A stretch of DNA of 64,000 bases, from assembly GCA_021413975.1 (NCBI GenBank), contig JAIOPJ010000054.1:310001-374000 (forward strand), given 5' to 3'. Within the stretch, counting starts at the first letter, position 1, and each line of letters starts with the position of its first letter. Below are positions 1 through 64,000 of this stretch, piece after piece. A program made the position numbers and the translations under genes. The notes under the pieces are model-generated. The model had not been told where the DNA came from, ran no database searches, and worked only from the letters and a program-made list of their open reading frames with translations. This DNA comes from Gemmatimonadota bacterium. GTDB taxonomy: Bacteria > Gemmatimonadota > Gemmatimonadetes > Gemmatimonadales > Gemmatimonadaceae.

Positions 1-532
1 AGGGCATGTGCGGCCCGGCGTGCTCTTCCGCAGCGCGTGCGAGGTACGGCCGGCCGGTGGTCGCCGCACCGCGCGCCCAGATGAGCTTCTTGCCGGCCTC
101 GACGTGCGGGGCGAAGAGCTGGTTCTCGAGATAGCCGGTCTTGAGTCCGACGCTCTTCACGAGCTTCGCGACCTGCTTGGCCTCGGCGACGTTGCGCGCG
201 AGCGGCTTCTCGCAGGCGATCCCCTTGAGCGTGCCCTTGCCGCTCTTGATGGCGCGCACGATCTCCTCGACGTTCTCGATGCGGGCCTGGTTGGGGCCGC
301 AGAGCCAGAGTGCGTCGATGGCGGGGTCGGCGACCATGTCGGTGATCGACTTGTACGCCTTCGCCTGCCCGACGTCGAGCTTGCGCGCGAGTTGCGCGGC
401 CGAGGCCGCATTGGCCTGGTTCGGTGACCAGACACCGAGCACGTCGGCGTCACGCACGCCCTGCCAGGCCTGGATGTGGAAGCGGGTGTTGAAGCCGGAG
501 CCGATGAAGCCTACGCCGAGTCGTTGGGACAT
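1..532 (-). CDS. Gfo/Idh/MocA-family oxidoreductase, N-terminal part (cut by window edge)
   Basis: Seen: 177 codons of a minus-strand gene starting MSQRLGVGFIGSGFN. Residues 6-15 form the glycine-rich turn of an NAD(P)-binding Rossmann fold, and a CEKP motif lies at about 107-110, which is the classic EKP signature of the family. Known: these enzymes oxidise or reduce sugars and related alcohols with NAD(P). The C-terminal substrate domain lies outside the window, so substrate cannot be judged. Inference: the GMC/subunit 3 pair and TIM-barrel isomerase a few kb away are the usual company of secreted or cytoplasmic sugar-oxidising enzymes, so a role in uncommon-sugar catabolism is plausible. 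Start at 532 is the only ATG before the fold; no clear Shine-Dalgarno is seen. Confidence 0.85.
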   Translation of the reverse strand, partial: MSQRLGVGFIGSGFNTRFHIQAWQGVRDADVLGVWSPNQANAASAAQLARKLDVGQAKAYKSITDMVADPAIDALWLCGPNQARIENVEEIVRAIKSGKGTLKGIACEKPLARNVAEAKQVAKLVKSVGLKTGYLENQLFAPHVEAGKKLIWARGAATTGRPYLARAAEEHAGPHMP

Positions 533-642
533 CGCAGGACGGGATGCGGGGAAGGGAACACGGGGTGGATGCGTTCACATAGAGATAGCGCTCCTTCCGC
601 GCGGTGACTAGCGTCCACGTACCTCTCCGTCCTCTCGATCCC

Positions 643-1701
643 ATGTCCGCCGCCCCGCTCGTTCCTCCCGCAGGCCGCCCGCACGAGTTCCGGTCGCTTC
701 AGCGCTGGCTCGTCGCCTGCATCGTGGCCGTGTTCCTCACGGTGGTCGTGGGCGGGATCACGAGATTGACGGAGAGCGGACTCTCCATCACCGAATGGCG
801 CCCCGTCTCCGGCGTGCTGCCGCCGATGAGCGCGGCCGAGTGGGATCAGGCCTTCGCCTCGTTCCAGCGGATCCCGCAGGCCGAGACGACGCACAAGGGG
901 ATCACGCTCCAGGGTTTCAAGCTGATCTTCTGGTGGGAGTGGTTCCACCGGATCCTCGCCAGGAGCGTCGGGCTCGTGTTCGCGGTCCCGTTCCTCGTCC
1001 TCCTCTGGCGCGGCGGGATCCCGGAACGCCTCCGGTACCGCCTCGCCGCGCTCCCATTGCTCACACTCGCCCAGGGCGCACTCGGTTGGTACATGGTGCG
1101 GAGTGGACTGAGCGTGCGGTCGACCGTGAGCGCCTACCGCCTCACCGCGCACCTGGCGCTCGCGCTCGGCATCCTCGTCGTCGCGGTCTGGACGCTCGCC
1201 GATCTGCGGCCGCGTGCGCGCGAGTCGTCGGTGCCGCCGGCCTGGCGCTGGACCGTGTTCGGAGCGGTGGCGCTGCTGTTCATCACGTTGCTCTCCGGAG
1301 GTTTCGTCGCCGGACTGCGGGCGGGGACGATCTTCAACACCTTCCCGCTCATGGGGGGAGCGATCGTGCCCCCAGGCTATGGACAGCTCACCCCATGGTG
1401 GCGCGACGCGTTCGAGAACCCCGCCTCGGCGCAGTTCCACCACCGGGTGCTCGCGCTCACGACCGGCACGCTGGTGCTCGCGCTCGCCTGGCGCACGCGG
1501 GCGGGCACGCTGGGCGCCGACGCCTCGCGCGCCGTGCGCCTGATGGGTGGCGTCGTGCTCGTGCAGGTCGCGCTCGGCATCACGACGCTGCTGCTCGCGG
1601 TGCCGACCGTGCTGGGGGTGCTGCACCAGTTCACCGGGGTGCTCGCCCTCACCACCGGCGTGTTCGCCCTGCATCGTGTGATGGTCGCGCCCGACGCCTG
1701 A
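643..1701 (+). CDS. ctaA: Heme A synthase, COX15/CtaA family
   Basis: Converts heme O to heme A for aa3-type cytochrome oxidase in the inner membrane. Seen: 352 residues, strongly hydrophobic with about eight membrane segments, and the COX15-type signature GGITRLTESGLSITEW (37-52) followed by a conserved WRPVSGVLPP stretch. Candidate heme-ligand histidines are H102 (EWFHR), H170 (TAHLAL), H266/H267 (FHHR) and H328 (LHQF). The length fits the longer COX15-like class rather than short Bacillus CtaA. I chose ATG 643; a GTG at 604 would add 13 residues with no better ribosome site. The gene is monocistronic here, facing the M20 peptidase gene tail to tail; the probable ctaB fragment lies at the far end of the window. 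Confidence 0.93.
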   Translation: MSAAPLVPPAGRPHEFRSLQRWLVACIVAVFLTVVVGGITRLTESGLSITEWRPVSGVLPPMSAAEWDQAFASFQRIPQAETTHKGITLQGFKLIFWWEWFHRILARSVGLVFAVPFLVLLWRGGIPERLRYRLAALPLLTLAQGALGWYMVRSGLSVRSTVSAYRLTAHLALALGILVVAVWTLADLRPRARESSVPPAWRWTVFGAVALLFITLLSGGFVAGLRAGTIFNTFPLMGGAIVPPGYGQLTPWWRDAFENPASAQFHHRVLALTTGTLVLALAWRTRAGTLGADASRAVRLMGGVVLVQVALGITTLLLAVPTVLGVLHQFTGVLALTTGVFALHRVMVAPDA

Positions 1702-1716
1702 CCCGTCGCCGGACGG

Positions 1717-3156
1717 TCAGCGGGAGAGTCGGACCACCAGTCTGCGCGTGAACTCGACCATCTGGTCGTATGCCGCGGCCGGAACGCGCTCGTCGTTCGC
1801 GTGCATGGTGCGCGAGTACTCGTCATCGACGAAGAGGCCGATGATGCCGAGGACCTGCTGGCCGGCGTTGCGGAGGAAGAGGCCGTCGGTCGCCCCCATC
1901 TCCATGTACGGGATCACCGGCATGACGCCGTAGACCTCGGCGAGCGTCTCGTCGAGCGCTCGCGCGAGTGCGGGCGGCATCACCGAGGGCGGGCTGGGGA
2001 CCGCCGCATATGCCACCGAGATCTCGATGTCCGGTGAGTCGATCGCGCGCCGGATCCGTGCCAGCACGGTGTCGGGCGACTCGCCCGGGATGATCCGGCA
2101 GTTCACGTTCGCGGTCGCTTCGGCCGGGATCGCGTTCGGCGCGGTGCCGCCCTTGAGGAGCGTGGTGATGCAGGTCGTGCGCAGGAGTGCGTTCCGCACC
2201 GGTGAACTGCTCAGCCGGCGGATCGCGTCGGCGTCGTTCGGGTCGCGCGCCAGTGCCGCCATCGCCGCACCGTCCGGCCCCGGCGTGAGCGGAGCGCGTT
2301 TCTCCATGAAGGCTCGCGCCACCGGATTCACGTTCACCGGGAACGTGTAGTGCGAGAGGTGGTCGATGGCGGTCGCCAGGCGGTCGATCGGTGACCGGCC
2401 GTCGGGGATCGAGCTGTGACCCCCGGGCCCGCGCGCGGTGAGCGTGAAGTCCGCATACACCTTCTCCGCGGCCTGCACGCCGAACGCGATGCGCTTGCCG
2501 CCGGCCAGCTCGCCACCGCCCGCGTCGGCGATGATCACGAACTCGCCGCGCGTGAGGTCGGGGCGGTTGGCCACGAGATACTGCACGCCATTGTACGGGC
2601 CGTTCTCCTCGGATGCCGTGAGCAGCAGGAGCAGGTCGCGCGCGGGCACCGTGCCGCTGCGCTTGAGGTCGATGAAGGCCGCGGAGAGCGCGGCCGCCGG
2701 ACCCTTGTCGTCGAGGACGCCGCGGCCGTAGAGCAGGCCATCCCGCTCGGTGAGCTTCCAGGGGTCCGTCGTCCAGAGCGTCGGCTCGACTCCCACGACA
2801 TCGAGATGCGCGCCGAGGATCCGCGGTGGGAGCGACCGGTCGCGGCCCCGCACGCGCACCACGAGGTTCCGGTTGCGGTCGGTCTCGCTCAGGAGCATCA
2901 CGTCCTCGGCCGCGAAGCCCGCGGCCCGGAACCGCTCGGCGAGGGACTCCGCGAGGGGCGTCGTGCTGCCCACCTCGGTCGTGCGCGACTGCACCATGTC
3001 GGCGAGGATCTCGCGGGCCAGGGGCGCGACGCTCGCGCGCGCACTGCCCTGGGCGTCCGCGCGACCGCCGGCGAGCGCCGTGACGAGCGCCGTCGCGAGC
3101 GCCGGGGCCAGCACCGCGTGTGCGAGGGCGCGCACGCGGGCGGAGGCTCGGCTCAC
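1717..3156 (-). CDS. M20-family zinc peptidase, exported
   Basis: Predicted metallopeptidase or amidohydrolase of the M20 family, 479 residues. Seen: a hydrophobic N-terminal export signal (about 8-36, ending ADAQ), then H117xD119 in GAHLDV, GRGVLDDKG with a second metal-ligand Asp near 149, EEN near 183-185 with the catalytic Glu, and a C-terminal half with the inserted dimerisation domain. Known: members cleave dipeptides, acylated amino acids or similar amides with two zinc ions. The GTG start (3156) overlaps the stop of the subunit 3 gene as GTGA, so the two are probably translationally coupled. In-frame upstream extension to about 3576 runs through the neighbouring gene and was rejected. 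The substrate is unknown; a link to the sugar oxidase operon is not obvious. Confidence 0.88.
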   Translation of the reverse strand: MSRASARVRALAHAVLAPALATALVTALAGGRADAQGSARASVAPLAREILADMVQSRTTEVGSTTPLAESLAERFRAAGFAAEDVMLLSETDRNRNLVVRVRGRDRSLPPRILGAHLDVVGVEPTLWTTDPWKLTERDGLLYGRGVLDDKGPAAALSAAFIDLKRSGTVPARDLLLLLTASEENGPYNGVQYLVANRPDLTRGEFVIIADAGGGELAGGKRIAFGVQAAEKVYADFTLTARGPGGHSSIPDGRSPIDRLATAIDHLSHYTFPVNVNPVARAFMEKRAPLTPGPDGAAMAALARDPNDADAIRRLSSSPVRNALLRTTCITTLLKGGTAPNAIPAEATANVNCRIIPGESPDTVLARIRRAIDSPDIEISVAYAAVPSPPSVMPPALARALDETLAEVYGVMPVIPYMEMGATDGLFLRNAGQQVLGIIGLFVDDEYSRTMHANDERVPAAAYDQMVEFTRRLVVRLSR

Positions 3157-3794
3157 AGTCCCATCTTGCGCATGACTTCCGGCGGCGTGCCTTCCCACTT
3201 GGCCACCGGACGGTTCCCCACGTACCCGAGATCCGCGATCCCGATGCGGCTCGAGAAGAACCCGCTCGCGGTGAGATTCCTGAAGTTGCTGAAGAAGTCC
3301 GCCCCGGGCTTCATCTCCGGCGCCGCCTTCTTCGGGTAGGCGATCGCGTCGAGCAGTTCGCGGCGCTGCGCATCGCTGCAGCTCACGAATCCCTTGCCGA
3401 AGCGCGTGCGGCATTCGGCGTTCATCCAGCCGAGCCCGCTCTTCATCCAGGTGCGCATGCCGGCGCTCTCGCCGAGCATGAAGTCCATGAACTCGGGCAC
3501 GCCGGCGTCGGTGGCGCTGCCCGAGTGGGCGTCGCGCGGGATCACGTAGTTCGCGAGGAGGCGCACGAGGCGCCACTCGTCGGAGGTGAACTGCTTGGGC
3601 ATGTACGCGCGGGGCGCGGCGGCCGGTGCGGCCGCCCCCTGCGCGGGCGCACCCTGCTCGTGCGTGTCGTGCTGCGGCTCGAGCGCCTCGTGCGCATGTG
3701 CCGCGGCGCGTTCGATCGCGTCGGGCGCCATCGCGAGTCCGGCCGGGATGGCGAGGAGGTTCTGCAGTGCCTCGCGGCGATTCATGTCGCTCAT
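3153..3794 (-). CDS. Gluconate 2-dehydrogenase subunit 3 family protein
   Basis: Small partner subunit of GMC-type dehydrogenases, 213 residues. Seen: MNRREALQNLLAIPAGLA at residues 4-21 resembles a twin-arginine signal, followed by an Ala/Pro-rich linker and the conserved domain starting at about FTSDEWRLVRLLANYVIPRD. Known: such proteins pair with a flavin GMC subunit and are thought to carry or assist it across the membrane through Tat. The ATG (3794) shares one base with the upstream GMC stop (TGATG) and its own stop overlaps the M20 start (GTGA). A second ATG at 3785 would keep the RR motif nearer the N-terminus. If the GMC gene is truly broken this subunit may have no local partner. Confidence 0.85.
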   Translation of the reverse strand: MSDMNRREALQNLLAIPAGLAMAPDAIERAAAHAHEALEPQHDTHEQGAPAQGAAAPAAAPRAYMPKQFTSDEWRLVRLLANYVIPRDAHSGSATDAGVPEFMDFMLGESAGMRTWMKSGLGWMNAECRTRFGKGFVSCSDAQRRELLDAIAYPKKAAPEMKPGADFFSNFRNLTASGFFSSRIGIADLGYVGNRPVAKWEGTPPEVMRKMGL

Positions 3795-5521
3795 CAGAGT
3801 ACCCCCGCCTTGCGCTGCTGCGTGATGTAGGCGCTCGTGCGCATGGAGAGCGCGAGGATCGTCCAGGTGGGGTTCTTGTCGGCCTGCGAGACGAAGGGCG
3901 CGCCGTCGGCGACGAAGAGATTGTCGCAGTCCCATGCCTGGCAGTTCTTGTTCACGGCCGAGTCGCGCTCGCTCGCGCCCATGCGTGCGCCGCCGAGCTC
4001 GTGGATGATCGCGCCGCCGTTGGCGATGCCGTAGCCCTGCTCCCGCGTCGGCATCGGGCTCCAGACCTCGCCCCCCATCTCGGCCACGATCGAGCGGAAG
4101 GTCTCCTGCATGTGCTTGACCTGGTTCAGCTCGTGGTCGGCCCACTCCCAGTGGAACTTGAGCACCGGGATGCCGAAGCGGTCCTTCACCTGCGGATCGA
4201 GCTCGGCGAACGACTTGGCATTGGGGATCATCTCGCCGCGGCCGGAGAAGCCCACGGTCGCGCCCCAGTACTTGCGGTACTGCTGCTAGAGCCCGGCCCC
4301 GTAGCCGCCGCCCTCGGGATAGCTCTGGATGCCGCCCATGAAGCCGTAGCTCGGCATGCCCAGCCCGCCCCAGACCTCGATGTGGTAGCCGCGCGGGAAG
4401 TCGAGCTTCTTGTTGTCGAGCCACCAGGGCATGAAGATGTGCCCGCCGCCCACTCCGTCGGCGTTGTGGCGCGGCACGTCGACGAGGCTGGGGATGAAGC
4501 CCGCGACGTCGGTGCCGGTCGTGTCGGTGATGTACCTGCCGAGCACGCCGCTCGAGTTGGCGAGCCCGTTGGGATGACGCGACGACTTGGAGTTGAGCAT
4601 GATGCGCGACGACTCGAGCGCGCTCGCGGCGAGGACGACGATCCTCGCCCGCACCTCGCGGTCCTCGCCGGTCTTCTTGTCGATGTAGGCCACGCCGGTC
4701 GCGCGGCCGTCGGGACCGGTCATCACCTCGCGCACCATCGCGTCGGTGAGGAGGGTGAGGCGGCCGGTGCGCAGCGCCGGCAGCACCAGCACGTTCCCCG
4801 ACGAGAAGTTGGAGTTGGTCATGCAGCCGCGGTTGCACTGCCCGCAGTAGTGGCAGGGCGAGCGGCCGTTGAGCGGCTTGGTGATGATCGAGAGGCGCGC
4901 CGGGATGCAGGTGATCTTCATCCGGTCGGCGGTGCGTTTGACCAGGTGCTCGTAGTAGCGCGGCGCCGGCGCGTCGTGGAAGATGCCGTCGGGATCGTTC
5001 GGCAGGTTCTCGCGACTGCCGAAGATGCCGATCAGCCGGTCGACCTCGTCGTAGTACGGCTTGATGTCGTCGTAGGTGATCGGCCAGTCGTCGCCGAGCC
5101 CGTCTAGCGTCTTGCGGCGGAAGTCGTCGGGGCCGAACCGGAGCGAGATGCGGCCCCAGTGGTTGGTGCGCCCGCCCAGCATGCGGCCGCGCCACCAATC
5201 GAACTTGGTCCCCTCGGCCTTGGTGTAGGGCTCGCCGGGGATCTGCCACCCGCCGATGCAGGCGTCCCATTCGCCGAACGGGCGATCGGGAGTGGAGTTG
5301 CCGCGTCGTGGCGAATCGTACGGCATCTTGAGCATCGCCGAGTACTGCGCGCTCGAGTTGTCCCAGTAGCCGCCGGCTTCGAGGAGGACGACCTTCGCGC
5401 CGGCCTTGGTGAGCTGGTGGGCGGCCATGCCGCCGCCGGCGCCGGAGCCGACGATCGCGACGTCATACACGGTGGGGGACTGTGCCCGGGAGGAGGTCTT
5501 TGGCATGGGGAGAAAATGCAC
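3794..5521 (-). pseudogene. GMC-family oxidoreductase interrupted by one in-frame TAG
   Basis: Seen: one continuous reading frame of 575 sense positions broken only by a TAG at 4286-4288, after residue 411. The N-terminal part has the FAD-binding VAIVGSGAGGGMAAHQL motif and LEAGG. The part beyond the stop keeps the active-site His (HELGGARMG) and the NPTWT motif, so termination at the amber would remove the catalytic centre. The codon follows GYGAGL and precedes QQYRKYWGATVGF; a Lys AAG to TAG change would explain it. Known: intact homologues oxidise sugars or glycosides with a subunit 3 partner, which follows immediately (TGATG overlap). Since TAG is an ordinary stop for other genes here, recent nonsense mutation or sequence error is more likely than readthrough. 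Start could also be ATG 5506. Confidence 0.85.
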
Positions 5522-5543
5522 GATGTGAGGGGAATCCGTCAGG

Positions 5544-5560
5544 GTTCACCGTCCGTGAAC
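5544..5560. promoter_or_regulatory. Perfect inverted repeat in GMC/hsp20 divergent region
   Basis: GTTCAC, five bases, GTGAAC lies in the 136-bp space between the divergent GMC and Hsp20 genes. Its symmetry and position suggest an operator for one or both. No matching regulator gene is in the window, so this is inference from symmetry alone. Confidence 0.35.
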
Positions 5561-5657
5561 GCCGGACTGCGAACCCGCACAGGGAATCCTGTCTCTCCCT
5601 ACTGCGCGGCCGCGCGCGCGATCGCACAATGGTATCGCCACGCAACAGGAGGGGACG

Positions 5658-6143
5658 ATGACACTGGTGAAGAAGGAAGTACCCGTCGTGTTGGAGCGCG
5701 ATCTCGACCGGATGCGGAACCGCCTGCAGAGGTTCTTCGAGGAGCCGTTCGGCTTCGACCTGCGGTTGCCGATGCTCGATGAGAAGCGGCTCCATCGCAT
5801 GTTCTGGACGCCGGCCGTCGAGGCCACCGAGAATCCCACCGAGTACCTGATCACCGCCGAACTGCCGGGCATCGGCCCGGAGAACGTCGAGGTCGCGGTC
5901 TCGGACGGGATGCTGACCCTCAAGGGCCAGAAGCTCGAGGAGAAGAAGGAGGGCGCGAAGGACGCGACCTTCCATCTCTGGGAGCGCAGCTACGGTGAGT
6001 TCGAGCGGACCTTCCGATTCCCGATGCCGGTGAAGGAGGACAAGGTGGCCGCTGAGTTCACCAACGGCATCCTCAGGATCACGGTACCGAAGATGGAGGT
6101 CACGCCCCCGGCGACCCGGACGGTGCCGATCGCCAAGAAGTAG
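5658..6143 (+). CDS. Small heat shock protein, Hsp20/alpha-crystallin family
   Basis: ATP-independent holdase chaperone of 161 residues. Seen: N-terminal arm with a basic/acidic helix (to about 45), then the alpha-crystallin domain from about 50 to 150 with ITAELPGIGPENVEVAVSDG and the conserved A-x-x-x-N-G-I-L/V-x-I-x-V ending AEFTNGILRITVPK, and a short C-terminal tail. A strong ribosome site, AGGAGGGG, stands four bases before the ATG at 5658, the clearest in this window. It is monocistronic, divergent from the GMC gene and convergent with the sugar isomerase, whose stop lies only three bases away. Regulation by heat is expected for the family; no CIRCE element is visible. Confidence 0.95.
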   Translation: MTLVKKEVPVVLERDLDRMRNRLQRFFEEPFGFDLRLPMLDEKRLHRMFWTPAVEATENPTEYLITAELPGIGPENVEVAVSDGMLTLKGQKLEEKKEGAKDATFHLWERSYGEFERTFRFPMPVKEDKVAAEFTNGILRITVPKMEVTPPATRTVPIAKK

Positions 6144-6146
6144 CGA

Positions 6147-7043
6147 TCAGTACCCGAGCCCGCGCAGATACGCGCGGCACGACCCCGCCGACGCCCACGC
6201 GTCGGCGGGGTCGTCCATGTCCAGGGTGATGTTCGTGACGCGCTGCGAGATGCCGGTGGAGATCAGGGCGCGCCAGTCGATGATGCCCTTGCCGAGGTCC
6301 ACCTGGGCGTTGGGCGCGGCCGCGGCGGCGTCCTTCAAGTGCAGCTGCGCGATCCGGTCCTTGTGGGCGCGCAGGAACGCGAGCGGATCCTGACCGCCCT
6401 TGAACGCCCAGTAGCAGTCGAGCTGGAAGTCGACGGTCGCCGGATCGGACGCCTTCATCATGATCTCGAGCGCGGACACGCCCCCGTGCTTGTTGAACTC
6501 GCGCGCATGGTTGTGGTAGCCGACGCGGATGCCGAGTGGAGCCGCCTTCGCGCCGGCGGCCGTGAGCAGCTCGGCCGCGCGCTTCCAGCCGTCGGCGTCG
6601 TCGGTGTATCCCGCGCCCATGCCGGCGCAGATCACGGTGCGGTGCCCCATGGTCCCGGCCGCGTCGAGCGTGGCGTCGAGCGCGGCAGGCGCCAGCGCAT
6701 CCGAACCGACATGCTGCGTGGGCGTGCGCAGCCCGACCCCGTCGAGCACGCTTCGCAGCTGTGCGGGGGTGCGACCCCACGACCCCCACCACTCGACCTC
6801 CTCGTACCCGAGCCGTGCGACGCGCGCGAGTGACCCGTCGAGGTCGGCCTTCATCTCGTCGCGCATCATGTACATCTGGATGCCGACGCCCTTCAGGAGG
6901 CCGGTGCGGGCGGGCGCGTTCATGTCATCCGGCGCCTCGCGACGCGCGTTGTGGCGCTGGTCATCGCGCTCGGCGGCGCGGAGGGCGGCGGGTGCGAGGG
7001 CGGAGGCGCCCACGGCCAGGAGGAAATCGCGGCGAGTCGTCAT
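6147..7043 (-). CDS. Sugar phosphate isomerase/epimerase-like TIM-barrel protein, Tat-exported
   Basis: Seen: MTTRRDFLLAVGASALAPAAL is a textbook twin-arginine signal (TTRRDFL), so the 298-residue protein is probably folded in the cytoplasm and exported. The body is the xylose isomerase-like/AP endonuclease 2 TIM barrel: metal-ligand candidates occur in VGYHNHAREF, FQLDCYW and QLHLKDA. Known: exported members of this family act on sugars, including keto-sugar intermediates, but substrates are mostly undefined. Inference: with the nearby GMC/subunit 3 pair and Gfo/Idh enzyme it may belong to a 3-keto-sugar route. A TACCTT hexamer sits six bases before the ATG with no Shine-Dalgarno, so a leaderless mRNA is possible. 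The longer in-frame extension upstream was rejected because it runs into the acyltransferase gene. Confidence 0.85.
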   Translation of the reverse strand: MTTRRDFLLAVGASALAPAALRAAERDDQRHNARREAPDDMNAPARTGLLKGVGIQMYMMRDEMKADLDGSLARVARLGYEEVEWWGSWGRTPAQLRSVLDGVGLRTPTQHVGSDALAPAALDATLDAAGTMGHRTVICAGMGAGYTDDADGWKRAAELLTAAGAKAAPLGIRVGYHNHAREFNKHGGVSALEIMMKASDPATVDFQLDCYWAFKGGQDPLAFLRAHKDRIAQLHLKDAAAAAPNAQVDLGKGIIDWRALISTGISQRVTNITLDMDDPADAWASAGSCRAYLRGLGY

Positions 7044-7048
7044 GCGCA

Positions 7049-7055
7049 GAAGGTA
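7049..7055 (-). promoter_or_regulatory. Candidate -10 element for a leaderless transcript
   Basis: TACCTTC on the minus strand ends five bases before the isomerase ATG. With normal promoter geometry transcription would begin at or beside the start codon. No good -35 hexamer is visible, so this is tentative. Confidence 0.3.
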
Positions 7056-7080
7056 CCCTCGACGGGTGCGGGCGGCCATC

Positions 7081-7710
7081 TCAGGGCGCGTACTTCTCCG
7101 GATAGCGCCCCATCTCCGGCCGGAAGTGGCGGCGCAATGCCGCCACGTCCGCATCCTGGTCGCCGGTGGGCTCGAAGAGCGGGAATACCCGGATGGCGCG
7201 CTCGGAGAAGTCGAACGCCACCGGGAGGATCGGCATGCCGGTCTTCTGCGCGATCCAGTAGAAGCCCGACCGCCAGCGCGGCGCATACTTGCGCGTCCCC
7301 TCGGGCGAGAGGACGATGATGATGCGGTCGGAGCGCTCCACGAGCTCGGTCGTCTGCGTGACGACGTCGCTGCGCGAGGTGCGGTCCACCGGGAAGCCCC
7401 CGAGGAACCGCATGAGGATCCCGAGCGGGAACTTGAAGAGCGTGTCCTTGCCGAGGAAGGTCCCGCGGATGCCCAGTGCGTACATCGCCATGATGCCCAC
7501 CGGGAAGTCCCAGTTGGACGTGTGCGGCGCGACGATCAGCACGAACTTCCTGCGATCGGGGAAGTCGGCACCGGTGAAGCGCCAGCCGGTCAGGCGCATG
7601 AGCGTGATCATCATCCCCTTCATGAACGCGTTGCCGCGGCGCGCGACGTTCGCGGACACGTGCGGGACGTTCACGGCGCCGCCGGAGCGGGCGGTCTGGG
7701 GGACGGACAT
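7081..7710 (-). CDS. Lysophospholipid (1-acylglycerol-3-phosphate-like) acyltransferase
   Basis: Membrane-associated glycerolipid acyltransferase of 209 residues. Seen: the catalytic H-x4-D motif as HTSNWD (VAPHTSNWDFPVG), the second block GGFPVDRTSRSD, and the acyl acceptor-binding PEGTR motif in VLSPEGTRKYAPRW, followed by ILPVAFD. Known: PlsC-type enzymes transfer acyl groups to lysophosphatidic acid or related lipids at the inner membrane face. The protein is shorter than typical PlsC and resembles the short acyltransferase class often used in ornithine-lipid or other membrane lipid remodelling. ATG 7710 gives a natural N-terminus; an upstream ATG at 7800 would overlap the divergent M28 gene promoter. 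A TTGACC (about 16 bases) TACGTT pair upstream of 7710 is a plausible promoter. Confidence 0.85.
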   Translation of the reverse strand: MSVPQTARSGGAVNVPHVSANVARRGNAFMKGMMITLMRLTGWRFTGADFPDRRKFVLIVAPHTSNWDFPVGIMAMYALGIRGTFLGKDTLFKFPLGILMRFLGGFPVDRTSRSDVVTQTTELVERSDRIIIVLSPEGTRKYAPRWRSGFYWIAQKTGMPILPVAFDFSERAIRVFPLFEPTGDQDADVAALRRHFRPEMGRYPEKYAP

Positions 7711-7794
7711 GGAGGTGGAACGTAGGTGGCAGTTGGCGGTGGTCAAGAGCGCAGGTAGACTGCGACCGGTACGCTCCCTCAGCCCTCGACTATC

Positions 7795-8862
7795 ATGCAC
7801 CGTCCCGGCTCCCGCACTTCCCGCCTGGCACTCTGTGCCACGATCGCGGCCGCTCTCCTCGTCGCACCGTCCGGCGTCGCGCTCTCCGCGCAGCGCGCGA
7901 CGACGGCCGCCGACGCGGGGCGGTGGCTCTCGGCCCTCGCCGACGACTCGCTTCAGGGTCGGCTCACCGGTTCCGCCGGCGCGCAGAAGGCCGCGCGCAT
8001 GATCGCCGAGCGCATGCAGCGCCTGCGTCTCGAGCCGCTCGGCGACGACGGCTTCCTGCAGCGTGTGCCGGTCTTCATGGCTCCGCCGCGCCAGCAGGGC
8101 GGGGCGGAGCGACCGGCCCTTGGCGCCAGCTTCGCCGCACTCGACACGCTACCCGCGGAGAAGCGTCGCAGTGCCGCGAACGTCGTCGGCCTGCTGCGCG
8201 GCTCCGATCCCGCGCTGCGCGACGAGTACGTGATCGTCGGTGCGCACTACGATCACCTCGGGGTGAACGGCGCGCGGGCGGTGGACGGCGATTCGATCTT
8301 CAACGGCGCCGACGACGACGCCTCGGGGGTGGTCGCGATGCTCGAGACCGCCCGTCAGCTGAGTGAAGGGCGCGCACCGAAGCGCTCGGTGATCTTCGTC
8401 GCGTTCATCGGCGAGGAGAACGGGATGACGGGGACCACCTGGTTCATCCGCAATCCGCCGCGCCCGCTCACACAGGTGGTGGCGGACCTGCAGGTGGAGA
8501 TGATCGGTCGGCCGGACTCGGTCGCGGGCGGACCGGGCAAGGGATGGCTCACGGGCTTCGAGCGCTCGACCATGGGGGAGTTGCTCTCGGCGGCCGGCGT
8601 CGCGCTCATCGCCGATCCACGGCCGGCGCAGAACTTCTTCATGCGGTCGGACAACTATCCGTTCGCGCTCGAAGGGATCCCCGCGCACACCATCTCGAGC
8701 TTCGGCGGGCACACCGACTATCACGGCGTGAACGACGAGGTGGATCGCATGGACCTCGAGCATGTCGCGGCCGTCATCAATGCCGCGGCGAAGGCGGTGC
8801 GGGTGCTCGCCGATGGTGAGCGCGTCACCTGGAAGGAGGGTGGGAAGCCGGTGCGGCGCTGA
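7795..8862 (+). CDS. M28-family zinc aminopeptidase, secreted
   Basis: Predicted exported exopeptidase of 355 residues. Seen: an N-terminal signal peptide (about 1-32, ending VALSAQ), and the M28 zinc set: His and Asp in VGAHYDHLG, the bridging Asp in NGADDDASG, the catalytic/metal Glu pair in IGEENG, a further Asp region around MRSDNYP, and the late His in GGHTDYHG. Known: these enzymes trim N-terminal residues from peptides in the periplasm or medium with two zinc ions. Monocistronic, divergent from the acyltransferase gene by 84 bp, and followed by a repeat-filled spacer rather than another gene. A second M28 enzyme occurs at 50137-51459; together with M20, M16 and M24 proteins this marks a peptide-scavenging lifestyle. 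Confidence 0.92.
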   Translation: MHRPGSRTSRLALCATIAAALLVAPSGVALSAQRATTAADAGRWLSALADDSLQGRLTGSAGAQKAARMIAERMQRLRLEPLGDDGFLQRVPVFMAPPRQQGGAERPALGASFAALDTLPAEKRRSAANVVGLLRGSDPALRDEYVIVGAHYDHLGVNGARAVDGDSIFNGADDDASGVVAMLETARQLSEGRAPKRSVIFVAFIGEENGMTGTTWFIRNPPRPLTQVVADLQVEMIGRPDSVAGGPGKGWLTGFERSTMGELLSAAGVALIADPRPAQNFFMRSDNYPFALEGIPAHTISSFGGHTDYHGVNDEVDRMDLEHVAAVINAAAKAVRVLADGERVTWKEGGKPVRR

Positions 8863-8877
8863 TTCTGGAACGGCGTG

Positions 8878-9172
8878 CACCACCGAGGCACCGGGGACAC
8901 CGGGAACTGCCACCGCAACGGCAACGGCGAACGGCATTCACCACAGGGGCACAGGGGGCACGGGGCGGATGCTCGTACGGAAGCGCTCTTGGCAGTTCCC
9001 AAAGATCCATTTCTTGGATCAACGTCGACCGCGTCGCCGAGTCGCGACCCTCCCCTGTGCCCCTGTGCCCCTGTGGTGATCAGTAGTTGCCGTTCCCGGT
9101 GCTCTCGGTGCCTCGGTGGTGATCAGCAGTTGCCGTTCCCGGTGCTCTCGGTGCCTCGATGGTGAACGCTGT
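8878..9172. repeat. Nested inverted-repeat block with a 43-bp tandem repeat
   Basis: The 315-bp gap between the M28 and MFS genes holds no gene. An outer arm at about 8878-8911 (motif CACCACCGAGGCACCG) recurs inverted at about 9085-9120 and again at about 9128-9163. An inner arm at 8939-8961 (CACCACAGGGGCACAGGGG) is matched inverted at 9052-9078. A small palindrome, GATCCA/TGGATC, lies at about 9004-9020 near the centre. The right side is a direct repeat of period 43 (9074-9116 and 9117-9159, only one or two differences), with a third partial copy beginning at 9160. The block is G-rich on one side and C-rich on the other and would fold into long hairpins. No transposase is nearby; it looks like a non-autonomous interspersed repeat. 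Confidence 0.8.
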
Positions 9173-9177
9173 TCAGT

Positions 9178-10389
9178 TCACCCGGCCACCGGCACCGACT
9201 TCCACTCGGCCGACAACCGCCCGAGCACCCGCCAGCTCACGAGCCCGAGCCCGACGAGCATCACTCCCACCACCCCGAAGATCAGCGCCCACGCCGGCTC
9301 CCCATCTCCGCGGCGGAGCGTCTCCACGAGCAGTCCGCCCACGAGTGGCCCGAACAGGAAGCCGAACGACCCCGCCACCTGGAACACGCCGAACAGCCCC
9401 TCCCCGGCACCCCGCCGCGCGAACTCGCTCACCAGCACGAGGCTCGGAGAGAACATCAGCGCACTCAGCACGCCCGAGAGCACCATCGCCACCGGCAGGA
9501 GCGAGAAGGGCAGCAGCCCGTAACTCGCGTAGGTGATGCCGAAGAGGATGTTCGCCGAGACGATCGGGCCGTACCACCCCACCCGGTCGGCGAGGCGGCC
9601 CGCGGGCCAGCAGAGCAGCGCGAAGGGGAGCAGGAAGAGCGACATCAGCATGCCGCGCGTCGCCGCGCTCACCTGATGCACCTCGGTGAGGTAGAGCGTG
9701 AAGCTCGAGACGAACACGCCGATCAGGAACCGGTCGGCGAAACCATAGGCGAGCGGCATCCAGCTGGCGATGCGCGTGCGGTCCCACGCATAGCGCGACC
9801 GCGGCACGCCGTCGGGCGTGCCCTCGGGTGCGATGGCGGTGCGCGGGATCGCGATCGCGGCGACCGCGGCGACCGCGAGCAGCACCGCGCCGACGCTGTA
9901 CACGAGCGACGGATCGCGATCGACGAGGACGCCCCCGATCGGCGCCCCGACGCCGACACCGACCATGAGCGCCGCCGCCACCACACCGAGCGAGGCGCCG
10001 CGCCGCGCACCGCCCGCGCGGTTGGCGGCGATCATCAGGAACGTCACGGCCGGGAGATGGGCGAGACCGTCGACCGCGCGCCAGGCGAAGAGTTCACCCA
10101 GCGAGCCGGCGGCTCCCATGCCCACGAACGAGACCGCGTCGAGTGCCAGGAGCGCGACGATCCAGCGGCGCGTGTCGGGGAACCGTCGGTGCAGGCGCAT
10201 CGCGATCGGCACCGCGATGATCCCCGTCAGCTGATTGAGCGAGACGAAGAGGTGCGCCTTGAAGCGCGTGCCGCCGTGCGCGACCGAGACGAGTTCGGTG
10301 AGCCCCGGCACGAGCAACGTGATCGGGACCAGCGTCAGGAAGGTCGCGATGGCGATCGCGCGGAGCGCTGGTCGGTTGAGCTCGGTCAC
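9178..10389 (-). CDS. Major facilitator superfamily transporter
   Basis: Inner-membrane secondary transporter of 403 residues. Seen: twelve alternating hydrophobic segments from about residue 8 to 395, a short basic loop with RLHRRFPDTRRW after the second segment, and the equivalent LADRVGW loop in the second half (about 255-262), which is the MFS loop 2-3/8-9 arrangement. Known: the family moves sugars, drugs, metabolites or ions with protons; residues do not indicate a substrate. Start is GTG 10389. On the coding strand TAGATT stands six bases before the GTG and there is no ribosome site, again suggesting a leaderless message. The gene ends beside the repeat block. The second MFS gene upstream is unrelated in sequence to the eye. 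Confidence 0.85.
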   Translation of the reverse strand: MTELNRPALRAIAIATFLTLVPITLLVPGLTELVSVAHGGTRFKAHLFVSLNQLTGIIAVPIAMRLHRRFPDTRRWIVALLALDAVSFVGMGAAGSLGELFAWRAVDGLAHLPAVTFLMIAANRAGGARRGASLGVVAAALMVGVGVGAPIGGVLVDRDPSLVYSVGAVLLAVAAVAAIAIPRTAIAPEGTPDGVPRSRYAWDRTRIASWMPLAYGFADRFLIGVFVSSFTLYLTEVHQVSAATRGMLMSLFLLPFALLCWPAGRLADRVGWYGPIVSANILFGITYASYGLLPFSLLPVAMVLSGVLSALMFSPSLVLVSEFARRGAGEGLFGVFQVAGSFGFLFGPLVGGLLVETLRRGDGEPAWALIFGVVGVMLVGLGLVSWRVLGRLSAEWKSVPVAG

Positions 10390-10468
10390 GCAAGCAATCT
10401 AACCCGGAGTGCTCGCGGGACCCGCGTGGACTTCTCTCTCGCGCAACTCTCCCTCGCGCGCTTCCGCC

Positions 10469-11791
10469 TCACGCGCTCGGCGCGATCGCCCGCTCGCGCC
10501 GAGCGTGCGCCTGCAGCCGCCGGATCGAGACGATCCCCAGCGCCGGTCCCACCGCGAGGAGCGCGAAGGCGGCGCGCCACCCCGCCCACGCCACGAGCGG
10601 AGGGATCATCTGGATGGTGACCGTCGTGAGCAGGAACCCCAGGCAGACCTGCACCGTGAGCGCCGTGCCGACGGCGTGCGGCGGTACGGACTCCGTGACG
10701 AGCACCGAGAACTGCGCCGAGTCGGCGATCACGAAGAAGCCCCAGGCGAGCGCGAGCGGCGCGAGGAGCCAGGGCGATCGCCCGAACGCGAAGCCGATCG
10801 CGAGCGCGCAGACTCCGCTCAGCGCCATCGCCAGGATGACGAGCCGCTCGCGCCCCACGCGATCGCTCACCACGCCGCCCCAGAGGCAGCCCAGCCCGCC
10901 GACGGCGATCGTGCCGAAGCTCAGCGCGCCCACCCAGGGCGACCGGGCCGCAGCCGGATCGGCGGCCCACGCCACGGCGCTCGCGGCGACGAACGCCGGG
11001 ATCCAGGTCCAGTACGCGTACAGCTCCGCCATGTGACCGAGATAGCCGCCGGTGGCCAGCCGCCAGCGAGGTGCGGCGACGACCTCGCCCACCAGCCCCC
11101 ACGAGAAGCGTCGCGAGGGGAAGGCGAACGGGCCGTCGTGCCAGAACAACGCCACGAGGATCGCGGCGACGGCCGCCGCCGACGACGACGCGAACACGAC
11201 CGTCTCCACGCCGGCGTCCGGGATCACGCGCCAGAGGTACGGCGCGGCCTTGCCGACGGTGAGTGCACCGACGACCGCGCCCACCGCGAGGCCGCGCCGG
11301 GCGCGGAACCAGGTCGCGGCCATCTTCATCGCCGGCGGGTAGACGCCTGCGAGACAGAGACCGGTGAGCGCGCGCGTCGCCAGTGCGACGGGGTAGTCGG
11401 GGGCCCAGACGAGCGCCGCGTTCGCGACCGCCGCTGCCGTCGCCGCCCAGGTGAAGTAGCGGCGCGCGGGGGTGATGTCGGCGAGGTTGAGCAACGCCGC
11501 GAGCGCGGTGCCGAGCACGAAACCGAGTTGCACGGCGGTCGAGAGCCCGCCGACCTGTGCCGCGCTGAGCGACCAACGCGCGACGAGCTGCGGTGCGACC
11601 GCCGAGCCGGTGAACCAGGGCGACATGCCGAGGAGTTCGGCGCCCGCGAGCAGCGCGAGCATGGCCCACGCCCGGCCCGCGTCACCCGTGCCCCCCGTAC
11701 CCGCACTGCCGACCGGCGCACCACCGTGCGCCCCCTGCGCCGTGCGCGGAGGGGCGGTATCTTCGCTCGCGTCCACGCCACGGGGAGTCAT
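10469..11791 (-). CDS. Major facilitator superfamily transporter
   Basis: Second MFS protein, up to 440 residues. Seen: twelve hydrophobic segments beginning at about AMLALLAGAELLGMSPWF, a conserved loop after segment 2 and VVSDRVGRERL in the second half (the MFS G-x-x-x-D-R-x-G-R loop). Substrate not predictable; homologues of this type are loosely annotated as nitrate/nitrite- or CynX-like carriers. The start is uncertain: ATG 11791 leaves an unusual 45-residue Gly/Ala/Thr-rich N-terminal tail and lies only 3 bases from the divergent AAA gene start at 11795, so the AAA promoter would sit inside this gene. ATG 11662, just before the first membrane helix, is a reasonable alternative. Confidence 0.82.
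   Translation of the reverse strand: MTPRGVDASEDTAPPRTAQGAHGGAPVGSAGTGGTGDAGRAWAMLALLAGAELLGMSPWFTGSAVAPQLVARWSLSAAQVGGLSTAVQLGFVLGTALAALLNLADITPARRYFTWAATAAAVANAALVWAPDYPVALATRALTGLCLAGVYPPAMKMAATWFRARRGLAVGAVVGALTVGKAAPYLWRVIPDAGVETVVFASSSAAAVAAILVALFWHDGPFAFPSRRFSWGLVGEVVAAPRWRLATGGYLGHMAELYAYWTWIPAFVAASAVAWAADPAAARSPWVGALSFGTIAVGGLGCLWGGVVSDRVGRERLVILAMALSGVCALAIGFAFGRSPWLLAPLALAWGFFVIADSAQFSVLVTESVPPHAVGTALTVQVCLGFLLTTVTIQMIPPLVAWAGWRAAFALLAVGPALGIVSIRRLQAHARRERAIAPSA
11758..11764 (+). promoter_or_regulatory. Candidate -10 element of the AAA ATPase gene
   Basis: TATCTTC lies 30 bases before the GTG at 11795. The same TAnCTTC pattern recurs ahead of other genes here (7049-7055 minus, 39807-39813, 61944-61950), supporting a promoter role. 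No -35 sequence is convincing. Confidence 0.35.
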
Positions 11792-11794
11792 CGC

Positions 11795-13285
11795 GTGAAA
11801 GATACGGAAGCAGAACTCGAACTGCTCGTTCGATCCAAGTACACGCTCATCCTGCTCGATACGGTCGAACCCGAGCGCGCCGACGCGGTGCTCGCGGCGA
11901 TCGCGGCGCGACTCTCGCTCTTCCATTACTCATGGAGCCGCTCGCGTGGGCTGCGCCGCGGCATCACCAACTCCGACCCGGTGATCGAGAAGACCGCCGA
12001 GCCGGCGCTCGCGCTGGCGCGCGTCGTCGAGGAGGGCGCGGGCATCTTCCACTTCCGCGGCCTCGGCGTCCATCTCGAGGATCCGCTGGTCGCCAGCCAT
12101 GTGCTCGATGCCGTGGCGCATCTCGCCACCCGCCGCGGCGCGATCGTGATCTCAGGGTCCAGGTCGCACCTGCCGGACGCGTTGCGCCCGCTGGCGGTGC
12201 AGCTCACGCTCCCGGTGCCGGACTTCGCCGAGCACCGTCGACTGCTCGAACGGCTCATCCGCGAGTACTCGGCGCGCATGCCGCTCAAGGTCGAGCTCAC
12301 CAAGGAGGACGAGGCGCGGCTCGTGAACAACCTCGTGGGCCTCACGCTCAACGAGGCCGAACGCGTCATCACGCGGCTCATCATGTACGACGGCGCCTTG
12401 CGTGAGGGGGACATCCCGCGCGCCGCGGCGGCCAAGCGCGAGGCGGTGGAGCAGGACGGCCTGCTGGAGTACCACCCCGCCGAGTCCGGGCTCGACGAGG
12501 TCGCAGGTCTCTCGGGACTCAAGAGCTGGCTCGCGCCGCGTCGCGCCGTGGTGAACGACCCTCAGGCCGCGCGGGCCTTCGGCCTCGGGTTCCCGCGCGG
12601 CGTGCTCCTGCTCGGCGTGCCGGGCTGCGGCAAGTCACTCGCCGCCAAGGCGATCGCGCGCGAGTGGGGCCTGCCGCTGCTCAAGCTCGACCCCGCCAAT
12701 CTCTACGACAAGTACATCGGCGACTCGGAGAAGAACTTCAAGCGCGCCATGCAGACGGCGGAACGGCTCGCGCCGATCGTGCTCTGGATCGATGAACTCG
12801 AGAAGGCGTTCGCGGCCTCGAGCGGCGAGTCGGACGGCGGCGTCTCGCGCCGCGTCTTCGGCACCTTCCTCTCCTGGCTGCAGGAGCGCAAGCGCGACGT
12901 GTTCGTCGCCGCGACGTCCAACGACATCGCGAGCCTCCCGGCCGAGTTCATCCGCAAGGGCCGCTTCGACGAGATCTTCTTCGTCGACCTGCCGGACGTC
13001 GCGGCGCGCGCGGAGATCCTGCGGATCCACATGCGCAAGCGGAAGCAGGACCCCGCGCGCGTGGACATCCCCGCACTCGCCGCGGCGAGCGAGGGCTTCA
13101 GCGGTGCCGAACTCGAGCAGGCGGTCGTCGGTGGTCTCTACTCGGCGTTCGCCTCGGGAGCGGCGCTCGACACCGCCCGGCTCGCCAAGGAGATCTCGGG
13201 CACGCGGCCCCTTTCCGGCACCATGCGGGAGCGGATCGCGGAGTTGCGACACTGGGCGGCCGACCGGGCGGTGCCGGCAGGCTGA
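11795..13285 (+). CDS. AAA-family ATPase, Ycf46-like
   Basis: Cytoplasmic ATPase of 496 residues. Seen: an N-terminal domain of about 230 residues (LVRSKYTLILLDTVEPERA...) typical of Ycf46-like proteins, then a single AAA module with Walker A GVPGCGKS (274-281), Walker B VLWIDELEKAF (329-339), sensor 1 in VAATSND and an arginine finger region FIRKGRFDEIFFV. Known: Ycf46 proteins are widespread in cyanobacteria, plastids and other bacteria; roles in photosynthesis regulation or protein remodelling have been suggested but the activity is not settled. GTG 11795 gives the expected N-terminus; the longer upstream in-frame stretch is antisense to the MFS gene. Downstream is an independent lipoprotein gene with its own promoter. 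Confidence 0.88.
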   Translation: MKDTEAELELLVRSKYTLILLDTVEPERADAVLAAIAARLSLFHYSWSRSRGLRRGITNSDPVIEKTAEPALALARVVEEGAGIFHFRGLGVHLEDPLVASHVLDAVAHLATRRGAIVISGSRSHLPDALRPLAVQLTLPVPDFAEHRRLLERLIREYSARMPLKVELTKEDEARLVNNLVGLTLNEAERVITRLIMYDGALREGDIPRAAAAKREAVEQDGLLEYHPAESGLDEVAGLSGLKSWLAPRRAVVNDPQAARAFGLGFPRGVLLLGVPGCGKSLAAKAIAREWGLPLLKLDPANLYDKYIGDSEKNFKRAMQTAERLAPIVLWIDELEKAFAASSGESDGGVSRRVFGTFLSWLQERKRDVFVAATSNDIASLPAEFIRKGRFDEIFFVDLPDVAARAEILRIHMRKRKQDPARVDIPALAAASEGFSGAELEQAVVGGLYSAFASGAALDTARLAKEISGTRPLSGTMRERIAELRHWAADRAVPAG

Positions 13286-13315
13286 GGCCCCGTTCGAACC
13301 AGTGGACCGGTCCGC

Positions 13316-13345
13316 TTGTCTGACCATGGTCACCCGCATTATCGT
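13316..13345 (+). promoter_or_regulatory. Promoter with palindromic operator for the small lipoprotein gene
   Basis: TTGTCT at 13316-13321 and TTATCG at 13339-13344 are separated by 17 bases, a good sigma-70 geometry. A perfect 12-base palindrome, TGACCATGGTCA (13321-13332), fills the spacer, and GGACCGGTCC (13304-13313) lies just upstream. A repressor bound at the palindrome would block polymerase; this is inference. Confidence 0.45.
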
Positions 13346-13394
13346 CTCTCGGACATTCCCGACCTCGGCACAGCCCATTCGACGGAGTTCCCCC

Positions 13395-13829
13395 ATGCGC
13401 CTTCGCACCCTGCTCGTCGCCGGCCTCGCGCTCTCCACGGGCGCCTGCAAGACCGTCACGACCACTTCGACCCGGATCTCCGGCACGCCGCGCCTGGAGC
13501 CCGTCCCCGCGGCCGTCGCGCCGGCCCCCGCGCCCTTCAGCCCGGCCGGCAAGTGGACCGTCGTCCTCACCGCGCAGGGTCAGGCGCTCGAAGTGGTCAT
13601 GGATCTCGTGAAGCTCGCCGACGGCACCTGGACCGGCACACTCTCAACCCAGGCCTTCCCGACCATGGCCCTCACGTCGGCGAAGCTCACGGGCAAGCAG
13701 CTCGTGGCGACCTTCCCGGTCCCGACGGGCGACACCGGCACCATGACCCTCAACTTCGACGGCGACATGGTCGAGGGTGAGTGGTCGATGCCGGGCGACG
13801 GTTCCAAGGTGACCGGCAAGCGCAACTGA
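13395..13829 (+). CDS. Small putative lipoprotein, function unknown
   Basis: 144 residues. Seen: MRLRTLLVAGLALSTGACKT is a lipoprotein-like signal with Cys at 19 (LSTGAC is an imperfect lipobox), then a Pro/Ala-rich linker and a compact beta-rich domain of about 95 residues beginning AGKWTVVLTAQGQ and ending VTGKRN. Repeated Gly-Trp/Asp patterns (DGTWTGTLS, DMVEGEWSMPGDG) look like a small beta barrel of the kind seen in proteins that carry a 'G-x-W-x-G' motif. I do not recognise a named family. Its last codons and stop form the left arm of a terminator hairpin shared with the convergent CotH gene. The inserted palindrome in its promoter suggests regulated expression. Confidence 0.75.
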   Translation: MRLRTLLVAGLALSTGACKTVTTTSTRISGTPRLEPVPAAVAPAPAPFSPAGKWTVVLTAQGQALEVVMDLVKLADGTWTGTLSTQAFPTMALTSAKLTGKQLVATFPVPTGDTGTMTLNFDGDMVEGEWSMPGDGSKVTGKRN

Positions 13830-13840
13830 GCGCTTGCCGG
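13813..13840. terminator. Bidirectional hairpin over the stop codon
   Basis: An 11-bp perfect stem (13813-13823 with 13830-13840, CCGGCAAGCGC) has a six-base loop that contains most of the lipoprotein stop codon. It lies between convergent genes and can serve both. No T-tract follows, so efficiency is uncertain. Confidence 0.55.
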
Positions 13841-13841
13841 C

Positions 13842-15458
13842 TCAGAGCCCCGTGATCTGTTGATCGAGCCAGTCGAAGCGGGTCGACAGCCAGGCCCGCG
13901 TCCGCTGCACCTCGAGCGCGTAGTCGGCATCCGAGAACAGCGAGGCGGATCCGCGAAGGACCGGTGACGCGAAGGCCTCGGGGACCGGTCCGGCTGTCAA
14001 CGACGGCGGCGGCAGGTAGGGATACCAGAGCGCGTGCGACCGTCGCTGCGAGAGTGCGAGCCGGTCCGTGTAGTCCCGCACGAAGGTGTCGATCTCGCCA
14101 CGTCGTGCCTTGAGCAGCAGCCAGCGCGCCTTGACCTGTGCCACGAACGCGGGGTCGGCGAAGAAGCGCTCCATCCAGCCCGAGACCTTCACCTTCCACC
14201 CTTCGGGTTGCCCGTCGTAGGGGTAGTTCCCGAACGCGAGATCGAAGTCCCACGCCGGGCCGAAGGTGATCTTGCCGGTGGCGGTGCGGTAGATGTACAC
14301 GCTCAGCGAGAAGGCGGAATCGTTGTTCTTGCTGAGCTCGTTGACGAGGTACCAGTCGATCAACGACCGCACATCGACCTGCGACGCGTACCCCGTGACC
14401 GGATCCGCGAAGCCGCTGCCGTACAGGAGCTGCTCGAAGGCCAGGACCTGCGCCTCGATCACCGCCCGCTGCGCCACGCTCGGCGGCGCCGGCTGCTTGT
14501 AGCTCCACACCGAGGGGCTCGGGTCGTACCGCGTGGTGTACTCGTCGATCTGCGGTGTCTGGAAATAGCTGTCGCCATCCGACTCCGCGCGGCCGCGGTC
14601 GACCAGTTCGAGGAACCAGCCGTCGGCTCCCGCCGGCACCCGACTCGGCGCGACTTCGATGTGATCGCACAGCTGGTATGAGCCCTGATGTGCGCCGTTC
14701 ATGAACATCTCGAACGGCATGCACCTCGGCGTGAAGGCCAGCCCGAGCACCTCCGAGATCCTGAACGCCGTGGCATTGCGTGCGAGCGACAGGTCCCAGT
14801 AGTTGGCCAGCAGCACCCAGTCGCGGTCGGCGGGGAAGCCGAACATCGACGCCGAGGTCGTGAGCTTGAGCCGGTACGGCTTCTTGGGATTGTCCCACGT
14901 GGAGTTGCCGCGACCGCGGATGTCGGTCGTCGCGGTGAACGACCATTCGGGATGGTCCTTCCCGCCGTAGACGCGCACGGTCGCCGGCAGGTAGGTCACG
15001 CGCGAGGTCACCTCCACGCCACCGTCCGTCGTGACGAAGATGGCCGGCAGCCCCGTGAAGACGGTCACCTTCACGACGTACGAGCGGAAGTTCCCCGTGG
15101 ACGAGTTGACCGTGTAGCGCACGTCCGAGGTGAAGTCCGCGCGCGACGCGCCGCTGCGCTGCACCGCTGCGCCGATCGCGACGACCGACGAGGTCTCATT
15201 GGTCGAGAACGACGGCACGAGGGAGTCGACCGCGACGATCCCGGGGATGATCAGCCGGATCGTGTCCCCGGTGATCACGCCCTGCACGTCGCCCGGGAGC
15301 GCCGGGTTCGCTGCCTGCGTGAACGAGAAGGCCGTGAGTTCCGGCGTGATCCCGACCGACGGCTCGCCCGGGGAGGTGCAGGCGACCGCGGTGGCGATGG
15401 CGCACGCCAGCATCGGTCGCAGGCGCGACCGGCGGTCCCGGATCCTAGAGCGCTCCAC
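13842..15458 (-). CDS. CotH kinase-family lipoprotein with N-terminal Ig-like domain
   Basis: 538 residues. Seen: a basic N-terminus and hydrophobic stretch ending TAVAC, a likely lipoprotein Cys; then a beta domain at about 45-145 (FTQAANPALPGDVQG...TYTVNSSTG-like layout) resembling DUF5018-type repeats; then a CotH kinase-like domain with RGRGNSTWDNPKKPYRLKL, WVLLANYWD, FLELVDR and the late FGPAWDFDLAFGN, which carry the atypical kinase motifs. Known: CotH proteins phosphorylate spore-coat proteins in Bacillus; in non-sporing bacteria they are surface proteins of unknown target. I chose GTG 15458, overlapping the ABC gene end by 14 bases, because it gives the signal a charged n-region; ATG 15413 is the alternative. 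Follows GDPD and the ABC exporter in one unit. Confidence 0.82.
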   Translation of the reverse strand: MERSRIRDRRSRLRPMLACAIATAVACTSPGEPSVGITPELTAFSFTQAANPALPGDVQGVITGDTIRLIIPGIVAVDSLVPSFSTNETSSVVAIGAAVQRSGASRADFTSDVRYTVNSSTGNFRSYVVKVTVFTGLPAIFVTTDGGVEVTSRVTYLPATVRVYGGKDHPEWSFTATTDIRGRGNSTWDNPKKPYRLKLTTSASMFGFPADRDWVLLANYWDLSLARNATAFRISEVLGLAFTPRCMPFEMFMNGAHQGSYQLCDHIEVAPSRVPAGADGWFLELVDRGRAESDGDSYFQTPQIDEYTTRYDPSPSVWSYKQPAPPSVAQRAVIEAQVLAFEQLLYGSGFADPVTGYASQVDVRSLIDWYLVNELSKNNDSAFSLSVYIYRTATGKITFGPAWDFDLAFGNYPYDGQPEGWKVKVSGWMERFFADPAFVAQVKARWLLLKARRGEIDTFVRDYTDRLALSQRRSHALWYPYLPPPSLTAGPVPEAFASPVLRGSASLFSDADYALEVQRTRAWLSTRFDWLDQQITGL

Positions 15459-17319
15459 TCGCCGGTGCACTCTCCGTGAAGTCCTCGCCGGGGTTGATGA
15501 AGAGGTCGCGCTCGATCTCGTGCTGTGTGTCATGCAGCTCCTTGTAACGTCCGGCGAGCGCCATCAGCTCGCGGTGGTTCCCGCGCTCGACGATCTCGCC
15601 ATGCTCCAGCACCAGGATCTGGTCGGCGCTGCGGATGGTCGAGAGCCGGTGCGCGATGACGAAGGTCGTGCGCCCCGTGCGCAGCGACTTGAGCGCCTCC
15701 CGGATCTCGCGTTCGCTCTCCGAGTCGAGGCTCGACGTCGCCTCGTCGAGGATCAGCACCTGTGGGTCGGCGAGGATCGCGCGTGCGATCGCGACGCGCT
15801 GCCGCTGGCCGCCCGAGAGCTTCACGCCGCGTTCGCCGACGATCGTGTCGTAGCCGTCGGGGAAGCCGACGATGAACTCCTCGCAGTTGGCGATCCGCGC
15901 CGCCTCGCGCACCTCGGCCAGGGTCGCGCCCGGCTTGGAGAAGGCGATGTTGTCCGCGACCGTGCCGTCGAAGAGGAAGTTGTCCTGCAGCACCACGCCG
16001 AGCGTGGAGCGGTAGTCGCGCAGGCGCAGCTGGTTCAGGTCCTGCCCGCCGATCATCACGCGGCCCTTGAGCGGGCGGTTGAACGCGAGGATGATCGAGA
16101 TGAGCGTGCTCTTCCCCGAGCCGCTCGACCCGACGAGGGCCGTCGTCGTGCCGGCCTTGGCGCGGAAGGTGATGTCCTTGAGCACCGGGATCCCCTCGCG
16201 GTACTCGAACCAGACGTGCTCGAACGACACGTCGCCGTCGAGGCGCGAGAGCGGCTGGCGCGTGGCGTCGTCCTCGTCCTCGGTCGGCGTCTCGAAGATC
16301 TCGCGGATGCGGTCGAGCCCCGCGAAGGCCTCCGTGATCTGCGTCCCGATGCTCGCCATCTGCACCACCGGGAACGAGACGAGTCCCACGAAGAAGATGT
16401 ACGACACGAGGTCGCCGAGCGTCATCTCGCCGCGCGCGACCGCACGGCCGCCGACCGTGAGGATGAGCACCCCCACTGCGCCGATGATCACCGTCGACAC
16501 CGCCGCGATCGCGCTCGTGCCGGTGATCGTGGACGCGATGTTCCGGAAGAGCCGGTGCACGCCGCGCGTGAAGACGATCTCCTCGCGCTTCTCGGCGGTG
16601 TAGACCTTCACCACCCGCGCGCCGCCCATCGCCTGCCCGAGCCGACCGGACACCTCGGCCTGGATCTTGGACCGCTCGCGGAAGATCGGCCTGAGCTTGG
16701 CGAAGGCGTACGCCATCACGCCGCCGAAGATCGAGAGGAAGCCGAGCGTGAGGGTGGTGAGGAACCAGTTGAGCCAGAAGAGGTAGCCGAGCGCGATCGC
16801 CGCCGTGAGCATCCCGCCCACCAGCTGGATGATCCCGGTGCCGATCAGATTGCGGATGCCCTCGGCGTCGTTCATGACGCGGTTGATCAGCACACCGCTC
16901 TGGGTCGAGTCGAAGAAGCTCACCGGCAGGCGCAGGATGCGGGCCTGCACCCGCCGACGCAGGTCGGTGATCGCCCGCTGGGCCGCCACCGAGATCACCT
17001 GCGAGAGCGCGAACGAGCTCGACGCCTGCAGCACCGTCGCGATGCCCGCGGCCCAGGCGATCGGCGTGAGGAGGTCGAGCCGCTTGTTGGTGAGCACCTC
17101 GTCGATGATCCACTTGGTGCTGCCCGGCAGCACGAGCCCGGCGAAGCGATTCACGAGCATCAGCGCGAACCCGATCGCGAGCGAGCCGCGGTGCTGCCAC
17201 ATCAGCTTCTTCGTCTCGGCGATCGCGGCCTTGTAGTCGGTCTTCCTCTTCACCGGCTTGTCCGGCCCGGGGCCGGCGGCCGCCGCACGGGACGGCACCG
17301 CCTTCACCGGGGCGCTCAC
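15445..17319 (-). CDS. ABC exporter, fused permease and ATPase (MsbA-like)
   Basis: Half-transporter of 624 residues acting as a homodimer. Seen: six membrane helices in the first ~340 residues (from about WQHRGSLAIGFALMLVNRF), then an ATPase with Walker A GSSGSGKST, Q-loop VLQDNFLFD, signature LSGGQRQRVAIARA, Walker B VLILDEATSSLD and H-loop IAHRLSTIRSAD. Known: proteins of this layout flip lipids such as lipid A-core or export peptides and drugs; sequence alone does not choose between them. The GTG start overlaps the GDPD stop as GTGA, and the CotH gene follows by overlap, so the three form an operon. A basic 30-residue N-terminal tail precedes the first helix. Confidence 0.92.
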   Translation of the reverse strand: MSAPVKAVPSRAAAAGPGPDKPVKRKTDYKAAIAETKKLMWQHRGSLAIGFALMLVNRFAGLVLPGSTKWIIDEVLTNKRLDLLTPIAWAAGIATVLQASSSFALSQVISVAAQRAITDLRRRVQARILRLPVSFFDSTQSGVLINRVMNDAEGIRNLIGTGIIQLVGGMLTAAIALGYLFWLNWFLTTLTLGFLSIFGGVMAYAFAKLRPIFRERSKIQAEVSGRLGQAMGGARVVKVYTAEKREEIVFTRGVHRLFRNIASTITGTSAIAAVSTVIIGAVGVLILTVGGRAVARGEMTLGDLVSYIFFVGLVSFPVVQMASIGTQITEAFAGLDRIREIFETPTEDEDDATRQPLSRLDGDVSFEHVWFEYREGIPVLKDITFRAKAGTTTALVGSSGSGKSTLISIILAFNRPLKGRVMIGGQDLNQLRLRDYRSTLGVVLQDNFLFDGTVADNIAFSKPGATLAEVREAARIANCEEFIVGFPDGYDTIVGERGVKLSGGQRQRVAIARAILADPQVLILDEATSSLDSESEREIREALKSLRTGRTTFVIAHRLSTIRSADQILVLEHGEIVERGNHRELMALAGRYKELHDTQHEIERDLFINPGEDFTESAPASGAL

Positions 17320-18095
17320 GCGAGCACCGCCCGCTCGGCGATCATCGCGGCAGGATCGTCGCTGATCATCCCCGCGACGCCCGCCTGCCAGAGCGTGCGC
17401 GCGGCGGCGCGGTCATTCACCGTCCAGACGTGCACAGGGCCTCCGGCGGCGGCCATGAGCCGGGCGTAGCCCGCGACGGGGAGAGGGAGTCCGCGGTAGG
17501 ATCGGGGGATGCACATGGCTTGGAAGGGGAGGGAGGCGCGGCGCGCGCCGAAGAGAGCTGGAAGGTAGAGCTTCGCGAGCGCGTGCGTCGCGCCGGCCAC
17601 GGGGATCCCCGCGCCGGAGAACGCCGTGAGCGCTTCATCGTGGAACGAGCCGATCAGCACCCGCTCGGTGGCGTTCATCCGCTGCAGGAGCGCGAGCACC
17701 GGGGCAGCCGCCTCGCGGGCCTTGATCTCGAGGATGAGCGGGATCGCCGGATGCGCGGCGAGGACCTCCTCGAGGGTCGGGACCCCGATCCCCGTGCCGC
17801 GGTAGGGCAGCGTGCGCCCGGCGTCGGTCGAGAATCGCGCGCCGGCGTCGACCCGGGCAAGCTCCTTCGCCGTGTGGTCGGCGACCGCCCCGGTGGCGTC
17901 GGTCGTGCGATCGAGCGTGGGGTCATGGATGACGACCGGCACGCCGTCCCGCGAGAGGTGCAGGTCCATCTCCAACGCGTCGACGCCCAGCGCGGCCGCC
18001 TGTGCGAACGAGACGAGGGTGTCCTCGGGCGCGTGGGCGCGGTTGCCGCGGTGACCGATCACCGGGCGCCGGGAGGGATCGATTAGCAGGAGCAT
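17316..18095 (-). CDS. Glycerophosphodiester phosphodiesterase
   Basis: Hydrolyses glycerophosphodiesters to glycerol 3-phosphate and an alcohol. Seen: 259 residues without an export signal, with the family core GHRGNRAHAPEDTLVSF (catalytic His and Asn/Glu), EMDLHLSRDGVPVVIHDPTLDRTT (metal Glu/Asp and second His), and the late LEIKAR and WTVND segments of the TIM barrel. All catalytic residues appear intact. Probably cytoplasmic, so it recycles deacylated phospholipid head groups. ATG 18095 starts right before the barrel. It is first in the GDPD / ABC exporter / CotH unit, coupled by a GTGA overlap, which makes a lipid role for the exporter somewhat more likely. Confidence 0.93.
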   Translation of the reverse strand: MLLLIDPSRRPVIGHRGNRAHAPEDTLVSFAQAAALGVDALEMDLHLSRDGVPVVIHDPTLDRTTDATGAVADHTAKELARVDAGARFSTDAGRTLPYRGTGIGVPTLEEVLAAHPAIPLILEIKAREAAAPVLALLQRMNATERVLIGSFHDEALTAFSGAGIPVAGATHALAKLYLPALFGARRASLPFQAMCIPRSYRGLPLPVAGYARLMAAAGGPVHVWTVNDRAAARTLWQAGVAGMISDDPAAMIAERAVLA

Positions 18096-18103
18096 CCATG
18101 GAT

Positions 18104-18143
18104 AATAAACGAGGCGGGGTGGGCCTTGCGGCCCACCCCGCCT
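18104..18143 (-). terminator. Rho-independent terminator of the TonB receptor gene
   Basis: A perfect 14-bp GC-rich stem (18112-18125 with 18130-18143, arm AGGCGGGGTGGGCC) has a four-base loop. On the minus strand it is followed by GTTTATTATCC, a short T-rich run. It lies 30 bases past the receptor stop and upstream of the GDPD start. Confidence 0.8.
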
Positions 18144-18172
18144 CACCAGCGCCCTCGGGAGGGCTCGGAACC

Positions 18173-21037
18173 CTAGAACGTGTACTGCAGGCGCGTCGTG
18201 ATCATGCGGCCCACATCGGGGACGCCGATGAAGGTCGGCACCGCGTTGTCGAGGATGTTCTGCGCGTTGAGCGACCAGCGGACGTTCGTCGCGAACGGCA
18301 GCCGCATCGAGAAGCCCGCGTCGATGAACGCGTTGACCGGCACGGCGTCGTAGCGGATCGGCGTGCCGATGTTGTAGCTGTTGAACACGCCCGAGTTGAC
18401 CGGGAAGGCGTCCGCGTACCGGCCGCGGACCTCGCCCGACATGCCGCGCGCCTGATCGTCATAGCGCAGCGTGAGTGTGGCGCGGTGCTTCGCCGCATTG
18501 GCCGTGAGCGGGTTCGCCACCGACGCGCCGACCGCCTTGCTGAAGACGTTGCGGTTGAGGTTCGAATAGGTCGCCGCGACCGAGAACAGGTCGTTCAGGA
18601 GGTAATCCGCGGAGAGGTCGATGCCGCGGACGTCGACCTGACCCGTCGCGTTCTGGTACGTGAAGACCAGGTAGTTCTTGTCGTAGAGCGGGCTGTCGAT
18701 GTTCAACAGGCCGCCGGGGAGCTGGGCAAGTGACGTCACCCAACCCGTGACGACCGCCCCGACCGAGCCCGCCGGCACGCCGTTCGCGACGAGCGTCGGG
18801 CCCATGGCCGCACCGAGGTACGAACCGAGCGTGGTCGGGTCGAGGAAGACCGCGTCGTCGGCGTTCACGACCTGCGTGGTCGGGTCGGCCGGGCGGATCT
18901 GGTACCAGAAGTCCACCGCGAGGCGGAACTTGTTGGCGAAGACGCCCTTGTACCCGATCTCCCAGGTGTTGGAGAAGTTCGCCCCGAGCGGGGCGAGGTC
19001 GACCGGATTCGTCCACGGCACGATCGGCGTGCCGGGCGCGAGGAGGTTCCGCAGGACGCCCCGCACCTGCGCGTCCGTCGGGGTGAGCCCCTGGAGCGCG
19101 GCGCGGATGTTCGCGATCTGCGGTGCCGGCAGGCCGAGGCCGGCGAGACCGCCCGCGAGGGCCGCAGCGTTCACGGCCATGATCCCGGGGATCATCGAGG
19201 AGCCCGTGGCCGCGACCGGGTTGGGCCCGGTGAACGGCGAGCGCATGCAGAGGCCGCTGTTGATCGACACGTCGCAGCTGCGATCATAGCGCCAGCCCGT
19301 CTTCGGCGCGTTGCCCAGGATCTGGACGTCCACGTTGCCGAGCGCCGGACCGAGGTTCGAGCGCTGGCCCGACCACTGGTCGAGGAAGAACGCGAACGAG
19401 GCGGGCGAGTTGAAGGCGCGGTTGTACGTCAGGCGCCAGTTCTGCGTCGGCGTCGCCTTGAAGACGAAGGCGGCGCGCGGGGAGAACTGCGTCCCCTCGA
19501 TCCGCGAGTTCATGTCGCCGCGCACGGCGCCGGTGAACTCCACGCGCTCGCTGAGCGAATGCGTGACCTGCAGGTAGGCACCCGTCTCGACGATGTTGTC
19601 GTCTTCCTCGTTGCGGCCGTTGATCGTGCCGGCCGTCTTGGGCGTCGTGGCGATGTAGTCCAGGCCGCCCGTGAACTTCGTCCCGCGGAAGTTGAATCCC
19701 TGCTGCAGCTGCCCGACGAGCACCGAGGAGAGGTCGACGACGGGGATGCCGGAGCGCAGGTAGAAGGACCCGTTGTCGTCCCCGGCGTCGGCGTTGCCGG
19801 AGTTGGACGCGTTGTAGAACACCTGCGCGAAGAACTTCTTGTGCCGGAAGCGCTGCTGCAGGTTGCGGTAGCTCCAGTTCTGCGCCTGGGCCGCACCGAA
19901 CGTCGTGGTGATCTCGAGCGCCGAACCGAGCATCGTGTACCCGAGGGTCGTGATCGCTTCGGTGTCGTCGTTCGGCCGGTAGTCGAGACGGGCCTCGGCC
20001 GAGTACTTGGTGAGGTCGAAGTCGCGGCGCTTCGGCTGACCCTGGCGCGACGCCGGGACGCGCGCGTCGGTGGCCGACCAGACCTTGAAGAGCTCGCGCT
20101 GGTCCGGCGTCGCCGTCGGGCCGAGCTGCGTCTCGTTCGGATCGTTGTACTGCCAGTCCTTGGCCGTGAAGTACTCGCCCGAGACCTTGTAGCCGAACTT
20201 GCCGCCGCCGAAGACGCCGGCGTTGCGGCCGCTCAGGCGCGCCAGCGAGCGCTCGCCGCCGTCGAGCGTGAGCGTCGTGCCCTGCGACTGGAAGGGCGAC
20301 TTGGTGATCACGTGGAGCACGCCCGCGCCCGAGTTCGGGCCGTAGAGCGCCGAGGCCGGTCCCTGCAGGATCTCGATCCGGTCGATGTCCTCGCCGGTGC
20401 CGGTGAAGAGCGCCGGGACGTTCACGCGGAGCGACGGGACGCCGGCGAACCGGTAGTCCTGGAGCATCAGCATCGATGTCGAGAAGGCGTTGTTGAAGCC
20501 GCGCGAGACGATGTTAGACTGGAGGATGCCGCCGGCGGAGATCGAGAGTCCGGGCGACGCCTTCAGGTGGTCGGTGATCGAGGCGGCCGGCCGGTTGGCG
20601 ATCTGCTCGGAGGTCACCACCGAGATCGAGTTCGGCGAGTCGAGGATCTTCTCGGGCTCGGCGCCACGCGTGGTCGTCGTGACGACCTGGTTGAGCTGCG
20701 TTGCGAACTCGGCGAGCGCGACGTTCACCGTCGCGACGCCGCCGGCCGTGACCTGCACGTTGTCGACGCGCTTGGCCGCGAAGCCGATGCGAGTGACGAC
20801 GACCGCGTACATGCCGGCAGGCACGTTGGCGATGCGGAAGTTGCCGTCATCGCCGGACTGGCCGGTCGCGACGGGCGTGGCGCCGGACAGCACGCGAACC
20901 TGGGCGGCGCTGACCGGGGACCCACCCTCGGCCTGCGTCACGCGGCCGGCGACGGTCCCGGACTGAGCGTCGGCGGCACCCGCCACGGCGAAGAAGCCGA
21001 GGAGGGCGAGTGCCTTGCTGACGAAACGAATGCGCAT
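18173..21037 (-). CDS. TonB-dependent outer-membrane receptor with carboxypeptidase-regulatory-like domain
   Basis: Outer-membrane importer of 954 residues energised by TonB. Seen: signal peptide MRIRFVSKALALLGFFAVAGAADA (first residues 1-24), a beta-sandwich carboxypeptidase D regulatory-like domain at about 28-105 (GTVAGRVTQAEGGSPV... GMYAVVVTRIGF), a plug domain from about 125 to 240 with VTSEQIANRPA, IEILQGPASALYGPNSGAGVLHV, and a long 22-strand-type barrel ending in a C-terminal aromatic residue (RLQYTF). Known: this layout takes up large ligands such as siderophores, cobalamin, glycans or peptides; the ligand is not evident and no SusD follows. GAGGTG stands 8 bases before the ATG at 21037. 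Monocistronic with a strong terminator. Confidence 0.93.
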   Translation of the reverse strand: MRIRFVSKALALLGFFAVAGAADAQSGTVAGRVTQAEGGSPVSAAQVRVLSGATPVATGQSGDDGNFRIANVPAGMYAVVVTRIGFAAKRVDNVQVTAGGVATVNVALAEFATQLNQVVTTTTRGAEPEKILDSPNSISVVTSEQIANRPAASITDHLKASPGLSISAGGILQSNIVSRGFNNAFSTSMLMLQDYRFAGVPSLRVNVPALFTGTGEDIDRIEILQGPASALYGPNSGAGVLHVITKSPFQSQGTTLTLDGGERSLARLSGRNAGVFGGGKFGYKVSGEYFTAKDWQYNDPNETQLGPTATPDQRELFKVWSATDARVPASRQGQPKRRDFDLTKYSAEARLDYRPNDDTEAITTLGYTMLGSALEITTTFGAAQAQNWSYRNLQQRFRHKKFFAQVFYNASNSGNADAGDDNGSFYLRSGIPVVDLSSVLVGQLQQGFNFRGTKFTGGLDYIATTPKTAGTINGRNEEDDNIVETGAYLQVTHSLSERVEFTGAVRGDMNSRIEGTQFSPRAAFVFKATPTQNWRLTYNRAFNSPASFAFFLDQWSGQRSNLGPALGNVDVQILGNAPKTGWRYDRSCDVSINSGLCMRSPFTGPNPVAATGSSMIPGIMAVNAAALAGGLAGLGLPAPQIANIRAALQGLTPTDAQVRGVLRNLLAPGTPIVPWTNPVDLAPLGANFSNTWEIGYKGVFANKFRLAVDFWYQIRPADPTTQVVNADDAVFLDPTTLGSYLGAAMGPTLVANGVPAGSVGAVVTGWVTSLAQLPGGLLNIDSPLYDKNYLVFTYQNATGQVDVRGIDLSADYLLNDLFSVAATYSNLNRNVFSKAVGASVANPLTANAAKHRATLTLRYDDQARGMSGEVRGRYADAFPVNSGVFNSYNIGTPIRYDAVPVNAFIDAGFSMRLPFATNVRWSLNAQNILDNAVPTFIGVPDVGRMITTRLQYTF

Positions 21038-21103
21038 GTGAATGACACCTCGAATTGCATGGGGTGTGTGGGGCCGCGGGAGGCGCGACCCACCCAGGAA
21101 GCA

Positions 21104-21117
21104 GTGACCGAGGTCAC
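21104..21117. promoter_or_regulatory. Palindromic operator candidate upstream of the TonB receptor
   Basis: GTGACC-GA-GGTCAC is a perfect 6-2-6 palindrome in the receptor leader. On the minus strand a TTGACG (21166-21161) is followed after 18 bases by AACTTT, a weak -10, so the palindrome would fall shortly after the transcription start. It may bind a repressor controlling uptake. It does not match a Fur box. Confidence 0.4.
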
Positions 21118-21212
21118 GGGCCGACCGGACCGGCACAAAGTTCCTCCCCTTGGGGGCGTACGTCAATACGTGGGGCGACCTTGAGTTCTGGCGCCCGGCG
21201 GAGCAAGGGGGG

Positions 21213-21842
21213 TCAGCGGACCCCGACGACCTTGTGGGTCTGGACCGAGAGCCGCCACTGGGGATGGGCCAGGCAGTACGCGATCGCGCCCCGCGTCGCC
21301 TGCTCCCGGTCGGGGCCGTCCATCGGCTGCAGCAGCCAGTGCCGGAAGTCGAGACCGAGGAAGCGCTCCGGGAGGGCCTTGGGCTGCGGGTAGACGAGCT
21401 TGAGCTCGTCGCCCCCGGTCACCACCAGCTCGGCGTTCGCCTTGGGGCTCACGCAGACCCAATCGAGGCCCCGGGGCAACGGCTGGGTGCCGTTCGTCTC
21501 CACGGCGACCTCGAACCCCTCGGCATGCAGCGCATCGACGGCGGCCTCGTCCAGCTGCAGGAGCGGTTCCCCGCCGGTGCAGACCACGAATCGCCGTCCG
21601 CCGGGGGTGGCCGGCCACCGGCTGGCGACGGCCCCCGCGAGCTCGGAGGCCGTCGCGAACCTCCCGCCGTCCGGACCGACGCCCACGAAATCCGTGTCGC
21701 AGAAATCGCAGACGGCCTTGTGGCGGTCCTCCTCGCGTCCCGTCCACAGGTTGCAGCCGGAGAAACGACAGAAGACGGCCGGGCGCCCGGCTTGGATGCC
21801 CTCGCCCTGCAACGTGTAGAAGATCTCTTTGACTGAGTACAA
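21213..21842 (-). CDS. queE: 7-carboxy-7-deazaguanine synthase (radical SAM)
   Basis: Forms the deazapurine ring of queuosine from carboxytetrahydropterin. Seen: 209 residues, EIFYTLQGEGIQAGRP at the start, a radical SAM cluster in the QueE-specific CX14CX2C spacing (C of FSGC, then 14 residues, C-DF-C), TGGEPLLQ, and ETNGTQPLP. Length matches the family. The conserved N-terminus begins at a TTG (21842). However an in-frame ATG at 21929 overlaps the queC stop as ATGA and would add 29 residues encoded by the inverted repeat that fills the gap; which start is used is unclear. Last gene of the long minus-strand chain; QueD and QueF are not in the window. Confidence 0.92.
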   Translation of the reverse strand: MYSVKEIFYTLQGEGIQAGRPAVFCRFSGCNLWTGREEDRHKAVCDFCDTDFVGVGPDGGRFATASELAGAVASRWPATPGGRRFVVCTGGEPLLQLDEAAVDALHAEGFEVAVETNGTQPLPRGLDWVCVSPKANAELVVTGGDELKLVYPQPKALPERFLGLDFRHWLLQPMDGPDREQATRGAIAYCLAHPQWRLSVQTHKVVGVR

Positions 21843-21844
21843 CT

Positions 21845-21932
21845 GGATGAAGGCTGGAGGATGAAGGTGGAAAGATGCACGCTGCAGGCCGCCGCGTGAA
21901 TCTTTCATCCTGCATCCTTCATCCTTCATCCC
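21845..21932. repeat. Imperfect inverted repeat (GGATGAAGG type) filling the queC-queE gap
   Basis: Left arm at about 21845-21881 and right arm at about 21895-21932 are imperfect reverse complements built from GGATGAAGG-like units around a CTGCAGGCCGC centre. The right arm overlaps the queC stop codon. The transcript could form a hairpin of over 30 pairs with mismatches. It resembles an interspersed non-coding repeat, not a terminator, since no T-run follows. Confidence 0.75.
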
Positions 21933-22627
21933 ACTTCCGCGAACCCCTTCGCTCGCAGCACACAGGCGTCGCAGTGCCCGCACGGCACTCCCGCCGGCGA
22001 CGGGTCGTAGCAGCTGATCGTCTCGTCGTAGTCCACGCCCAGCGCGAGGCCGGTGCGGATGATGTCGGCCTTGCTGAGAGCGATCAGCGGCGTGAGGATC
22101 CGCGTCCGGGCCGTGCCCTCGACGCCCGCGCGCGTCGCGAGGTTGGCCATGGCCTCGTAGGCGGCGATGTACTCGGGCCGGCAATCCGGATAGCCGCTGT
22201 AGTCGAGCGCGTTCACGCCGATGAGCAGGTCGGTGGCGCCGAGCACCTCGGCCCAGGCGAGCGCGAAGGAGAGGAAGATCGTGTTTCGCGCCGGCACGTA
22301 GGTGATCGGGATCCCCTCCGCCATCGTCGCCGCGTCGCGGTCCTTGGGCACGGCGACGTCCGACGTGAGCGCCGAGCCGCCGAAGAGTCGCAGGTCGATG
22401 TCGGCCACCACGTGCCGTGCGACCCGCCACCGCGCGGCGACCGTCCGTGCGCGCTCGATCTCCACGCCGTGCCGCTGACCGTACCGGAAGGTCAGGGCAT
22501 TCACCGCGTATCCGGCGCGCGTCGCGAGGGCGAGCAACGTCGTGGAGTCGAGGCCGCCCGAGAGCAGGAGCACGCCGGGCGTGCCCGCCGGGACGGTCGC
22601 GAGCGTCGCGAGGGACACGCCGCTCAC
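21926..22627 (-). CDS. queC: 7-cyano-7-deazaguanine synthase
   Basis: ATP-dependent conversion of 7-carboxy-7-deazaguanine to preQ0, the step after QueE. Seen: 233 residues with the PP-loop ATP motif [11 protein letters not shown] near the start, [28 protein letters not shown], and a C-terminal zinc site with four cysteines in [21 protein letters not shown]. All hallmark residues are present. I chose GTG 22627, which overlaps the chemoreceptor stop as GTGA; GTG 22618 is the alternative. Queuosine genes following a chemoreceptor is unusual; the overlap argues for shared transcription rather than shared function. The stop codon lies within the inverted repeat separating it from queE. Confidence 0.93.
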
Positions 22628-24327
22628 CCGGTGCGGAGACCGGAGACGATCTCCTTGAGGCGCACCGAACCCTGCAGCAGCGCGGTCGCCGCGCCCGACA
22701 TCTCCTCGCACGCGGCGCTCTGCTCCTCGGTCGACGCGCTCACCTGCTGGGCGGCCGCGGCATGGCCCTCGGCCGTGCGCGTCGCCGCCGAGATGCCGGC
22801 CGCCGCTTCATTGACGGCGGCGACGTTCGCTCCGGCCGCCGCCCCGAGCCCATCGGCCGCCGCCCGCGTCATCTCGGCCGAGGTGCTGATCGTCTCGAGC
22901 GCGACGTCGATCCCCTCCGAGACGCTCTCGATCTCCGCCACCCGCGACGCCCCGGTCTCCATCGCCGCCGTGGTGGTGCCCACGCGCCGCGTGACGACCG
23001 CCGTGAGTTGCACCACGTCGTCGGCGGCCTGCTGCGCCTGGTCGGCCAGCTTGCGCACCTCGTCCGCGACGACGGCGAATCCGCGCCCCGCGGTGCCGGC
23101 CCGCGCGGCCGCGATGGCCGCGTTGAGTGACAGCAGGTTGGTCTGCTCCGCGATCCGGCTCACGATCCCCACGAATCGATTGATTCCCTCGGCCGTCGCC
23201 GTGAGTTCCCGCACCTCACCGGTGGCGCGGTCGACCGACTGCCTGATCTCGGCGAGCAGGCCGCGCGCCCGCGCGATCTCGGCGCGCTTCGCACGCGCCA
23301 CCCGTTCGATCTCGGCCGAGAGGTCGGAGACCTCGTCCGCCCCCGCGCGCACCTCGTGCGCCCGGTCCCGCACGCCCTGCAGCGCGAGATCCGCGTCGCG
23401 CAATGCCGACACCTGGATCTCCGCCCCCTCGGTCACGTCGGACATCGCCGTCGCCGTCTGGGCGGCGGCGACCGAGATCTGGTCGGCGGCCGAGGTGAGC
23501 TGGTGCGCCGAGGTCGCGACGTCCTCGGAGGTGTTGCCGGCCACGGTCGCGACGCGCGAGAGCGAGGCCGCGGTGGTGTTCATGGCATCGGCCAGCGCCT
23601 GGAACTCGCCGGGGAGTTCGGTCTCGGTCCGGATGTCGAGCCGTCCCTGGCTGAGCGCCCGCGCGTGCGCCACGAGCAGTTCGAGCGGCGCCGAGATCCG
23701 TTGCACCGTCCCGACGAACGTCACGATCCCGAGCAGGACCGCGCCGATGATCACGGCGAGCAGGACGCGTTTGCGCTGTTCCGCGGTCTGCTGCAACGAG
23801 GTGACCGATATCGCGACCTGCTTCGCGCGCATGTCGCTGAGCCGGGCGACGTCGCGGGTGAGGGTGGCCTCGAGCGGGCCCACGCTGTCGGCGCGGGCGT
23901 AGGCAGCGTCCCGGCGCCCGAGGTCGCGCAGCAGCTGCGCCTGCGTGAGCCCGACCTCGAGGGCGGAGAGCTGTTCGTCGATCGCGGAGATCAGGCCCAG
24001 CTCGGTCGACGTGAGACCGTCGCTGTCGTTGAGGTCGCGGAGCGCCCCGTGCGCCTCCCAGCCGGCGGCGCGGAAGGCCTCGCGGTCCGTGCCCATGCCG
24101 CGATCGAGGTAGCGGGCCGCTGCGGCCAGCTCGCGCGTGACGCTCATGTTCAATCGCGCGCTGAGCGCGGTCTCGCGCTGGACCTTGGTGACCGCGGATT
24201 CGATCTCCGCGGCGAACGCCCCGATCGAGAGGCGCCCGACCATCCCCGCGACCACGAGCAGCCCGACGAGCAGAGAGAACCCGGCGATCAACCGGCTGCG
24301 GATGGTGCGCAACCCGAGGAGGTTCAT
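22624..24327 (-). CDS. Methyl-accepting chemotaxis-type receptor
   Basis: Inner-membrane sensory receptor of 567 residues. Seen: TM1 at about 13-33, a helical periplasmic region to about 187 (four-helix-bundle size), TM2 at about 188-207, a HAMP-like segment after it ([22 protein letters not shown]), and a long coiled-coil signalling domain whose hairpin tip reads [17 protein letters not shown] (396-411). Known: in standard receptors the tip reads NAAIEAARAGE; the Glu of the EAARAG motif, part of the trimer contact in E. coli receptors, is Ala here, and the next Glu is Thr. No CheR-docking pentapeptide is at the C-terminus. ATG overlaps the binding-protein stop (ATGA), so it probably pairs with that lipoprotein. 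No Che genes are in the window. Confidence 0.9.
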
Positions 24328-25421
24328 GGCGCGCTCCGCTCGGCCAGCACCAGATGGCCTCGCGACACGCGGGTCATGGTGAAGGACTTGCCCACGGGGT
24401 CGCCCGACTCGTCGAACGCGATCGCGCCGGTGATGCCGGCATGCGCCCCGGCCTCACGGAGCCCGGCGAGCCAGTCGCGGATCGCCTCGCGGTCGCGTCC
24501 ACCGCCGCGGATCGCCGCCACCAGGAGCTGGACCGCATCGTACGAGAGCGCCGCGTTGCCGTCCGGCTCGTCGCCATTGAAGCGCGTGCGGTACGCCTGC
24601 ACGAAACGTTGGGCCTCGGGTCGCGGGTCGAGCGGCGTGAACGGCGCGCCGACGAGCGCTCCTTCGGAGACCACGGAGTCGGAGCGGACGCCCGTCCATC
24701 CGTCCCCTCCCAGGTAGTCCGCGGTGAGCCCGGCGGCGCGGCCGGCGGCGATGAAGGCGAGCCCGGTGCGTTCGGTGCCGGCCACGAAGACCAGATCCGG
24801 ACGCCTCGAGGCGAGCCACTCCATATAGATGGGAGCGCGCTTCCCCTCGAAGCCGATCGGATCGAACGAGATCACTTCACCGTTGAAGCTCCGACGGAAG
24901 GCATCGGCGAGGCCGCGCCCGTAGGCGTCGTTCTCGTAGAGCACCGCGACGCGCCGCTTGCCGAGCCGCTGCGCGAAGTGCGCCAGGTCGACGCCGTTGG
25001 CCGAGTCGCTCGAGATCACGCGGAACGCCCAGGGGGAGATGCCGGTGAGCGTCGCCGACGAGGCGGTGGTGGCGATGGCCGCGAGATGTCCATCGTAGAC
25101 CTTGGCGGCCGCGAGCATCGCCCCCGAGGTCACATGCCCGACCACGGCGAGCACGCGCGGATCGTCGACGAACTCCTGCGCGATCACGGCGGCCTTGGCG
25201 CCCTCGCCGTCGTCGTCGCGGTATTCGATGAGGAGCGAATCGCCGTCGATGCCGCCGGCGGCATTGATCTCCGCGACGGCGAGCTCGACGCCGCGCCGGT
25301 TCTCGATCCCGAAGCCCTCCTTGAGCGGTCCGGCCATGCCGAGGGTCACCGGGCCGCCGTCACGGCTGCAGGCGGCGATCAGGGCGAGCAGTGCCACGGA
25401 CATCCGGACCGAGGGGCGCAT
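24324..25421 (-). CDS. Lipoprotein substrate-binding protein, Leu/Ile/Val-binding family
   Basis: Periplasmic binding protein of 365 residues. Seen: signal [19 protein letters not shown] with lipobox IAAC (Cys 18), then the type I periplasmic fold: [29 protein letters not shown] is the LivJ/LivK-like opening, with [29 protein letters not shown] and [14 protein letters not shown] following. Known: this family binds amino acids, amides, urea or aromatic acids and usually feeds a Liv ABC permease. No permease or ABC genes adjoin; instead it is sandwiched by one-base and four-base overlaps between a Ser/Thr kinase and a chemoreceptor. Inference: it may serve as a ligand-capturing sensor component for one of them. 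Confidence 0.9.
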
Positions 25422-28400
25422 CAGGGTCGCTTGGTGGTGGGTTGATCGCGCAAACGCTGCAGGGCCGAGCGAGCTTCGCGACGGGCGGTCTCGGTGGTCG
25501 CATCGCCGTCGGCCCAGCGCCGGAGGAACTCCTCCCAAGCGGTGATCGCACGTTCGCGCTCACCAATCTGCTCATAAAGTCGGGCGCGTGCCGCGAATGT
25601 CCGCACGTACACCGTGAATCCCGGGTCCACGAAGGCCGTCGCGAAGCGGGAAGGGTGCATCGCCGCGTACTGCGCCGCCGCCTCACGCGGATCACCCAGC
25701 TCCGCGATGATCTCGGCTCTGAGCACCGTGCGCAGGCCGGCCAGACCGAGGCGCACCTTCGCGACGGAGTCGGCCCTGGGGAACGTCGCCGCGATCGTTC
25801 GGGCCGCGGCGGTGTCGCCACGGGTCACGGCGTCGCGTGCATCGAACTCAGGGAACCGACTCCCCTGTGGTGACCAACGCCGCACGGCGCTCGAGAAGAC
25901 CGTGTCGCCCGAGGCGAGGTACGCCACGTACGCCACCGGGATCGCGCCGAACTTGAGTTGGCTCTGCGCCCCCGGCGGGAGGCGGTCCACGCGCGCGATC
26001 ATGCCCAAGAGCCCCCCGCGATCCTGGCCGGTGACCGTCCCTGCGGTCGCGATGCGCAGCCCCGCCGCGAGGGCCTCCAGGATCGGAGCGAACGGCTCGT
26101 TCGAGCCCGGCAGGACCGAGTCGACGCTGAGGATGAGCCGCTTCACGCGCTCGACCTCGGCGCCACTCCCGGACGCGCCCGCGGCGGCGAGCGCCGTGGC
26201 CAGCACCGAGAGCCGGTCGTTCACGGGGATCTTCCGCAGCGCGGCCGCACTGTTGTCTCGCGTGACGTCGAGCAGGGTGCGCACGCCGCGCGGGTCGTCG
26301 GCGTAGAACTGGTAGACGCCGCTCCAGAGCATCAGCTCCGGCGTGCGGAGCGAGGGGCGGCTCAGTGCGCGATCGATCGTGGCGATCGCGGAATCGGGCA
26401 TGCCCGCGCCGAAGAACCCCTGGATCAGGGTCTTCACCGGCTGGGTCGCGTCCTGATCCGCGCGGGACCAGGCGCGGGCCAGGTCGAAGCCGATCGCCCG
26501 GGCCTGCTCCTGTTTCGCGAGTATGCCAGCGGTCCCACCGGCCGCGCGAACTCCCGCCGAGTCGGTCACCAGGCGGATCCGGTCGCCGTCCAGCACCACG
26601 CCGCTGTTGGCGAGCGAGAGCCCCTGGTACATCGAGATCAGATGCGAGTACGCGAGGTGGAAGGTCGAATCGAGCGCGAGCGTCTTGCGGAACGCTTGCA
26701 GTGAACCCGTCATGCGCTCCACGCTCGCCTCGGAGGAGTCGCCGTTGAACGGTGTGTGGAAGAGTGCGTCCCCGAGTCCGTACCAGGCTTCCGCGACGCC
26801 GGAATCGGCCGCGATGAGCCCGCGGTAGTTCTCCTCCGCCTCCCGCATGATCGCCGCGCCATTCTCACCGCCGGCGAGCGCGCGCAACCCGCGTGCGAGC
26901 GCGTTCTGTCCCTTCACGAGCGCCCGCTCCCGTGCCGGCAGTCGGCTGCTCAGTTCGAGCGCGCGCTGCGAACTCTCGACATACGCGAAACCTCCGGCAT
27001 CCCCCCACCCGAGCGCGAGCGACCGCTTGTGCCAGGCCAGCGCGAAGCTCGAGTCGGCACGGATCGCGATCTGGAAGAGTGAGTCCGCCTGCGCGACGCG
27101 CCAGGAGAAGAGCGCGCGCACGCCCTCGAGGTACGCCCGGTACGCGACGAGCGAGGTCGTGGTCGCCGCGGCCAGGTCGACGGTCTCGGTCGCACTCCCG
27201 CCGGCGACGCCGAGCAGGTACCGCGCGAGACCGTCGAAGAGCGGGCGCGGATCGTCACCGACCGCGGCCGCGCGCGACTCCGTGTTGAGCGGCTTGCCGC
27301 TCGCCACGTCGTAGAGCCGCGCGTCCACGCGCATGGAGTCGGCGGTCGTGGTGATCGTTCCCGTCACCACGGTCCACGCGCCCGCCCGACGCGCGATCTC
27401 GAGCGCGCGGTCGATGTCGACGCGCTTCTCCTCGAGGCCGGCGTCGCGAACGAGCACCATGGTGCGCTCGTAGTCGGCGACGGTGAGGTCGCTCCACTGG
27501 CTCAGCGCCAGCGTGAGCATGTTCACCGCGCCGTCTCGCAACCATTGGATGTCGCGGTTCGACGACTGGATCTCGAACGGCATCACGGCGTAGGAGCGGC
27601 GCGGATCCACCCCCCGTGGCGCGCCACCGCGATTCCACCAGAGTGCGACCGAGGTCCCCACGAGCACCACGGCGACGATCGCCGCGACGAGTGCCGCTCG
27701 ACGGCGGAACGGGGCGCGCAGGACGGCCGGTCCCGATTGGGTCCCCGGGCGCGCGGGCACGCCGCCGCCGTGCGGCGTCCACGCCATGCCGATCACCTCG
27801 GCCATCTCCCGCCCCGTCGCCCACCGCTGATCGCGGTCCTTCATGAGCGCGCGGTCGATCGCCGTCGACACGCCCTCGGGCACGTTCGCCGCGGCGTCGG
27901 CCAGCGGCTTGGGCGTCTCGGTGAGATGCTTCACGAGCATCGCGGCGACGTTGCCGGCGTCGACGACCGCCTTGCCCGTGAACATCTCGTGGCCGACCAG
28001 CGCGAGCGCATAGAGGTCGCTGCGGCCGTCGAGCGTCGTGTCGCCCGTGGCCTGCTCCGGGCTCATGTAGCGTGGCGAGCCGAGGATCATTCCGGTGCCC
28101 GTCATCCGCCCGTCTCCCTCGAGCGCGCGGGCGACGCCGAAATCGGTCAGCATGGCGCGGCCGGTCTCGCGGTCGAGCAGGATGTTCTCCGGCTTCACGT
28201 CGCGGTGCACGATGCCGTTGGCGTGCGCGTAGTCGAGCGCGAGCGCGAGTTCGTGCAGGATCCGCTCGGCGCGTGCCGGCTGCACCGTCCCCTCGCGGGC
28301 GAGCAGGTCGCGCAGCGACTCGCCGGGGACGAGCTCCATGACGAAGTACAGGATGCCGTCGGCATCGCCGGCGCTGTAGACCGCGACGATGTGCGGGTGC

Positions 28401-28645
28401 CGCAACTTGGCGACCGTGCGCGCTTCCTGCAGGAAGCGTCCGCGCAACTCGGCGTTCGTCGACATATCCCCGCCGATCACCTTGATCGCGACCGGCCGAT
28501 CGAGCGTGAGGTCGCGCGCCCGGAATACGCTCCCCATCCCGCCCCGGCCGAGAAGCCCTTCGATCGCGTACTGCCCGCCGAGCCGCGCCCGCAGCGTCTC
28601 GAGCAGCGGGTCGGGTGTCGGGTCCGGCCGGGGGAGGTCGGTCAC
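25421..28645 (-). CDS. Transmembrane Ser/Thr protein kinase with large C-terminal sensor/TPR-like region
   Basis: 1074 residues. Seen: Hanks-type kinase at about 26-290 with GRGGMGSVF glycine loop (33-41), Lys55, HRDVKPEN (148-154), DFG (168-170) and SPRYMSPE; all catalytic residues intact. One membrane helix at about 317-337 follows. The extracytoplasmic part first shows a domain with AVMPFEIQSSNRDIQWLRDG (found in many bacterial kinases and adenylate-cyclase-like regulators), then about 500 residues of helical repeats resembling TPR units with conserved Ala/Leu spacing. Known: such kinases are abundant in Gemmatimonadota and relatives, and their inputs are rarely known. GTG 28645 overlaps the agmatine deiminase stop (GTGA); the stop shares one base with the binding-protein ATG. 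Confidence 0.92.
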   Translation of the reverse strand: MTDLPRPDPTPDPLLETLRARLGGQYAIEGLLGRGGMGSVFRARDLTLDRPVAIKVIGGDMSTNAELRGRFLQEARTVAKLRHPHIVAVYSAGDADGILYFVMELVPGESLRDLLAREGTVQPARAERILHELALALDYAHANGIVHRDVKPENILLDRETGRAMLTDFGVARALEGDGRMTGTGMILGSPRYMSPEQATGDTTLDGRSDLYALALVGHEMFTGKAVVDAGNVAAMLVKHLTETPKPLADAAANVPEGVSTAIDRALMKDRDQRWATGREMAEVIGMAWTPHGGGVPARPGTQSGPAVLRAPFRRRAALVAAIVAVVLVGTSVALWWNRGGAPRGVDPRRSYAVMPFEIQSSNRDIQWLRDGAVNMLTLALSQWSDLTVADYERTMVLVRDAGLEEKRVDIDRALEIARRAGAWTVVTGTITTTADSMRVDARLYDVASGKPLNTESRAAAVGDDPRPLFDGLARYLLGVAGGSATETVDLAAATTTSLVAYRAYLEGVRALFSWRVAQADSLFQIAIRADSSFALAWHKRSLALGWGDAGGFAYVESSQRALELSSRLPARERALVKGQNALARGLRALAGGENGAAIMREAEENYRGLIAADSGVAEAWYGLGDALFHTPFNGDSSEASVERMTGSLQAFRKTLALDSTFHLAYSHLISMYQGLSLANSGVVLDGDRIRLVTDSAGVRAAGGTAGILAKQEQARAIGFDLARAWSRADQDATQPVKTLIQGFFGAGMPDSAIATIDRALSRPSLRTPELMLWSGVYQFYADDPRGVRTLLDVTRDNSAAALRKIPVNDRLSVLATALAAAGASGSGAEVERVKRLILSVDSVLPGSNEPFAPILEALAAGLRIATAGTVTGQDRGGLLGMIARVDRLPPGAQSQLKFGAIPVAYVAYLASGDTVFSSAVRRWSPQGSRFPEFDARDAVTRGDTAAARTIAATFPRADSVAKVRLGLAGLRTVLRAEIIAELGDPREAAAQYAAMHPSRFATAFVDPGFTVYVRTFAARARLYEQIGERERAITAWEEFLRRWADGDATTETARREARSALQRLRDQPTTKRP

Positions 28646-29757
28646 GCGTGCGCCCTTGCGCGGCCCTTGGCCGACGGCTGCTGCTGCGTGAGGCAGTGCA
28701 GCGTCCCGAGCCCCCACACCAGATCGACCGCATGGATCCCCACGACCTGACGCCCGGGCACCAACTCGGCGAGCGTGTTCATGGCGATCCGGTCGTTGGG
28801 GTCATTGAAGGTCGGCACGATCACGAGGCCGTTGGCCATGTAGAAGTTCGCATAACTCGCGGGGAGCCGCGTGCCGTCCATCACGACCGCCCGCGGGTAG
28901 GGGAGCGTCACCGTGCGGATCGGCTCGCCGCGCGCGTCGGTCGCTCCCCGGAGCCGCGCGAGGTTGTCGAGCGACCTCGCATGGTTCTCGTCCGCAGGGT
29001 ACTCCTCGTGCGCGAGCACCACCACGCCCGGTGCCACGAAGCGCGCGATGTCGTCCACATGCCCGTGAGTATCGTCCCCGACGCAGCCTTCGCCAAGCCA
29101 GATGGTCCGGGCGATCCCCAGCTCCTCGGCGAAGGTGCGCTCGTAGTCGGCGCGCGTGAACCCCCGGTTCCGCACCTGCACGTCGCTCAGCAACCACTCC
29201 TCGGTCACGAGCATCGTCCCCTGGCCGTCGGTCTCGATGCCGCCGCCCTCCAGCACGACGCGTCCCTCTCCATCGTGCCGTTCCGGCTGATGCAGTGCGA
29301 GCCCCGTGTGCTCGGCCACGAACGCGCCGATCAGCGCATCGGCCGCGAAGTTGTCGTACTTGGCCCAGGCGTTGAAGCCCCAGTTCACGAGCCGCACACT
29401 GCCGTCGCCGAGGTGCACGCCCGTGGGACCCGAGTCGCGCAGCCACACGCGATCGCTCGCGCACTGATGCAGGTGGACGCGCGACTGGCGCACCTCGTGC
29501 ATGCGGAGGCAGTGCCAGGCCTGCTCCTCGGTCGCCTCGTCGTTCACGAGGATGCGCACATGCTCGTGCTCGGCCAGCACGCGCGCGATCTCGGCGTACA
29601 CCCAGGGGATCGGCGCGAACTTACCCGGCCAGTCGGGCTCGTGGTGCGGCCACGAGATCCAGGTGGCGTCGTGTCGCTCCCACTCGGCGGGCCACCGCAC
29701 GCCGCCACCACCCGGTGCGACAGCGGCCACCGACGCGGTCGCGGCCTTCTTGCTCAC
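28642..29757 (-). CDS. aguA: Agmatine deiminase
   Basis: Hydrolyses agmatine to N-carbamoylputrescine and ammonia, the first step of a putrescine route from arginine. Seen: 371 residues of the guanidino-modifying fold with WPAEWERHDATWISWPH at the start, SDRVWLRDSGP, LEGGGIETDGQGTML, DTHGHVDDIARFV and the nucleophile Cys near the end in GLGTLHCLTQQQP. All family landmarks are present. The GTG start (29757) overlaps the aguB stop as GTGA; the longer upstream in-frame extension is antisense-type shadow of aguB. Arginine decarboxylase, which makes agmatine, is not in the window. Confidence 0.95.
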   Translation of the reverse strand: MSKKAATASVAAVAPGGGGVRWPAEWERHDATWISWPHHEPDWPGKFAPIPWVYAEIARVLAEHEHVRILVNDEATEEQAWHCLRMHEVRQSRVHLHQCASDRVWLRDSGPTGVHLGDGSVRLVNWGFNAWAKYDNFAADALIGAFVAEHTGLALHQPERHDGEGRVVLEGGGIETDGQGTMLVTEEWLLSDVQVRNRGFTRADYERTFAEELGIARTIWLGEGCVGDDTHGHVDDIARFVAPGVVVLAHEEYPADENHARSLDNLARLRGATDARGEPIRTVTLPYPRAVVMDGTRLPASYANFYMANGLVIVPTFNDPNDRIAMNTLAELVPGRQVVGIHAVDLVWGLGTLHCLTQQQPSAKGRARAHA

Positions 29758-30692
29758 GAACCGATCCAGCGATTGAGGATCGGGCCGTAGGCGTCCACCC
29801 GCCGGTCGCGCAGGAAGGGCCAGTTGCGGCGCGTGTACTCGATCAGCGCCGGGTCGCAGGTCGCGACGAGCGTCGCCTCGCCGGTCTCGGCCTGAGCCAT
29901 GTAGCGGCCGTACGGATCGACGATCATCGAGTGCCCGAAGAACTCGATCCCGCCGGTGCCCGCCTTGGCCTCGAAGCCCGTGCGATTGGGCGACGCCACG
30001 AAGACGCCGTTGGCGATCGCGTGCGCGCGCTGCGCCGTCCTCCAGGCGTCGACCTGGGCCGCTCCCCACTCGGCCTTCTCGGCCGGATGCCAGCCGATCG
30101 CGGTCGGATAGAACAGGATGTCGGCGCCGAGGAGCGACGTGATGCGCGCGCCCTCGGGGTACCACTGGTCCCGGCAGATGAGCACGCCGATCGTCGCGTA
30201 ACGCGTCTTCCAGACCATGAAGCCGCCCGCCTCGCCGTCGGGGCCGCGAGCGCCCTTCGGTTGCACAGACGACGTGGACTCGCCGGGCGCGAAATAGTAC
30301 TTCTCCTCGAACAGCGGGTCGTGCGGGATGTGCATCTTGCGGTAGACGCCGAGCAACTCTCCATCGGCATCGATCACGGCGGCGCTGTTGCGGTAGACCC
30401 CCGGACCCTGCCGCTCGTAGATCGGCACCACGAGCACCACCGCGAGTTCCTTCGCGACCGCCTGCAGGCGCGCGACCGTCGGTCCCGGCACCGGCTCGGC
30501 GATGTCGAAGTTCGCGGCATCGAGCGTCTTGCAGAAATAGGGCGCGTTGAAGAGTTCCTTCAGGCAGATCACCTGGGCGCCCTTGGAATGCGCAGCGCGG
30601 ATCCGCTCCTCGGTCGCGGCCAGCGTGGCGTCGGCCGTGGACTCGACGCCATCCTGGATGATGGCGACGGTGAAGGGAGGGCGAGTGGTCAT
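29754..30692 (-). CDS. aguB: N-carbamoylputrescine amidohydrolase (carbon-nitrogen hydrolase)
   Basis: Converts N-carbamoylputrescine to putrescine, CO2 and ammonia. Seen: 312 residues of the nitrilase superfamily with the catalytic triad Glu in CLKELFNAPYFC, Lys in YRKMHIPHDPLF and Cys in GVLICRDQWYPEGA. KYYFAPG and NRTGFE are also typical of AguB. Directly followed by aguA with a GTGA overlap, so the two pathway steps are made together. It starts 18 bases after the end of the glycerate kinase gene, continuing the same chain. Assignment to the agmatine pathway rests on both sequence and context. Confidence 0.95.
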   Translation of the reverse strand: MTTRPPFTVAIIQDGVESTADATLAATEERIRAAHSKGAQVICLKELFNAPYFCKTLDAANFDIAEPVPGPTVARLQAVAKELAVVLVVPIYERQGPGVYRNSAAVIDADGELLGVYRKMHIPHDPLFEEKYYFAPGESTSSVQPKGARGPDGEAGGFMVWKTRYATIGVLICRDQWYPEGARITSLLGADILFYPTAIGWHPAEKAEWGAAQVDAWRTAQRAHAIANGVFVASPNRTGFEAKAGTGGIEFFGHSMIVDPYGRYMAQAETGEATLVATCDPALIEYTRRNWPFLRDRRVDAYGPILNRWIGS

Positions 30693-30710
30693 GGGGACAA
30701 TTTCGCCCCC

Positions 30711-32018
30711 TTACACCCTCACCGCCACCACGATGTCCATCACGTTCGTTCCGGTGTCGGCCGAAGGGAGCAGCGCCCCCGCGGCCGCGAGCGCGGCATG
30801 CGCGTCGCACCGTCGGAGAGAACGTGCCGGACGTCCGTCGGCCGTCGCGCTCTCCCGCCAGCTCTCCCACGAGATCAGCGCCCCCGACGCCTCCGCGGGG
30901 CCGTCGCGACCGTCGGTCCCCGCGGCCAGGACCCACGTGCCCTCCGCCGCGAGGTCATCGAGCACCTCGGCAGCCGCGAGCGCGAGTTGCTGGCAACGAC
31001 CGCCCAGACCATGATCGTCGGGGAGCCGGACCGTGGTCTCTCCGCCCCAGGCGAGACACGCGCCCTTGGGCGCGCGGGCGAGTGCGTGGGCGATCACGCG
31101 CCCGGCGCCGGTCGCGTCGCCCTGCAGAGGCGTGAGCGACAGGAGCACCGGCTCGAATCCGGCCTCGGTCGCGGCAGCGGCCACGGCGTCGAGCGCAGCC
31201 GAGTTCCCGACCACGAACGGCTCCGCGACGTTGGCGAAGGCCGCATGATCGGGTTTCGGCGTCTCGGGGATCAGACCGGCCCGCATCGCGCCGAGTGCCG
31301 AGGCGACCGAGAGCGGGATCCGCACCGCCAGACCCGCCTCGCGCAGGATCCGCTCCACATGACGGGCCTCGAGCGGGTCGGGAGTCACCGGTCCGGACCC
31401 GATCATCGCCGGATCCTCGTTGGGCACGTCGGCGAGGAGGATCGGGAGCACGCGCGCACCGTGCAACGCTTCCGCGAGCCGTCCCGCTCCCCAGCGCGAG
31501 AAGCGTTTGCGCACCGCGTTGACGCGCGTGATCGGCACACCCGCGCCCAGCAGGAGCGCACCGAGTGCGGCGAGGTCGCCGGCCCGCACGCCGTCTATCG
31601 GAGCGCCCACGAGACTCGAGGTGCCGCCCGAGATGAGCACGAGCACCACGTCATCCTTGCCGATCCGGTCGGCGAGCGCGCCGAGCCGCTCGGAGGCCCG
31701 CGCCGACCGGGCGCCGGGCACCGGGTGGTCGCCCGCAAGCGTCTCCACGAGCGGGTGCGGGGGCACGCTCTCGGCCACGCCGACCACGAGTCCGCCGGCG
31801 ATCGGGAAGCCCGCGGCCTCACAATGCACGACGGCCGCCCCCGCCATGGCGGGAGCGGCCTTGCCGAGCGCGATGATCCAATGCGGCCGGTCGCGCCCGA
31901 CCTCGAGCGTCACCTCATGCGAGCGCAGGCCGTCGCGGACCACCCGGGCGGGATCGGCGGCCGCCAGCGCCGCCTCGTAGAACCCCCGCAGTGTCGCCGC
32001 GACGTCCGCGCGGTCCAT
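30711..32018 (-). CDS. Glycerate 2-kinase, MOFRL/DUF4147 family
   Basis: Phosphorylates D-glycerate to 2-phosphoglycerate; some homologues are called hydroxypyruvate reductase (TtuD). Seen: 435 residues with the N-terminal DUF4147 domain (IIALGKAAPAMAGAA, DHPVPG, VLISGGTSSL, NAVRKRFSRWGAGRLAEA) and the C-terminal MOFRL domain with ACLAWGGETTVRLP, GGRCQQLALAAA and AAGTDGRDGPAEASGA. All conserved blocks are in place. The ATG shares one base with the stop of the selenoprotein gene (TGATG), so it is second in the long minus-strand chain. No neighbouring glycerate or tartrate genes are seen to define its source of glycerate. Confidence 0.9.
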   Translation of the reverse strand: MDRADVAATLRGFYEAALAAADPARVVRDGLRSHEVTLEVGRDRPHWIIALGKAAPAMAGAAVVHCEAAGFPIAGGLVVGVAESVPPHPLVETLAGDHPVPGARSARASERLGALADRIGKDDVVLVLISGGTSSLVGAPIDGVRAGDLAALGALLLGAGVPITRVNAVRKRFSRWGAGRLAEALHGARVLPILLADVPNEDPAMIGSGPVTPDPLEARHVERILREAGLAVRIPLSVASALGAMRAGLIPETPKPDHAAFANVAEPFVVGNSAALDAVAAAATEAGFEPVLLSLTPLQGDATGAGRVIAHALARAPKGACLAWGGETTVRLPDDHGLGGRCQQLALAAAEVLDDLAAEGTWVLAAGTDGRDGPAEASGALISWESWRESATADGRPARSLRRCDAHAALAAAGALLPSADTGTNVMDIVVAVRV

Positions 32019-32587
32019 CAGCCTCCGCCGCTCGCCTTCTTCACCGCCTCGCCCAGCTCGGTGTAGGCCTCTGCCGAGAGTTCGCGGAACGGCCGCATGA
32101 TGTGCGCGATCCGCCCGTCGGGGCCGATCACGAAGACCACGCGCTTGAGGAAGTTCACGGCGGGGAACTTCACGTCGTAGAGCCCGCCGGTCACCGCGGC
32201 CGCGTCGCTGAGGAAGGTCACGGGGAAGCTCTTCTCCGCGGCCCAGCTCTGCTGCACGTCCACGGCATCGGTGCTGATGGCCAGCACCTTCACGCCGTTG
32301 CCGTTCTTGAAGATCGTGGCGTACTGATCACGGTACGCCTCCATTTGAGCCGTTCAGCCACCGGTCCTCGCCTTCGGGAAGAAGGCGAGGACGACGGTCT
32401 GCCCGCGCAGACCGCTGAGGGTGATCGGCGCGGGGCTTACGCCATCCTTCGTGGACGCCGGCAGGGTGAAGTCGGGGGCCATGTCGCCCACCTTCAACTC
32501 GCCGGTTGGGGCGGGGGCCTGTGCCATCGCGGGCTGCGCCAGCGCGAGGGCGACGAGGGCCGCCAGGAAACGGTTGGGGGTTCGCAT
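32018..32587 (-). CDS. Exported peroxiredoxin-family selenoprotein (UGA read as selenocysteine)
   Basis: Seen: 189 codons with a UGA at codon 78 (32354-32356). The frame is open on both sides: VVLAFFPKARTGG-UGA-TAQMEAYRDQY. In AhpC/TSA-type peroxiredoxins the residue at this position, in TGGCT, is the peroxidatic Cys, so TGC to TGA is exactly a Cys/Sec swap. The rest of the protein has no cysteine. A signal peptide (MRTPNRFLAALVALALAQPAMA, first ~22 residues, shown by its parts) indicates export. A SECIS-like hairpin follows the UGA. Known: selenocysteine peroxiredoxins exist in several bacteria. Inference: it reduces peroxides in the periplasm. The selA, selB, selC and selD genes must be elsewhere. 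First gene of the long chain. Automatic calls would split it into 32354-32587 and 32018-32344. Confidence 0.85.
32318..32339 (-). promoter_or_regulatory. Bacterial SECIS-like hairpin
   Basis: On the mRNA, GGCGUAC pairs perfectly with GUACGCC across an eight-base loop CGUGAUCA. The loop starts 22 nt after the UGA and its first G lies within the 16-37 nt window reported for bacterial SECIS elements; the loop contains the GU that SelB usually contacts. It lies inside codons 83-90 of the peroxiredoxin. Confidence 0.75.
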
Positions 32588-32679
32588 GGGTCTAGTCTGT
32601 TGGAAGGGAGGCCGGAACGCCAGCCGTCCCAGTGAAACCCCGGGCGGTCTGGCGCCGTTCCCGGAGAGGTCCTCAACCG

Positions 32680-34155
32680 GTGCGGTCCATGAGAGTCGGC
32701 CTCGCGATCTGTTGCATGCTGCCTGCCCTGCTGGGTGCTCAGCCCCGCGCGCGATTCGACATCGAGCGTCTCGCCGACGGCGTGTACACGACGGTCCGGC
32801 GCGAGCCGGCGAGCCTCTTCTTCGAGCCGAACAGCGTCTTCATCATCGGCCCCCGCGACGTGATCGTGGTCGACGCGCAGTTCTCCCTCGAGACCACGCG
32901 TGAGGTGATCGCGGCGCTGCGCCGCCTCACCGACAAGCCGGTGCGCTGGGTGGTGAACACCCACGCGCACGACGACCACATCACGGGGAACCAGGCCTAC
33001 CGTGACGCGTATCCGGAGGTGCAGTTCATCGCGCATCGCGCGACGCGGGACACGATGGTCGGGGTCGGTGCGCAGAAGCGGGCCGAGTTCCTCGCCTCGC
33101 TGCCGGGGACGATCGGCTTCTTCCGGAAGCTGCTCGCCGACGGGAAGAGTCCGGACGGATCACCGATCACCGCCGAGGAGCGTGCGGGGTTCGCGAGCGA
33201 CTCGGTGCTCGGAACGCGCTTCCTCGCCGAGGCCCCGGGAGTGCATCTCGTTCCCGCGGACATCGTGGTCGACGACCGGATCGAGCTGCGGCAGGGCGGG
33301 CGTGTGATCGAACTCCGGCATCTCGGCGGCGGCCACAGCGCCGGCGACCTGGTGGTCTGGCTGCCGGCGGAGCGCATCGTCGCGGCGGGGGACCTCGTGG
33401 GTCTCCCGGTTCCGCTCGTGGGTTCGACCTCGCACCCCGCGGCCTTCGCCGACGCGCTCGTGCGCCTGCGGGGCCTCGGGGCGGCGGTGGTCGTGCCCGG
33501 ACATGGTCCCGTGCAGCGCGACGAGCGGCAGATCGTGGCCGTGGAGGAGATGCTCCGCGCGATCGTGTCCGGCGTGGAGCGCGGCGTGGCACGCGGCGAC
33601 TCGCTCGCGGCCGTACGTCGCACCGTCGACCTCACGCGCTGGCGAGATCGGTTCGCGGGGGAGTCGAAGCTCCAGCGGTTCGCGTTCGCGAACTACGTGG
33701 CCGACCCGGCCGTCGCAGCGGCCTTCGCCGACGCGACGGCGGCCTCGGCGGAGCACGAGGTGCGTGCCGTGGTGCAACGCCTGTTCGACGCCATGCGTGC
33801 CAAGGACACCGCCGCCATGCGCGCGCTCTTCGACCAGGACGCCAAGCTCGTCGGCATGCGGCCCGGCCGGCCCGCCGACGCGCCGGTGGTGCAGCGCCTC
33901 ACGGCGGCCGACTTCGCCGCGTTCGTCGCGCGCGACACGCGTGCCCCGTGGATCGAGCGCGCCTGGGACGCCGAGGTGCGCATCAGCGGTTCGCTCGCGA
34001 CGGTGTGGGCCGCCTACGACTTCCACTTCGGCGAGACCTTCAGCCACTGCGGCGTGGACGCGGTGCAACTGCTCCGCACCGCGCAGGGGTGGCGCATCAT
34101 GTCGATCGCCGACACGTTCGTCAGGGAGGGGTGCCCGCAGCGCCCGCCTCCCTGA
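32680..34155 (+). CDS. Secreted metallo-beta-lactamase-fold hydrolase fused to a SnoaL/NTF2-like domain
   Basis: 491 residues. Seen: a signal peptide (VRSMRVGLAICCMLPALLGA at 1-20), an MBL fold with the zinc motif HAHDDH (95-100), further ligands in GGGHSAGDLV, GDLVGLP and PGHGPVQ, and after about residue 340 a helical linker and an NTF2/SnoaL-like cone domain (VVQRLFDAMRAKDTAAM... TVWAAYDFHFGE). Known: the MBL fold covers lactamases, glyoxalases and lactonases; the NTF2-like domain binds small molecules. The fusion partner hints at a small hydrophobic substrate, not defined. Start: GTG 32680 sits 10 bases after GGAGAGG; ATG 32689 is close behind. Divergent from the selenoprotein gene, convergent with acnA. 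Confidence 0.85.
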   Translation: MRSMRVGLAICCMLPALLGAQPRARFDIERLADGVYTTVRREPASLFFEPNSVFIIGPRDVIVVDAQFSLETTREVIAALRRLTDKPVRWVVNTHAHDDHITGNQAYRDAYPEVQFIAHRATRDTMVGVGAQKRAEFLASLPGTIGFFRKLLADGKSPDGSPITAEERAGFASDSVLGTRFLAEAPGVHLVPADIVVDDRIELRQGGRVIELRHLGGGHSAGDLVVWLPAERIVAAGDLVGLPVPLVGSTSHPAAFADALVRLRGLGAAVVVPGHGPVQRDERQIVAVEEMLRAIVSGVERGVARGDSLAAVRRTVDLTRWRDRFAGESKLQRFAFANYVADPAVAAAFADATAASAEHEVRAVVQRLFDAMRAKDTAAMRALFDQDAKLVGMRPGRPADAPVVQRLTAADFAAFVARDTRAPWIERAWDAEVRISGSLATVWAAYDFHFGETFSHCGVDAVQLLRTAQGWRIMSIADTFVREGCPQRPPP

Positions 34156-34172
34156 CGCGCCGGTCCAGCGGA

Positions 34173-36935
<2,763 letters not shown>

Positions 36936-36949
36936 GGGTGGAATCTATC

Positions 36950-38053
36950 TCACTCTTCGAGGATGGGCATTTCGAGCGTTTCCCGGCGGATCGCCCCTTC
37001 CATGGATTCGACATGGATCGCGTCGGTCGGACACTGGTGCACGAAGTCGCCGTCGGCCCGGGACCATTCCACGGGGCTCACGAGCACTTCCGCCTTTCCT
37101 TCCTGGTCCATGGTCATCATGCGCGGCGCGAGCGTCGCACAGAGCGTGCATCCCGTGCACGCCGCGCGGTCCACCCGCACCTCGACCATGCGGCGCGGCC
37201 AGACCCCGCCGAGCATCATCGAGGCGCCCGCGCGGTCGAGCGCGTCCTGCGCCGCCTCGTACCCCAGCTCGATCATCCGCCGCACATGGGCGAAGCTGAA
37301 CATGTTGAACTGCCAGACCGCGGGACGGACGAGCAGCAAGGGCGGTCCCCGCCAGGTGTCGAGCTGCAGCCACTGCAGCTTCTTCATCATGATCTGCGCC
37401 GAGCGCATGTAGATCGCGGCGAAGCCCTTGTCCCTGATGCGGCGTGCCCGCGCGATGTTCGTGCTCCCCACATCGACGGCGATCACGGCGTCCATGCCGT
37501 GCGAGGCCGCGAGCGCGGGGACGTTGTCGGAGATGCCGCCGTCGGCGCAGGTCCGCCCGCCGAGCACCCCGGGGGGGAAGAACCCCGGCAGCGCGCACGA
37601 GGCGTACACCGCCTCCCACACCTTCACGTCCTGCAGGCCGGGGAGTCCCCAGACGACCTGCGCGGCCGACTCGAGGTCGACCGAGTTCACGAGCAGCGGG
37701 CGCGGCAGGTCGTGGAAGGTCCCCTCGGGCACGATGTCGCGGACGAGCTTCTGCAGCGGCTTCGCCAGATAGAGCGAGGGGGCCAGCATCCGCTTGGTCA
37801 CCATCGAGATATGGTCGATCCGGAACAGGTCGCTCTTCTGCAGCAGGAGCGCCCGGCGTTCCATCTCCGCGATCGGCATGCCGCCCACGTAGGCGGCCGC
37901 GATCAACGAGCCGATGCTCGTGCCGGCCACGACCGTGGGTCGGATCCCGCGCTCCTCGAACGCACGCAGCACGCCGATGTGCGCGAAGCCCTTCAGGCCG
38001 CCGCCGCCGAGGACGAGGGCGACCTTGGGCGGCAGGACCAAGCCGTCATTCAT
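36950..38053 (-). CDS. Patatin-like phospholipase with a C-terminal 4Fe-4S ferredoxin domain
   Basis: 367 residues. Seen: a patatin domain with oxyanion GGGGLKG (16-22), nucleophile Ser46 in GTSIGS and the dyad Asp171 in DGG, so lipolytic activity is expected. At about 291-350 follows a ferredoxin-like domain with Cys299, Cys302, Cys305 in ACTGCTLC and Cys341 in HQCPTDAIHVE, the spacing of a single 4Fe-4S cluster. There is no stop or frameshift between the two parts. Known: patatins hydrolyse phospholipids or esters; a fused ferredoxin is uncommon. Inference: the cluster may sense redox state or oxygen and control the lipase, or form a complex with a partner. Shares an operon with aconitase, another Fe-S protein. 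Confidence 0.9.
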   Translation of the reverse strand: MNDGLVLPPKVALVLGGGGLKGFAHIGVLRAFEERGIRPTVVAGTSIGSLIAAAYVGGMPIAEMERRALLLQKSDLFRIDHISMVTKRMLAPSLYLAKPLQKLVRDIVPEGTFHDLPRPLLVNSVDLESAAQVVWGLPGLQDVKVWEAVYASCALPGFFPPGVLGGRTCADGGISDNVPALAASHGMDAVIAVDVGSTNIARARRIRDKGFAAIYMRSAQIMMKKLQWLQLDTWRGPPLLLVRPAVWQFNMFSFAHVRRMIELGYEAAQDALDRAGASMMLGGVWPRRMVEVRVDRAACTGCTLCATLAPRMMTMDQEGKAEVLVSPVEWSRADGDFVHQCPTDAIHVESMEGAIRRETLEMPILEE

Positions 38054-38087
38054 CGGAGGCGCATCCCGCGCACGCGATGGCGGGCGA

Positions 38088-38471
38088 CTACTGCAGGTAG
38101 AGGTAGAGCCCGTAGAGCCCGTAGCCGAGTCCCGCGAGACTCACGATCCCCCCGGCGTCGCCGCCGACGATCGCCCCGCCCAGGATCGCGGCACCGCCGA
38201 CGATCATCTGCGGGACGCCGCGCTTGCGGGAGATCGAGGGCTGCGGCGCAGGGTCGAGGCCCGCGCTCGCGACCGCGCGCGCCACCGAGAAGCCCGCACG
38301 CGCCTGATCGAGCCGCGGCCCTGCGGCCGGGGCGGGCGCCGCCGTCATCGGCTCGATCGTCGCGGCGTTCGATGCGCCCGTCGTCGCGACCGCGCTCGAC
38401 TGTGCCGCCGTCACCGAGGCGCTCAACGCGAGCGCCATCGCCGTGATCGGAATGATCCGCTGCATCATCAT
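38088..38471 (-). CDS. Small exported protein of unknown function
   Basis: 127 residues. Seen: a signal peptide MMMQRIIPITAMALALSASVTA (cleavage near TAAQS), a low-complexity Ala/Pro/Thr middle, and a hydrophobic Gly-rich C-terminal segment of about 35 residues (MIVGGAAILGGAIVGGDAG then LAGLGYGLYGLYLYL) that could span a membrane once or twice. A GGGGAG ribosome site precedes the ATG. Composition resembles Gemmatimonadota-restricted envelope proteins; I recognise no family. It is separated from the patatin gene by 34 bases on the same strand and divergent from the kynureninase-like gene, with whose promoter region it shares about 100 bp. Confidence 0.7.
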   Translation of the reverse strand: MMMQRIIPITAMALALSASVTAAQSSAVATTGASNAATIEPMTAAPAPAAGPRLDQARAGFSVARAVASAGLDPAPQPSISRKRGVPQMIVGGAAILGGAIVGGDAGGIVSLAGLGYGLYGLYLYLQ

Positions 38472-38491
38472 CTCGTGCTCCCCGGAGGAGG

Positions 38492-38520
38492 TTGGACCCG
38501 CCCTGCGGTCAACCTATCAT
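38492..38520 (+). promoter_or_regulatory. Sigma-70 promoter of the kynureninase-like gene
   Basis: TTGGAC (38492-38497) and TATCAT (38515-38520) are separated by exactly 17 bases. Predicted transcription begins near 38527. This is the best-formed promoter seen in the window and supports the GTG start at 38573 over the ATG at 38519, which lies in the -10. Confidence 0.65.
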
Positions 38521-38537
38521 GCCGGTAACTTACCGGC
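38521..38537. promoter_or_regulatory. Operator-like palindrome at the transcription start
   Basis: GCCGGTAA-C-TTACCGGC is a perfect 8-1-8 palindrome directly after the -10 box, covering the expected start of transcription. A repressor here would block initiation. No linked regulator gene is visible. Confidence 0.55.
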
Positions 38538-38572
38538 GACCCCGCGTCCGTCCGTTCCCAGCCGACTTGCCC

Positions 38573-39763
38573 GTGACCGATCCGCTCCTGCGTTTCCGCG
38601 ACGAGTTCCCCATCCTCGCGCGCAGCACCTACCTCGTCTCCAACTCGCTCGGCGCCATGCCCCGGGCGGTCCCGGAGCGCCTCGCCGAGTACGCCGATTC
38701 CTGGGCCACCTGGGGAGTGCGCGCCTGGGCTCGCGGGTGGTGGGAGATGCCGCTCACCGTGGGCGACGTGGTCGCCCCGCTCATCGGCGCCGGCCCGCAC
38801 GAGGTCGCGATGGCCCCGACGGTCACCCTCGCGCAGGCCGCGGTGCTCTCGGCCATGGACTTCCGCGCCGGCCGCGACACGGTCGTCATGACCGAGCTCG
38901 ACTTCCCGAGCGTGCGCTACGCCATCGAACAGCTCGCACCGAAGCTCGGCGCGCGCGTCGTGGTGGTCCCGAGCGACGACGGCATCGGCATCGACCAGGC
39001 GCGGCTCCACGCGGCGATCGACGAGCGCACCGCGCTCGTCTGCGTCTCGCATGTGCTCTTCCGTTCGGCGTACATCATCGATGCCGACGCGCTCTGCCGA
39101 CACGCGCATGCCATGGGGGCGGTCGTCTCGCTCGACGCGTATCACGCCGTCGGCGTGATCCCCGTCGACGTCAAGGCGAGCGGCGTGGACTTCTACACGG
39201 GCGGCGTGCTCAAGTGGCTCTGCGGCGGGCCGGGGGGCTGCTTCATCTACGCCTCCCCGGCGGCGAGCGAACGGTTCGCGCCGGCGCTCACGGGCTGGCA
39301 GGCGCACAAGCGACCCTTCGCCTTCGACGGCACCATGGAGTACGCCGGGGGGATCCAGCGGTGGCTCGGCGGCACCCCGATCGTTCCGGCGCTCTACGCC
39401 GGCATCGAGGGTCCGCGCATCGTCGCGGCCGCGGGCATGCCGGCGATCCGCGCCAAGAACGTCCGTCAGGTCGCGCGACTCGTCGCCCTCGCCGACGCGC
39501 GCGGCTACCGGCTCTCGGCCCCACGGGATCCCGCGCGCCGCGGCGGCTCCCTCGCGTTCGACGTCCCGCACGGCGCCGAGGTGGCCCAGGCCCTGCTCGC
39601 GCGGGACGTCGTGATCGACTACCGCCCGGGTGCGGGGATCCGCGTGGCGCCGCACTTCTATACCACCGACGACGAGGTGGAGCGCGTGGTCGCCGAGATC
39701 GACGACATCCTGGCCACGGAGGCCTGGCGCGCGTTCGAGGGCAACCGGCCGACCGTCACCTAG
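38573..39763 (+). CDS. PLP-dependent class V aminotransferase, kynureninase-like
   Basis: 396 residues. Seen: FPILARSTYLVSNSLGAMPR at the start resembles kynureninase (NSLG); CVSHVLFRSAYIID, LDAYHAVGVIPVDV with the PLP-pairing Asp and His, and the Schiff-base Lys in GGVLKWLCGGPGGCF. Known: kynureninase cleaves kynurenine to anthranilate and alanine; other class V enzymes act as desulfurases or on other amino acids. The LKWLCGGPG motif is close to the kynureninase consensus, so that activity is a fair guess, but the other kynurenine pathway genes are absent nearby. The promoter palindrome suggests substrate-controlled expression. Next gene downstream is 86 bases away with its own -10. Confidence 0.82.
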   Translation: MTDPLLRFRDEFPILARSTYLVSNSLGAMPRAVPERLAEYADSWATWGVRAWARGWWEMPLTVGDVVAPLIGAGPHEVAMAPTVTLAQAAVLSAMDFRAGRDTVVMTELDFPSVRYAIEQLAPKLGARVVVVPSDDGIGIDQARLHAAIDERTALVCVSHVLFRSAYIIDADALCRHAHAMGAVVSLDAYHAVGVIPVDVKASGVDFYTGGVLKWLCGGPGGCFIYASPAASERFAPALTGWQAHKRPFAFDGTMEYAGGIQRWLGGTPIVPALYAGIEGPRIVAAAGMPAIRAKNVRQVARLVALADARGYRLSAPRDPARRGGSLAFDVPHGAEVAQALLARDVVIDYRPGAGIRVAPHFYTTDDEVERVVAEIDDILATEAWRAFEGNRPTVT

Positions 39764-39806
39764 CGGCGGCGGGACCTCCGGCCTTTCGCGGGTGCGATAA
39801 GCGTCG

Positions 39807-39813
39807 TACCTTC
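39807..39813 (+). promoter_or_regulatory. Candidate -10 element of the 75-aa / hydrolase / PsuG operon
   Basis: TACCTTC lies 36 bases before the ATG at 39850 in an otherwise featureless gap and matches the TAnCTTC pattern seen before other starts here. No clear -35. Confidence 0.35.
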
Positions 39814-39849
39814 GCCTGACGCACCCTTCTCTCTACACGAGCGAACCCG

Positions 39850-40077
39850 ATGCCCCAGCCGCCGAAGAAGCTCCGCAAGCAGTACCTGAACAACGAGTAT
39901 CCCAGCGCGGTCCTCAAGTTCGAGGACGGTCACGAGATCACCGTGAAGCGCGGCACCGGCAAGGCCTTCGACTGCTACGCGGGCGAGAGCATCAAGTTGC
40001 TCGCCGTCTTCGATCCCGACGCGCGCGAGCGCGACCTCGTGGAGACGCGCAAGTCGGACGACTTCCCCGACGCGTGA
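39850..40077 (+). CDS. Small acidic/basic cytoplasmic protein, unknown
   Basis: 75 residues starting MPQPPKKLRKQYLNNEYPSA. Seen: a basic N-terminus, a compact beta-like core (VLKFEDGHEITVKRG, SIKLLAVFDPDA) and an acidic tail. No signal peptide, membrane segment or metal motif; one Cys. I do not recognise the family. Evidence that it is real: good coding bias for the surrounding genome, a candidate promoter 36 bases upstream, and a stop that overlaps the GTG of the next gene as GTGA. Being first in the unit with an SxxK hydrolase and PsuG does not reveal a role. Confidence 0.7.
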   Translation: MPQPPKKLRKQYLNNEYPSAVLKFEDGHEITVKRGTGKAFDCYAGESIKLLAVFDPDARERDLVETRKSDDFPDA

Positions 40078-41021
40078 CGGTCCCGTCGGTGCTGCGCCCC
40101 CTGGTCGCGACGGGTCTCGTCGTCGCGCTGGGGGGCGCGTCGCTTCCGGCCCAGCGACCCGCGACCGCGGCCTCCGCCGCGCCGGCATCGGCGAGCGGTG
40201 TCGCCGCGCTGAAGCGCACGCTCGATTCGCTCGCGGACCGGCATCGCGGCGTGGTCGGGTACGCGATCCGCGACCTCGACTCCGGTGAGAGCCTCGGTCG
40301 CCGCGCCGACGAGCCGTTCCCCACGGCCTCGCTGATCAAGGTCCCGGTCCTCGTGACGCTCTTCGACCTCGTGGAGCGCGACATGATCTCGCTCGACGAC
40401 CGGCTCACGGTGCTGAGGATCGACAAGGTCGGCGGGGCGGGGCAGCTCCAGTTCCTGCACGACGGCGCCGAGGTCACGGTGCGCGACGCGGCCTGGCTCA
40501 TGACCACGATCAGCGACAACACGGCGACGAACCTCCTGCTCGACCGGATCGTCATCCGTCGCGTCTGGGCCAAGATGGACTCCCTGGGACTCGGCCGCAC
40601 GCGCGTCCATCACAAGAGCTTCCTGCGCGCGATCGCCTCGGTCGCGCCCGATTCGTCGGCACGCTACGGGCTCGGCGTCACCACGCCCGACGAGATGGCG
40701 CGGCTCTTCGCAATGCTCGCGAACGGGCAGGCCGTGAATCCGCGCGCCGACTCGGCGATGCTCGAGATCCTCGCGCACAACGAGGACGGGGCCCTGCTGC
40801 AGCGCTACGTCTCCGACCTGCGGTCGCCGCACAAGACCGGGGCCGACGACGGGATCCGCACCGAATGCGCGCTCTGGACACTCCCCGACCGCGTCGTCGC
40901 CTGCGTCCTCACCAAGGAGAACGCCGACCTGCGTTGGAACATCGACAACGAGGCGCAACTCCTCATGGCGCGCATGGGCGAGGCGATCGTGCGGACCTGG
41001 CGCCGTCCGGGCGCGCGGTGA
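40074..41021 (+). CDS. Class A beta-lactamase-like SxxK serine hydrolase, exported
   Basis: 315 residues. Seen: an N-terminal signal (about 1-27, VATGLVVALGGASLPAQ), then the three serine-penicillin-binding motifs in order: SxxK in TASLIKVPVL, SDN in TTISDNTATNLLL, and KTG in PHKTGADDG. Known: this set defines class A beta-lactamases and related hydrolases. The usual Glu166 loop is not obvious from reading alone, so true lactamase activity is uncertain; it may act on peptidoglycan-like or other amides. Coupled by GTGA overlaps to the small protein upstream and to psuG downstream. No resistance regulator (AmpR/BlaI) is adjacent. Confidence 0.88.
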   Translation: MTVPSVLRPLVATGLVVALGGASLPAQRPATAASAAPASASGVAALKRTLDSLADRHRGVVGYAIRDLDSGESLGRRADEPFPTASLIKVPVLVTLFDLVERDMISLDDRLTVLRIDKVGGAGQLQFLHDGAEVTVRDAAWLMTTISDNTATNLLLDRIVIRRVWAKMDSLGLGRTRVHHKSFLRAIASVAPDSSARYGLGVTTPDEMARLFAMLANGQAVNPRADSAMLEILAHNEDGALLQRYVSDLRSPHKTGADDGIRTECALWTLPDRVVACVLTKENADLRWNIDNEAQLLMARMGEAIVRTWRRPGAR

Positions 41022-41950
41022 GCAGCGCTGAGGGGCGGACCGGCAGCGCGCCGGTCCGCTGGGGTCACGAGGCGGGTGCGGCGCGCGACGCCGGCCGTCC
41101 GATCGTCGCGCTCGAGAGCTCGGTGCTCGCGCAGGGGCTGCCCGTGCCGGCCAATCGCGAGGCCGAGCGACGCATGCGTGGGGCCGTGCTCGCGAACGGC
41201 GCGGTCCCGGCCGTGACCGCGATGGTGCGCGGCGCCCTCACCGTCGGACTCGAGGGCGACGACCTCGAACGCTTCCTGCGACGCGACGGGGTGGCCAAGG
41301 TCTCGGCGCGCGACCTGCCCGTCCTGGCAGCGCGAAAGGGGGACGGTGCGACGACGGTGGCCGCGACCCTCGCCTGCTGCACCGCCGCCGGACTCGACGT
41401 CTTCGCCACGGGGGGGATCGGGGGGGTGCACCGTGAACCGGCGTTCGACGAGTCCGCCGACCTCGCCGAACTGGGGCGGTCGAGCGTGGTCGTCGTCTGC
41501 GCGGGTGCGAAGTCGATCCTCGATCTTCCGGCGACGCTCGAGCGCCTGGAGTCGTTCGGGGTCACCCTGCTCGGCTACCGGACCGACGAGTTCCCGGGGT
41601 TCTTCACCGCGGGCACCGGGCTCCGCGTTCCGGCGCGCGTCGATTCGGCGGCCGGGATCGCCGCGGTGTTGCGCGCCGCCCGTGCGCTCGGCCGACCCGG
41701 TGCGGTGCTGGTGGTCCAGCCACCGCCCGCGGCGCACGCGCTCGATGCCGAGGTCGTGGAACGCGCCGTGGAGTCCGCGCTGGCGGAGGCGCGAACGGCG
41801 GGGGTGCGCGGGGCGGCGCTCACCCCGATCCTGCTCGCCGCGGTGGAGCGGCATACCGGCGGTCGCTCCCTTGCGGCGAACCTCGCCCTGCTCGAGGCGA
41901 ACGCCGCGCTCGCCGCCGAAGTGGCGGTCGCATTGCTCGCTCCCCCCTGA
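41018..41950 (+). CDS. psuG: Pseudouridine-5'-phosphate glycosidase
   Basis: Splits pseudouridine 5'-phosphate into uracil and ribose 5-phosphate (reversible), for recycling the RNA nucleoside. Seen: 310 residues, with RPIVALESSVLAQGLPVPAN, ARKGDGATTVAAT with a catalytic Lys candidate, FATGGIGGVHREPAFDESADL (the family's GGxGGVHR...D.SADL block), CAGAKSILDLPATLERLES and GYRTDEFPGFF. The match is complete. The kinase PsuK that makes its substrate is not adjacent. GTG 41018 overlaps the hydrolase stop as GTGA, so expression is linked to that gene though the functions look unrelated. Confidence 0.92.
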   Translation: MSSAEGRTGSAPVRWGHEAGAARDAGRPIVALESSVLAQGLPVPANREAERRMRGAVLANGAVPAVTAMVRGALTVGLEGDDLERFLRRDGVAKVSARDLPVLAARKGDGATTVAATLACCTAAGLDVFATGGIGGVHREPAFDESADLAELGRSSVVVVCAGAKSILDLPATLERLESFGVTLLGYRTDEFPGFFTAGTGLRVPARVDSAAGIAAVLRAARALGRPGAVLVVQPPPAAHALDAEVVERAVESALAEARTAGVRGAALTPILLAAVERHTGGRSLAANLALLEANAALAAEVAVALLAPP

Positions 41951-42031
41951 ACGACCTTGCGACCGCTGTCGTGCGATCCGCACACCCTGTAGTTTCTGCT
42001 CAAGTCCCCTGAGCCGGAGGTCAGCCGAGCC

Positions 42032-43144
42032 ATGCCCTCTCCGTTCCTGAGTTCCGAGGAGTACGACGAGCGCGCGCACGAGCTCTACAACGAGGGGAGC
42101 TATGACGAGGCGCTGACGATGCTCCGCGAGGGCCTCGGCCTCTATCCCAACGCGGTGGAGCTGCACGTGGGGGTCGGCTACGCCCGGCTCGCGCGCGATG
42201 AGTTCGCCTGGGCGCGCCGGGCGTTCGAGGAAGCGCTCGTCCTCGATCCGGAACACGAGGACGCACTCGCGGGGCTCGGGGAGACGCTCATGCGCTTCGG
42301 GCAGACCCCGCAGGCGCTCAAGGCGTTCAATCGCATCCTCGAACTCGGCTACTCCGACGACGTCGAGCTCATGCTCCAGGTGGGGCGCGCGCTCTTCCGC
42401 GACGGGCTCGTCGCCGAGGCCAAGGAGTTCTTCGACATCGCCGTGCAGCAGACGCCGGAGAACTCCGAGGCGGTCGCGATGGTCGGCTATGCGCAGCACC
42501 GCCTCGGCGAGGACGTGGCCGCCGAGGAGACACTCAAGCGCGCGCTGCAGCTCGATCCCGACCACAGCGAGGCGCGCATCTACCTCGGCAATCTCCTCTA
42601 TGACCGCGAGGAGTTCGAGGCGGCGCTCTTCCATCTCGAGCGCACCAAGCCCGAGGATCACTGGGACGAACTCGGCATCTGGCGCCTGATGGAGCTGAAG
42701 AAGTCGCACCTGCGCATCAAGGACGACGATCCGTCACTCGGCATCTGGGAGGCGCGACTCACCGAGCTCACTCCCCCCGCCGACGCGCTCGAGGAGATGC
42801 TCGAGGAGATCGAGACGCGGGCCAACGAGAGCGCGCAGGCGGAGGCGCGCACGCAGCTCGAGCTCTTCGGCGCGCTGCTCGCCGACCTCACCAACAAGAC
42901 GGAGGGGCCGGACCGGCACCAGGTGGTGAGCCGGGACGGGCGGCGCTTCGAGGGCTCGTGGGAGGAGATCGTGGGCGCCATGCGCGACGAGAGCGCGAGC
43001 CACAAGGCGCGCACGATCGAGGAGTTCATGCAGGCCGAGGCCCGCCGCGGCTTCGGGCTCACGGGTGTGCTGATCCCCACGCGGGACGCGGAGAGCTTCC
43101 TCCGCGCCAGCGCCGACGCCGGACTCCTGCGGATCGTCCACTGA
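42032..43144 (+). CDS. Tetratricopeptide-repeat protein
   Basis: 370 residues, cytoplasmic. Seen: about six TPR units between residues 10 and 215 (pairs of helices with the usual spacing; for example ALTMLREGLGLYPNAVELH, AFEEALVLDPEHEDALAGLG, ALQLDPDHSEARIYLGNLLY), then an acidic helical linker and a C-terminal globular domain (VVSRDGRRFEGSWEEIVGAMRD). Known: TPRs are protein-binding scaffolds. Its stop overlaps the ABC ATPase start (CTGA), making it the first gene of a four-gene unit with an ABC transporter and M16 peptidase; inference: an assembly or regulatory partner of that system. No N-terminal signal, so it would act on the cytoplasmic side. Confidence 0.85.
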   Translation: MPSPFLSSEEYDERAHELYNEGSYDEALTMLREGLGLYPNAVELHVGVGYARLARDEFAWARRAFEEALVLDPEHEDALAGLGETLMRFGQTPQALKAFNRILELGYSDDVELMLQVGRALFRDGLVAEAKEFFDIAVQQTPENSEAVAMVGYAQHRLGEDVAAEETLKRALQLDPDHSEARIYLGNLLYDREEFEAALFHLERTKPEDHWDELGIWRLMELKKSHLRIKDDDPSLGIWEARLTELTPPADALEEMLEEIETRANESAQAEARTQLELFGALLADLTNKTEGPDRHQVVSRDGRRFEGSWEEIVGAMRDESASHKARTIEEFMQAEARRGFGLTGVLIPTRDAESFLRASADAGLLRIVH

Positions 43145-44043
43145 TCGCGTTCCAGGACGTCGGGAAGACGTATCGCTCGCTCTGGGGCACGAAGGTCCTG
43201 GCGGTCGACGGCGTCACGCTCACGGTCGCCCCGGGCGAGGTGGTCGGGATCGCCGGCCCGAACGGGGCCGGGAAGAGCACGCTCATCTCGATGCTGCTCG
43301 GCTTCCTTCCGCCCGACCGGGGCACGGTGCGGCTCGACGGGCTCGACCCGCGCACGTTCATCGAGCGCGAGGGGGTGGCGTACCTCCCCGAGCTCATGAC
43401 GATCCCGCTGCAGTGGACCGTCGAGGGTGCGCTGGACCGACTCGCCACGCTCAGCGCCATCGCCCCCGCGGAGCGGCTCGGTGCGCGGGAGCGCGTCATC
43501 GACACGGTCGGCATCGGTGAACACCGCTCCAAGCGGCTCAAGGCCCTCTCCAAGGGGAATCTCCAGCGCCTCGGGCTCGCCCAGGCGCTCCTCGCCGAGC
43601 GACGCGTGGTCGTGTTCGACGAACCGACGCACGGCCTCGATCCGCTCTGGACCGCGCGGTTCCGCGAGATCGTCGCCGGGTTGCGACGGGCGGACCGGGC
43701 GATCCTCATCGCCTCGCACAACCTCGACGAGCTCGAGCGGCTCTGCGACCGCGTCGCGATCGTCGACAAGGGACGGATCCAGCGCGTGGTCGATGTGCGC
43801 GAGGCCGCCGGCGCGAGCGGGGTGCCTCGACGTTGGCGCCTGCGCGCGCTCGTGGGGTGCGACGCGCTGGCGGCGCAGTTCACCGACGCGACGGTGAACG
43901 GCGACACGGTCGAATGCGAGGCGGACGTCGCCGGGCTCAACCGCGGCATCGCCATGGCGATCGCCCAGGGCGCCCTCATCTCCTCGGTCAACCCCGCCGA
44001 GTCCTCGCTCGAGGAAGCGTTCCGCACGGCGGTCGCCCGATGA
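43141..44043 (+). CDS. ABC transporter ATP-binding protein (probable CUG start)
   Basis: 300 residues. Seen: IAFQDVGKTYRSLWGTKVL opening, Walker A GPNGAGKST, Q-loop region, signature LSKGNLQRLGLAQAL, Walker B VVVFDEPTHGLD and H-loop ASHNLDELE; a C-terminal 75-residue extension with no known motif. The signature reads LSKGN instead of LSGGQ, as in ABC-2 type exporters. The natural N-terminus falls on a CTG at 43141 that overlaps the TPR stop as CTGA; no ATG, GTG or TTG lies near, and the nearest in-frame start 61 codons upstream would cover the TPR gene in another frame. So a CUG start is likely. Pairs with the downstream permease. Confidence 0.88.
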   Translation: MIAFQDVGKTYRSLWGTKVLAVDGVTLTVAPGEVVGIAGPNGAGKSTLISMLLGFLPPDRGTVRLDGLDPRTFIEREGVAYLPELMTIPLQWTVEGALDRLATLSAIAPAERLGARERVIDTVGIGEHRSKRLKALSKGNLQRLGLAQALLAERRVVVFDEPTHGLDPLWTARFREIVAGLRRADRAILIASHNLDELERLCDRVAIVDKGRIQRVVDVREAAGASGVPRRWRLRALVGCDALAAQFTDATVNGDTVECEADVAGLNRGIAMAIAQGALISSVNPAESSLEEAFRTAVAR

Positions 44044-44789
44044 TCGCCGGCCGTCCCTTGGTCGGGTATCTGCGGTGGCACGCGCAGGACACGGTGCTCA
44101 GGGCCCTCACGCCGCCGATCCTCTTCCTGGGCTTGGGAGGCGTGCCGCTCTGGAGCTTCGCCCGCACGGCCGGCCTGGACGCGATGGACCGGCCGGGCGA
44201 GGCGCACGACCTCGCGTTGCAGATCTACGGGAACACCATGCCGCTCACGATGACCCTCGGCGCGGTGCTCCTGGCCAACGGCCTCCACGCGACCGACCGC
44301 GAGAAGCAGTACTTCCGGTTCCTCTTCTCCAAGCCCGTCGTCGCCTGGGCGTTCTACCTGCAGCAGTTCGTCGTCGCGCTCCTGCTCTTCGCCGCGGCGA
44401 TGACGCTCGTGCCGCTCGGATTCGGCGCGATCGTGACCGCGGTGCCGGTGCTCGCGGTCACGAAGTCGGCGGTCCTCTTCGCGTTGCTCTACGGATCGCT
44501 CGTGGCGCTCTGCGGGTCGCTCGTGACGAAGGAAGGCGTGGTGTTCATCGCCGTGGCCGCGACCAGCATGGTGCTGCAGCAGCTCGGCAAGGCCGGCTTC
44601 CTCCCCCACTGGCTCGCGCTCGTCGCCGGGGCCCTTCCGCCGTTCCTGACCGCCGATTCCCTGCGGGGGCTCTGGCTCGCCGGGCAGCCCGTCGCGGCCG
44701 GCGACATCATGCATGTCGTCGGCTATTCTACTGCGATGCTCGCAGCCGCCCTTCTGCTCGTGCGGCGCCTCCCCCTCGCACGGTCATGA
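44040..44789 (+). CDS. ABC-type membrane protein (permease partner)
   Basis: 249 residues with about six hydrophobic segments: around 22-42, 70-88, 103-125, 130-150, 160-180, and a last one near 230-245 (TAMLAAALLLVRRL). A basic cytoplasmic loop with ATDREKQYFRFLFSKPV follows the second. Known: the layout (hydrophobic core, 240-260 residues, next to an ATPase) fits ABC-2 type permeases, although I see no strong family signature. ATG overlaps the ATPase stop (ATGA), and its stop overlaps the M16 gene (ATGA). Cargo unknown; the M16 peptidase next to it raises the idea of peptide export or peptide clearance. Confidence 0.8.
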   Translation: MIAGRPLVGYLRWHAQDTVLRALTPPILFLGLGGVPLWSFARTAGLDAMDRPGEAHDLALQIYGNTMPLTMTLGAVLLANGLHATDREKQYFRFLFSKPVVAWAFYLQQFVVALLLFAAAMTLVPLGFGAIVTAVPVLAVTKSAVLFALLYGSLVALCGSLVTKEGVVFIAVAATSMVLQQLGKAGFLPHWLALVAGALPPFLTADSLRGLWLAGQPVAAGDIMHVVGYSTAMLAAALLLVRRLPLARS

Positions 44790-47422
44790 CCGCCCGTCTC
44801 CACGCCCTGCTGCCGCCGGACTCGGTCCGGCGCGTGCGCCTCCCCAACGGCCTGACGATCCTCGCCCGCCGCGACACCACCGCGCCGGTCGTCGCGATCG
44901 TCACCTGGGTGAAGGCGGGCTACTTCGACGAGACCGACGACGTGGTGGGGATCGCCCATGTGCTCGAGCACATGTACTTCAAGGGCACGCCCACGCGCGG
45001 CGTGGGCGAGATCGCACGCGAGACCAAGGCGGCCGGCGGCTACCTGAACGCCGGCACCATCTACGACCACACGCACTACTACACGGTGCTCCCGGCGTCG
45101 GGGTTCGTCGCCGGGCTCGAGGTGCAGGCGGATGCCTATGCCAACTCGGTGATCGACGCCGGCGAGCTCGCGCGCGAGCTCGAGGTCATCATCGAGGAGA
45201 CCAAGCGCAAGGCCGACACCGCGTCGGCCCTCGCCGGCGAGTCGCTCTTCGAGTTGCTCCATGACCGGCACCGGATCCGGCGATGGCGCATGGGCCGCGA
45301 GCATGCACTGCGCGGCTTCACGCGCCGGCAGGTCGCCGACTTCTACCGCGACTTCTACCGCCCGTCCAACACGGTCCTCGCGATCGTCGGCGACATCGAT
45401 CCGGACACCGCGATCGCCCACGCCACGCGCCTCTACGGGCCGATCGCCGACGCCCCGGTGGTCCGCTCCCCCGGACCGGTCGAGGAGGCCCCCAGCGGAT
45501 TCCGTGTGCGCGATTGGGAAGGCGACATCGCGCAGGCGGAGCTCGTGTTCGGCTGGCGCACGCCCGCGCTCGCGCACGCCGATACGCCGGCGCTCGACGT
45601 GCTCGCCACCGTCCTCTCCGGCGGCCGTGCCTCGCGGCTCGTGCGTGCGGCACGCGATCGCCGCCTCGTGTCGAGCGTGAGCGCCTACGACTACACGCCG
45701 ACCGAACTCGGCGTCTTCGTGGTGCACGCCACCGCGCGCGCCGACGATCTCCCGGCCGCGGCCCGCGCCCTGTGGGACCAGCTGCGCCGCGTGCGCGCCG
45801 GCGAGGTCACGGCCGGTGAGGTCGAGCGCGCGCGCTGCCTGCTCGAGGCGCAGTGGCTGCGGCGTCTCGAGTCCGCCGACGGGCAGGCCAACTTCCTCGG
45901 TGCCTGGGAACTGCTCGGCGCCTGGGATCGGGGCGTCGCCTATCACGAGGCCGTCTTCGACGTCGACGCCGCGCGCATCACCGAGGTCGCGGCGCGCTGG
46001 CTCGACCCCGATCAGGCGGCCATCGTCACCTATCGTCCCCGAGGCACCACGGCACTGGGCGCGGACGCGGCGGCGGTGCGCCGGGCGCTCGAATCCGAAC
46101 GGCCGGCGCCCCTCGACGCGACGGCGGCCCCCGCGCCGGTCGCGAGCCCTGCGCCGATGCGCGCGCGGTTCGAGCGGGTCGTCGACGGGATCCACCAGTT
46201 CCGGACGGCCAACGGCGTGCCGATCCTGGTGCGCCACCGCCCGGGGGCGTCGCTCACGCATCTCGGCTGCTTCGTCGGCGGCGGCGTGATGCAGGAGAGC
46301 GAGCACGAAGGCGGCATCAGCACGCTCATGGCGCGCGCCATGCTGCGCGGCACCACGAGCCGCTCGGCGTCCCGCCTCGCCGAGGATGCGGAACTCCTCG
46401 GCGGCGTCCCGTCCGCGAACGTCGGCACGGAGACGATGCAGTGGGCCGTCGGCGTCCCTGCCCGTCAGTTCGGCGCCGCGGCCGAGCTGCTCTCGGACCT
46501 CGTGCTCTCGCCCGTCTTCCCCGAGGACGGCGTGGAGGCGGAGCGTGCCGTGGCCCTCGCCGCCCTCGCCGCGCTGCGCGACGACATGTATCGCCAACCG
46601 ATGCGCCTCGCGGCCGGCGCCGCCTGGCCCGGGCATCCGTACGGACGCTCGACGATCGGCACCGAGGAATCGATCCGTGCCGTCTCGCGCGACGCGATCG
46701 CGCGGTGGCACGCGGCGCGCGTGCCCGCTTCCGCCGCCGTGCTGGTCGCGGTCGGCGACCTCGATCCGCAGCAGGCGGCCGATACGCTCGCGAGCCGCTT
46801 CGCCGCGCTGCGCTACGCACCGCTTCCCGACCTTCCCGCCCCGCCCTGGCCGGCCGTCTCGCTGGTCCGGGCGGAGGAACGCGAGAAGGCACAGACCGCG
46901 CTCTCGCTCCTGTTCGACGGGCCGTCGTACGGCGAGGCCGCGCGGTTCGACGCCGAGATGCTCAGCGGCGTGGCGAGCGGGCTGGGCGGACGGTTCTTCG
47001 AGGAGCTGCGCGATCGGCAGTCACTCGCCTACACGGTCATGGCCCGGCCCTTCGTGCGGCGCAACGGCGGGACCTTCGGGGCGTACATCGCGACCTCACC
47101 GGAGAAGGAGGAGCAGGCACGCGCCAGCCTGCTCCGCGAGTTCGCGCGGTTCGTGGAGGAGGAGGTCACCCCGCAGGAGCTGGACCGCGCCCGTCGCTAC
47201 GCCATCGGCGCCTGGCAGATCCGGCAGGCCTCCGGCGCATCGGTGCTCGCCGAGATCGCCGATGCCTGGATCAATGGGGCGCTCGAGGACATCGCGCGCT
47301 ATCCCGAGGACCTCGGTGCGGTCACTCCCGCGCGCATGCGCGCGGCGGCGGCGCGCTGGTTCGATCCGGATCGCCGCGTGGAAGGGATCGTGCGCGGCCG
47401 GAACGGCGCCGCCGCGCGATAG
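44786..47422 (+). CDS. M16-family zinc peptidase, two-domain
   Basis: 878 residues in two M16 halves. Seen: the first half has the inverted zinc motif H58-VLE61-H62 (AHVLEHMYFKGT) and the downstream Glu in ELEVIIEETKRKAD, so it should be catalytic. The second half, from about 460, has the same fold (VVDGIHQFRTANGVPILVRHR) but no HxxEH, as in the non-catalytic partner domain of pitrilysin-like enzymes. Known: M16 proteins degrade or process small peptides. No signal peptide is visible, so the enzyme is probably cytoplasmic despite peptide-transport neighbours. ATG overlaps the permease stop (ATGA), which puts it last in the TPR / ABC / permease operon. Converges with asnB. Confidence 0.9.
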   Translation: MTARLHALLPPDSVRRVRLPNGLTILARRDTTAPVVAIVTWVKAGYFDETDDVVGIAHVLEHMYFKGTPTRGVGEIARETKAAGGYLNAGTIYDHTHYYTVLPASGFVAGLEVQADAYANSVIDAGELARELEVIIEETKRKADTASALAGESLFELLHDRHRIRRWRMGREHALRGFTRRQVADFYRDFYRPSNTVLAIVGDIDPDTAIAHATRLYGPIADAPVVRSPGPVEEAPSGFRVRDWEGDIAQAELVFGWRTPALAHADTPALDVLATVLSGGRASRLVRAARDRRLVSSVSAYDYTPTELGVFVVHATARADDLPAAARALWDQLRRVRAGEVTAGEVERARCLLEAQWLRRLESADGQANFLGAWELLGAWDRGVAYHEAVFDVDAARITEVAARWLDPDQAAIVTYRPRGTTALGADAAAVRRALESERPAPLDATAAPAPVASPAPMRARFERVVDGIHQFRTANGVPILVRHRPGASLTHLGCFVGGGVMQESEHEGGISTLMARAMLRGTTSRSASRLAEDAELLGGVPSANVGTETMQWAVGVPARQFGAAAELLSDLVLSPVFPEDGVEAERAVALAALAALRDDMYRQPMRLAAGAAWPGHPYGRSTIGTEESIRAVSRDAIARWHAARVPASAAVLVAVGDLDPQQAADTLASRFAALRYAPLPDLPAPPWPAVSLVRAEEREKAQTALSLLFDGPSYGEAARFDAEMLSGVASGLGGRFFEELRDRQSLAYTVMARPFVRRNGGTFGAYIATSPEKEEQARASLLREFARFVEEEVTPQELDRARRYAIGAWQIRQASGASVLAEIADAWINGALEDIARYPEDLGAVTPARMRAAAARWFDPDRRVEGIVRGRNGAAAR

Positions 47423-47427
47423 CGGAC

Positions 47428-49383
47428 TCAGACGCTCGGTCGCCACTCCCGCCACCACGCGATCAGTTGCAGCACGGCCCACATCGCGTGCCCGTTGCCG
47501 GCGCGGCCCCTGCGCACGCGATCCCACTCCGCTCGCACCGTCTCGGCGCGCAGGAACGGCAGCTCGCGCAACGACGCCGGCGACATGAGCTCCTCCGCCC
47601 AGGGACGCAACGGGCCCATGAGCCACCCGCGCACGGGCATGGTGAACCAGCGCTTGGGACGCTCCCAGAGCGGCCGCGGCACGTAGCGCGCCAGCACCTC
47701 GCGCAACGCCCACTTGGTCACGCCGTCACGCAGCTTCATCCGGTGGGGCATCCGCCACGCGAACTCGAGCACGCGATGATCGAGCAGCGGCGCGCGCACC
47801 TCGAGCCCCACCGACATCCCCGCGCGGTCGATCTTCGCGAGCAGGTCATCGGGTAGATACGTGACCTGGTCGGCGAGCATCATCCGCTCCGGGAGCGAGA
47901 GCTGGGCGTGGCGTTCCAGCACCTCGGGGACCCGGTCGGGCGCTTCCTCCGCGATGTCGAGGAGTGCGCGAGGGTCGAGCCAGGCCGATCGCAACGAGCG
48001 ATAGCCCTCCAGCGGACGCTCGGCGCCGAACAGCATCCCCACCTTCTGCAGACGCTCGCCGATCAACGGCGGACGCTGCGAACGCGGCACCACCGCGAGC
48101 AACACTGCGGCGATCGCGTCCCAACGCTCGGCCGACAGGGCGAGCATCGCCCGGCTGATCGGGCCGCGCAACGCGGGCGGCGTGGCCTCCACGCGCGAGA
48201 TCAGTCGCCGCCCCTGCTCGTAGCGCGTGTAGCCGGCGAAGAGCTCGTCGCCGCCGTCGCCGCAGATCGCCACCGTCACGTCGCGCCGCGCCAGGCGGCA
48301 GAGCAGCACCGTCGGGATCGCCGACGGATCGGCCAGTGGCTCGTCGAGGATCCGCGGCAGTTCGGGAACGAGCGCGGTGGCCTCGTTGCCGTCGAGTCTC
48401 AGCGAGGTGTGCCGCGTCCCGAGATGCGCCGCGATCCGTGCCGCATCGGCCGTCTCGTCGATCGCGTCGTCGGTGAATCCGATCGTGAAGGTCCGCACCG
48501 GCTCCGTCGCCACCTGCTGCATGAGCGCGACCGTGAGCGCCGAGTCCACGCCGCCCGAGAGGAGCGCGCCGAGCGGGACGTCCGACTCCAGCCGCTCGCG
48601 CGTTGCGAGCAGGAGCAGGTCGCTGAGCCGCTCCATCGCGGCCCCTTCGTCGGTGATCCGCGTCGCCGCGCCGGCATCGGCCACGCGCTCGGCCTCCCAC
48701 CAGGGTTCGCTCGGAGGCAGTCCCGCCTCGGCGTCGGTGAGGGTGAGCAGGTGACCTGGCGCGAGCTTGATCACGTCGCGGTAGATCGACCCGGGGGCCG
48801 GCACGTAGAGGTACCGGGCGTAGCCCGCGAGCTGCGTGAGGTCCACGCGCCGCGCGAAGTCCGGGTCGACCGCGAGCGCCTTGAGCTCGGAGGCGAAGAG
48901 CACGAGTCCCGGGGCGCGGTACACGAAGAGCGGCTTCTTGCCGAGCCGGTCGCGCACCAGCGTGAGCGCGCGCGTCTGCGTGTCCCAGAGCGCGATCGCG
49001 AACATCCCGGCGAAACGGGGGAGCGCGTCGCGGAGCCCCCACTGCTCGACGGCGGCGAGGATCACCTCGGTGTCCGAATGCCCGCGAAAGGCGTGTCCCG
49101 CGGCCGCGAGCTCGCCGCGCAACGTCCGGTGATTGTAGATCTCGCCGTTGAAGGCGATCACGTAACGGCCGTTCCCCGATCGCATCGGCTGATGGCCCGC
49201 CGGCGTCAGGTCGAGGATCGAGAGCCGGCGGAAGCCGAATCCCACGCCGGCCCCGGCGTCGTGCCACTCACCGGCGTCGTCGGGGCCGCGATGCTCGAGC
49301 GTCGCCGACATCCGCAGGAGTGACTCGCCCAATCCGGCGCGCCGGTCGGGGCGCGTCGTGAGGATGCCCGCGAGACCGCACAT
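47428..49383 (-). CDS. asnB: Asparagine synthase, glutamine-hydrolysing (AsnB)
   Basis: Makes asparagine from aspartate with ATP and glutamine. Seen: 651 residues, with the class II amidotransferase N-terminus MCGLAGIL (Cys2 nucleophile exposed after Met removal), RRLSILDLTPAGHQPM, FNGEIYNHRTLR, and the synthetase PP-loop LLSGGVDSALTVALM, then ICGDGGDELFAGYTRY. Length is at the long end for the family but typical of the AsnB group with a C-terminal extension. Some relatives amidate peptides or sugars instead of aspartate, so this assignment is good but not exclusive. It is followed by a DUF2461 gene 17 bases upstream on the same strand. Confidence 0.92.
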   Translation of the reverse strand: MCGLAGILTTRPDRRAGLGESLLRMSATLEHRGPDDAGEWHDAGAGVGFGFRRLSILDLTPAGHQPMRSGNGRYVIAFNGEIYNHRTLRGELAAAGHAFRGHSDTEVILAAVEQWGLRDALPRFAGMFAIALWDTQTRALTLVRDRLGKKPLFVYRAPGLVLFASELKALAVDPDFARRVDLTQLAGYARYLYVPAPGSIYRDVIKLAPGHLLTLTDAEAGLPPSEPWWEAERVADAGAATRITDEGAAMERLSDLLLLATRERLESDVPLGALLSGGVDSALTVALMQQVATEPVRTFTIGFTDDAIDETADAARIAAHLGTRHTSLRLDGNEATALVPELPRILDEPLADPSAIPTVLLCRLARRDVTVAICGDGGDELFAGYTRYEQGRRLISRVEATPPALRGPISRAMLALSAERWDAIAAVLLAVVPRSQRPPLIGERLQKVGMLFGAERPLEGYRSLRSAWLDPRALLDIAEEAPDRVPEVLERHAQLSLPERMMLADQVTYLPDDLLAKIDRAGMSVGLEVRAPLLDHRVLEFAWRMPHRMKLRDGVTKWALREVLARYVPRPLWERPKRWFTMPVRGWLMGPLRPWAEELMSPASLRELPFLRAETVRAEWDRVRRGRAGNGHAMWAVLQLIAWWREWRPSV

Positions 49384-49400
49384 GGGCTCGGCTCCCCGCC

Positions 49401-50126
49401 CTAGCGGGACTTCGCGGCGGGGAATCCCAGCGCACCGTTCAACCACCGTACGAGCGGCAGGAGCGCGGCGTAGTCCTTCATGATCGTGTCAACGAGCTTG
49501 GCCGAGGTCGCGTCGGCGTCGCTCATCTCGCGCGAGGCGGTGAAGCTGTTGAACCTGAGCCAGTGCGCCGCCGGATGGTCGGGCGCGTAGCCCCGCGGCA
49601 CGCGCGTGAGGCGCACCCCCGCCTCCTCGTCGCTCAGGCCGCCGAACCGCTTGGTGAACGCGGGGGCCTTCACGATCCGCTCGAAGGCGCGCTGCTCATC
49701 GACGATCCTCTCGCGCAGCACGCCGAGCAGGGGGCGCGGCGGCATCCAGAATCCGGCGGCGACCATCGACGCGCCCGGCTCGAGATGGAAGTAGAACCCC
49801 GCGCCCCCATGGGCATCGCGCCCCACGCCCCGCCCCGCGTCGCGATGGAAGACCCAGAGCGCCGCGTGCGTCTTGTACGGCGACTTGTCGTGCGAGAACC
49901 GCACGTCGCGATGGATCCGGAAGAGCGCCCGCTTGGGTGGCGCCACGAACTCCGGCGCGAGCTTCGCGAACCGCACGTCGAGCTCCTCCGCGAGCAGCTT
50001 GAGCGGCACGAGGATCTCGCGCTCGTACGTCGGCCGGCGTTCCTCGAACCAGGGCTTCGCGTTGTGCCGCTTGAGGCCGCGCAGGAAGGTGAGCGCCTCG
50101 GGGCGGAACCTCGTGAAGGCGCTCAT
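49401..50126 (-). CDS. DUF2461-family protein
   Basis: 241 residues. Seen: FTRFRPEALTFLRGLKRHNAKPWF start, FRIHRDVRFSHDKSPYKTH, GFYFHLEPGASMVAAGFWMPP and the late AALLPLVRWLNGALG segment, all characteristic of DUF2461 (TIGR02453). Known: the family is widely distributed in bacteria and its function is not established; structures show a beta-barrel-like fold. No membrane segment or signal. ATG 50126 begins the family's core; the ORF extension to 50216 adds an arginine-rich stretch that overlaps the M28 gene end and was rejected. Lies ten bases after the M28 gene stop and before asnB on the same strand. Confidence 0.88.
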   Translation of the reverse strand: MSAFTRFRPEALTFLRGLKRHNAKPWFEERRPTYEREILVPLKLLAEELDVRFAKLAPEFVAPPKRALFRIHRDVRFSHDKSPYKTHAALWVFHRDAGRGVGRDAHGGAGFYFHLEPGASMVAAGFWMPPRPLLGVLRERIVDEQRAFERIVKAPAFTKRFGGLSDEEAGVRLTRVPRGYAPDHPAAHWLRFNSFTASREMSDADATSAKLVDTIMKDYAALLPLVRWLNGALGFPAAKSR

Positions 50127-50136
50127 GCTGCGCGGC

Positions 50137-51459
50137 TCAACGGCGAGGCGGGGCCGGCAGACGCGCGCCGCCCGGCGCCCCCACCACGGTCGTGAGCGAC
50201 CGATGTCCGTCGGCACCGACCGCGCGCACCCCCACCCAGACGTCGTCGAGTTGCTCGTCGAGCAGGAACTCGGTCACGTTCCCCGCGTTCACGATGCGCG
50301 TGTAGGTCGGCACGGTCGTGCGGCGCACCAGCAGTTCGTACGCCGTGGCGCCGGCGACGGGTGACCATCGGATCGTGAAGGACTGTCCGCCCGAGTCCCG
50401 GTCGCGGGCGTAGGCGGTCTGCTCGGGGCGCGCCGGCGCCGCCGCGAGCGAGACGACCGTCGCGAGGTTGAGGCGCGCGACCTTCGCGACGTAGCCGAAG
50501 TTCACGTCCGCCAGCGAGTCGGTCGGGAGATGCTGCCGCTTGTAGTTCTCCAGGCGCTCCGTGAATCGCAGCCCCGGGATGCCGCGCTCGACGTACGGGC
50601 GATGATCCCCGCCGCGGCCCAGCCGGTCGAGCCGCAGCACCGGCAGCACCTCGAACGCCGGCTGGTAGAGTGCGCCGATCGCCCACACATAGCGGGCCAG
50701 CTCCCCGCCGCCGATCGCGAGCGAGTCCACCGCGAACACGCGGACCGACACCGAGTCCCGGCGGCCGTCGTCGGCGACCACGTTGCCGATGATGTCGTCG
50801 GTGAACGCCGCCGTGACCTGCTTCCCCTCACGCTTGAGCCGCTCGGCGAACTGCGTCGACCCGAGCAGGCCCTGCTCCTCGCCGGTGTAGAGGATGAACG
50901 CGACCGACGCGTCGAGCCCGTGGGGGAAGCGCTTCCCGACCACGCGCGCGAGTTCCATCACCGCCACGGTGCCGGAGCCATCGTCGTCGGCGCCCGGGGC
51001 GTCGGCGGTGAAGTCCATGGAGTTGGTCGAGCAGATGCACGAGTCGTAGTGCCCGCCGATCACCACCACGCGGGAGGTGTCACGCCCGGGGAGCCAGGCG
51101 ACCACGTTGACCATCCGCACCTGCGGCCGCTCCGGCGATCGCCCCACGACCGCGGTGCCGGTGTCGTACTCGATCCGCAGGCAGTCATTGCAATCCTTCG
51201 AGTACTGCGTCAGCTGGGCGTGGATCCAGCGCCGCGCCGCGCCGATCCCGCGCGTCGCCGAGAGCGTGTCGCTCATGGTGTGCCGCGTCCCGAACGCGAC
51301 GAGCGTCGAGTCGTTCGTGCGCATCCGCGCCGCCGAGACGTCGCCGAGCGCCGCCGCGATGCGGGCGTCCTTCGCGAGACCGAGCGTCGAGGGCGCCTGG
51401 GCGCCCACGGGGATGGAGGCCGCGACGAGGGTCGCGGCAAGGAAGAGGGATCGGCGCAT
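50137..51459 (-). CDS. M28-family zinc peptidase with C-terminal fibronectin-like domain, secreted
   Basis: 440 residues. Seen: signal peptide MRRSLFLAATLVAASIPVGA (1-20), M28 zinc ligands in GGHYDSCIC (His/Asp), PGADDDGSGTVAVMEL (bridging Asp), the catalytic Glu in YTGEEQGLLGS, a further Asp in TDDIIGN and the last His in GRGGDHRPYVERG. A C-terminal FN3-like beta domain (about 345-440) with RWSPVAGATAYELLVRRT follows. Known: similar proteins are secreted aminopeptidases. Upstream by 33 bases is the cyclic-nucleotide-binding protein and downstream by 10 bases the DUF2461 gene. The pair of M28 enzymes in this window differ in that only this one has the FN3 tail. Confidence 0.92.
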   Translation of the reverse strand: MRRSLFLAATLVAASIPVGAQAPSTLGLAKDARIAAALGDVSAARMRTNDSTLVAFGTRHTMSDTLSATRGIGAARRWIHAQLTQYSKDCNDCLRIEYDTGTAVVGRSPERPQVRMVNVVAWLPGRDTSRVVVIGGHYDSCICSTNSMDFTADAPGADDDGSGTVAVMELARVVGKRFPHGLDASVAFILYTGEEQGLLGSTQFAERLKREGKQVTAAFTDDIIGNVVADDGRRDSVSVRVFAVDSLAIGGGELARYVWAIGALYQPAFEVLPVLRLDRLGRGGDHRPYVERGIPGLRFTERLENYKRQHLPTDSLADVNFGYVAKVARLNLATVVSLAAAPARPEQTAYARDRDSGGQSFTIRWSPVAGATAYELLVRRTTVPTYTRIVNAGNVTEFLLDEQLDDVWVGVRAVGADGHRSLTTVVGAPGGARLPAPPRR

Positions 51460-51492
51460 GAGAGGGGGTGTCGGTGAGGGCCCCGCGCGCGA

Positions 51493-51963
51493 TCAGAACA
51501 TCGACATCGCGAGGAAGCTGCGGAGTGAATCGTTGGTCGCGCGGAGTCGCCCCGACTGCAGGCGCACGCACGACCAGAGCACCTTGTAGGCGATGTCGCG
51601 GTTGAAGTCGAGCAACAGGTCGAAGTCGCTCCGCGAGATCGTGAGCACCTTGGTGCCGCCGTTGGAGATCGCGTCGGTCGACCGCTCGCTGCGGTCGAAG
51701 ACCGACATCTCGCCGAAGAGGGCCCCCGGCTTGAGCACCGCGAGTGCCTCCTCGCCGCTCCCCGGCACCACGCGCGAGATCCGCACGTCGCCCGAGACGA
51801 TCAGGTAGAGCCGGCTGCCGGCCTCGCCCTCGCGGAAGATGTACTCCCCCGAGACGAACTCCTGCGTGCGACAGACCTCGGCGACGCGCGCGAGTTCGCC
51901 GTCGTCGAGGTCCTGGAAGATCGCCACGCCGCGCAGCAGCGCGACCGTATCGGACATCGTCAT
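51493..51963 (-). CDS. Cyclic nucleotide-binding domain protein
   Basis: 156 residues. Seen: a single Crp/cNMP-type beta-roll domain, from about ALLRGVAIFQDLDDGELARV to ISRSDFDLLLDFN, with the phosphate-binding cassette region GEMSVFDRSERSTDA (Arg and Ser/Thr contacts as in CAP). No helix-turn-helix follows, so it is not a DNA-binding Crp; the remaining 25 residues form a helix (AYKVLWSCVRLQSGRLRATND). Known: lone CNB domains often regulate other proteins or enzymes, or in photosynthetic or magnetotactic bacteria act as sensors. Probably cytoplasmic. Precedes the M28 gene by 33 bases. No adenylate or diguanylate cyclase is in the window. Confidence 0.85.
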   Translation of the reverse strand: MTMSDTVALLRGVAIFQDLDDGELARVAEVCRTQEFVSGEYIFREGEAGSRLYLIVSGDVRISRVVPGSGEEALAVLKPGALFGEMSVFDRSERSTDAISNGGTKVLTISRSDFDLLLDFNRDIAYKVLWSCVRLQSGRLRATNDSLRSFLAMSMF

Positions 51964-52101
51964 CCTCGGGGCAACAGGGGGCTACGGCGAAGCTACGGGG
52001 CCGCAGGGGTCGCTGGCAAGGCGAACGGGCACCGGGGGAGGGGGCTCTCGGGCCCCCGCAGGCGCCCCACCGTCACGTTGAGGAACGAGCCCGCGAGGAC
52101 T

Positions 52102-52107
52102 TAGCAT
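52102..52107 (+). promoter_or_regulatory. Candidate -10 for a leaderless gene
   Basis: TAGCAT ends five bases before the ATG at 52113, and TTGAGG (52078-52083) lies 18 bases upstream. The geometry places the start of transcription at or beside the start codon, with no room for a ribosome site. Confidence 0.4.
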
Positions 52108-52112
52108 TCCGG

Positions 52113-52619
52113 ATGCCATCTGAACACACTGCGGCCGCGCTCGCGTTCCTGCCGGCGTTCCTGGCTGTGATCGCGATCGCTCCCGTCGCGGTCGCCGCGC
52201 AGCAGCGTGTCACCGCGGCGCCTCAGGTCGAAGCCCGTCTCGACGCGATCCTCTCGCCGAACGGCGGCGCCATGCTCGGCGTGGGAGTCAACGTGCGCGC
52301 CGGCTGGTACACGCGGCTCGGTCTGGCACTCAGCGCCGGCGCCATCAGCTCCGCCGGCGCACTCGAGGACACGCAGCGGCTCGACGCGACGGCCCGTTTC
52401 CTCTTCGATCCGTTCGCCGAGGGCCGTCGCGCCTTCTATGCGGGGGCCGGTCTGGGCGCCCGACGCGCTGCGTCGGGCGACGTCGAGGGACTGCTGCTCG
52501 GCATCGTCGGCGCCGAGGGACCGAGCGCGGGGCGCGTCGTGCCGTCGGTCGAGCTCACGCTCGGCGGTGGGGCGCGCCTGGGGGTGGTGCTCCGGTCACG
52601 GCGGCCGCAGGGTCGCTGA
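52113..52619 (+). CDS. Exported protein of unknown function, beta-barrel-like
   Basis: 168 residues. Seen: a signal peptide (PSEHTAAALAFLPAFLAVIA within about 2-24, ending VAVAAQ) and a body of alternating short hydrophobic strands separated by Gly/Asp turns (NGGAMLGVGVNVRAGWYTR, RRAFYAGAGLGARRA, VELTLGGGARLGVVLRS), a pattern of small outer-membrane beta barrels. The family is not recognised. The start is the first ATG after a TAGCAT -10; no ribosome site. It converges with the following minus-strand gene across a hairpin terminator. Confidence 0.65.
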   Translation: MPSEHTAAALAFLPAFLAVIAIAPVAVAAQQRVTAAPQVEARLDAILSPNGGAMLGVGVNVRAGWYTRLGLALSAGAISSAGALEDTQRLDATARFLFDPFAEGRRAFYAGAGLGARRAASGDVEGLLLGIVGAEGPSAGRVVPSVELTLGGGARLGVVLRSRRPQGR

Positions 52620-52626
52620 GACGCGA

Positions 52627-52655
52627 GAGGCCCCGGAGCATCGCCCCGGGGCCTC
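52627..52655. terminator. Hairpin between convergent genes
   Basis: A 10-bp perfect stem (52627-52636 with 52646-52655, arm GAGGCCCCGG) and nine-base loop lie 7 bases past the plus-strand gene and 20 bases before the minus-strand stop. No T-tract; direction could be both. Confidence 0.5.
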
Positions 52656-52675
52656 GTACCGATCGCGCCGCCGAC

Positions 52676-53023
52676 CTACGCCGCGCTGACCGTGTCGAAC
52701 TCGCCAGCGGTCGCGGACTCCGCCCGCTCCTCTGCCGCATCGCTCGGCATCTCCGCCGCAGGTGCGGTCCCGGGCTCCTGTCGCTTGGTCGGCGCAGCGA
52801 AGCGCTCACCGAGGACGCGGAGATCCGTGATCTCCTTCTTGCTCAGTTCATGGTACCGCTCGGCGAAGTACGCCGTCGTCTCGTCGAACCACTCGCGCAT
52901 GTGTTCCGGGTCGGACCCGATCACGCCACACCGCATGATGTGCTGGAACAACTCGTCGCGAGCCTGATCGAACGCTGACGGGGGGGCCGCCATCGGACGG
53001 CCGCGGTTTCTCTGTCTGCTCAT
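52676..53023 (-). CDS. Small soluble protein of unknown function
   Basis: 115 residues beginning MSRQRNRGRPMAAPPSAFD. Seen: a basic N-terminus, a helical segment of about 60 residues rich in charged pairs (ARDELFQHIMRCGVIGSDPEH, WFDETTAYFAERYHELSKKEIT), and an acidic/Ala-rich tail. No signal, membrane segment or motif I recognise. Evidence for being real: the coding pattern fits its neighbours, it lies between a hairpin terminator and a divergent promoter region with 7-3-7 palindrome. ATG 52993 is an alternative start removing the basic tail. Function not assigned. Confidence 0.6.
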   Translation of the reverse strand: MSRQRNRGRPMAAPPSAFDQARDELFQHIMRCGVIGSDPEHMREWFDETTAYFAERYHELSKKEITDLRVLGERFAAPTKRQEPGTAPAAEMPSDAAEERAESATAGEFDTVSAA

Positions 53024-53044
53024 CTCGTCCGGAGGTAGGGTCGT

Positions 53045-53061
53045 GGACGGGCGTCCCGTCC
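53045..53061. promoter_or_regulatory. Palindrome in the divergent region of the small protein and DsbA-like genes
   Basis: GGACGGG-CGT-CCCGTCC is a perfect 7-3-7 inverted repeat in a 145-bp divergent intergenic region. It could be an operator or fold in the leader. No consensus to a known regulator. Confidence 0.3.
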
Positions 53062-53168
53062 GCACCGGAAAGCTAATCGGAGGGCGTCGCATCTCCTACC
53101 CCGGAGGGTCGGGCAGTGTAAGTTTGGGGTCGTCCTTCCCCCAGGTTCCCAGCGGAGAGTCCCCGAAC

Positions 53169-53906
53169 GTGTCCAAGCTCAAAGGCTCCAAGTCCAGCCC
53201 CTTCGGGGCGATCATCGCCCTCGTCGCCATCGTCGGCGTGGTCGCCATCGGCTGGGTGATGTCCCGGCCGACCAAGGTCGTCACCCTCGACCCGGCCTCG
53301 GGTGGGAACCTCAGTGCCCTCGGCGTCGTGGTCGGCAGCCCCACCGCCCTGGTCGAGGTCGTCGAGTTCGGCGACTTCGAGTGCCCCGGCTGCGGCTACT
53401 TCGCCACCATCGAGGAGCCGGACATCATGGCCCGCCTGGTCGCGACCGGCGAGGTGCGCTTCCGCTTCATGGATTTCCCGCTCAGCGTGCACCAGAACGC
53501 CGTCGCGGCCCACAATGCCGCGGCCTGCGCCAACGAGCAGGGGAAGTTCTGGGAGATGCACGACGCGATCTACCGCAACCAAGACCGCTGGAACGGCCAG
53601 GCCACGGCCGATCCCAGGCGCCCGCTCAAGCAGCTCGCCGGGGACGTCGGGGCCGACGTCAAGAAGTGGGAGGAGTGCTTCGACTCGGGCCGCATGCTCC
53701 CGCAGATCGCCGCCAATCGGCGGGAGGGTGAACGGTTGCGCGTCCAGTACACGCCGTCGTTCAAGATCGGGGATCAGTTGATTCCGGGGAGCATGACGTA
53801 CGACCAGATGCGCCAGCTGGCCACGGCCGAGAAGATCCGGATCATGGCGAACCAGAGCCTCGAGACCGGGAAGCCCGTGGCCTCGCCTCCGGCCAAGAAT
53901 CCCTGA
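53169..53906 (+). CDS. Membrane-anchored DsbA-family thioredoxin-fold protein
   Basis: 245 residues. Seen: a single N-terminal membrane helix (FGAIIALVAIVGVVAIGWVM, about 12-31) that anchors it with the catalytic domain outside, then a thioredoxin fold with CPGC in EFGDFECPGCGYF, FMDFPLSVHQNA, and YTPSFKIGDQLI with the cis-Pro (TP). Known: the CPxC active site plus the inserted helical region defines DsbA-like thiol oxidases and related disulfide enzymes. Likely substrate: exported proteins needing disulfides or heme ligation. GTG 53169 has GGAGAG upstream. The DsbB partner is not in the window. Followed by a strong bidirectional terminator. Confidence 0.88.
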   Translation: MSKLKGSKSSPFGAIIALVAIVGVVAIGWVMSRPTKVVTLDPASGGNLSALGVVVGSPTALVEVVEFGDFECPGCGYFATIEEPDIMARLVATGEVRFRFMDFPLSVHQNAVAAHNAAACANEQGKFWEMHDAIYRNQDRWNGQATADPRRPLKQLAGDVGADVKKWEECFDSGRMLPQIAANRREGERLRVQYTPSFKIGDQLIPGSMTYDQMRQLATAEKIRIMANQSLETGKPVASPPAKNP

Positions 53907-53928
53907 GTCCCGACGCTCGATCCAAGTG

Positions 53929-53965
53929 ACGAAGGGCACGCCGCGCTGCGCGGCGTGCCCTTCGT
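53929..53965. terminator. Long perfect hairpin between DsbA-like and acs genes
   Basis: A 17-bp perfect stem (53929-53945 with 53949-53965, ACGAAGGGCACGCCGCG) has a three-base loop. It lies 23 bases past the DsbA-like stop and 34 before the acs stop on the other strand, so it can serve both. No strong T-run. Confidence 0.7.
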
Positions 53966-53998
53966 GCTTCATGCCCCTGCGCGGGTGCGCGGGAGGAT

Positions 53999-55963
<1,965 letters not shown>

Positions 55964-55983
55964 GCGACAATGGTAGGGGTGGC

Positions 55984-56368
55984 GTGCGAGGTTCGGCAGT
56001 GAGGTGTGCGCTGAATCACGCGGACGAGGTGTCAAGGACACGAACAGTGACAAGGAATGTGTCATGGTCGCATCGCATTCGCGGAACCCCCACCACAATC
56101 ACGTCGTGATAGTCATCTAAGAACATGTCATACAACGACTTACAAAGAATATCGAGTGGCACGCTTCTGGCATATTGATCATTCGAACGCGCAGAACGCC
56201 ACACCGACAAGAGCACACCCATCGCGAGGTGGGGTCGCAAAGCCAGGAGTCTCGGATCCTCGAGATGGTCCGGTCGCCGAACGTGGATCGCACGCAGAAG
56301 GAATGGTTCCTTCGCTCGGCACACCCGCTGCATGTCGGTTGGTCACTCCCCCTGCGCGGGAGGATACG
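55984..56368. promoter_or_regulatory. Long gene-free, AT-richer region with regulatory signals
   Basis: No gene is evident in about 400 bases between acs and the STAS gene. Part of it (about 56104-56195) is notably richer in A and T than the rest of the window. It has an inverted repeat TGACA-N7-TGTCA at 56048-56064 and a sigma-54-like site at 56157-56172. Weak ORFs here look like noise. The STAS gene's ribosome site ends the region. This may carry the STAS promoter and a regulatory leader. Confidence 0.5.
56157..56172 (+). promoter_or_regulatory. Sigma-54-like -24/-12 promoter
   Basis: TGGCAC, five bases, TGGCA keeps the diagnostic GG-N10-GC spacing of RpoN promoters; only one base of the -12 block differs from TTGCA. 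Predicted start near 56184 would leave a leader of about 185 nt before the STAS gene. No enhancer-binding regulator gene is in the window. Confidence 0.45.
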
Positions 56369-56698
56369 ATGGCGACCGCGACTTCCGATTCCAGCGACAC
56401 CGACTCCCAGCGCCTGCTCGCGCCCGCGCGACTGACCGCCGACAACCGTCTCGAGTTCCGCCGTCTCGTGCTCGAGGCCCTCGAGGTCTCCTCGCGCAAC
56501 GGCGACAAGCTGGTGCACGTCGATCTCGGCCTCACCATCGAGATCGATGCCGGCGGGCTCGGCGTGCTCGTGCTCCTGCAGAAGCGCGCGCGCGAGCGCG
56601 GGCTCCGTACCCGGCTCCTGAGGACGCCTCGCCCGATCAGGGAGATGCTGCATCTCACCCGTCTGGACGCGCTATTCGAGTTCGCCGACGCGGGGTGA
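56369..56698 (+). CDS. STAS-domain protein (anti-sigma factor antagonist-like)
   Basis: 109 residues, cytoplasmic. Seen: a short tail, then a STAS fold: LTADNRLEFRRLVLEALE, GDKLVHVDLGLTIEIDAGGLGVLVLLQKRARERG. In the usual family a phosphorylatable Ser/Thr follows Asp in 'D-S-x-G-L'; here the segment reads EIDAGGLG, with Ala where Ser is expected, so it may not be a switch regulated by phosphorylation. Known: STAS proteins release sigma factors from anti-sigma kinases or carry phospholipid/anion transport control. Ribosome site GGGAGG is very good. An upstream sigma-54-like site is the likely promoter. A 14-bp hairpin follows (56711-56762). Confidence 0.8.
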   Translation: MATATSDSSDTDSQRLLAPARLTADNRLEFRRLVLEALEVSSRNGDKLVHVDLGLTIEIDAGGLGVLVLLQKRARERGLRTRLLRTPRPIREMLHLTRLDALFEFADAG

Positions 56699-56710
56699 TC
56701 CGCGGTCGCT

Positions 56711-56762
56711 CCCGGCGTGGTCGCGCCGCTCCCGCGGCGCCGTACCGTGCGACCACGCCGGG
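56711..56762. terminator. Nested hairpin between STAS and ccmA
   Basis: Outer arms 56711-56724 and 56749-56762 are perfect 14-base complements (CCCGGCGTGGTCGC), and a smaller GCGCCGC/GCGGCGC stem sits inside. It could end STAS transcription or act as a leader structure for the ccm genes. A TAACCTTC -10-like sequence follows at 56766-56773. Confidence 0.5.
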
Positions 56763-56803
56763 CACTAACCTTCAATGATGGGTGCCCCGGCAGCAGAGTC
56801 ACG

Positions 56804-57502
56804 ATGACGACGCGCATCGAAGCCGCGGGATTGGTCCGTGCCTTCGGGGCGCGTCGCGCCGTCGACGGCCTCTCCTTCACCCTCGCCGCCGGCGAGTGCC
56901 TCGCCCTCTTCGGTCCGAACGGCGCCGGCAAGTCGACCGCCCTCAGGCTCCTCGCCGGCCTGCTCTCCCCGACGAGGGGCCGCGCGAGCATCGGCGGCGT
57001 GCGCCTCCCCGCACCGGAGGCCCGGGCGCGCGTCGGGCTCATCTCGCACCGCAGCATGCTCTACGAGGCGCTGACCGCCCGCGAGAATGTCCGCTTCTCG
57101 GCGCAACTGCACGGCCTCCGCGACGTCGACCAAGCGGTCGAGCGCGCCCTCGTCGCGCTTCGAGTCGCCGACCGCGCCGACGTGCCCGTCCGCGCGCTCT
57201 CGCGCGGCCTGCAGCAGCGCGTCGCGATCGCGCGCGCCATCGTCCATGGTCCCGATGTCCTGCTCGCCGACGAGCCCTACACCGGTCTCGACGAACAGGG
57301 GGGCGCGGCCCTCACCACCCTGCTGCGCGAGCGCCGCGACGCCGGGGCCGCCCTCATCGTCGTGACCCATCACCTGCACGAGGGACTCGCGCTCGCGACG
57401 CATGCGGCGATCATGCGCGCCGGTCGCTTCGCGCGCTTCGAGCGCGCCGAGGGGCTCGAGCGCGACCGTTATGCCGCCGAGTATCGGGAGCTCGTCGCAT
57501 GA
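56804..57502 (+). CDS. ccmA: Heme exporter ATP-binding protein CcmA
   Basis: ATPase of the heme-handling complex in system I cytochrome c maturation. Seen: 232 residues with Walker A GPNGAGKST, the Q loop, signature LSRGLQQRVAIARA, Walker B VLLADEPYTGLD and H-loop VTHHLHEG. The signature reads LSRGLQQ, as in CcmA, and the ccmB and ccmC genes follow directly, which fixes the identity. ATG 56804 gives the correct N-terminus (MTTRIEAAGLVRAFGARRAVDG). Its stop overlaps the ccmB ATG (ATGA). CcmE, CcmF, CcmG and CcmH are not in the window. Confidence 0.92.
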   Translation: MTTRIEAAGLVRAFGARRAVDGLSFTLAAGECLALFGPNGAGKSTALRLLAGLLSPTRGRASIGGVRLPAPEARARVGLISHRSMLYEALTARENVRFSAQLHGLRDVDQAVERALVALRVADRADVPVRALSRGLQQRVAIARAIVHGPDVLLADEPYTGLDEQGGAALTTLLRERRDAGAALIVVTHHLHEGLALATHAAIMRAGRFARFERAEGLERDRYAAEYRELVA

Positions 57503-58197
57503 GCGGAGTCCCCGCCGCGCCGGGCCTCCTCGGCGCCGCCTGGATGATCGCCCGCAAGGACCTCGCGATCGAGTTCCGCACCCGCAGCGCCTTCCTCTCG
57601 GCGCTGGTGCTCTCGCTCCTCTCGATCGTCATCTTCTACTTCGCTTGGGATCCCACCGCGATCGGCGCGGCGGACCTCGCACCGGGCGTGCTCTGGGTGA
57701 CCTTCACCTTCTCCGGTCTGCTCGGCATGCATCGCTCGTTCGGCGTGGAATCGCACGACGGGGCGATGGACGCGCTGCTCACGGCGCCGGTGCCGCGACA
57801 GTCGATCTTCCTCGGCAAGGCGCTCGCGAACCTCGTCTTCGTGCTCGGCGTCCAGGCCGTGGCGCTGCCCGCCGTCGCGCTCTTCTACAACCTGCCCGTC
57901 GGGCCCGCCTTCGGTGCGCTCGCGCTCCTCATGCTCCTCGCGTCGATCGGACTCGTGGCCGTCGGCACCATGTTCGCCGGAATGACCGCGAACACCCGGC
58001 TCGCGGAGTTGCTCCTGCCGGTGCTCGCCATGCCATTCTTCGTGCCGATCGTCATGCCGGCGGCGAAGACGACGGCACTCCTGCTCGCGGGACGGCCGAT
58101 CGGCGAGGCCTTCGCCTGGTTGCGGATCCTGCTCGCCTTCGACCTCGTCTTCGCGTACGTCTGCATGCTCGTCTTCCCCCTCACGCTCGACGACTGA
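57499..58197 (+). CDS. ccmB: Heme exporter membrane protein CcmB
   Basis: Inner-membrane partner of CcmA, 232 residues. Seen: IARKDLAIEFRTRSAFLSAL near the start, six hydrophobic segments, and VFTFS-like TFTFSGLLGMHRSFGVE with the typical basic loop. The ATG overlaps the ccmA stop (ATGA). Known: CcmA2B supports heme release from CcmC-bound CcmE. The family's conserved residues and the neighbours on both sides make the call secure. Five bases separate it from ccmC. Confidence 0.92.
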   Translation: MSGVPAAPGLLGAAWMIARKDLAIEFRTRSAFLSALVLSLLSIVIFYFAWDPTAIGAADLAPGVLWVTFTFSGLLGMHRSFGVESHDGAMDALLTAPVPRQSIFLGKALANLVFVLGVQAVALPAVALFYNLPVGPAFGALALLMLLASIGLVAVGTMFAGMTANTRLAELLLPVLAMPFFVPIVMPAAKTTALLLAGRPIGEAFAWLRILLAFDLVFAYVCMLVFPLTLDD

Positions 58198-58201
58198 CCG
58201 C

Positions 58202-58906
58202 ATGACATCCCCCTCTCACGATCCCTCGGACCGGCGTCCCGGCGCGGACTGGTTGCTGCTCGCTGCCGGTGCCGCGGTGGCCGCGGCCGTCACGCGGGCC
58301 GTCTGGTTCACGCCACCGGAGCGGCTCCAGGGCTACGCGCAGAAGATCTTCTACCTGCACGTCCCCTCGGCCTGGGTGGCCTTCCTCGCCTTCGCGCTCA
58401 CGGCGCTCTCCGGTGCGTTCTGGCTCTTCCTCAAGGATCCGCGCCTCGACCGGTTCGCCGAGAGCTCGGCCGAGGTCGGCGTGATCTTCACCACCGGCGT
58501 GCTCGTGTCGGGACCGCTCTGGGGCAAGCCGATCTGGGGCGCATGGTGGGTCTGGGACGCGCGGTTGACGCTGACGCTCTTCCTCTGGTTCCTCTATCTT
58601 GGCTATCTCGTGCTTCGCGGAGTTGTTCCCGAGCGCGAGCAACGCGCCCGGTACAGCGCGGTCGTCGGCATCCTGGGCGCCGTGCTGATTCCGTTCATCC
58701 ATCTGAGCGTCTATCTCTTCAACACCCAGCATCCCATGCCCGTGGTGGCGAACCCGTCGGGGATCCAGATGCCCCCGGTCATGGTCAAGACCTTCTTCCT
58801 CTCCCTCGGCGCCTTCACTCTCCTCTACGTCGCCCTCGTACGGTCGCGCTATGCGCTCGCCGCGGAGCGCGACATCCTCGACGACGACGTCGCCACGGAC
58901 CGCTGA
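58202..58906 (+). CDS. ccmC: Heme exporter/cytochrome c biogenesis protein CcmC
   Basis: Delivers heme to the chaperone CcmE in the periplasm. Seen: 234 residues, six membrane helices, the tryptophan-rich heme-binding WGKPIWGAWWVWDARLT motif, and two conserved histidines in KIFYLHVPSAW and FIHLSVYLFNTQHPMP. Length equals that of known CcmC. The gene sits 4 bases after the ccmB stop. The acidic C-terminal tail (ILDDDVATDR) is short. Together with CcmAB and D this makes a complete first half of system I; the second half lies elsewhere. Confidence 0.95.
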   Translation: MTSPSHDPSDRRPGADWLLLAAGAAVAAAVTRAVWFTPPERLQGYAQKIFYLHVPSAWVAFLAFALTALSGAFWLFLKDPRLDRFAESSAEVGVIFTTGVLVSGPLWGKPIWGAWWVWDARLTLTLFLWFLYLGYLVLRGVVPEREQRARYSAVVGILGAVLIPFIHLSVYLFNTQHPMPVVANPSGIQMPPVMVKTFFLSLGAFTLLYVALVRSRYALAAERDILDDDVATDR

Positions 58907-58911
58907 CCCTC

Positions 58912-59049
58912 ATGCCTGACAACGCGTTCTACTACCGGGTGGCCTACGCCGTGCTCGCCCTGCTCTATGGCGGGTACACCCTCTCGCTCGTCCTGCGCCG
59001 CCGCGCGCTCGCAGCGCGCCGCGCGCGCCAACTGGCGGGGCGCCCGTGA
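58912..59049 (+). CDS. ccmD: CcmD-like small membrane protein
   Basis: 45 residues: one membrane helix (YYRVAYAVLALLYGGYTLSLVL) followed by an arginine-rich tail (RRRALAARRARQ). This is the CcmD size and layout, and the location straight after ccmC fits. Known: CcmD bridges CcmC-CcmE and the CcmAB ATPase. Too short for many gene callers. The stop overlaps the pyrophosphatase GTG (GTGA). Confidence 0.75.
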   Translation: MPDNAFYYRVAYAVLALLYGGYTLSLVLRRRALAARRARQLAGRP

Positions 59050-59588
59050 TCCATCCGTGGAAGGACCTCCCCGCGGGCCGCATGCCTCCTGAGGTCGTCA
59101 CCGCGGTGATCGAGATCCCGCAGGGCGCCCGCAACAAGTACGAACTCGACAAGGACTCGGGGCTCTTCCGTCTCGATCGCGTGCTGTACTCGGCGGTGCA
59201 CTACCCCGGGGACTACGGGCTCATCCCGCGCACGCTGCACGAGGACAACGATCCGCTCGACGTCCTCGTGATGATCAAGGAGCCGACCTTCACCGGTTGC
59301 CTGATCGACGTCCGGCCGGTGGGCGTGCTCAAGATGCTCGACAAGGGCGAGCCCGACGACAAGATCCTCGCGGTCCCCTGCGACGATCCCGCCCACGGAG
59401 AGTACTTCGACATCGCCGACCTCCCCCAGCACTATCTCCGCGAGGTCGAGCACTTCTTCGCGATCTACAAGGACCTCGAGGGGAAGCGCGTGGAGATCAT
59501 CGGGTGGGAGAAGAGCGACGTCGCGATGCGCGTGATCGAGGAGAGCATCGTGCGCTACGCGGACCGGTATCTCTCGCAGGGTCCGTAG
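59046..59588 (+). CDS. ppa: Inorganic pyrophosphatase, soluble family I
   Basis: Hydrolyses pyrophosphate to phosphate. Seen: 180 residues with EIPQGARNKYELDKDSGLFRLDRVL, YPGDYGLIPRTLHEDNDPLDVLVM (the PROSITE-like D-x-D-P-x-D metal cluster) and DKILAVPCDDP. Length and motifs are exactly those of bacterial Ppa. GTG 59046 overlaps the ccmD stop as GTGA, an unexpected pairing of a housekeeping enzyme with the heme export genes. Known: essential in most bacteria, drives biosynthetic reactions by removing pyrophosphate. Confidence 0.95.
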   Translation: MIHPWKDLPAGRMPPEVVTAVIEIPQGARNKYELDKDSGLFRLDRVLYSAVHYPGDYGLIPRTLHEDNDPLDVLVMIKEPTFTGCLIDVRPVGVLKMLDKGEPDDKILAVPCDDPAHGEYFDIADLPQHYLREVEHFFAIYKDLEGKRVEIIGWEKSDVAMRVIEESIVRYADRYLSQGP

Positions 59589-59635
59589 GGCGACGACGCG
59601 TCGCGGCGTCGGCGCGCCGGGACCGCTGGCCCTGA

Positions 59636-60274
59636 CTACTCGCCCGGCTCGGTGGAGCCGGAGCCGAGGAACCCGCGGAGCTGCTTGCGCCAGCTCTCCA
59701 GTCGCGCCGGCTTGGGCAGCTTGGTCTTCACGGTGATCTGCCCGAAGACCGTGCCGCCGCGCACGCGGACCACCGGTGCCCCGGGGAGCGCGCGCTGCGC
59801 CTTGTCCTCCACCGCGCCCATGATCGCCGAGCACTCCACGTCGGCACCGACCCCGGGTGGCAGCAGCACCGTGGCCTCGCCGAAGATCACATCCACGTCG
59901 ATCATGAGCCCCTCCGGCGGCAGGTCGGCGTCGCGCAGGTCGAGCAGGATGCTCCCGAAGACGGCCTTCGCGGCGATGTTCGGCGTGGGGGTCCACGCCC
60001 CCTCCTTCTTCACCTCGGAGAAGACGGCGAGGTAGCGCTTCTCGTTCGACGGCAGCGTTCCCGTGCCCGGCGCGATGTGGTACATCGGCGCCGGTGCCAC
60101 GGAACCGCGCGCGAGGCTCGGCAATCCCTCCAGCACCGTCACGAGCTGCGCCTGCGAGGTCGACTTGTAGACCCGGTCGAATCTCGCCTCCAGCTCACCG
60201 GTGGAGAGATGGTCCTGCGCGTAGTGTGCGCAGAGGGCCTGCACCGCCTGCTCCCGTTCGAGTTCGAGACTCAC
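59636..60274 (-). CDS. DUF1707-domain protein with LiaF-like C-terminal region
   Basis: 212 residues. Seen: SLELEREQAVQALCAHYAQDHLSTGELEARFDRVYK at the start is a DUF1707/SHOCT-like helical pair, often fused to sensor or envelope stress proteins; the C-terminal half (KAVFGSILLDLRDADLPPEGLMI..., VIFGEATVLLPPGVG, VFGQITVK) matches the LiaF-like cell-wall-active response fold with its repeated G-x-I/V/D pattern. No membrane segment. GTG 60274 overlaps the flavin reductase stop (GTGA), making it last of a four-gene unit. Known: such proteins modulate cell envelope stress responses, mostly in Gram-positives; its role here is unclear. Confidence 0.8.
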   Translation of the reverse strand: MSLELEREQAVQALCAHYAQDHLSTGELEARFDRVYKSTSQAQLVTVLEGLPSLARGSVAPAPMYHIAPGTGTLPSNEKRYLAVFSEVKKEGAWTPTPNIAAKAVFGSILLDLRDADLPPEGLMIDVDVIFGEATVLLPPGVGADVECSAIMGAVEDKAQRALPGAPVVRVRGGTVFGQITVKTKLPKPARLESWRKQLRGFLGSGSTEPGE

Positions 60275-60747
60275 GGCGCGAGTCTCGCGTAGCGACCGCG
60301 GAAATAGAGCAACGGTTCGCCTTCCGCGACCTCGGCCGCGAGGACCTCGGCGACGAGGATCACGTGATCGCCTCCCGGATGCCGCTCGGCGATCCGGCAC
60401 TCGAGGCGCACCAGCGCACCGGGAAGCAAGGGGACGTCCCCGGCGCCGCGCGTGAGCGCGAGGCCCGCGAACCGGTCGCCCTCCTTCACCGCGAACTGTC
60501 GCGAGATCGCCTCCTGATCGGCCCCGAGCACATGCACGGCGAGGTGCGTGAGTCCTTCGAGCGCCGGTGCGATCGACGCGGCGCGATCGATGCACACGAG
60601 CACCAGCGGCGGGTCGAGCGAAAGCGAACTGAATGCGGTCGCGGTCATCCCGAGGTCACGGCCGTCCGCCGACCGGGTCGTGAGCACCGTCACGCCCGAC
60701 GCGAAACGGGAGAGAGAGGCGCGGAAGGCCGAGGTGTCGAGTGGCAT
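60271..60747 (-). CDS. Flavin reductase family protein (FMN-binding split barrel)
   Basis: 158 residues. Seen: RASLSRFASGVTVLTTRSADGRDLGMTATAFSSLSLDPPLVLVCIDRAASI is the characteristic opening of flavin reductases of the split-barrel FMN-binding family, followed by FAVKEGDRFAG and LECRIAERHPGGDHVILVAEV, and a C-terminal LLYFRGRY. Known: these use NAD(P)H to reduce flavin, often for a two-component monooxygenase. No partner monooxygenase is adjacent. ATG 60747 shares one base with the DUF92 stop (TGATG); its stop overlaps the DUF1707 start (GTGA). Confidence 0.9.
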   Translation of the reverse strand: MPLDTSAFRASLSRFASGVTVLTTRSADGRDLGMTATAFSSLSLDPPLVLVCIDRAASIAPALEGLTHLAVHVLGADQEAISRQFAVKEGDRFAGLALTRGAGDVPLLPGALVRLECRIAERHPGGDHVILVAEVLAAEVAEGEPLLYFRGRYARLAP

Positions 60748-61559
60748 CAGCGAGGGGCGAGAGGGACCGTCGTGAGGAACGCGAGGACGGCGCCGAGGAC
60801 GGTCGCGAGGAGATTGACGGCGTCGTTGGTCATCCAGCGCAGGCCCACGGCATGACGAGTACGATACTCACAGGTGTGGACCCTGCGTTCGGTCCACGTA
60901 CGGCACTGCTCGCACCACCGTTTCGACTGCAGTGTGGCACCGAGCACGCTATCACCGACGCTGCCGCCGATGCCACCGAGGAGGACCGCGAAGGCCGGTG
61001 AGGCGGCGCCCTGCCCCTCGGGCCGGAGGATCAGGTGTGCCGCGAGGGCCACCAGTGCGGCGGCCAGGACGCCCGCCGTCGATCCGATCGCCGTGATGCC
61101 GCCGGACGTTCCCACGGGGACGGCCCGGCCGGAGAGGATCGACCGGGGCGAACCGCCCCACAGTGTCCCGATCTCGGTGGCCCACGTGTCGGCCGCCGCG
61201 GCCGCGAGTGCGCCCAATCCGGCGACCGAGAGGCGGGCGTCGCCGGTGATCTCGCCAAGGAGGATCAGGGCGGTGAAGACCCCGCCGTTCGCACCGACCT
61301 GCAGCGCATTCCGCTCCCGCTGCACCGGCAGCATCGATGCGGTGCGCGCCTCCTTCCGGGCGTGCCCCAGCCGCGTCAGCATCGACGTGGCCACGAAGTA
61401 CGCGATGAGCAGCACTCCCCACTCCCACCCCGCCGTGACGACGAGTGTCCCCATCACGAAGGCGGCCCAGTGGCCGCGCGACGAGAGGCTCCCCGCGCGC
61501 CGGCCGGTGATCGCCACGCCGCCGGCGACGAGCGCGCCGAGCAGCGCGCGGACGATCAG
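60747..61559 (-). CDS. DUF92-family membrane protein, phytyl phosphate kinase-like (probable CUG start)
   Basis: 270 residues with about six membrane segments. Seen: GRRAGSLSSRGHWAAFVMGTLVV, ATWATEIGTLWGG with LAADTWATEIG (the DUF92 D-T-x-A-T-E-x-G hallmark), SRILSGRAVPVGTSGGITAIGS-like region and GGIGGSVGDSVLGATLQ. Known: DUF92 includes the plant VTE6 phytyl phosphate kinase. Reading from the GTG at 61517 loses the first hydrophobic helix; a CTG at 61559 overlaps the upstream stop as CTGA and restores a normal N-terminus (LIVRALLGALVAGG). Substrate here may be an isoprenoid phosphate, but this is inferred from family only. Confidence 0.82.
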   Translation of the reverse strand: MIVRALLGALVAGGVAITGRRAGSLSSRGHWAAFVMGTLVVTAGWEWGVLLIAYFVATSMLTRLGHARKEARTASMLPVQRERNALQVGANGGVFTALILLGEITGDARLSVAGLGALAAAAADTWATEIGTLWGGSPRSILSGRAVPVGTSGGITAIGSTAGVLAAALVALAAHLILRPEGQGAASPAFAVLLGGIGGSVGDSVLGATLQSKRWCEQCRTWTERRVHTCEYRTRHAVGLRWMTNDAVNLLATVLGAVLAFLTTVPLAPR

Positions 61560-61831
61560 GGCGTCCGCGATCGGCGCACTCCGCGCAGGGACGCCATGAC
61601 CGACTCACGGAGCTCGATCGGCGCCCGTTCGGCATCGCCCGCGCGACGCAGCGCGCGCTTGTACGCATGCGCCGCGGCCAACCGTCGGGCGCACGCCGGG
61701 CACTCGGCGGCGTGCGCTTCGGCGCGCGCCGAGCAGAGGGAGCCGGCTTCACCGTCGACCAGCGCGTCGAGCGTCTGGTGCCAACCGGTGCAGTCGGGGC
61801 CGGCGAAGGGGTGGGAGATCGGGACGGCCAT
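61556..61831 (-). CDS. Zinc-finger anti-sigma factor-like protein
   Basis: 91 residues. Seen: HQTLDALVDGEAG, and the HxxxCxxC motif in EAHAAECPACARRLAAAH, the zinc-binding anti-sigma (ZAS, zf-HC2) signature. No transmembrane helix is present, unlike many anti-sigma factors, so it would act in the cytoplasm. Known: these bind and inhibit extracytoplasmic function sigma factors, usually encoded next to them; no sigma gene is next to this one within the window. Stop overlaps the DUF92 start (CTGA). ATG 61831 starts the conserved part; the ORF extension to 61903 seems unlikely. Confidence 0.75.
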   Translation of the reverse strand: MAVPISHPFAGPDCTGWHQTLDALVDGEAGSLCSARAEAHAAECPACARRLAAAHAYKRALRRAGDAERAPIELRESVMASLRGVRRSRTP

Positions 61832-61943
61832 GGGAGGAACGGGATTCTGGCAATCTGGAGCGGTGAGTGCAAGCGGTGCGACATCTGGCGCCTCAACGCG
61901 CACGCGACCGGGAAAGTGCCGTGCGTGGGGGTTCGCGCGCGAT

Positions 61944-61950
61944 TAGCTTC
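61944..61950 (+). promoter_or_regulatory. Candidate -10 element of the V4R-like gene
   Basis: TAGCTTC lies 29 bases before the ATG at 61980 in a 148-bp divergent region and matches the TAnCTTC pattern of other starts. No -35 match. Confidence 0.3.
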
Positions 61951-61979
61951 CGCCGCGGTCCCACTTCCTCCCCTTTCGA

Positions 61980-62600
61980 ATGTCCGTGACCGTCGATCCG
62001 CTGGTTCCCCTCGTCCTGCTCGAGGCCGTTCGTTCCGTCGACATGCCCGACGGCGACCTCGAGGCGGAGTTCGTGGATGAACTGCGGACCAAGCGCCTCG
62101 GGTTGAGCGACACGGTGCTCGCGCAGATCCGCCGCTACAACGACGCGGTCAAGCGTGGGCAGCGACTGCCATTCGACGAAGCGGCCGGGATCGCGAAGCT
62201 CATCGGGCGACGTCCGGACGCCGAGGCCGTCTTCCGCGAGGCGGGGCGCATGCTGGCGCGGCAGACGTACGCCCGCATCAGCGCGCCCAGCCGTTCGCTC
62301 ATCCGTTCGCTCCCCACGATGCTCTCGCGCCCGCTCGCGCTCGGGCACGTGCGGCGCATCGGCCACCGATTCCTCGGCGGTTCGCTCCGGCGCGTCGGCG
62401 CGACGATCCTGCTCGAGGTCCGCGATTCCCCTACGCGCGACGCCGCACCGCGCCAGGCCGGGTGCGCCTTCTACGAGTCGATCCTGCGCGAGATCATGCA
62501 ACTGCTCGTCGGCGGCGTCGGCGCCGTGGAGCATGTGCGGTGCGCGACCCGCGGCGAAGGCACGTGCGAATGGCGCGCCGAGTGGCGGTCCATCCGGTAA
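61980..62600 (+). CDS. V4R/DUF2378-like domain protein
   Basis: 206 residues, cytoplasmic. Seen: an N-terminal region of about 95 residues without known motifs, and a C-terminal half (SRPLALGHVRRIGHRFLGGS, CAFYESILREIMQLLVGGVGAVEHVRCATRGEGTC) with the Cys-rich layout of V4R (4-vinyl reductase) small-molecule binding domains: Cys in CAFYESIL, then C in VRCATRGEGTC, typical of the hydrophobic ligand pocket. Known: V4R domains occur in bacteriochlorophyll 4-vinyl reductase, in regulators and in TRAPP subunits. Whether this one binds a tetrapyrrole or other lipid is unknown. Followed by the M24 gene 14 bases later. Confidence 0.6.
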   Translation: MSVTVDPLVPLVLLEAVRSVDMPDGDLEAEFVDELRTKRLGLSDTVLAQIRRYNDAVKRGQRLPFDEAAGIAKLIGRRPDAEAVFREAGRMLARQTYARISAPSRSLIRSLPTMLSRPLALGHVRRIGHRFLGGSLRRVGATILLEVRDSPTRDAAPRQAGCAFYESILREIMQLLVGGVGAVEHVRCATRGEGTCEWRAEWRSIR

Positions 62601-62614
62601 CCCTGCGAGGCCCC

Positions 62615-63802
62615 ATGCTCACCCCGAAGACGCTCCCCGCACTGCAGTCGGCACTGGCCGACGCCGGACTCGACGGCTGGCTCCTCTACGACTTCCGCGG
62701 ACTCAATCCCGTCGCCGGTTCGTTGCTCGGCATGCACGGCTTCGTGACCCGCCGGATCTTCGCGTGGATCCCCACCGAGGGGAACCCGGTCGCCATCACC
62801 CACGCGATCGAACAGGCCCCGTGGGTCGACTGGCCGGCCGAATGGGAGAAGATCGTCTACGTCTCGTGGCGCGTGCTCGAGGAGGCCCTGCCGAGGCTCG
62901 TGGGCGGCAAGCGCGTGGCCATGGAGTACTCGCCCGGTGACGCGGTGCCGGTCGTCGATCGCGTGCCGGCCGGTGTGCTCGAACTCGTGCGCGCGAGCGG
63001 CGCCGAGGTGGTCACGAGTGCCGAACTCGTCTCGCGCTTCTTCGCCCGGTGGAGCGCGGCCGAGATCGCCGCTCATCACCGCAACGCCGAGGCGCTCCGC
63101 GCGCTCGCGCTCGAGGCGTTCCAGCGGATCGGCGCGGCGGCGCGTGGCACGTCGCCGCTGCACGAGCACGAGGTGCAGGCCTGGCTGCAGGAGGGATTCG
63201 GCCGGCATGGCATGGAATCCGACCATGGTCCCATCATCGCCGCGACCGAGAACGCGGCGAGCCCGCACTACGAGCCGTCGGCGCCGGCACCACGTGCCTT
63301 CCGCGAGGGTGACGTGGTGCTGATCGACCTCTTCGCCACCGACAAGGGGGGCGCGGGGATGTGGGCCGACCAGACCTGGATGGCGAGCATCGGTACGCCG
63401 ACGGCACGGGCCCTGGAGGTCTGGTCGGCGATCCGCGATGCGCGGGACGCCGCGATCGCGCTGCTGCGGCGCAAGCTCGCCGCCGGGGAGCCCGTGCGCG
63501 GCGGCGAGGCGGATGATGCGGCGCGCGCGGTGATCGAGGCGAGGGGCTTCGGGGAGTACTTCACGCATCGCACCGGCCACAGCATCGACGCCCGCGGACT
63601 GCACGGCATGGGCCCGAACATCGACAACCTCGAGACCCGCGAGACCCGCCTGCTCGTGCCCGGGGTCGGCTTCTCGATCGAGCCCGGCATCTACATCGCG
63701 GGGGAGATCGGCATGCGCACCGAGGTCAACGGGTATGTCGACGCCGACGGCGCGTTGGTGATCACCCCGGCCGGGATCCAGCACGACCTCGTGATCCTCT
63801 AG
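62615..63802 (+). CDS. M24-family Xaa-Pro aminopeptidase-like protein
   Basis: 395 residues. Seen: creatinase/prolidase N-terminal domain (LQSALADAGLDGWLLYDF, ARR-like body), then the pita-bread catalytic domain with the two-metal ligands: Asp in DVVLIDLF, Asp in GMWADQTW, His in HRTGHSIDARG, Glu in FSIEPGIY, and Glu in MRTEVNGYV. Known: M24B enzymes cut before proline or act on related bonds. No signal peptide; cytoplasmic. GAGGCCCC precedes the ATG at 62615. Its stop codon begins the terminator hairpin shared with ctaB. Confidence 0.92.
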   Translation: MLTPKTLPALQSALADAGLDGWLLYDFRGLNPVAGSLLGMHGFVTRRIFAWIPTEGNPVAITHAIEQAPWVDWPAEWEKIVYVSWRVLEEALPRLVGGKRVAMEYSPGDAVPVVDRVPAGVLELVRASGAEVVTSAELVSRFFARWSAAEIAAHHRNAEALRALALEAFQRIGAAARGTSPLHEHEVQAWLQEGFGRHGMESDHGPIIAATENAASPHYEPSAPAPRAFREGDVVLIDLFATDKGGAGMWADQTWMASIGTPTARALEVWSAIRDARDAAIALLRRKLAAGEPVRGGEADDAARAVIEARGFGEYFTHRTGHSIDARGLHGMGPNIDNLETRETRLLVPGVGFSIEPGIYIAGEIGMRTEVNGYVDADGALVITPAGIQHDLVIL

Positions 63803-63834
63803 CGGCGCGCGGGCCCGAACGCCCGCGCGCCGCT
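63801..63834. terminator. Bidirectional terminator overlapping both stop codons
   Basis: A 14-bp perfect stem (63801-63814 with 63821-63834, AGCGGCGCGCGGGC) and six-base loop span from the last bases of the M24 stop to the ctaB stop of the opposite strand. It is the only sequence between these convergent genes. No T-run, but GC strength is high. Confidence 0.7.
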
Positions 63835-64000
63835 AGAAGCCCAGCGCGGCGGGCAGGTGCCGGTCGACGACCATCGCGACGAAGATCAGCGCGAGGTAGA
63901 GGAGCGAGTAGCCGTAGACCCACCACGCCGGCTTCACGAAGTCCGCGGCGGTGCGCACGCGCCAGACGCCGTGGAGCAGGATCCCGCCGAGCACGAGCGC
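63833..64000 (-). CDS. ctaB: Probable protoheme IX farnesyltransferase, C-terminal fragment
   Basis: 55 C-terminal residues up to the window edge, ending HLPAALGF. Seen: two hydrophobic segments, LVLGGILLHGVWRVRTAAD and YSLLYLALIFVAMVVD, the latter like the last helix of CtaB/UbiA-type prenyltransferases (F-S-x-x-Y-L-x-x-L-F). Known: CtaB makes heme O, the substrate of the CtaA/COX15 enzyme at the other end of the window. The call rests on a short tail and needs the upstream sequence; another UbiA-like protein is possible. Confidence 0.5.
   Translation of the reverse strand, partial: ALVLGGILLHGVWRVRTAADFVKPAWWVYGYSLLYLALIFVAMVVDRHLPAALGF

Follow-up and report, generated by a model that had tools for sequence, protein, structure and literature searches.

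Peroxiredoxins of the AhpE type work without a resolving cysteine and are cytoplasmic. The TxxU selenocysteine peroxiredoxins have been listed as a selenoprotein family (PMC13188914, PMC9312934), and the PxxxTxxU motif has been termed highly conserved and crucial (PMC13188914). The bSECIS model places the apical loop 16–37 nt after the UGA, with a G within the first two loop positions (PMC13188914). Because TxxU selenocysteine peroxiredoxins are already listed, the gene examined here (prx) would be a selenoprotein of a known kind. It lies in the window, the whole 64-kb stretch of DNA that we analyzed, which comes from a Gemmatimonadota metagenome-assembled genome of 3.08 Mb (56 contigs, 92.7% complete). 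Three features define the predicted gene:

32018–32587, minus strand: prx, predicted exported selenocysteine peroxiredoxin, 189 aa plus stop, with UGA as codon 78
32354–32356, minus strand: in-frame UGA, read as Sec78, at the peroxidatic position of PKARTGGU
32522–32587, minus strand: putative Sec-type signal peptide, residues 1–22, with an AMA/QA site, by sequence inspection

From its start ATG at 32587 to its stop TGA at 32020–32018, prx read through the UGA yields 189 residues that match PF00578 (AhpC-TSA) with 95.8 bits across residues 33–162 (cut-off 26). The original prediction had placed a UGA on the peroxidatic position of an AhpC/TSA-like protein, and its coordinates and frame proved correct, as did the position of the codon; the strand, which it left unstated, is minus. 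Its expectation that annotation would report a truncated protein and a fragment was also borne out, as ordinary ORF calling splits the gene into 77 and 108 aa. The read-through protein contains, as had been claimed, no cysteine besides the UGA residue, which is thus the sole candidate redox centre. Scans for sigma-70 promoters and terminators around prx gave no match.

The open frame across the UGA is weak proof when taken alone, since the GC-rich window holds 128 TGA codons with >70 open codons on both sides, and we dropped it as stand-alone evidence for selenocysteine. That the prx UGA is more than chance is argued instead by homologues that carry only TGA or TGC at this codon and by a hairpin conserved only behind the TGA forms. 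A search of 84,980 species genomes (GTDB) returned 371 relatives, and the best 80 of these 371, nearly all titled Gemmatimonadota, were kept and combined with the window protein (n = 81). Within this set, codon 78 is TGA in 74 and TGC in seven sequences, with no other codon found, so that the Cys/Sec alternation for which the original prediction had proposed an alignment is evident. Its concern that resequencing might reveal a cysteine codon can be set aside, because 73 further sequences carry the same UGA. Counts of inside TGA codons were re-examined, as matches that reach residue 190 include the true stop; the second prx copy of genome G183 proved on this check to have TGC. On the tree, three label changes account for the seven Cys forms, which all fall in one half of it; the tree is a quick one with a midpoint root, so the direction of Sec/Cys change is unproved.

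Several loci near this alternation deserve mention in their own right. Tandem prx copies, tens of bases apart, occur in a related genus (L116–L120, L122–L124, L126, and L128), with a Sec and a Cys copy side by side, while the tandem at L128 consists of two Sec copies. One Cys form (L069) lies on a contig labelled Candidatus Kuenenia with an aconitase neighbour as in Gemmatimonadota, and this contig is probably mis-binned or mislabelled.

Downstream of the UGA, comparison across homologues points to a selenocysteine insertion element:

32318–32339, minus strand: bSECIS hairpin GGCGUAC-CGUGAUCA-GUACGCC, loop 32332–32325, starting 21 nt after the UGA

The loop CGUGAUCA opens with C-G-U, which puts a G in second place, and both this G and the 21-nt distance agree with the bSECIS model. 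The Sec forms read CAA ATG GAR GCG TAC CGT GAT CAG TAC GCN 3' of the UGA with hardly any synonymous substitution; in the Cys forms this stretch is variable. Codon identity among Sec forms is thus 0.91 in codons 81–90 versus 0.50 elsewhere (p = 2e-6), and among Cys forms 0.59 versus 0.51 (p = 0.11). Six of the seven stem pairs are kept in all 74 Sec sequences, the outermost pair being lost in 10, and when only the 41 distinct sequences are counted, pairing holds in 96.5% of stem cells. Compensatory changes have replaced G-C by A-U in three sequences (L042, L062, and L043) and by C-G in a fourth (L047); these four double-sided changes compare with 0.37 expected by shuffles, none of 2000 shuffles reaching four. 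When the partner strand is slid by 1–3 nt, pairing falls to 10–43%. The hairpin is absent from the Cys forms, and median hairpin energies are −11.8 kcal/mol in Sec forms versus −0.6 to −3.4 kcal/mol in Cys forms. In the window sequence itself, the hairpin energy does not stand out from synonymous shuffles (333 of 5000 equally stable), and folding 68 nt of this one sequence, UGA included, gives another minimum-energy structure whose stability is not significant (z = −0.87). The hairpin is clear, then, only by comparison across homologues and not from a single-sequence fold.

The machinery that such an element would serve, for which the original prediction had suggested a genome search, is present in full (selA, selB, selC, and selD). 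A tRNA-Sec with anticodon UCA (76.3 bits) and SelD (387.4 bits) share contig C34, SelB (320.9 bits) lies on contig C16 and SelA (532.2 bits) on contig C7, all four scoring above curated cut-offs. The active site of SelD itself contains an in-frame TGA (GAG-U-ASK, L019:918–920), and the loop of a SECIS-like hairpin behind it (GGUC-CGGGU-GACC) begins 16 nt past the UGA, within the bSECIS model; SelD genes with an in-frame UGA are known elsewhere. Although the sel genes sit on other contigs of this assembly, the finding of tRNA-Sec in 10 more genomes of the window's genus argues against contamination.

Across the Gemmatimonadaceae, presence of tRNA-Sec follows the codon. When genomes listed in both tables are scored by their best prx copy (G105 by its second copy), tRNA-Sec is present in 58 of 60 UGA-form genomes and absent from 11 of 12 Cys-form genomes, the exceptions being two UGA forms without a tRNA-Sec match (G031 and G236) and one Cys form with one (G081). 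Within the window's genus, three genomes without tRNA-Sec (G073, G087, and G129) have TGC or TGT at the prx codon. Taken together, these comparisons show, at the level of sequence, decoding of the UGA as selenocysteine, a SECIS, Sec/Cys alternation, membership of the peroxiredoxin family, and the lack of any cysteine besides the UGA residue.

Three further residues bear on what the protein may do:

32375–32377, minus strand: Pro71 of PxxxTxxU, present here and replaced in 47 of 81 homologues
32363–32365, minus strand: Thr75 of PxxxTxxU
32141–32143, minus strand: Arg149, invariant, presumed catalytic Arg

PxxxTxxU is complete in the window protein (P71, T75, and U78). Among the homologues, the proline is found in 34 of 81, with Tyr, Phe, or others in its place in the rest, so that the Pro-less members may act on another substrate or have another activity. 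Conservation holds for T75, G77, T79, and R149, the last of which lines up with the KR of archaeal peroxiredoxins. An AlphaFold2 model (mean pLDDT 89) returned AhpC- and BCP-type peroxiredoxins as the top solved structures in Foldseek. Extra cysteines in homologues are confined to the first 22 residues, bar one C-terminal case (L090). With no resolving Cys in the chain, a one-Sec mechanism that depends on an external thiol is to be expected.

The protein would be exported to the periplasm, as its N-terminus is hydrophobic (MRTPNRFLAALVALALAQPAMA followed by QA); a simple scan of the homologues found a hydrophobic N-terminus in 76 of 81 and an AxA-like site in 60 of 81. The export signal of the original prediction is thus upheld by sequence inspection only, while the weight it gave to periplasmic selenium chemistry was overstated: selenoproteins outside the cytoplasm, such as exported formate dehydrogenases and NiFeSe hydrogenases, are not new as such.

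The gene next to prx is a neighbour for which we claim no part in the mechanism:

30711–32018, minus strand: MOFRL/DUF4147 glycerate kinase, overlapping the prx stop by TGATG

By simple ORF clustering, 21 of 80 loci have a MOFRL glycerate kinase after prx. On the minus strand of the window (28642–32587), prx and this kinase are succeeded by a nitrilase-type amidohydrolase and then by a probable agmatine deiminase, and about 20 Gemmatimonadota loci show parts of this arrangement. In 12 of 80 loci, a DsbD-type membrane protein (DsbD_TM) is convergent on the 3' side of prx, and in all six of these 12 that were read, an exported CxxC TlpA-like thioredoxin lies between the two. Rather than running in the same direction as prx, this pair converges on it, and in the window the pair does not lie beside prx; in the window genome it occurs elsewhere (contig C21), with a thioredoxin 56% identical. 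Gene neighbourhood thus suggests the DsbD/TlpA-like couple as a candidate electron donor to prx. Elsewhere in the window, a c-di-GMP-I riboswitch (Rfam RF01051, 55.4 bits) lies at 56202–56281 on the plus strand, and ARAGORN called a tRNA-Val at 32844–32942 on the minus strand, inside a metallo-beta-lactamase-fold gene on the other strand; not being listed by Rfam, this tRNA call is probably a false positive.

We consider it highly probable that prx encodes an exported BCP/PrxQ/AhpE-like peroxiredoxin with selenocysteine as its sole redox residue, which would reduce hydroperoxides and be recycled by an outside thiol. Its export, peroxidase activity, reductant, and physiological role we infer as follows. 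SelB would bind the hairpin that lies immediately 3' of UGA78, delivering Sec-tRNA-Sec so that selenocysteine is inserted and translation does not stop, and the signal peptide would direct the chain to the periplasm. There the selenolate, activated by Thr75 and Arg149, would attack hydroperoxides, as family and fold suggest. The resulting selenenic acid would then need an outside thiol as reductant, for which the exported TlpA-like thioredoxin fed by the DsbD-type membrane protein is the best candidate. Judging from known selenium chemistry, selenium may raise the rate and shield the lone catalytic residue from over-oxidation (PMC8533274).

Decoding of UGA78 as selenocysteine would also allow a protein that is exported but is not chiefly a hydroperoxide reductase, serving instead as a redox relay or selenol oxidoreductase for some other substrate. 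Loss of the canonical proline in 47 of 81 homologues, the lack of a resolving residue, and the thiol-disulfide module adjoining prx in 12 loci all fit such a role. We nevertheless regard it as unlikely, given that nearly all members keep Thr75 and Arg149, which are the other two residues of the peroxiredoxin active site, that the window member retains Pro71, and that a lone selenocysteine is incapable of disulfide exchange by itself. It is very improbable that UGA78 encodes another residue, for instance Cys, read by a tRNA-Cys-like species with a UCA anticodon, or Trp, under an altered code: the non-UGA homologues do have Cys, but the genome holds a full tRNA-Sec (76 bits) together with SelA, SelB, and a SelD of the Sec type, the SECIS hairpin is conserved in UGA forms only, and prx itself ends in TGA, so that TGA is also a stop and a reassigned code is ruled out. 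A pseudogene, a sequencing error, or two separate short genes, as the two fragments seen by ORF callers might suggest, is scarcely credible and already refuted by the homologues, with the same TGA in 73 other sequences, an open frame and strong protein conservation across it, and a covarying hairpin.

Beyond the single gene, the peroxiredoxin reading extends, more tentatively, to a possible phylum-wide pattern, in which an exported Sec-only subfamily that has mostly lost the proline teams up with a DsbD/TlpA-type couple as a dedicated selenium peroxidase pathway in the periplasm, and Sec and Cys have been exchanged repeatedly as the Sec machinery was kept or lost. For Gemmatimonadota, which are common in soils and lakes, our data indicate wide use of selenocysteine in a predicted exported antioxidant enzyme whose gene is split by ordinary ORF calling. 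That one genus holds the same gene with UGA where tRNA-Sec is present and with TGC or TGT where it is absent offers a natural test case for selenium retention versus loss, and a mature peroxiredoxin with one selenium and no cysteine would be a clean system for asking what selenocysteine does that cysteine cannot.

Among curated models, no NCBIfam model reached its cut-off with the window protein. The best, PRK09437 (BCP thiol peroxidase), scored 68.1 bits against a cut-off of 140, and the PrxU equivalog NF040737 55.1 bits against 270. Our search found no paper on selenocysteine peroxiredoxins in Gemmatimonadota; this search was incomplete, and metagenomic surveys may include members of the family while leaving the phylum unnamed. 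With PrxU of Eubacterium acidaminophilum (NF040737; TxxU, PF00578/COG1225), prx shares the AhpC/TSA fold, selenocysteine by UGA and, in the window member, PxxxTxxU, but the window family has a predicted export signal, lacks cysteine in its mature chain, and has lost the proline in most relatives. BCP/PrxQ (PRK09437) is the best sequence model, matched by all 36 aligned members; prx nonetheless falls below its cut-off, and differs in having selenocysteine for the peroxidatic cysteine, a predicted export signal, and no resolving cysteine. AhpE-type 1-Cys peroxiredoxins are matched in sequence through the Rv2238c structures (E about 3e-10), with cysteine in AhpE where prx has selenocysteine. The UxxC, UGC, and UxxS Prx-like selenoproteins likewise combine an AhpC/TSA-type fold with selenocysteine (PMC13188914, PMC9312934), yet theirs lies in other motifs, whereas prx has TxxUT and no cysteine. 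Set against these families, and with export novel only if earlier selenocysteine peroxiredoxins are not exported, what appears new in prx is a predicted exported, lone-selenium form that is spread through a phylum and has lost the canonical proline in most of its members.
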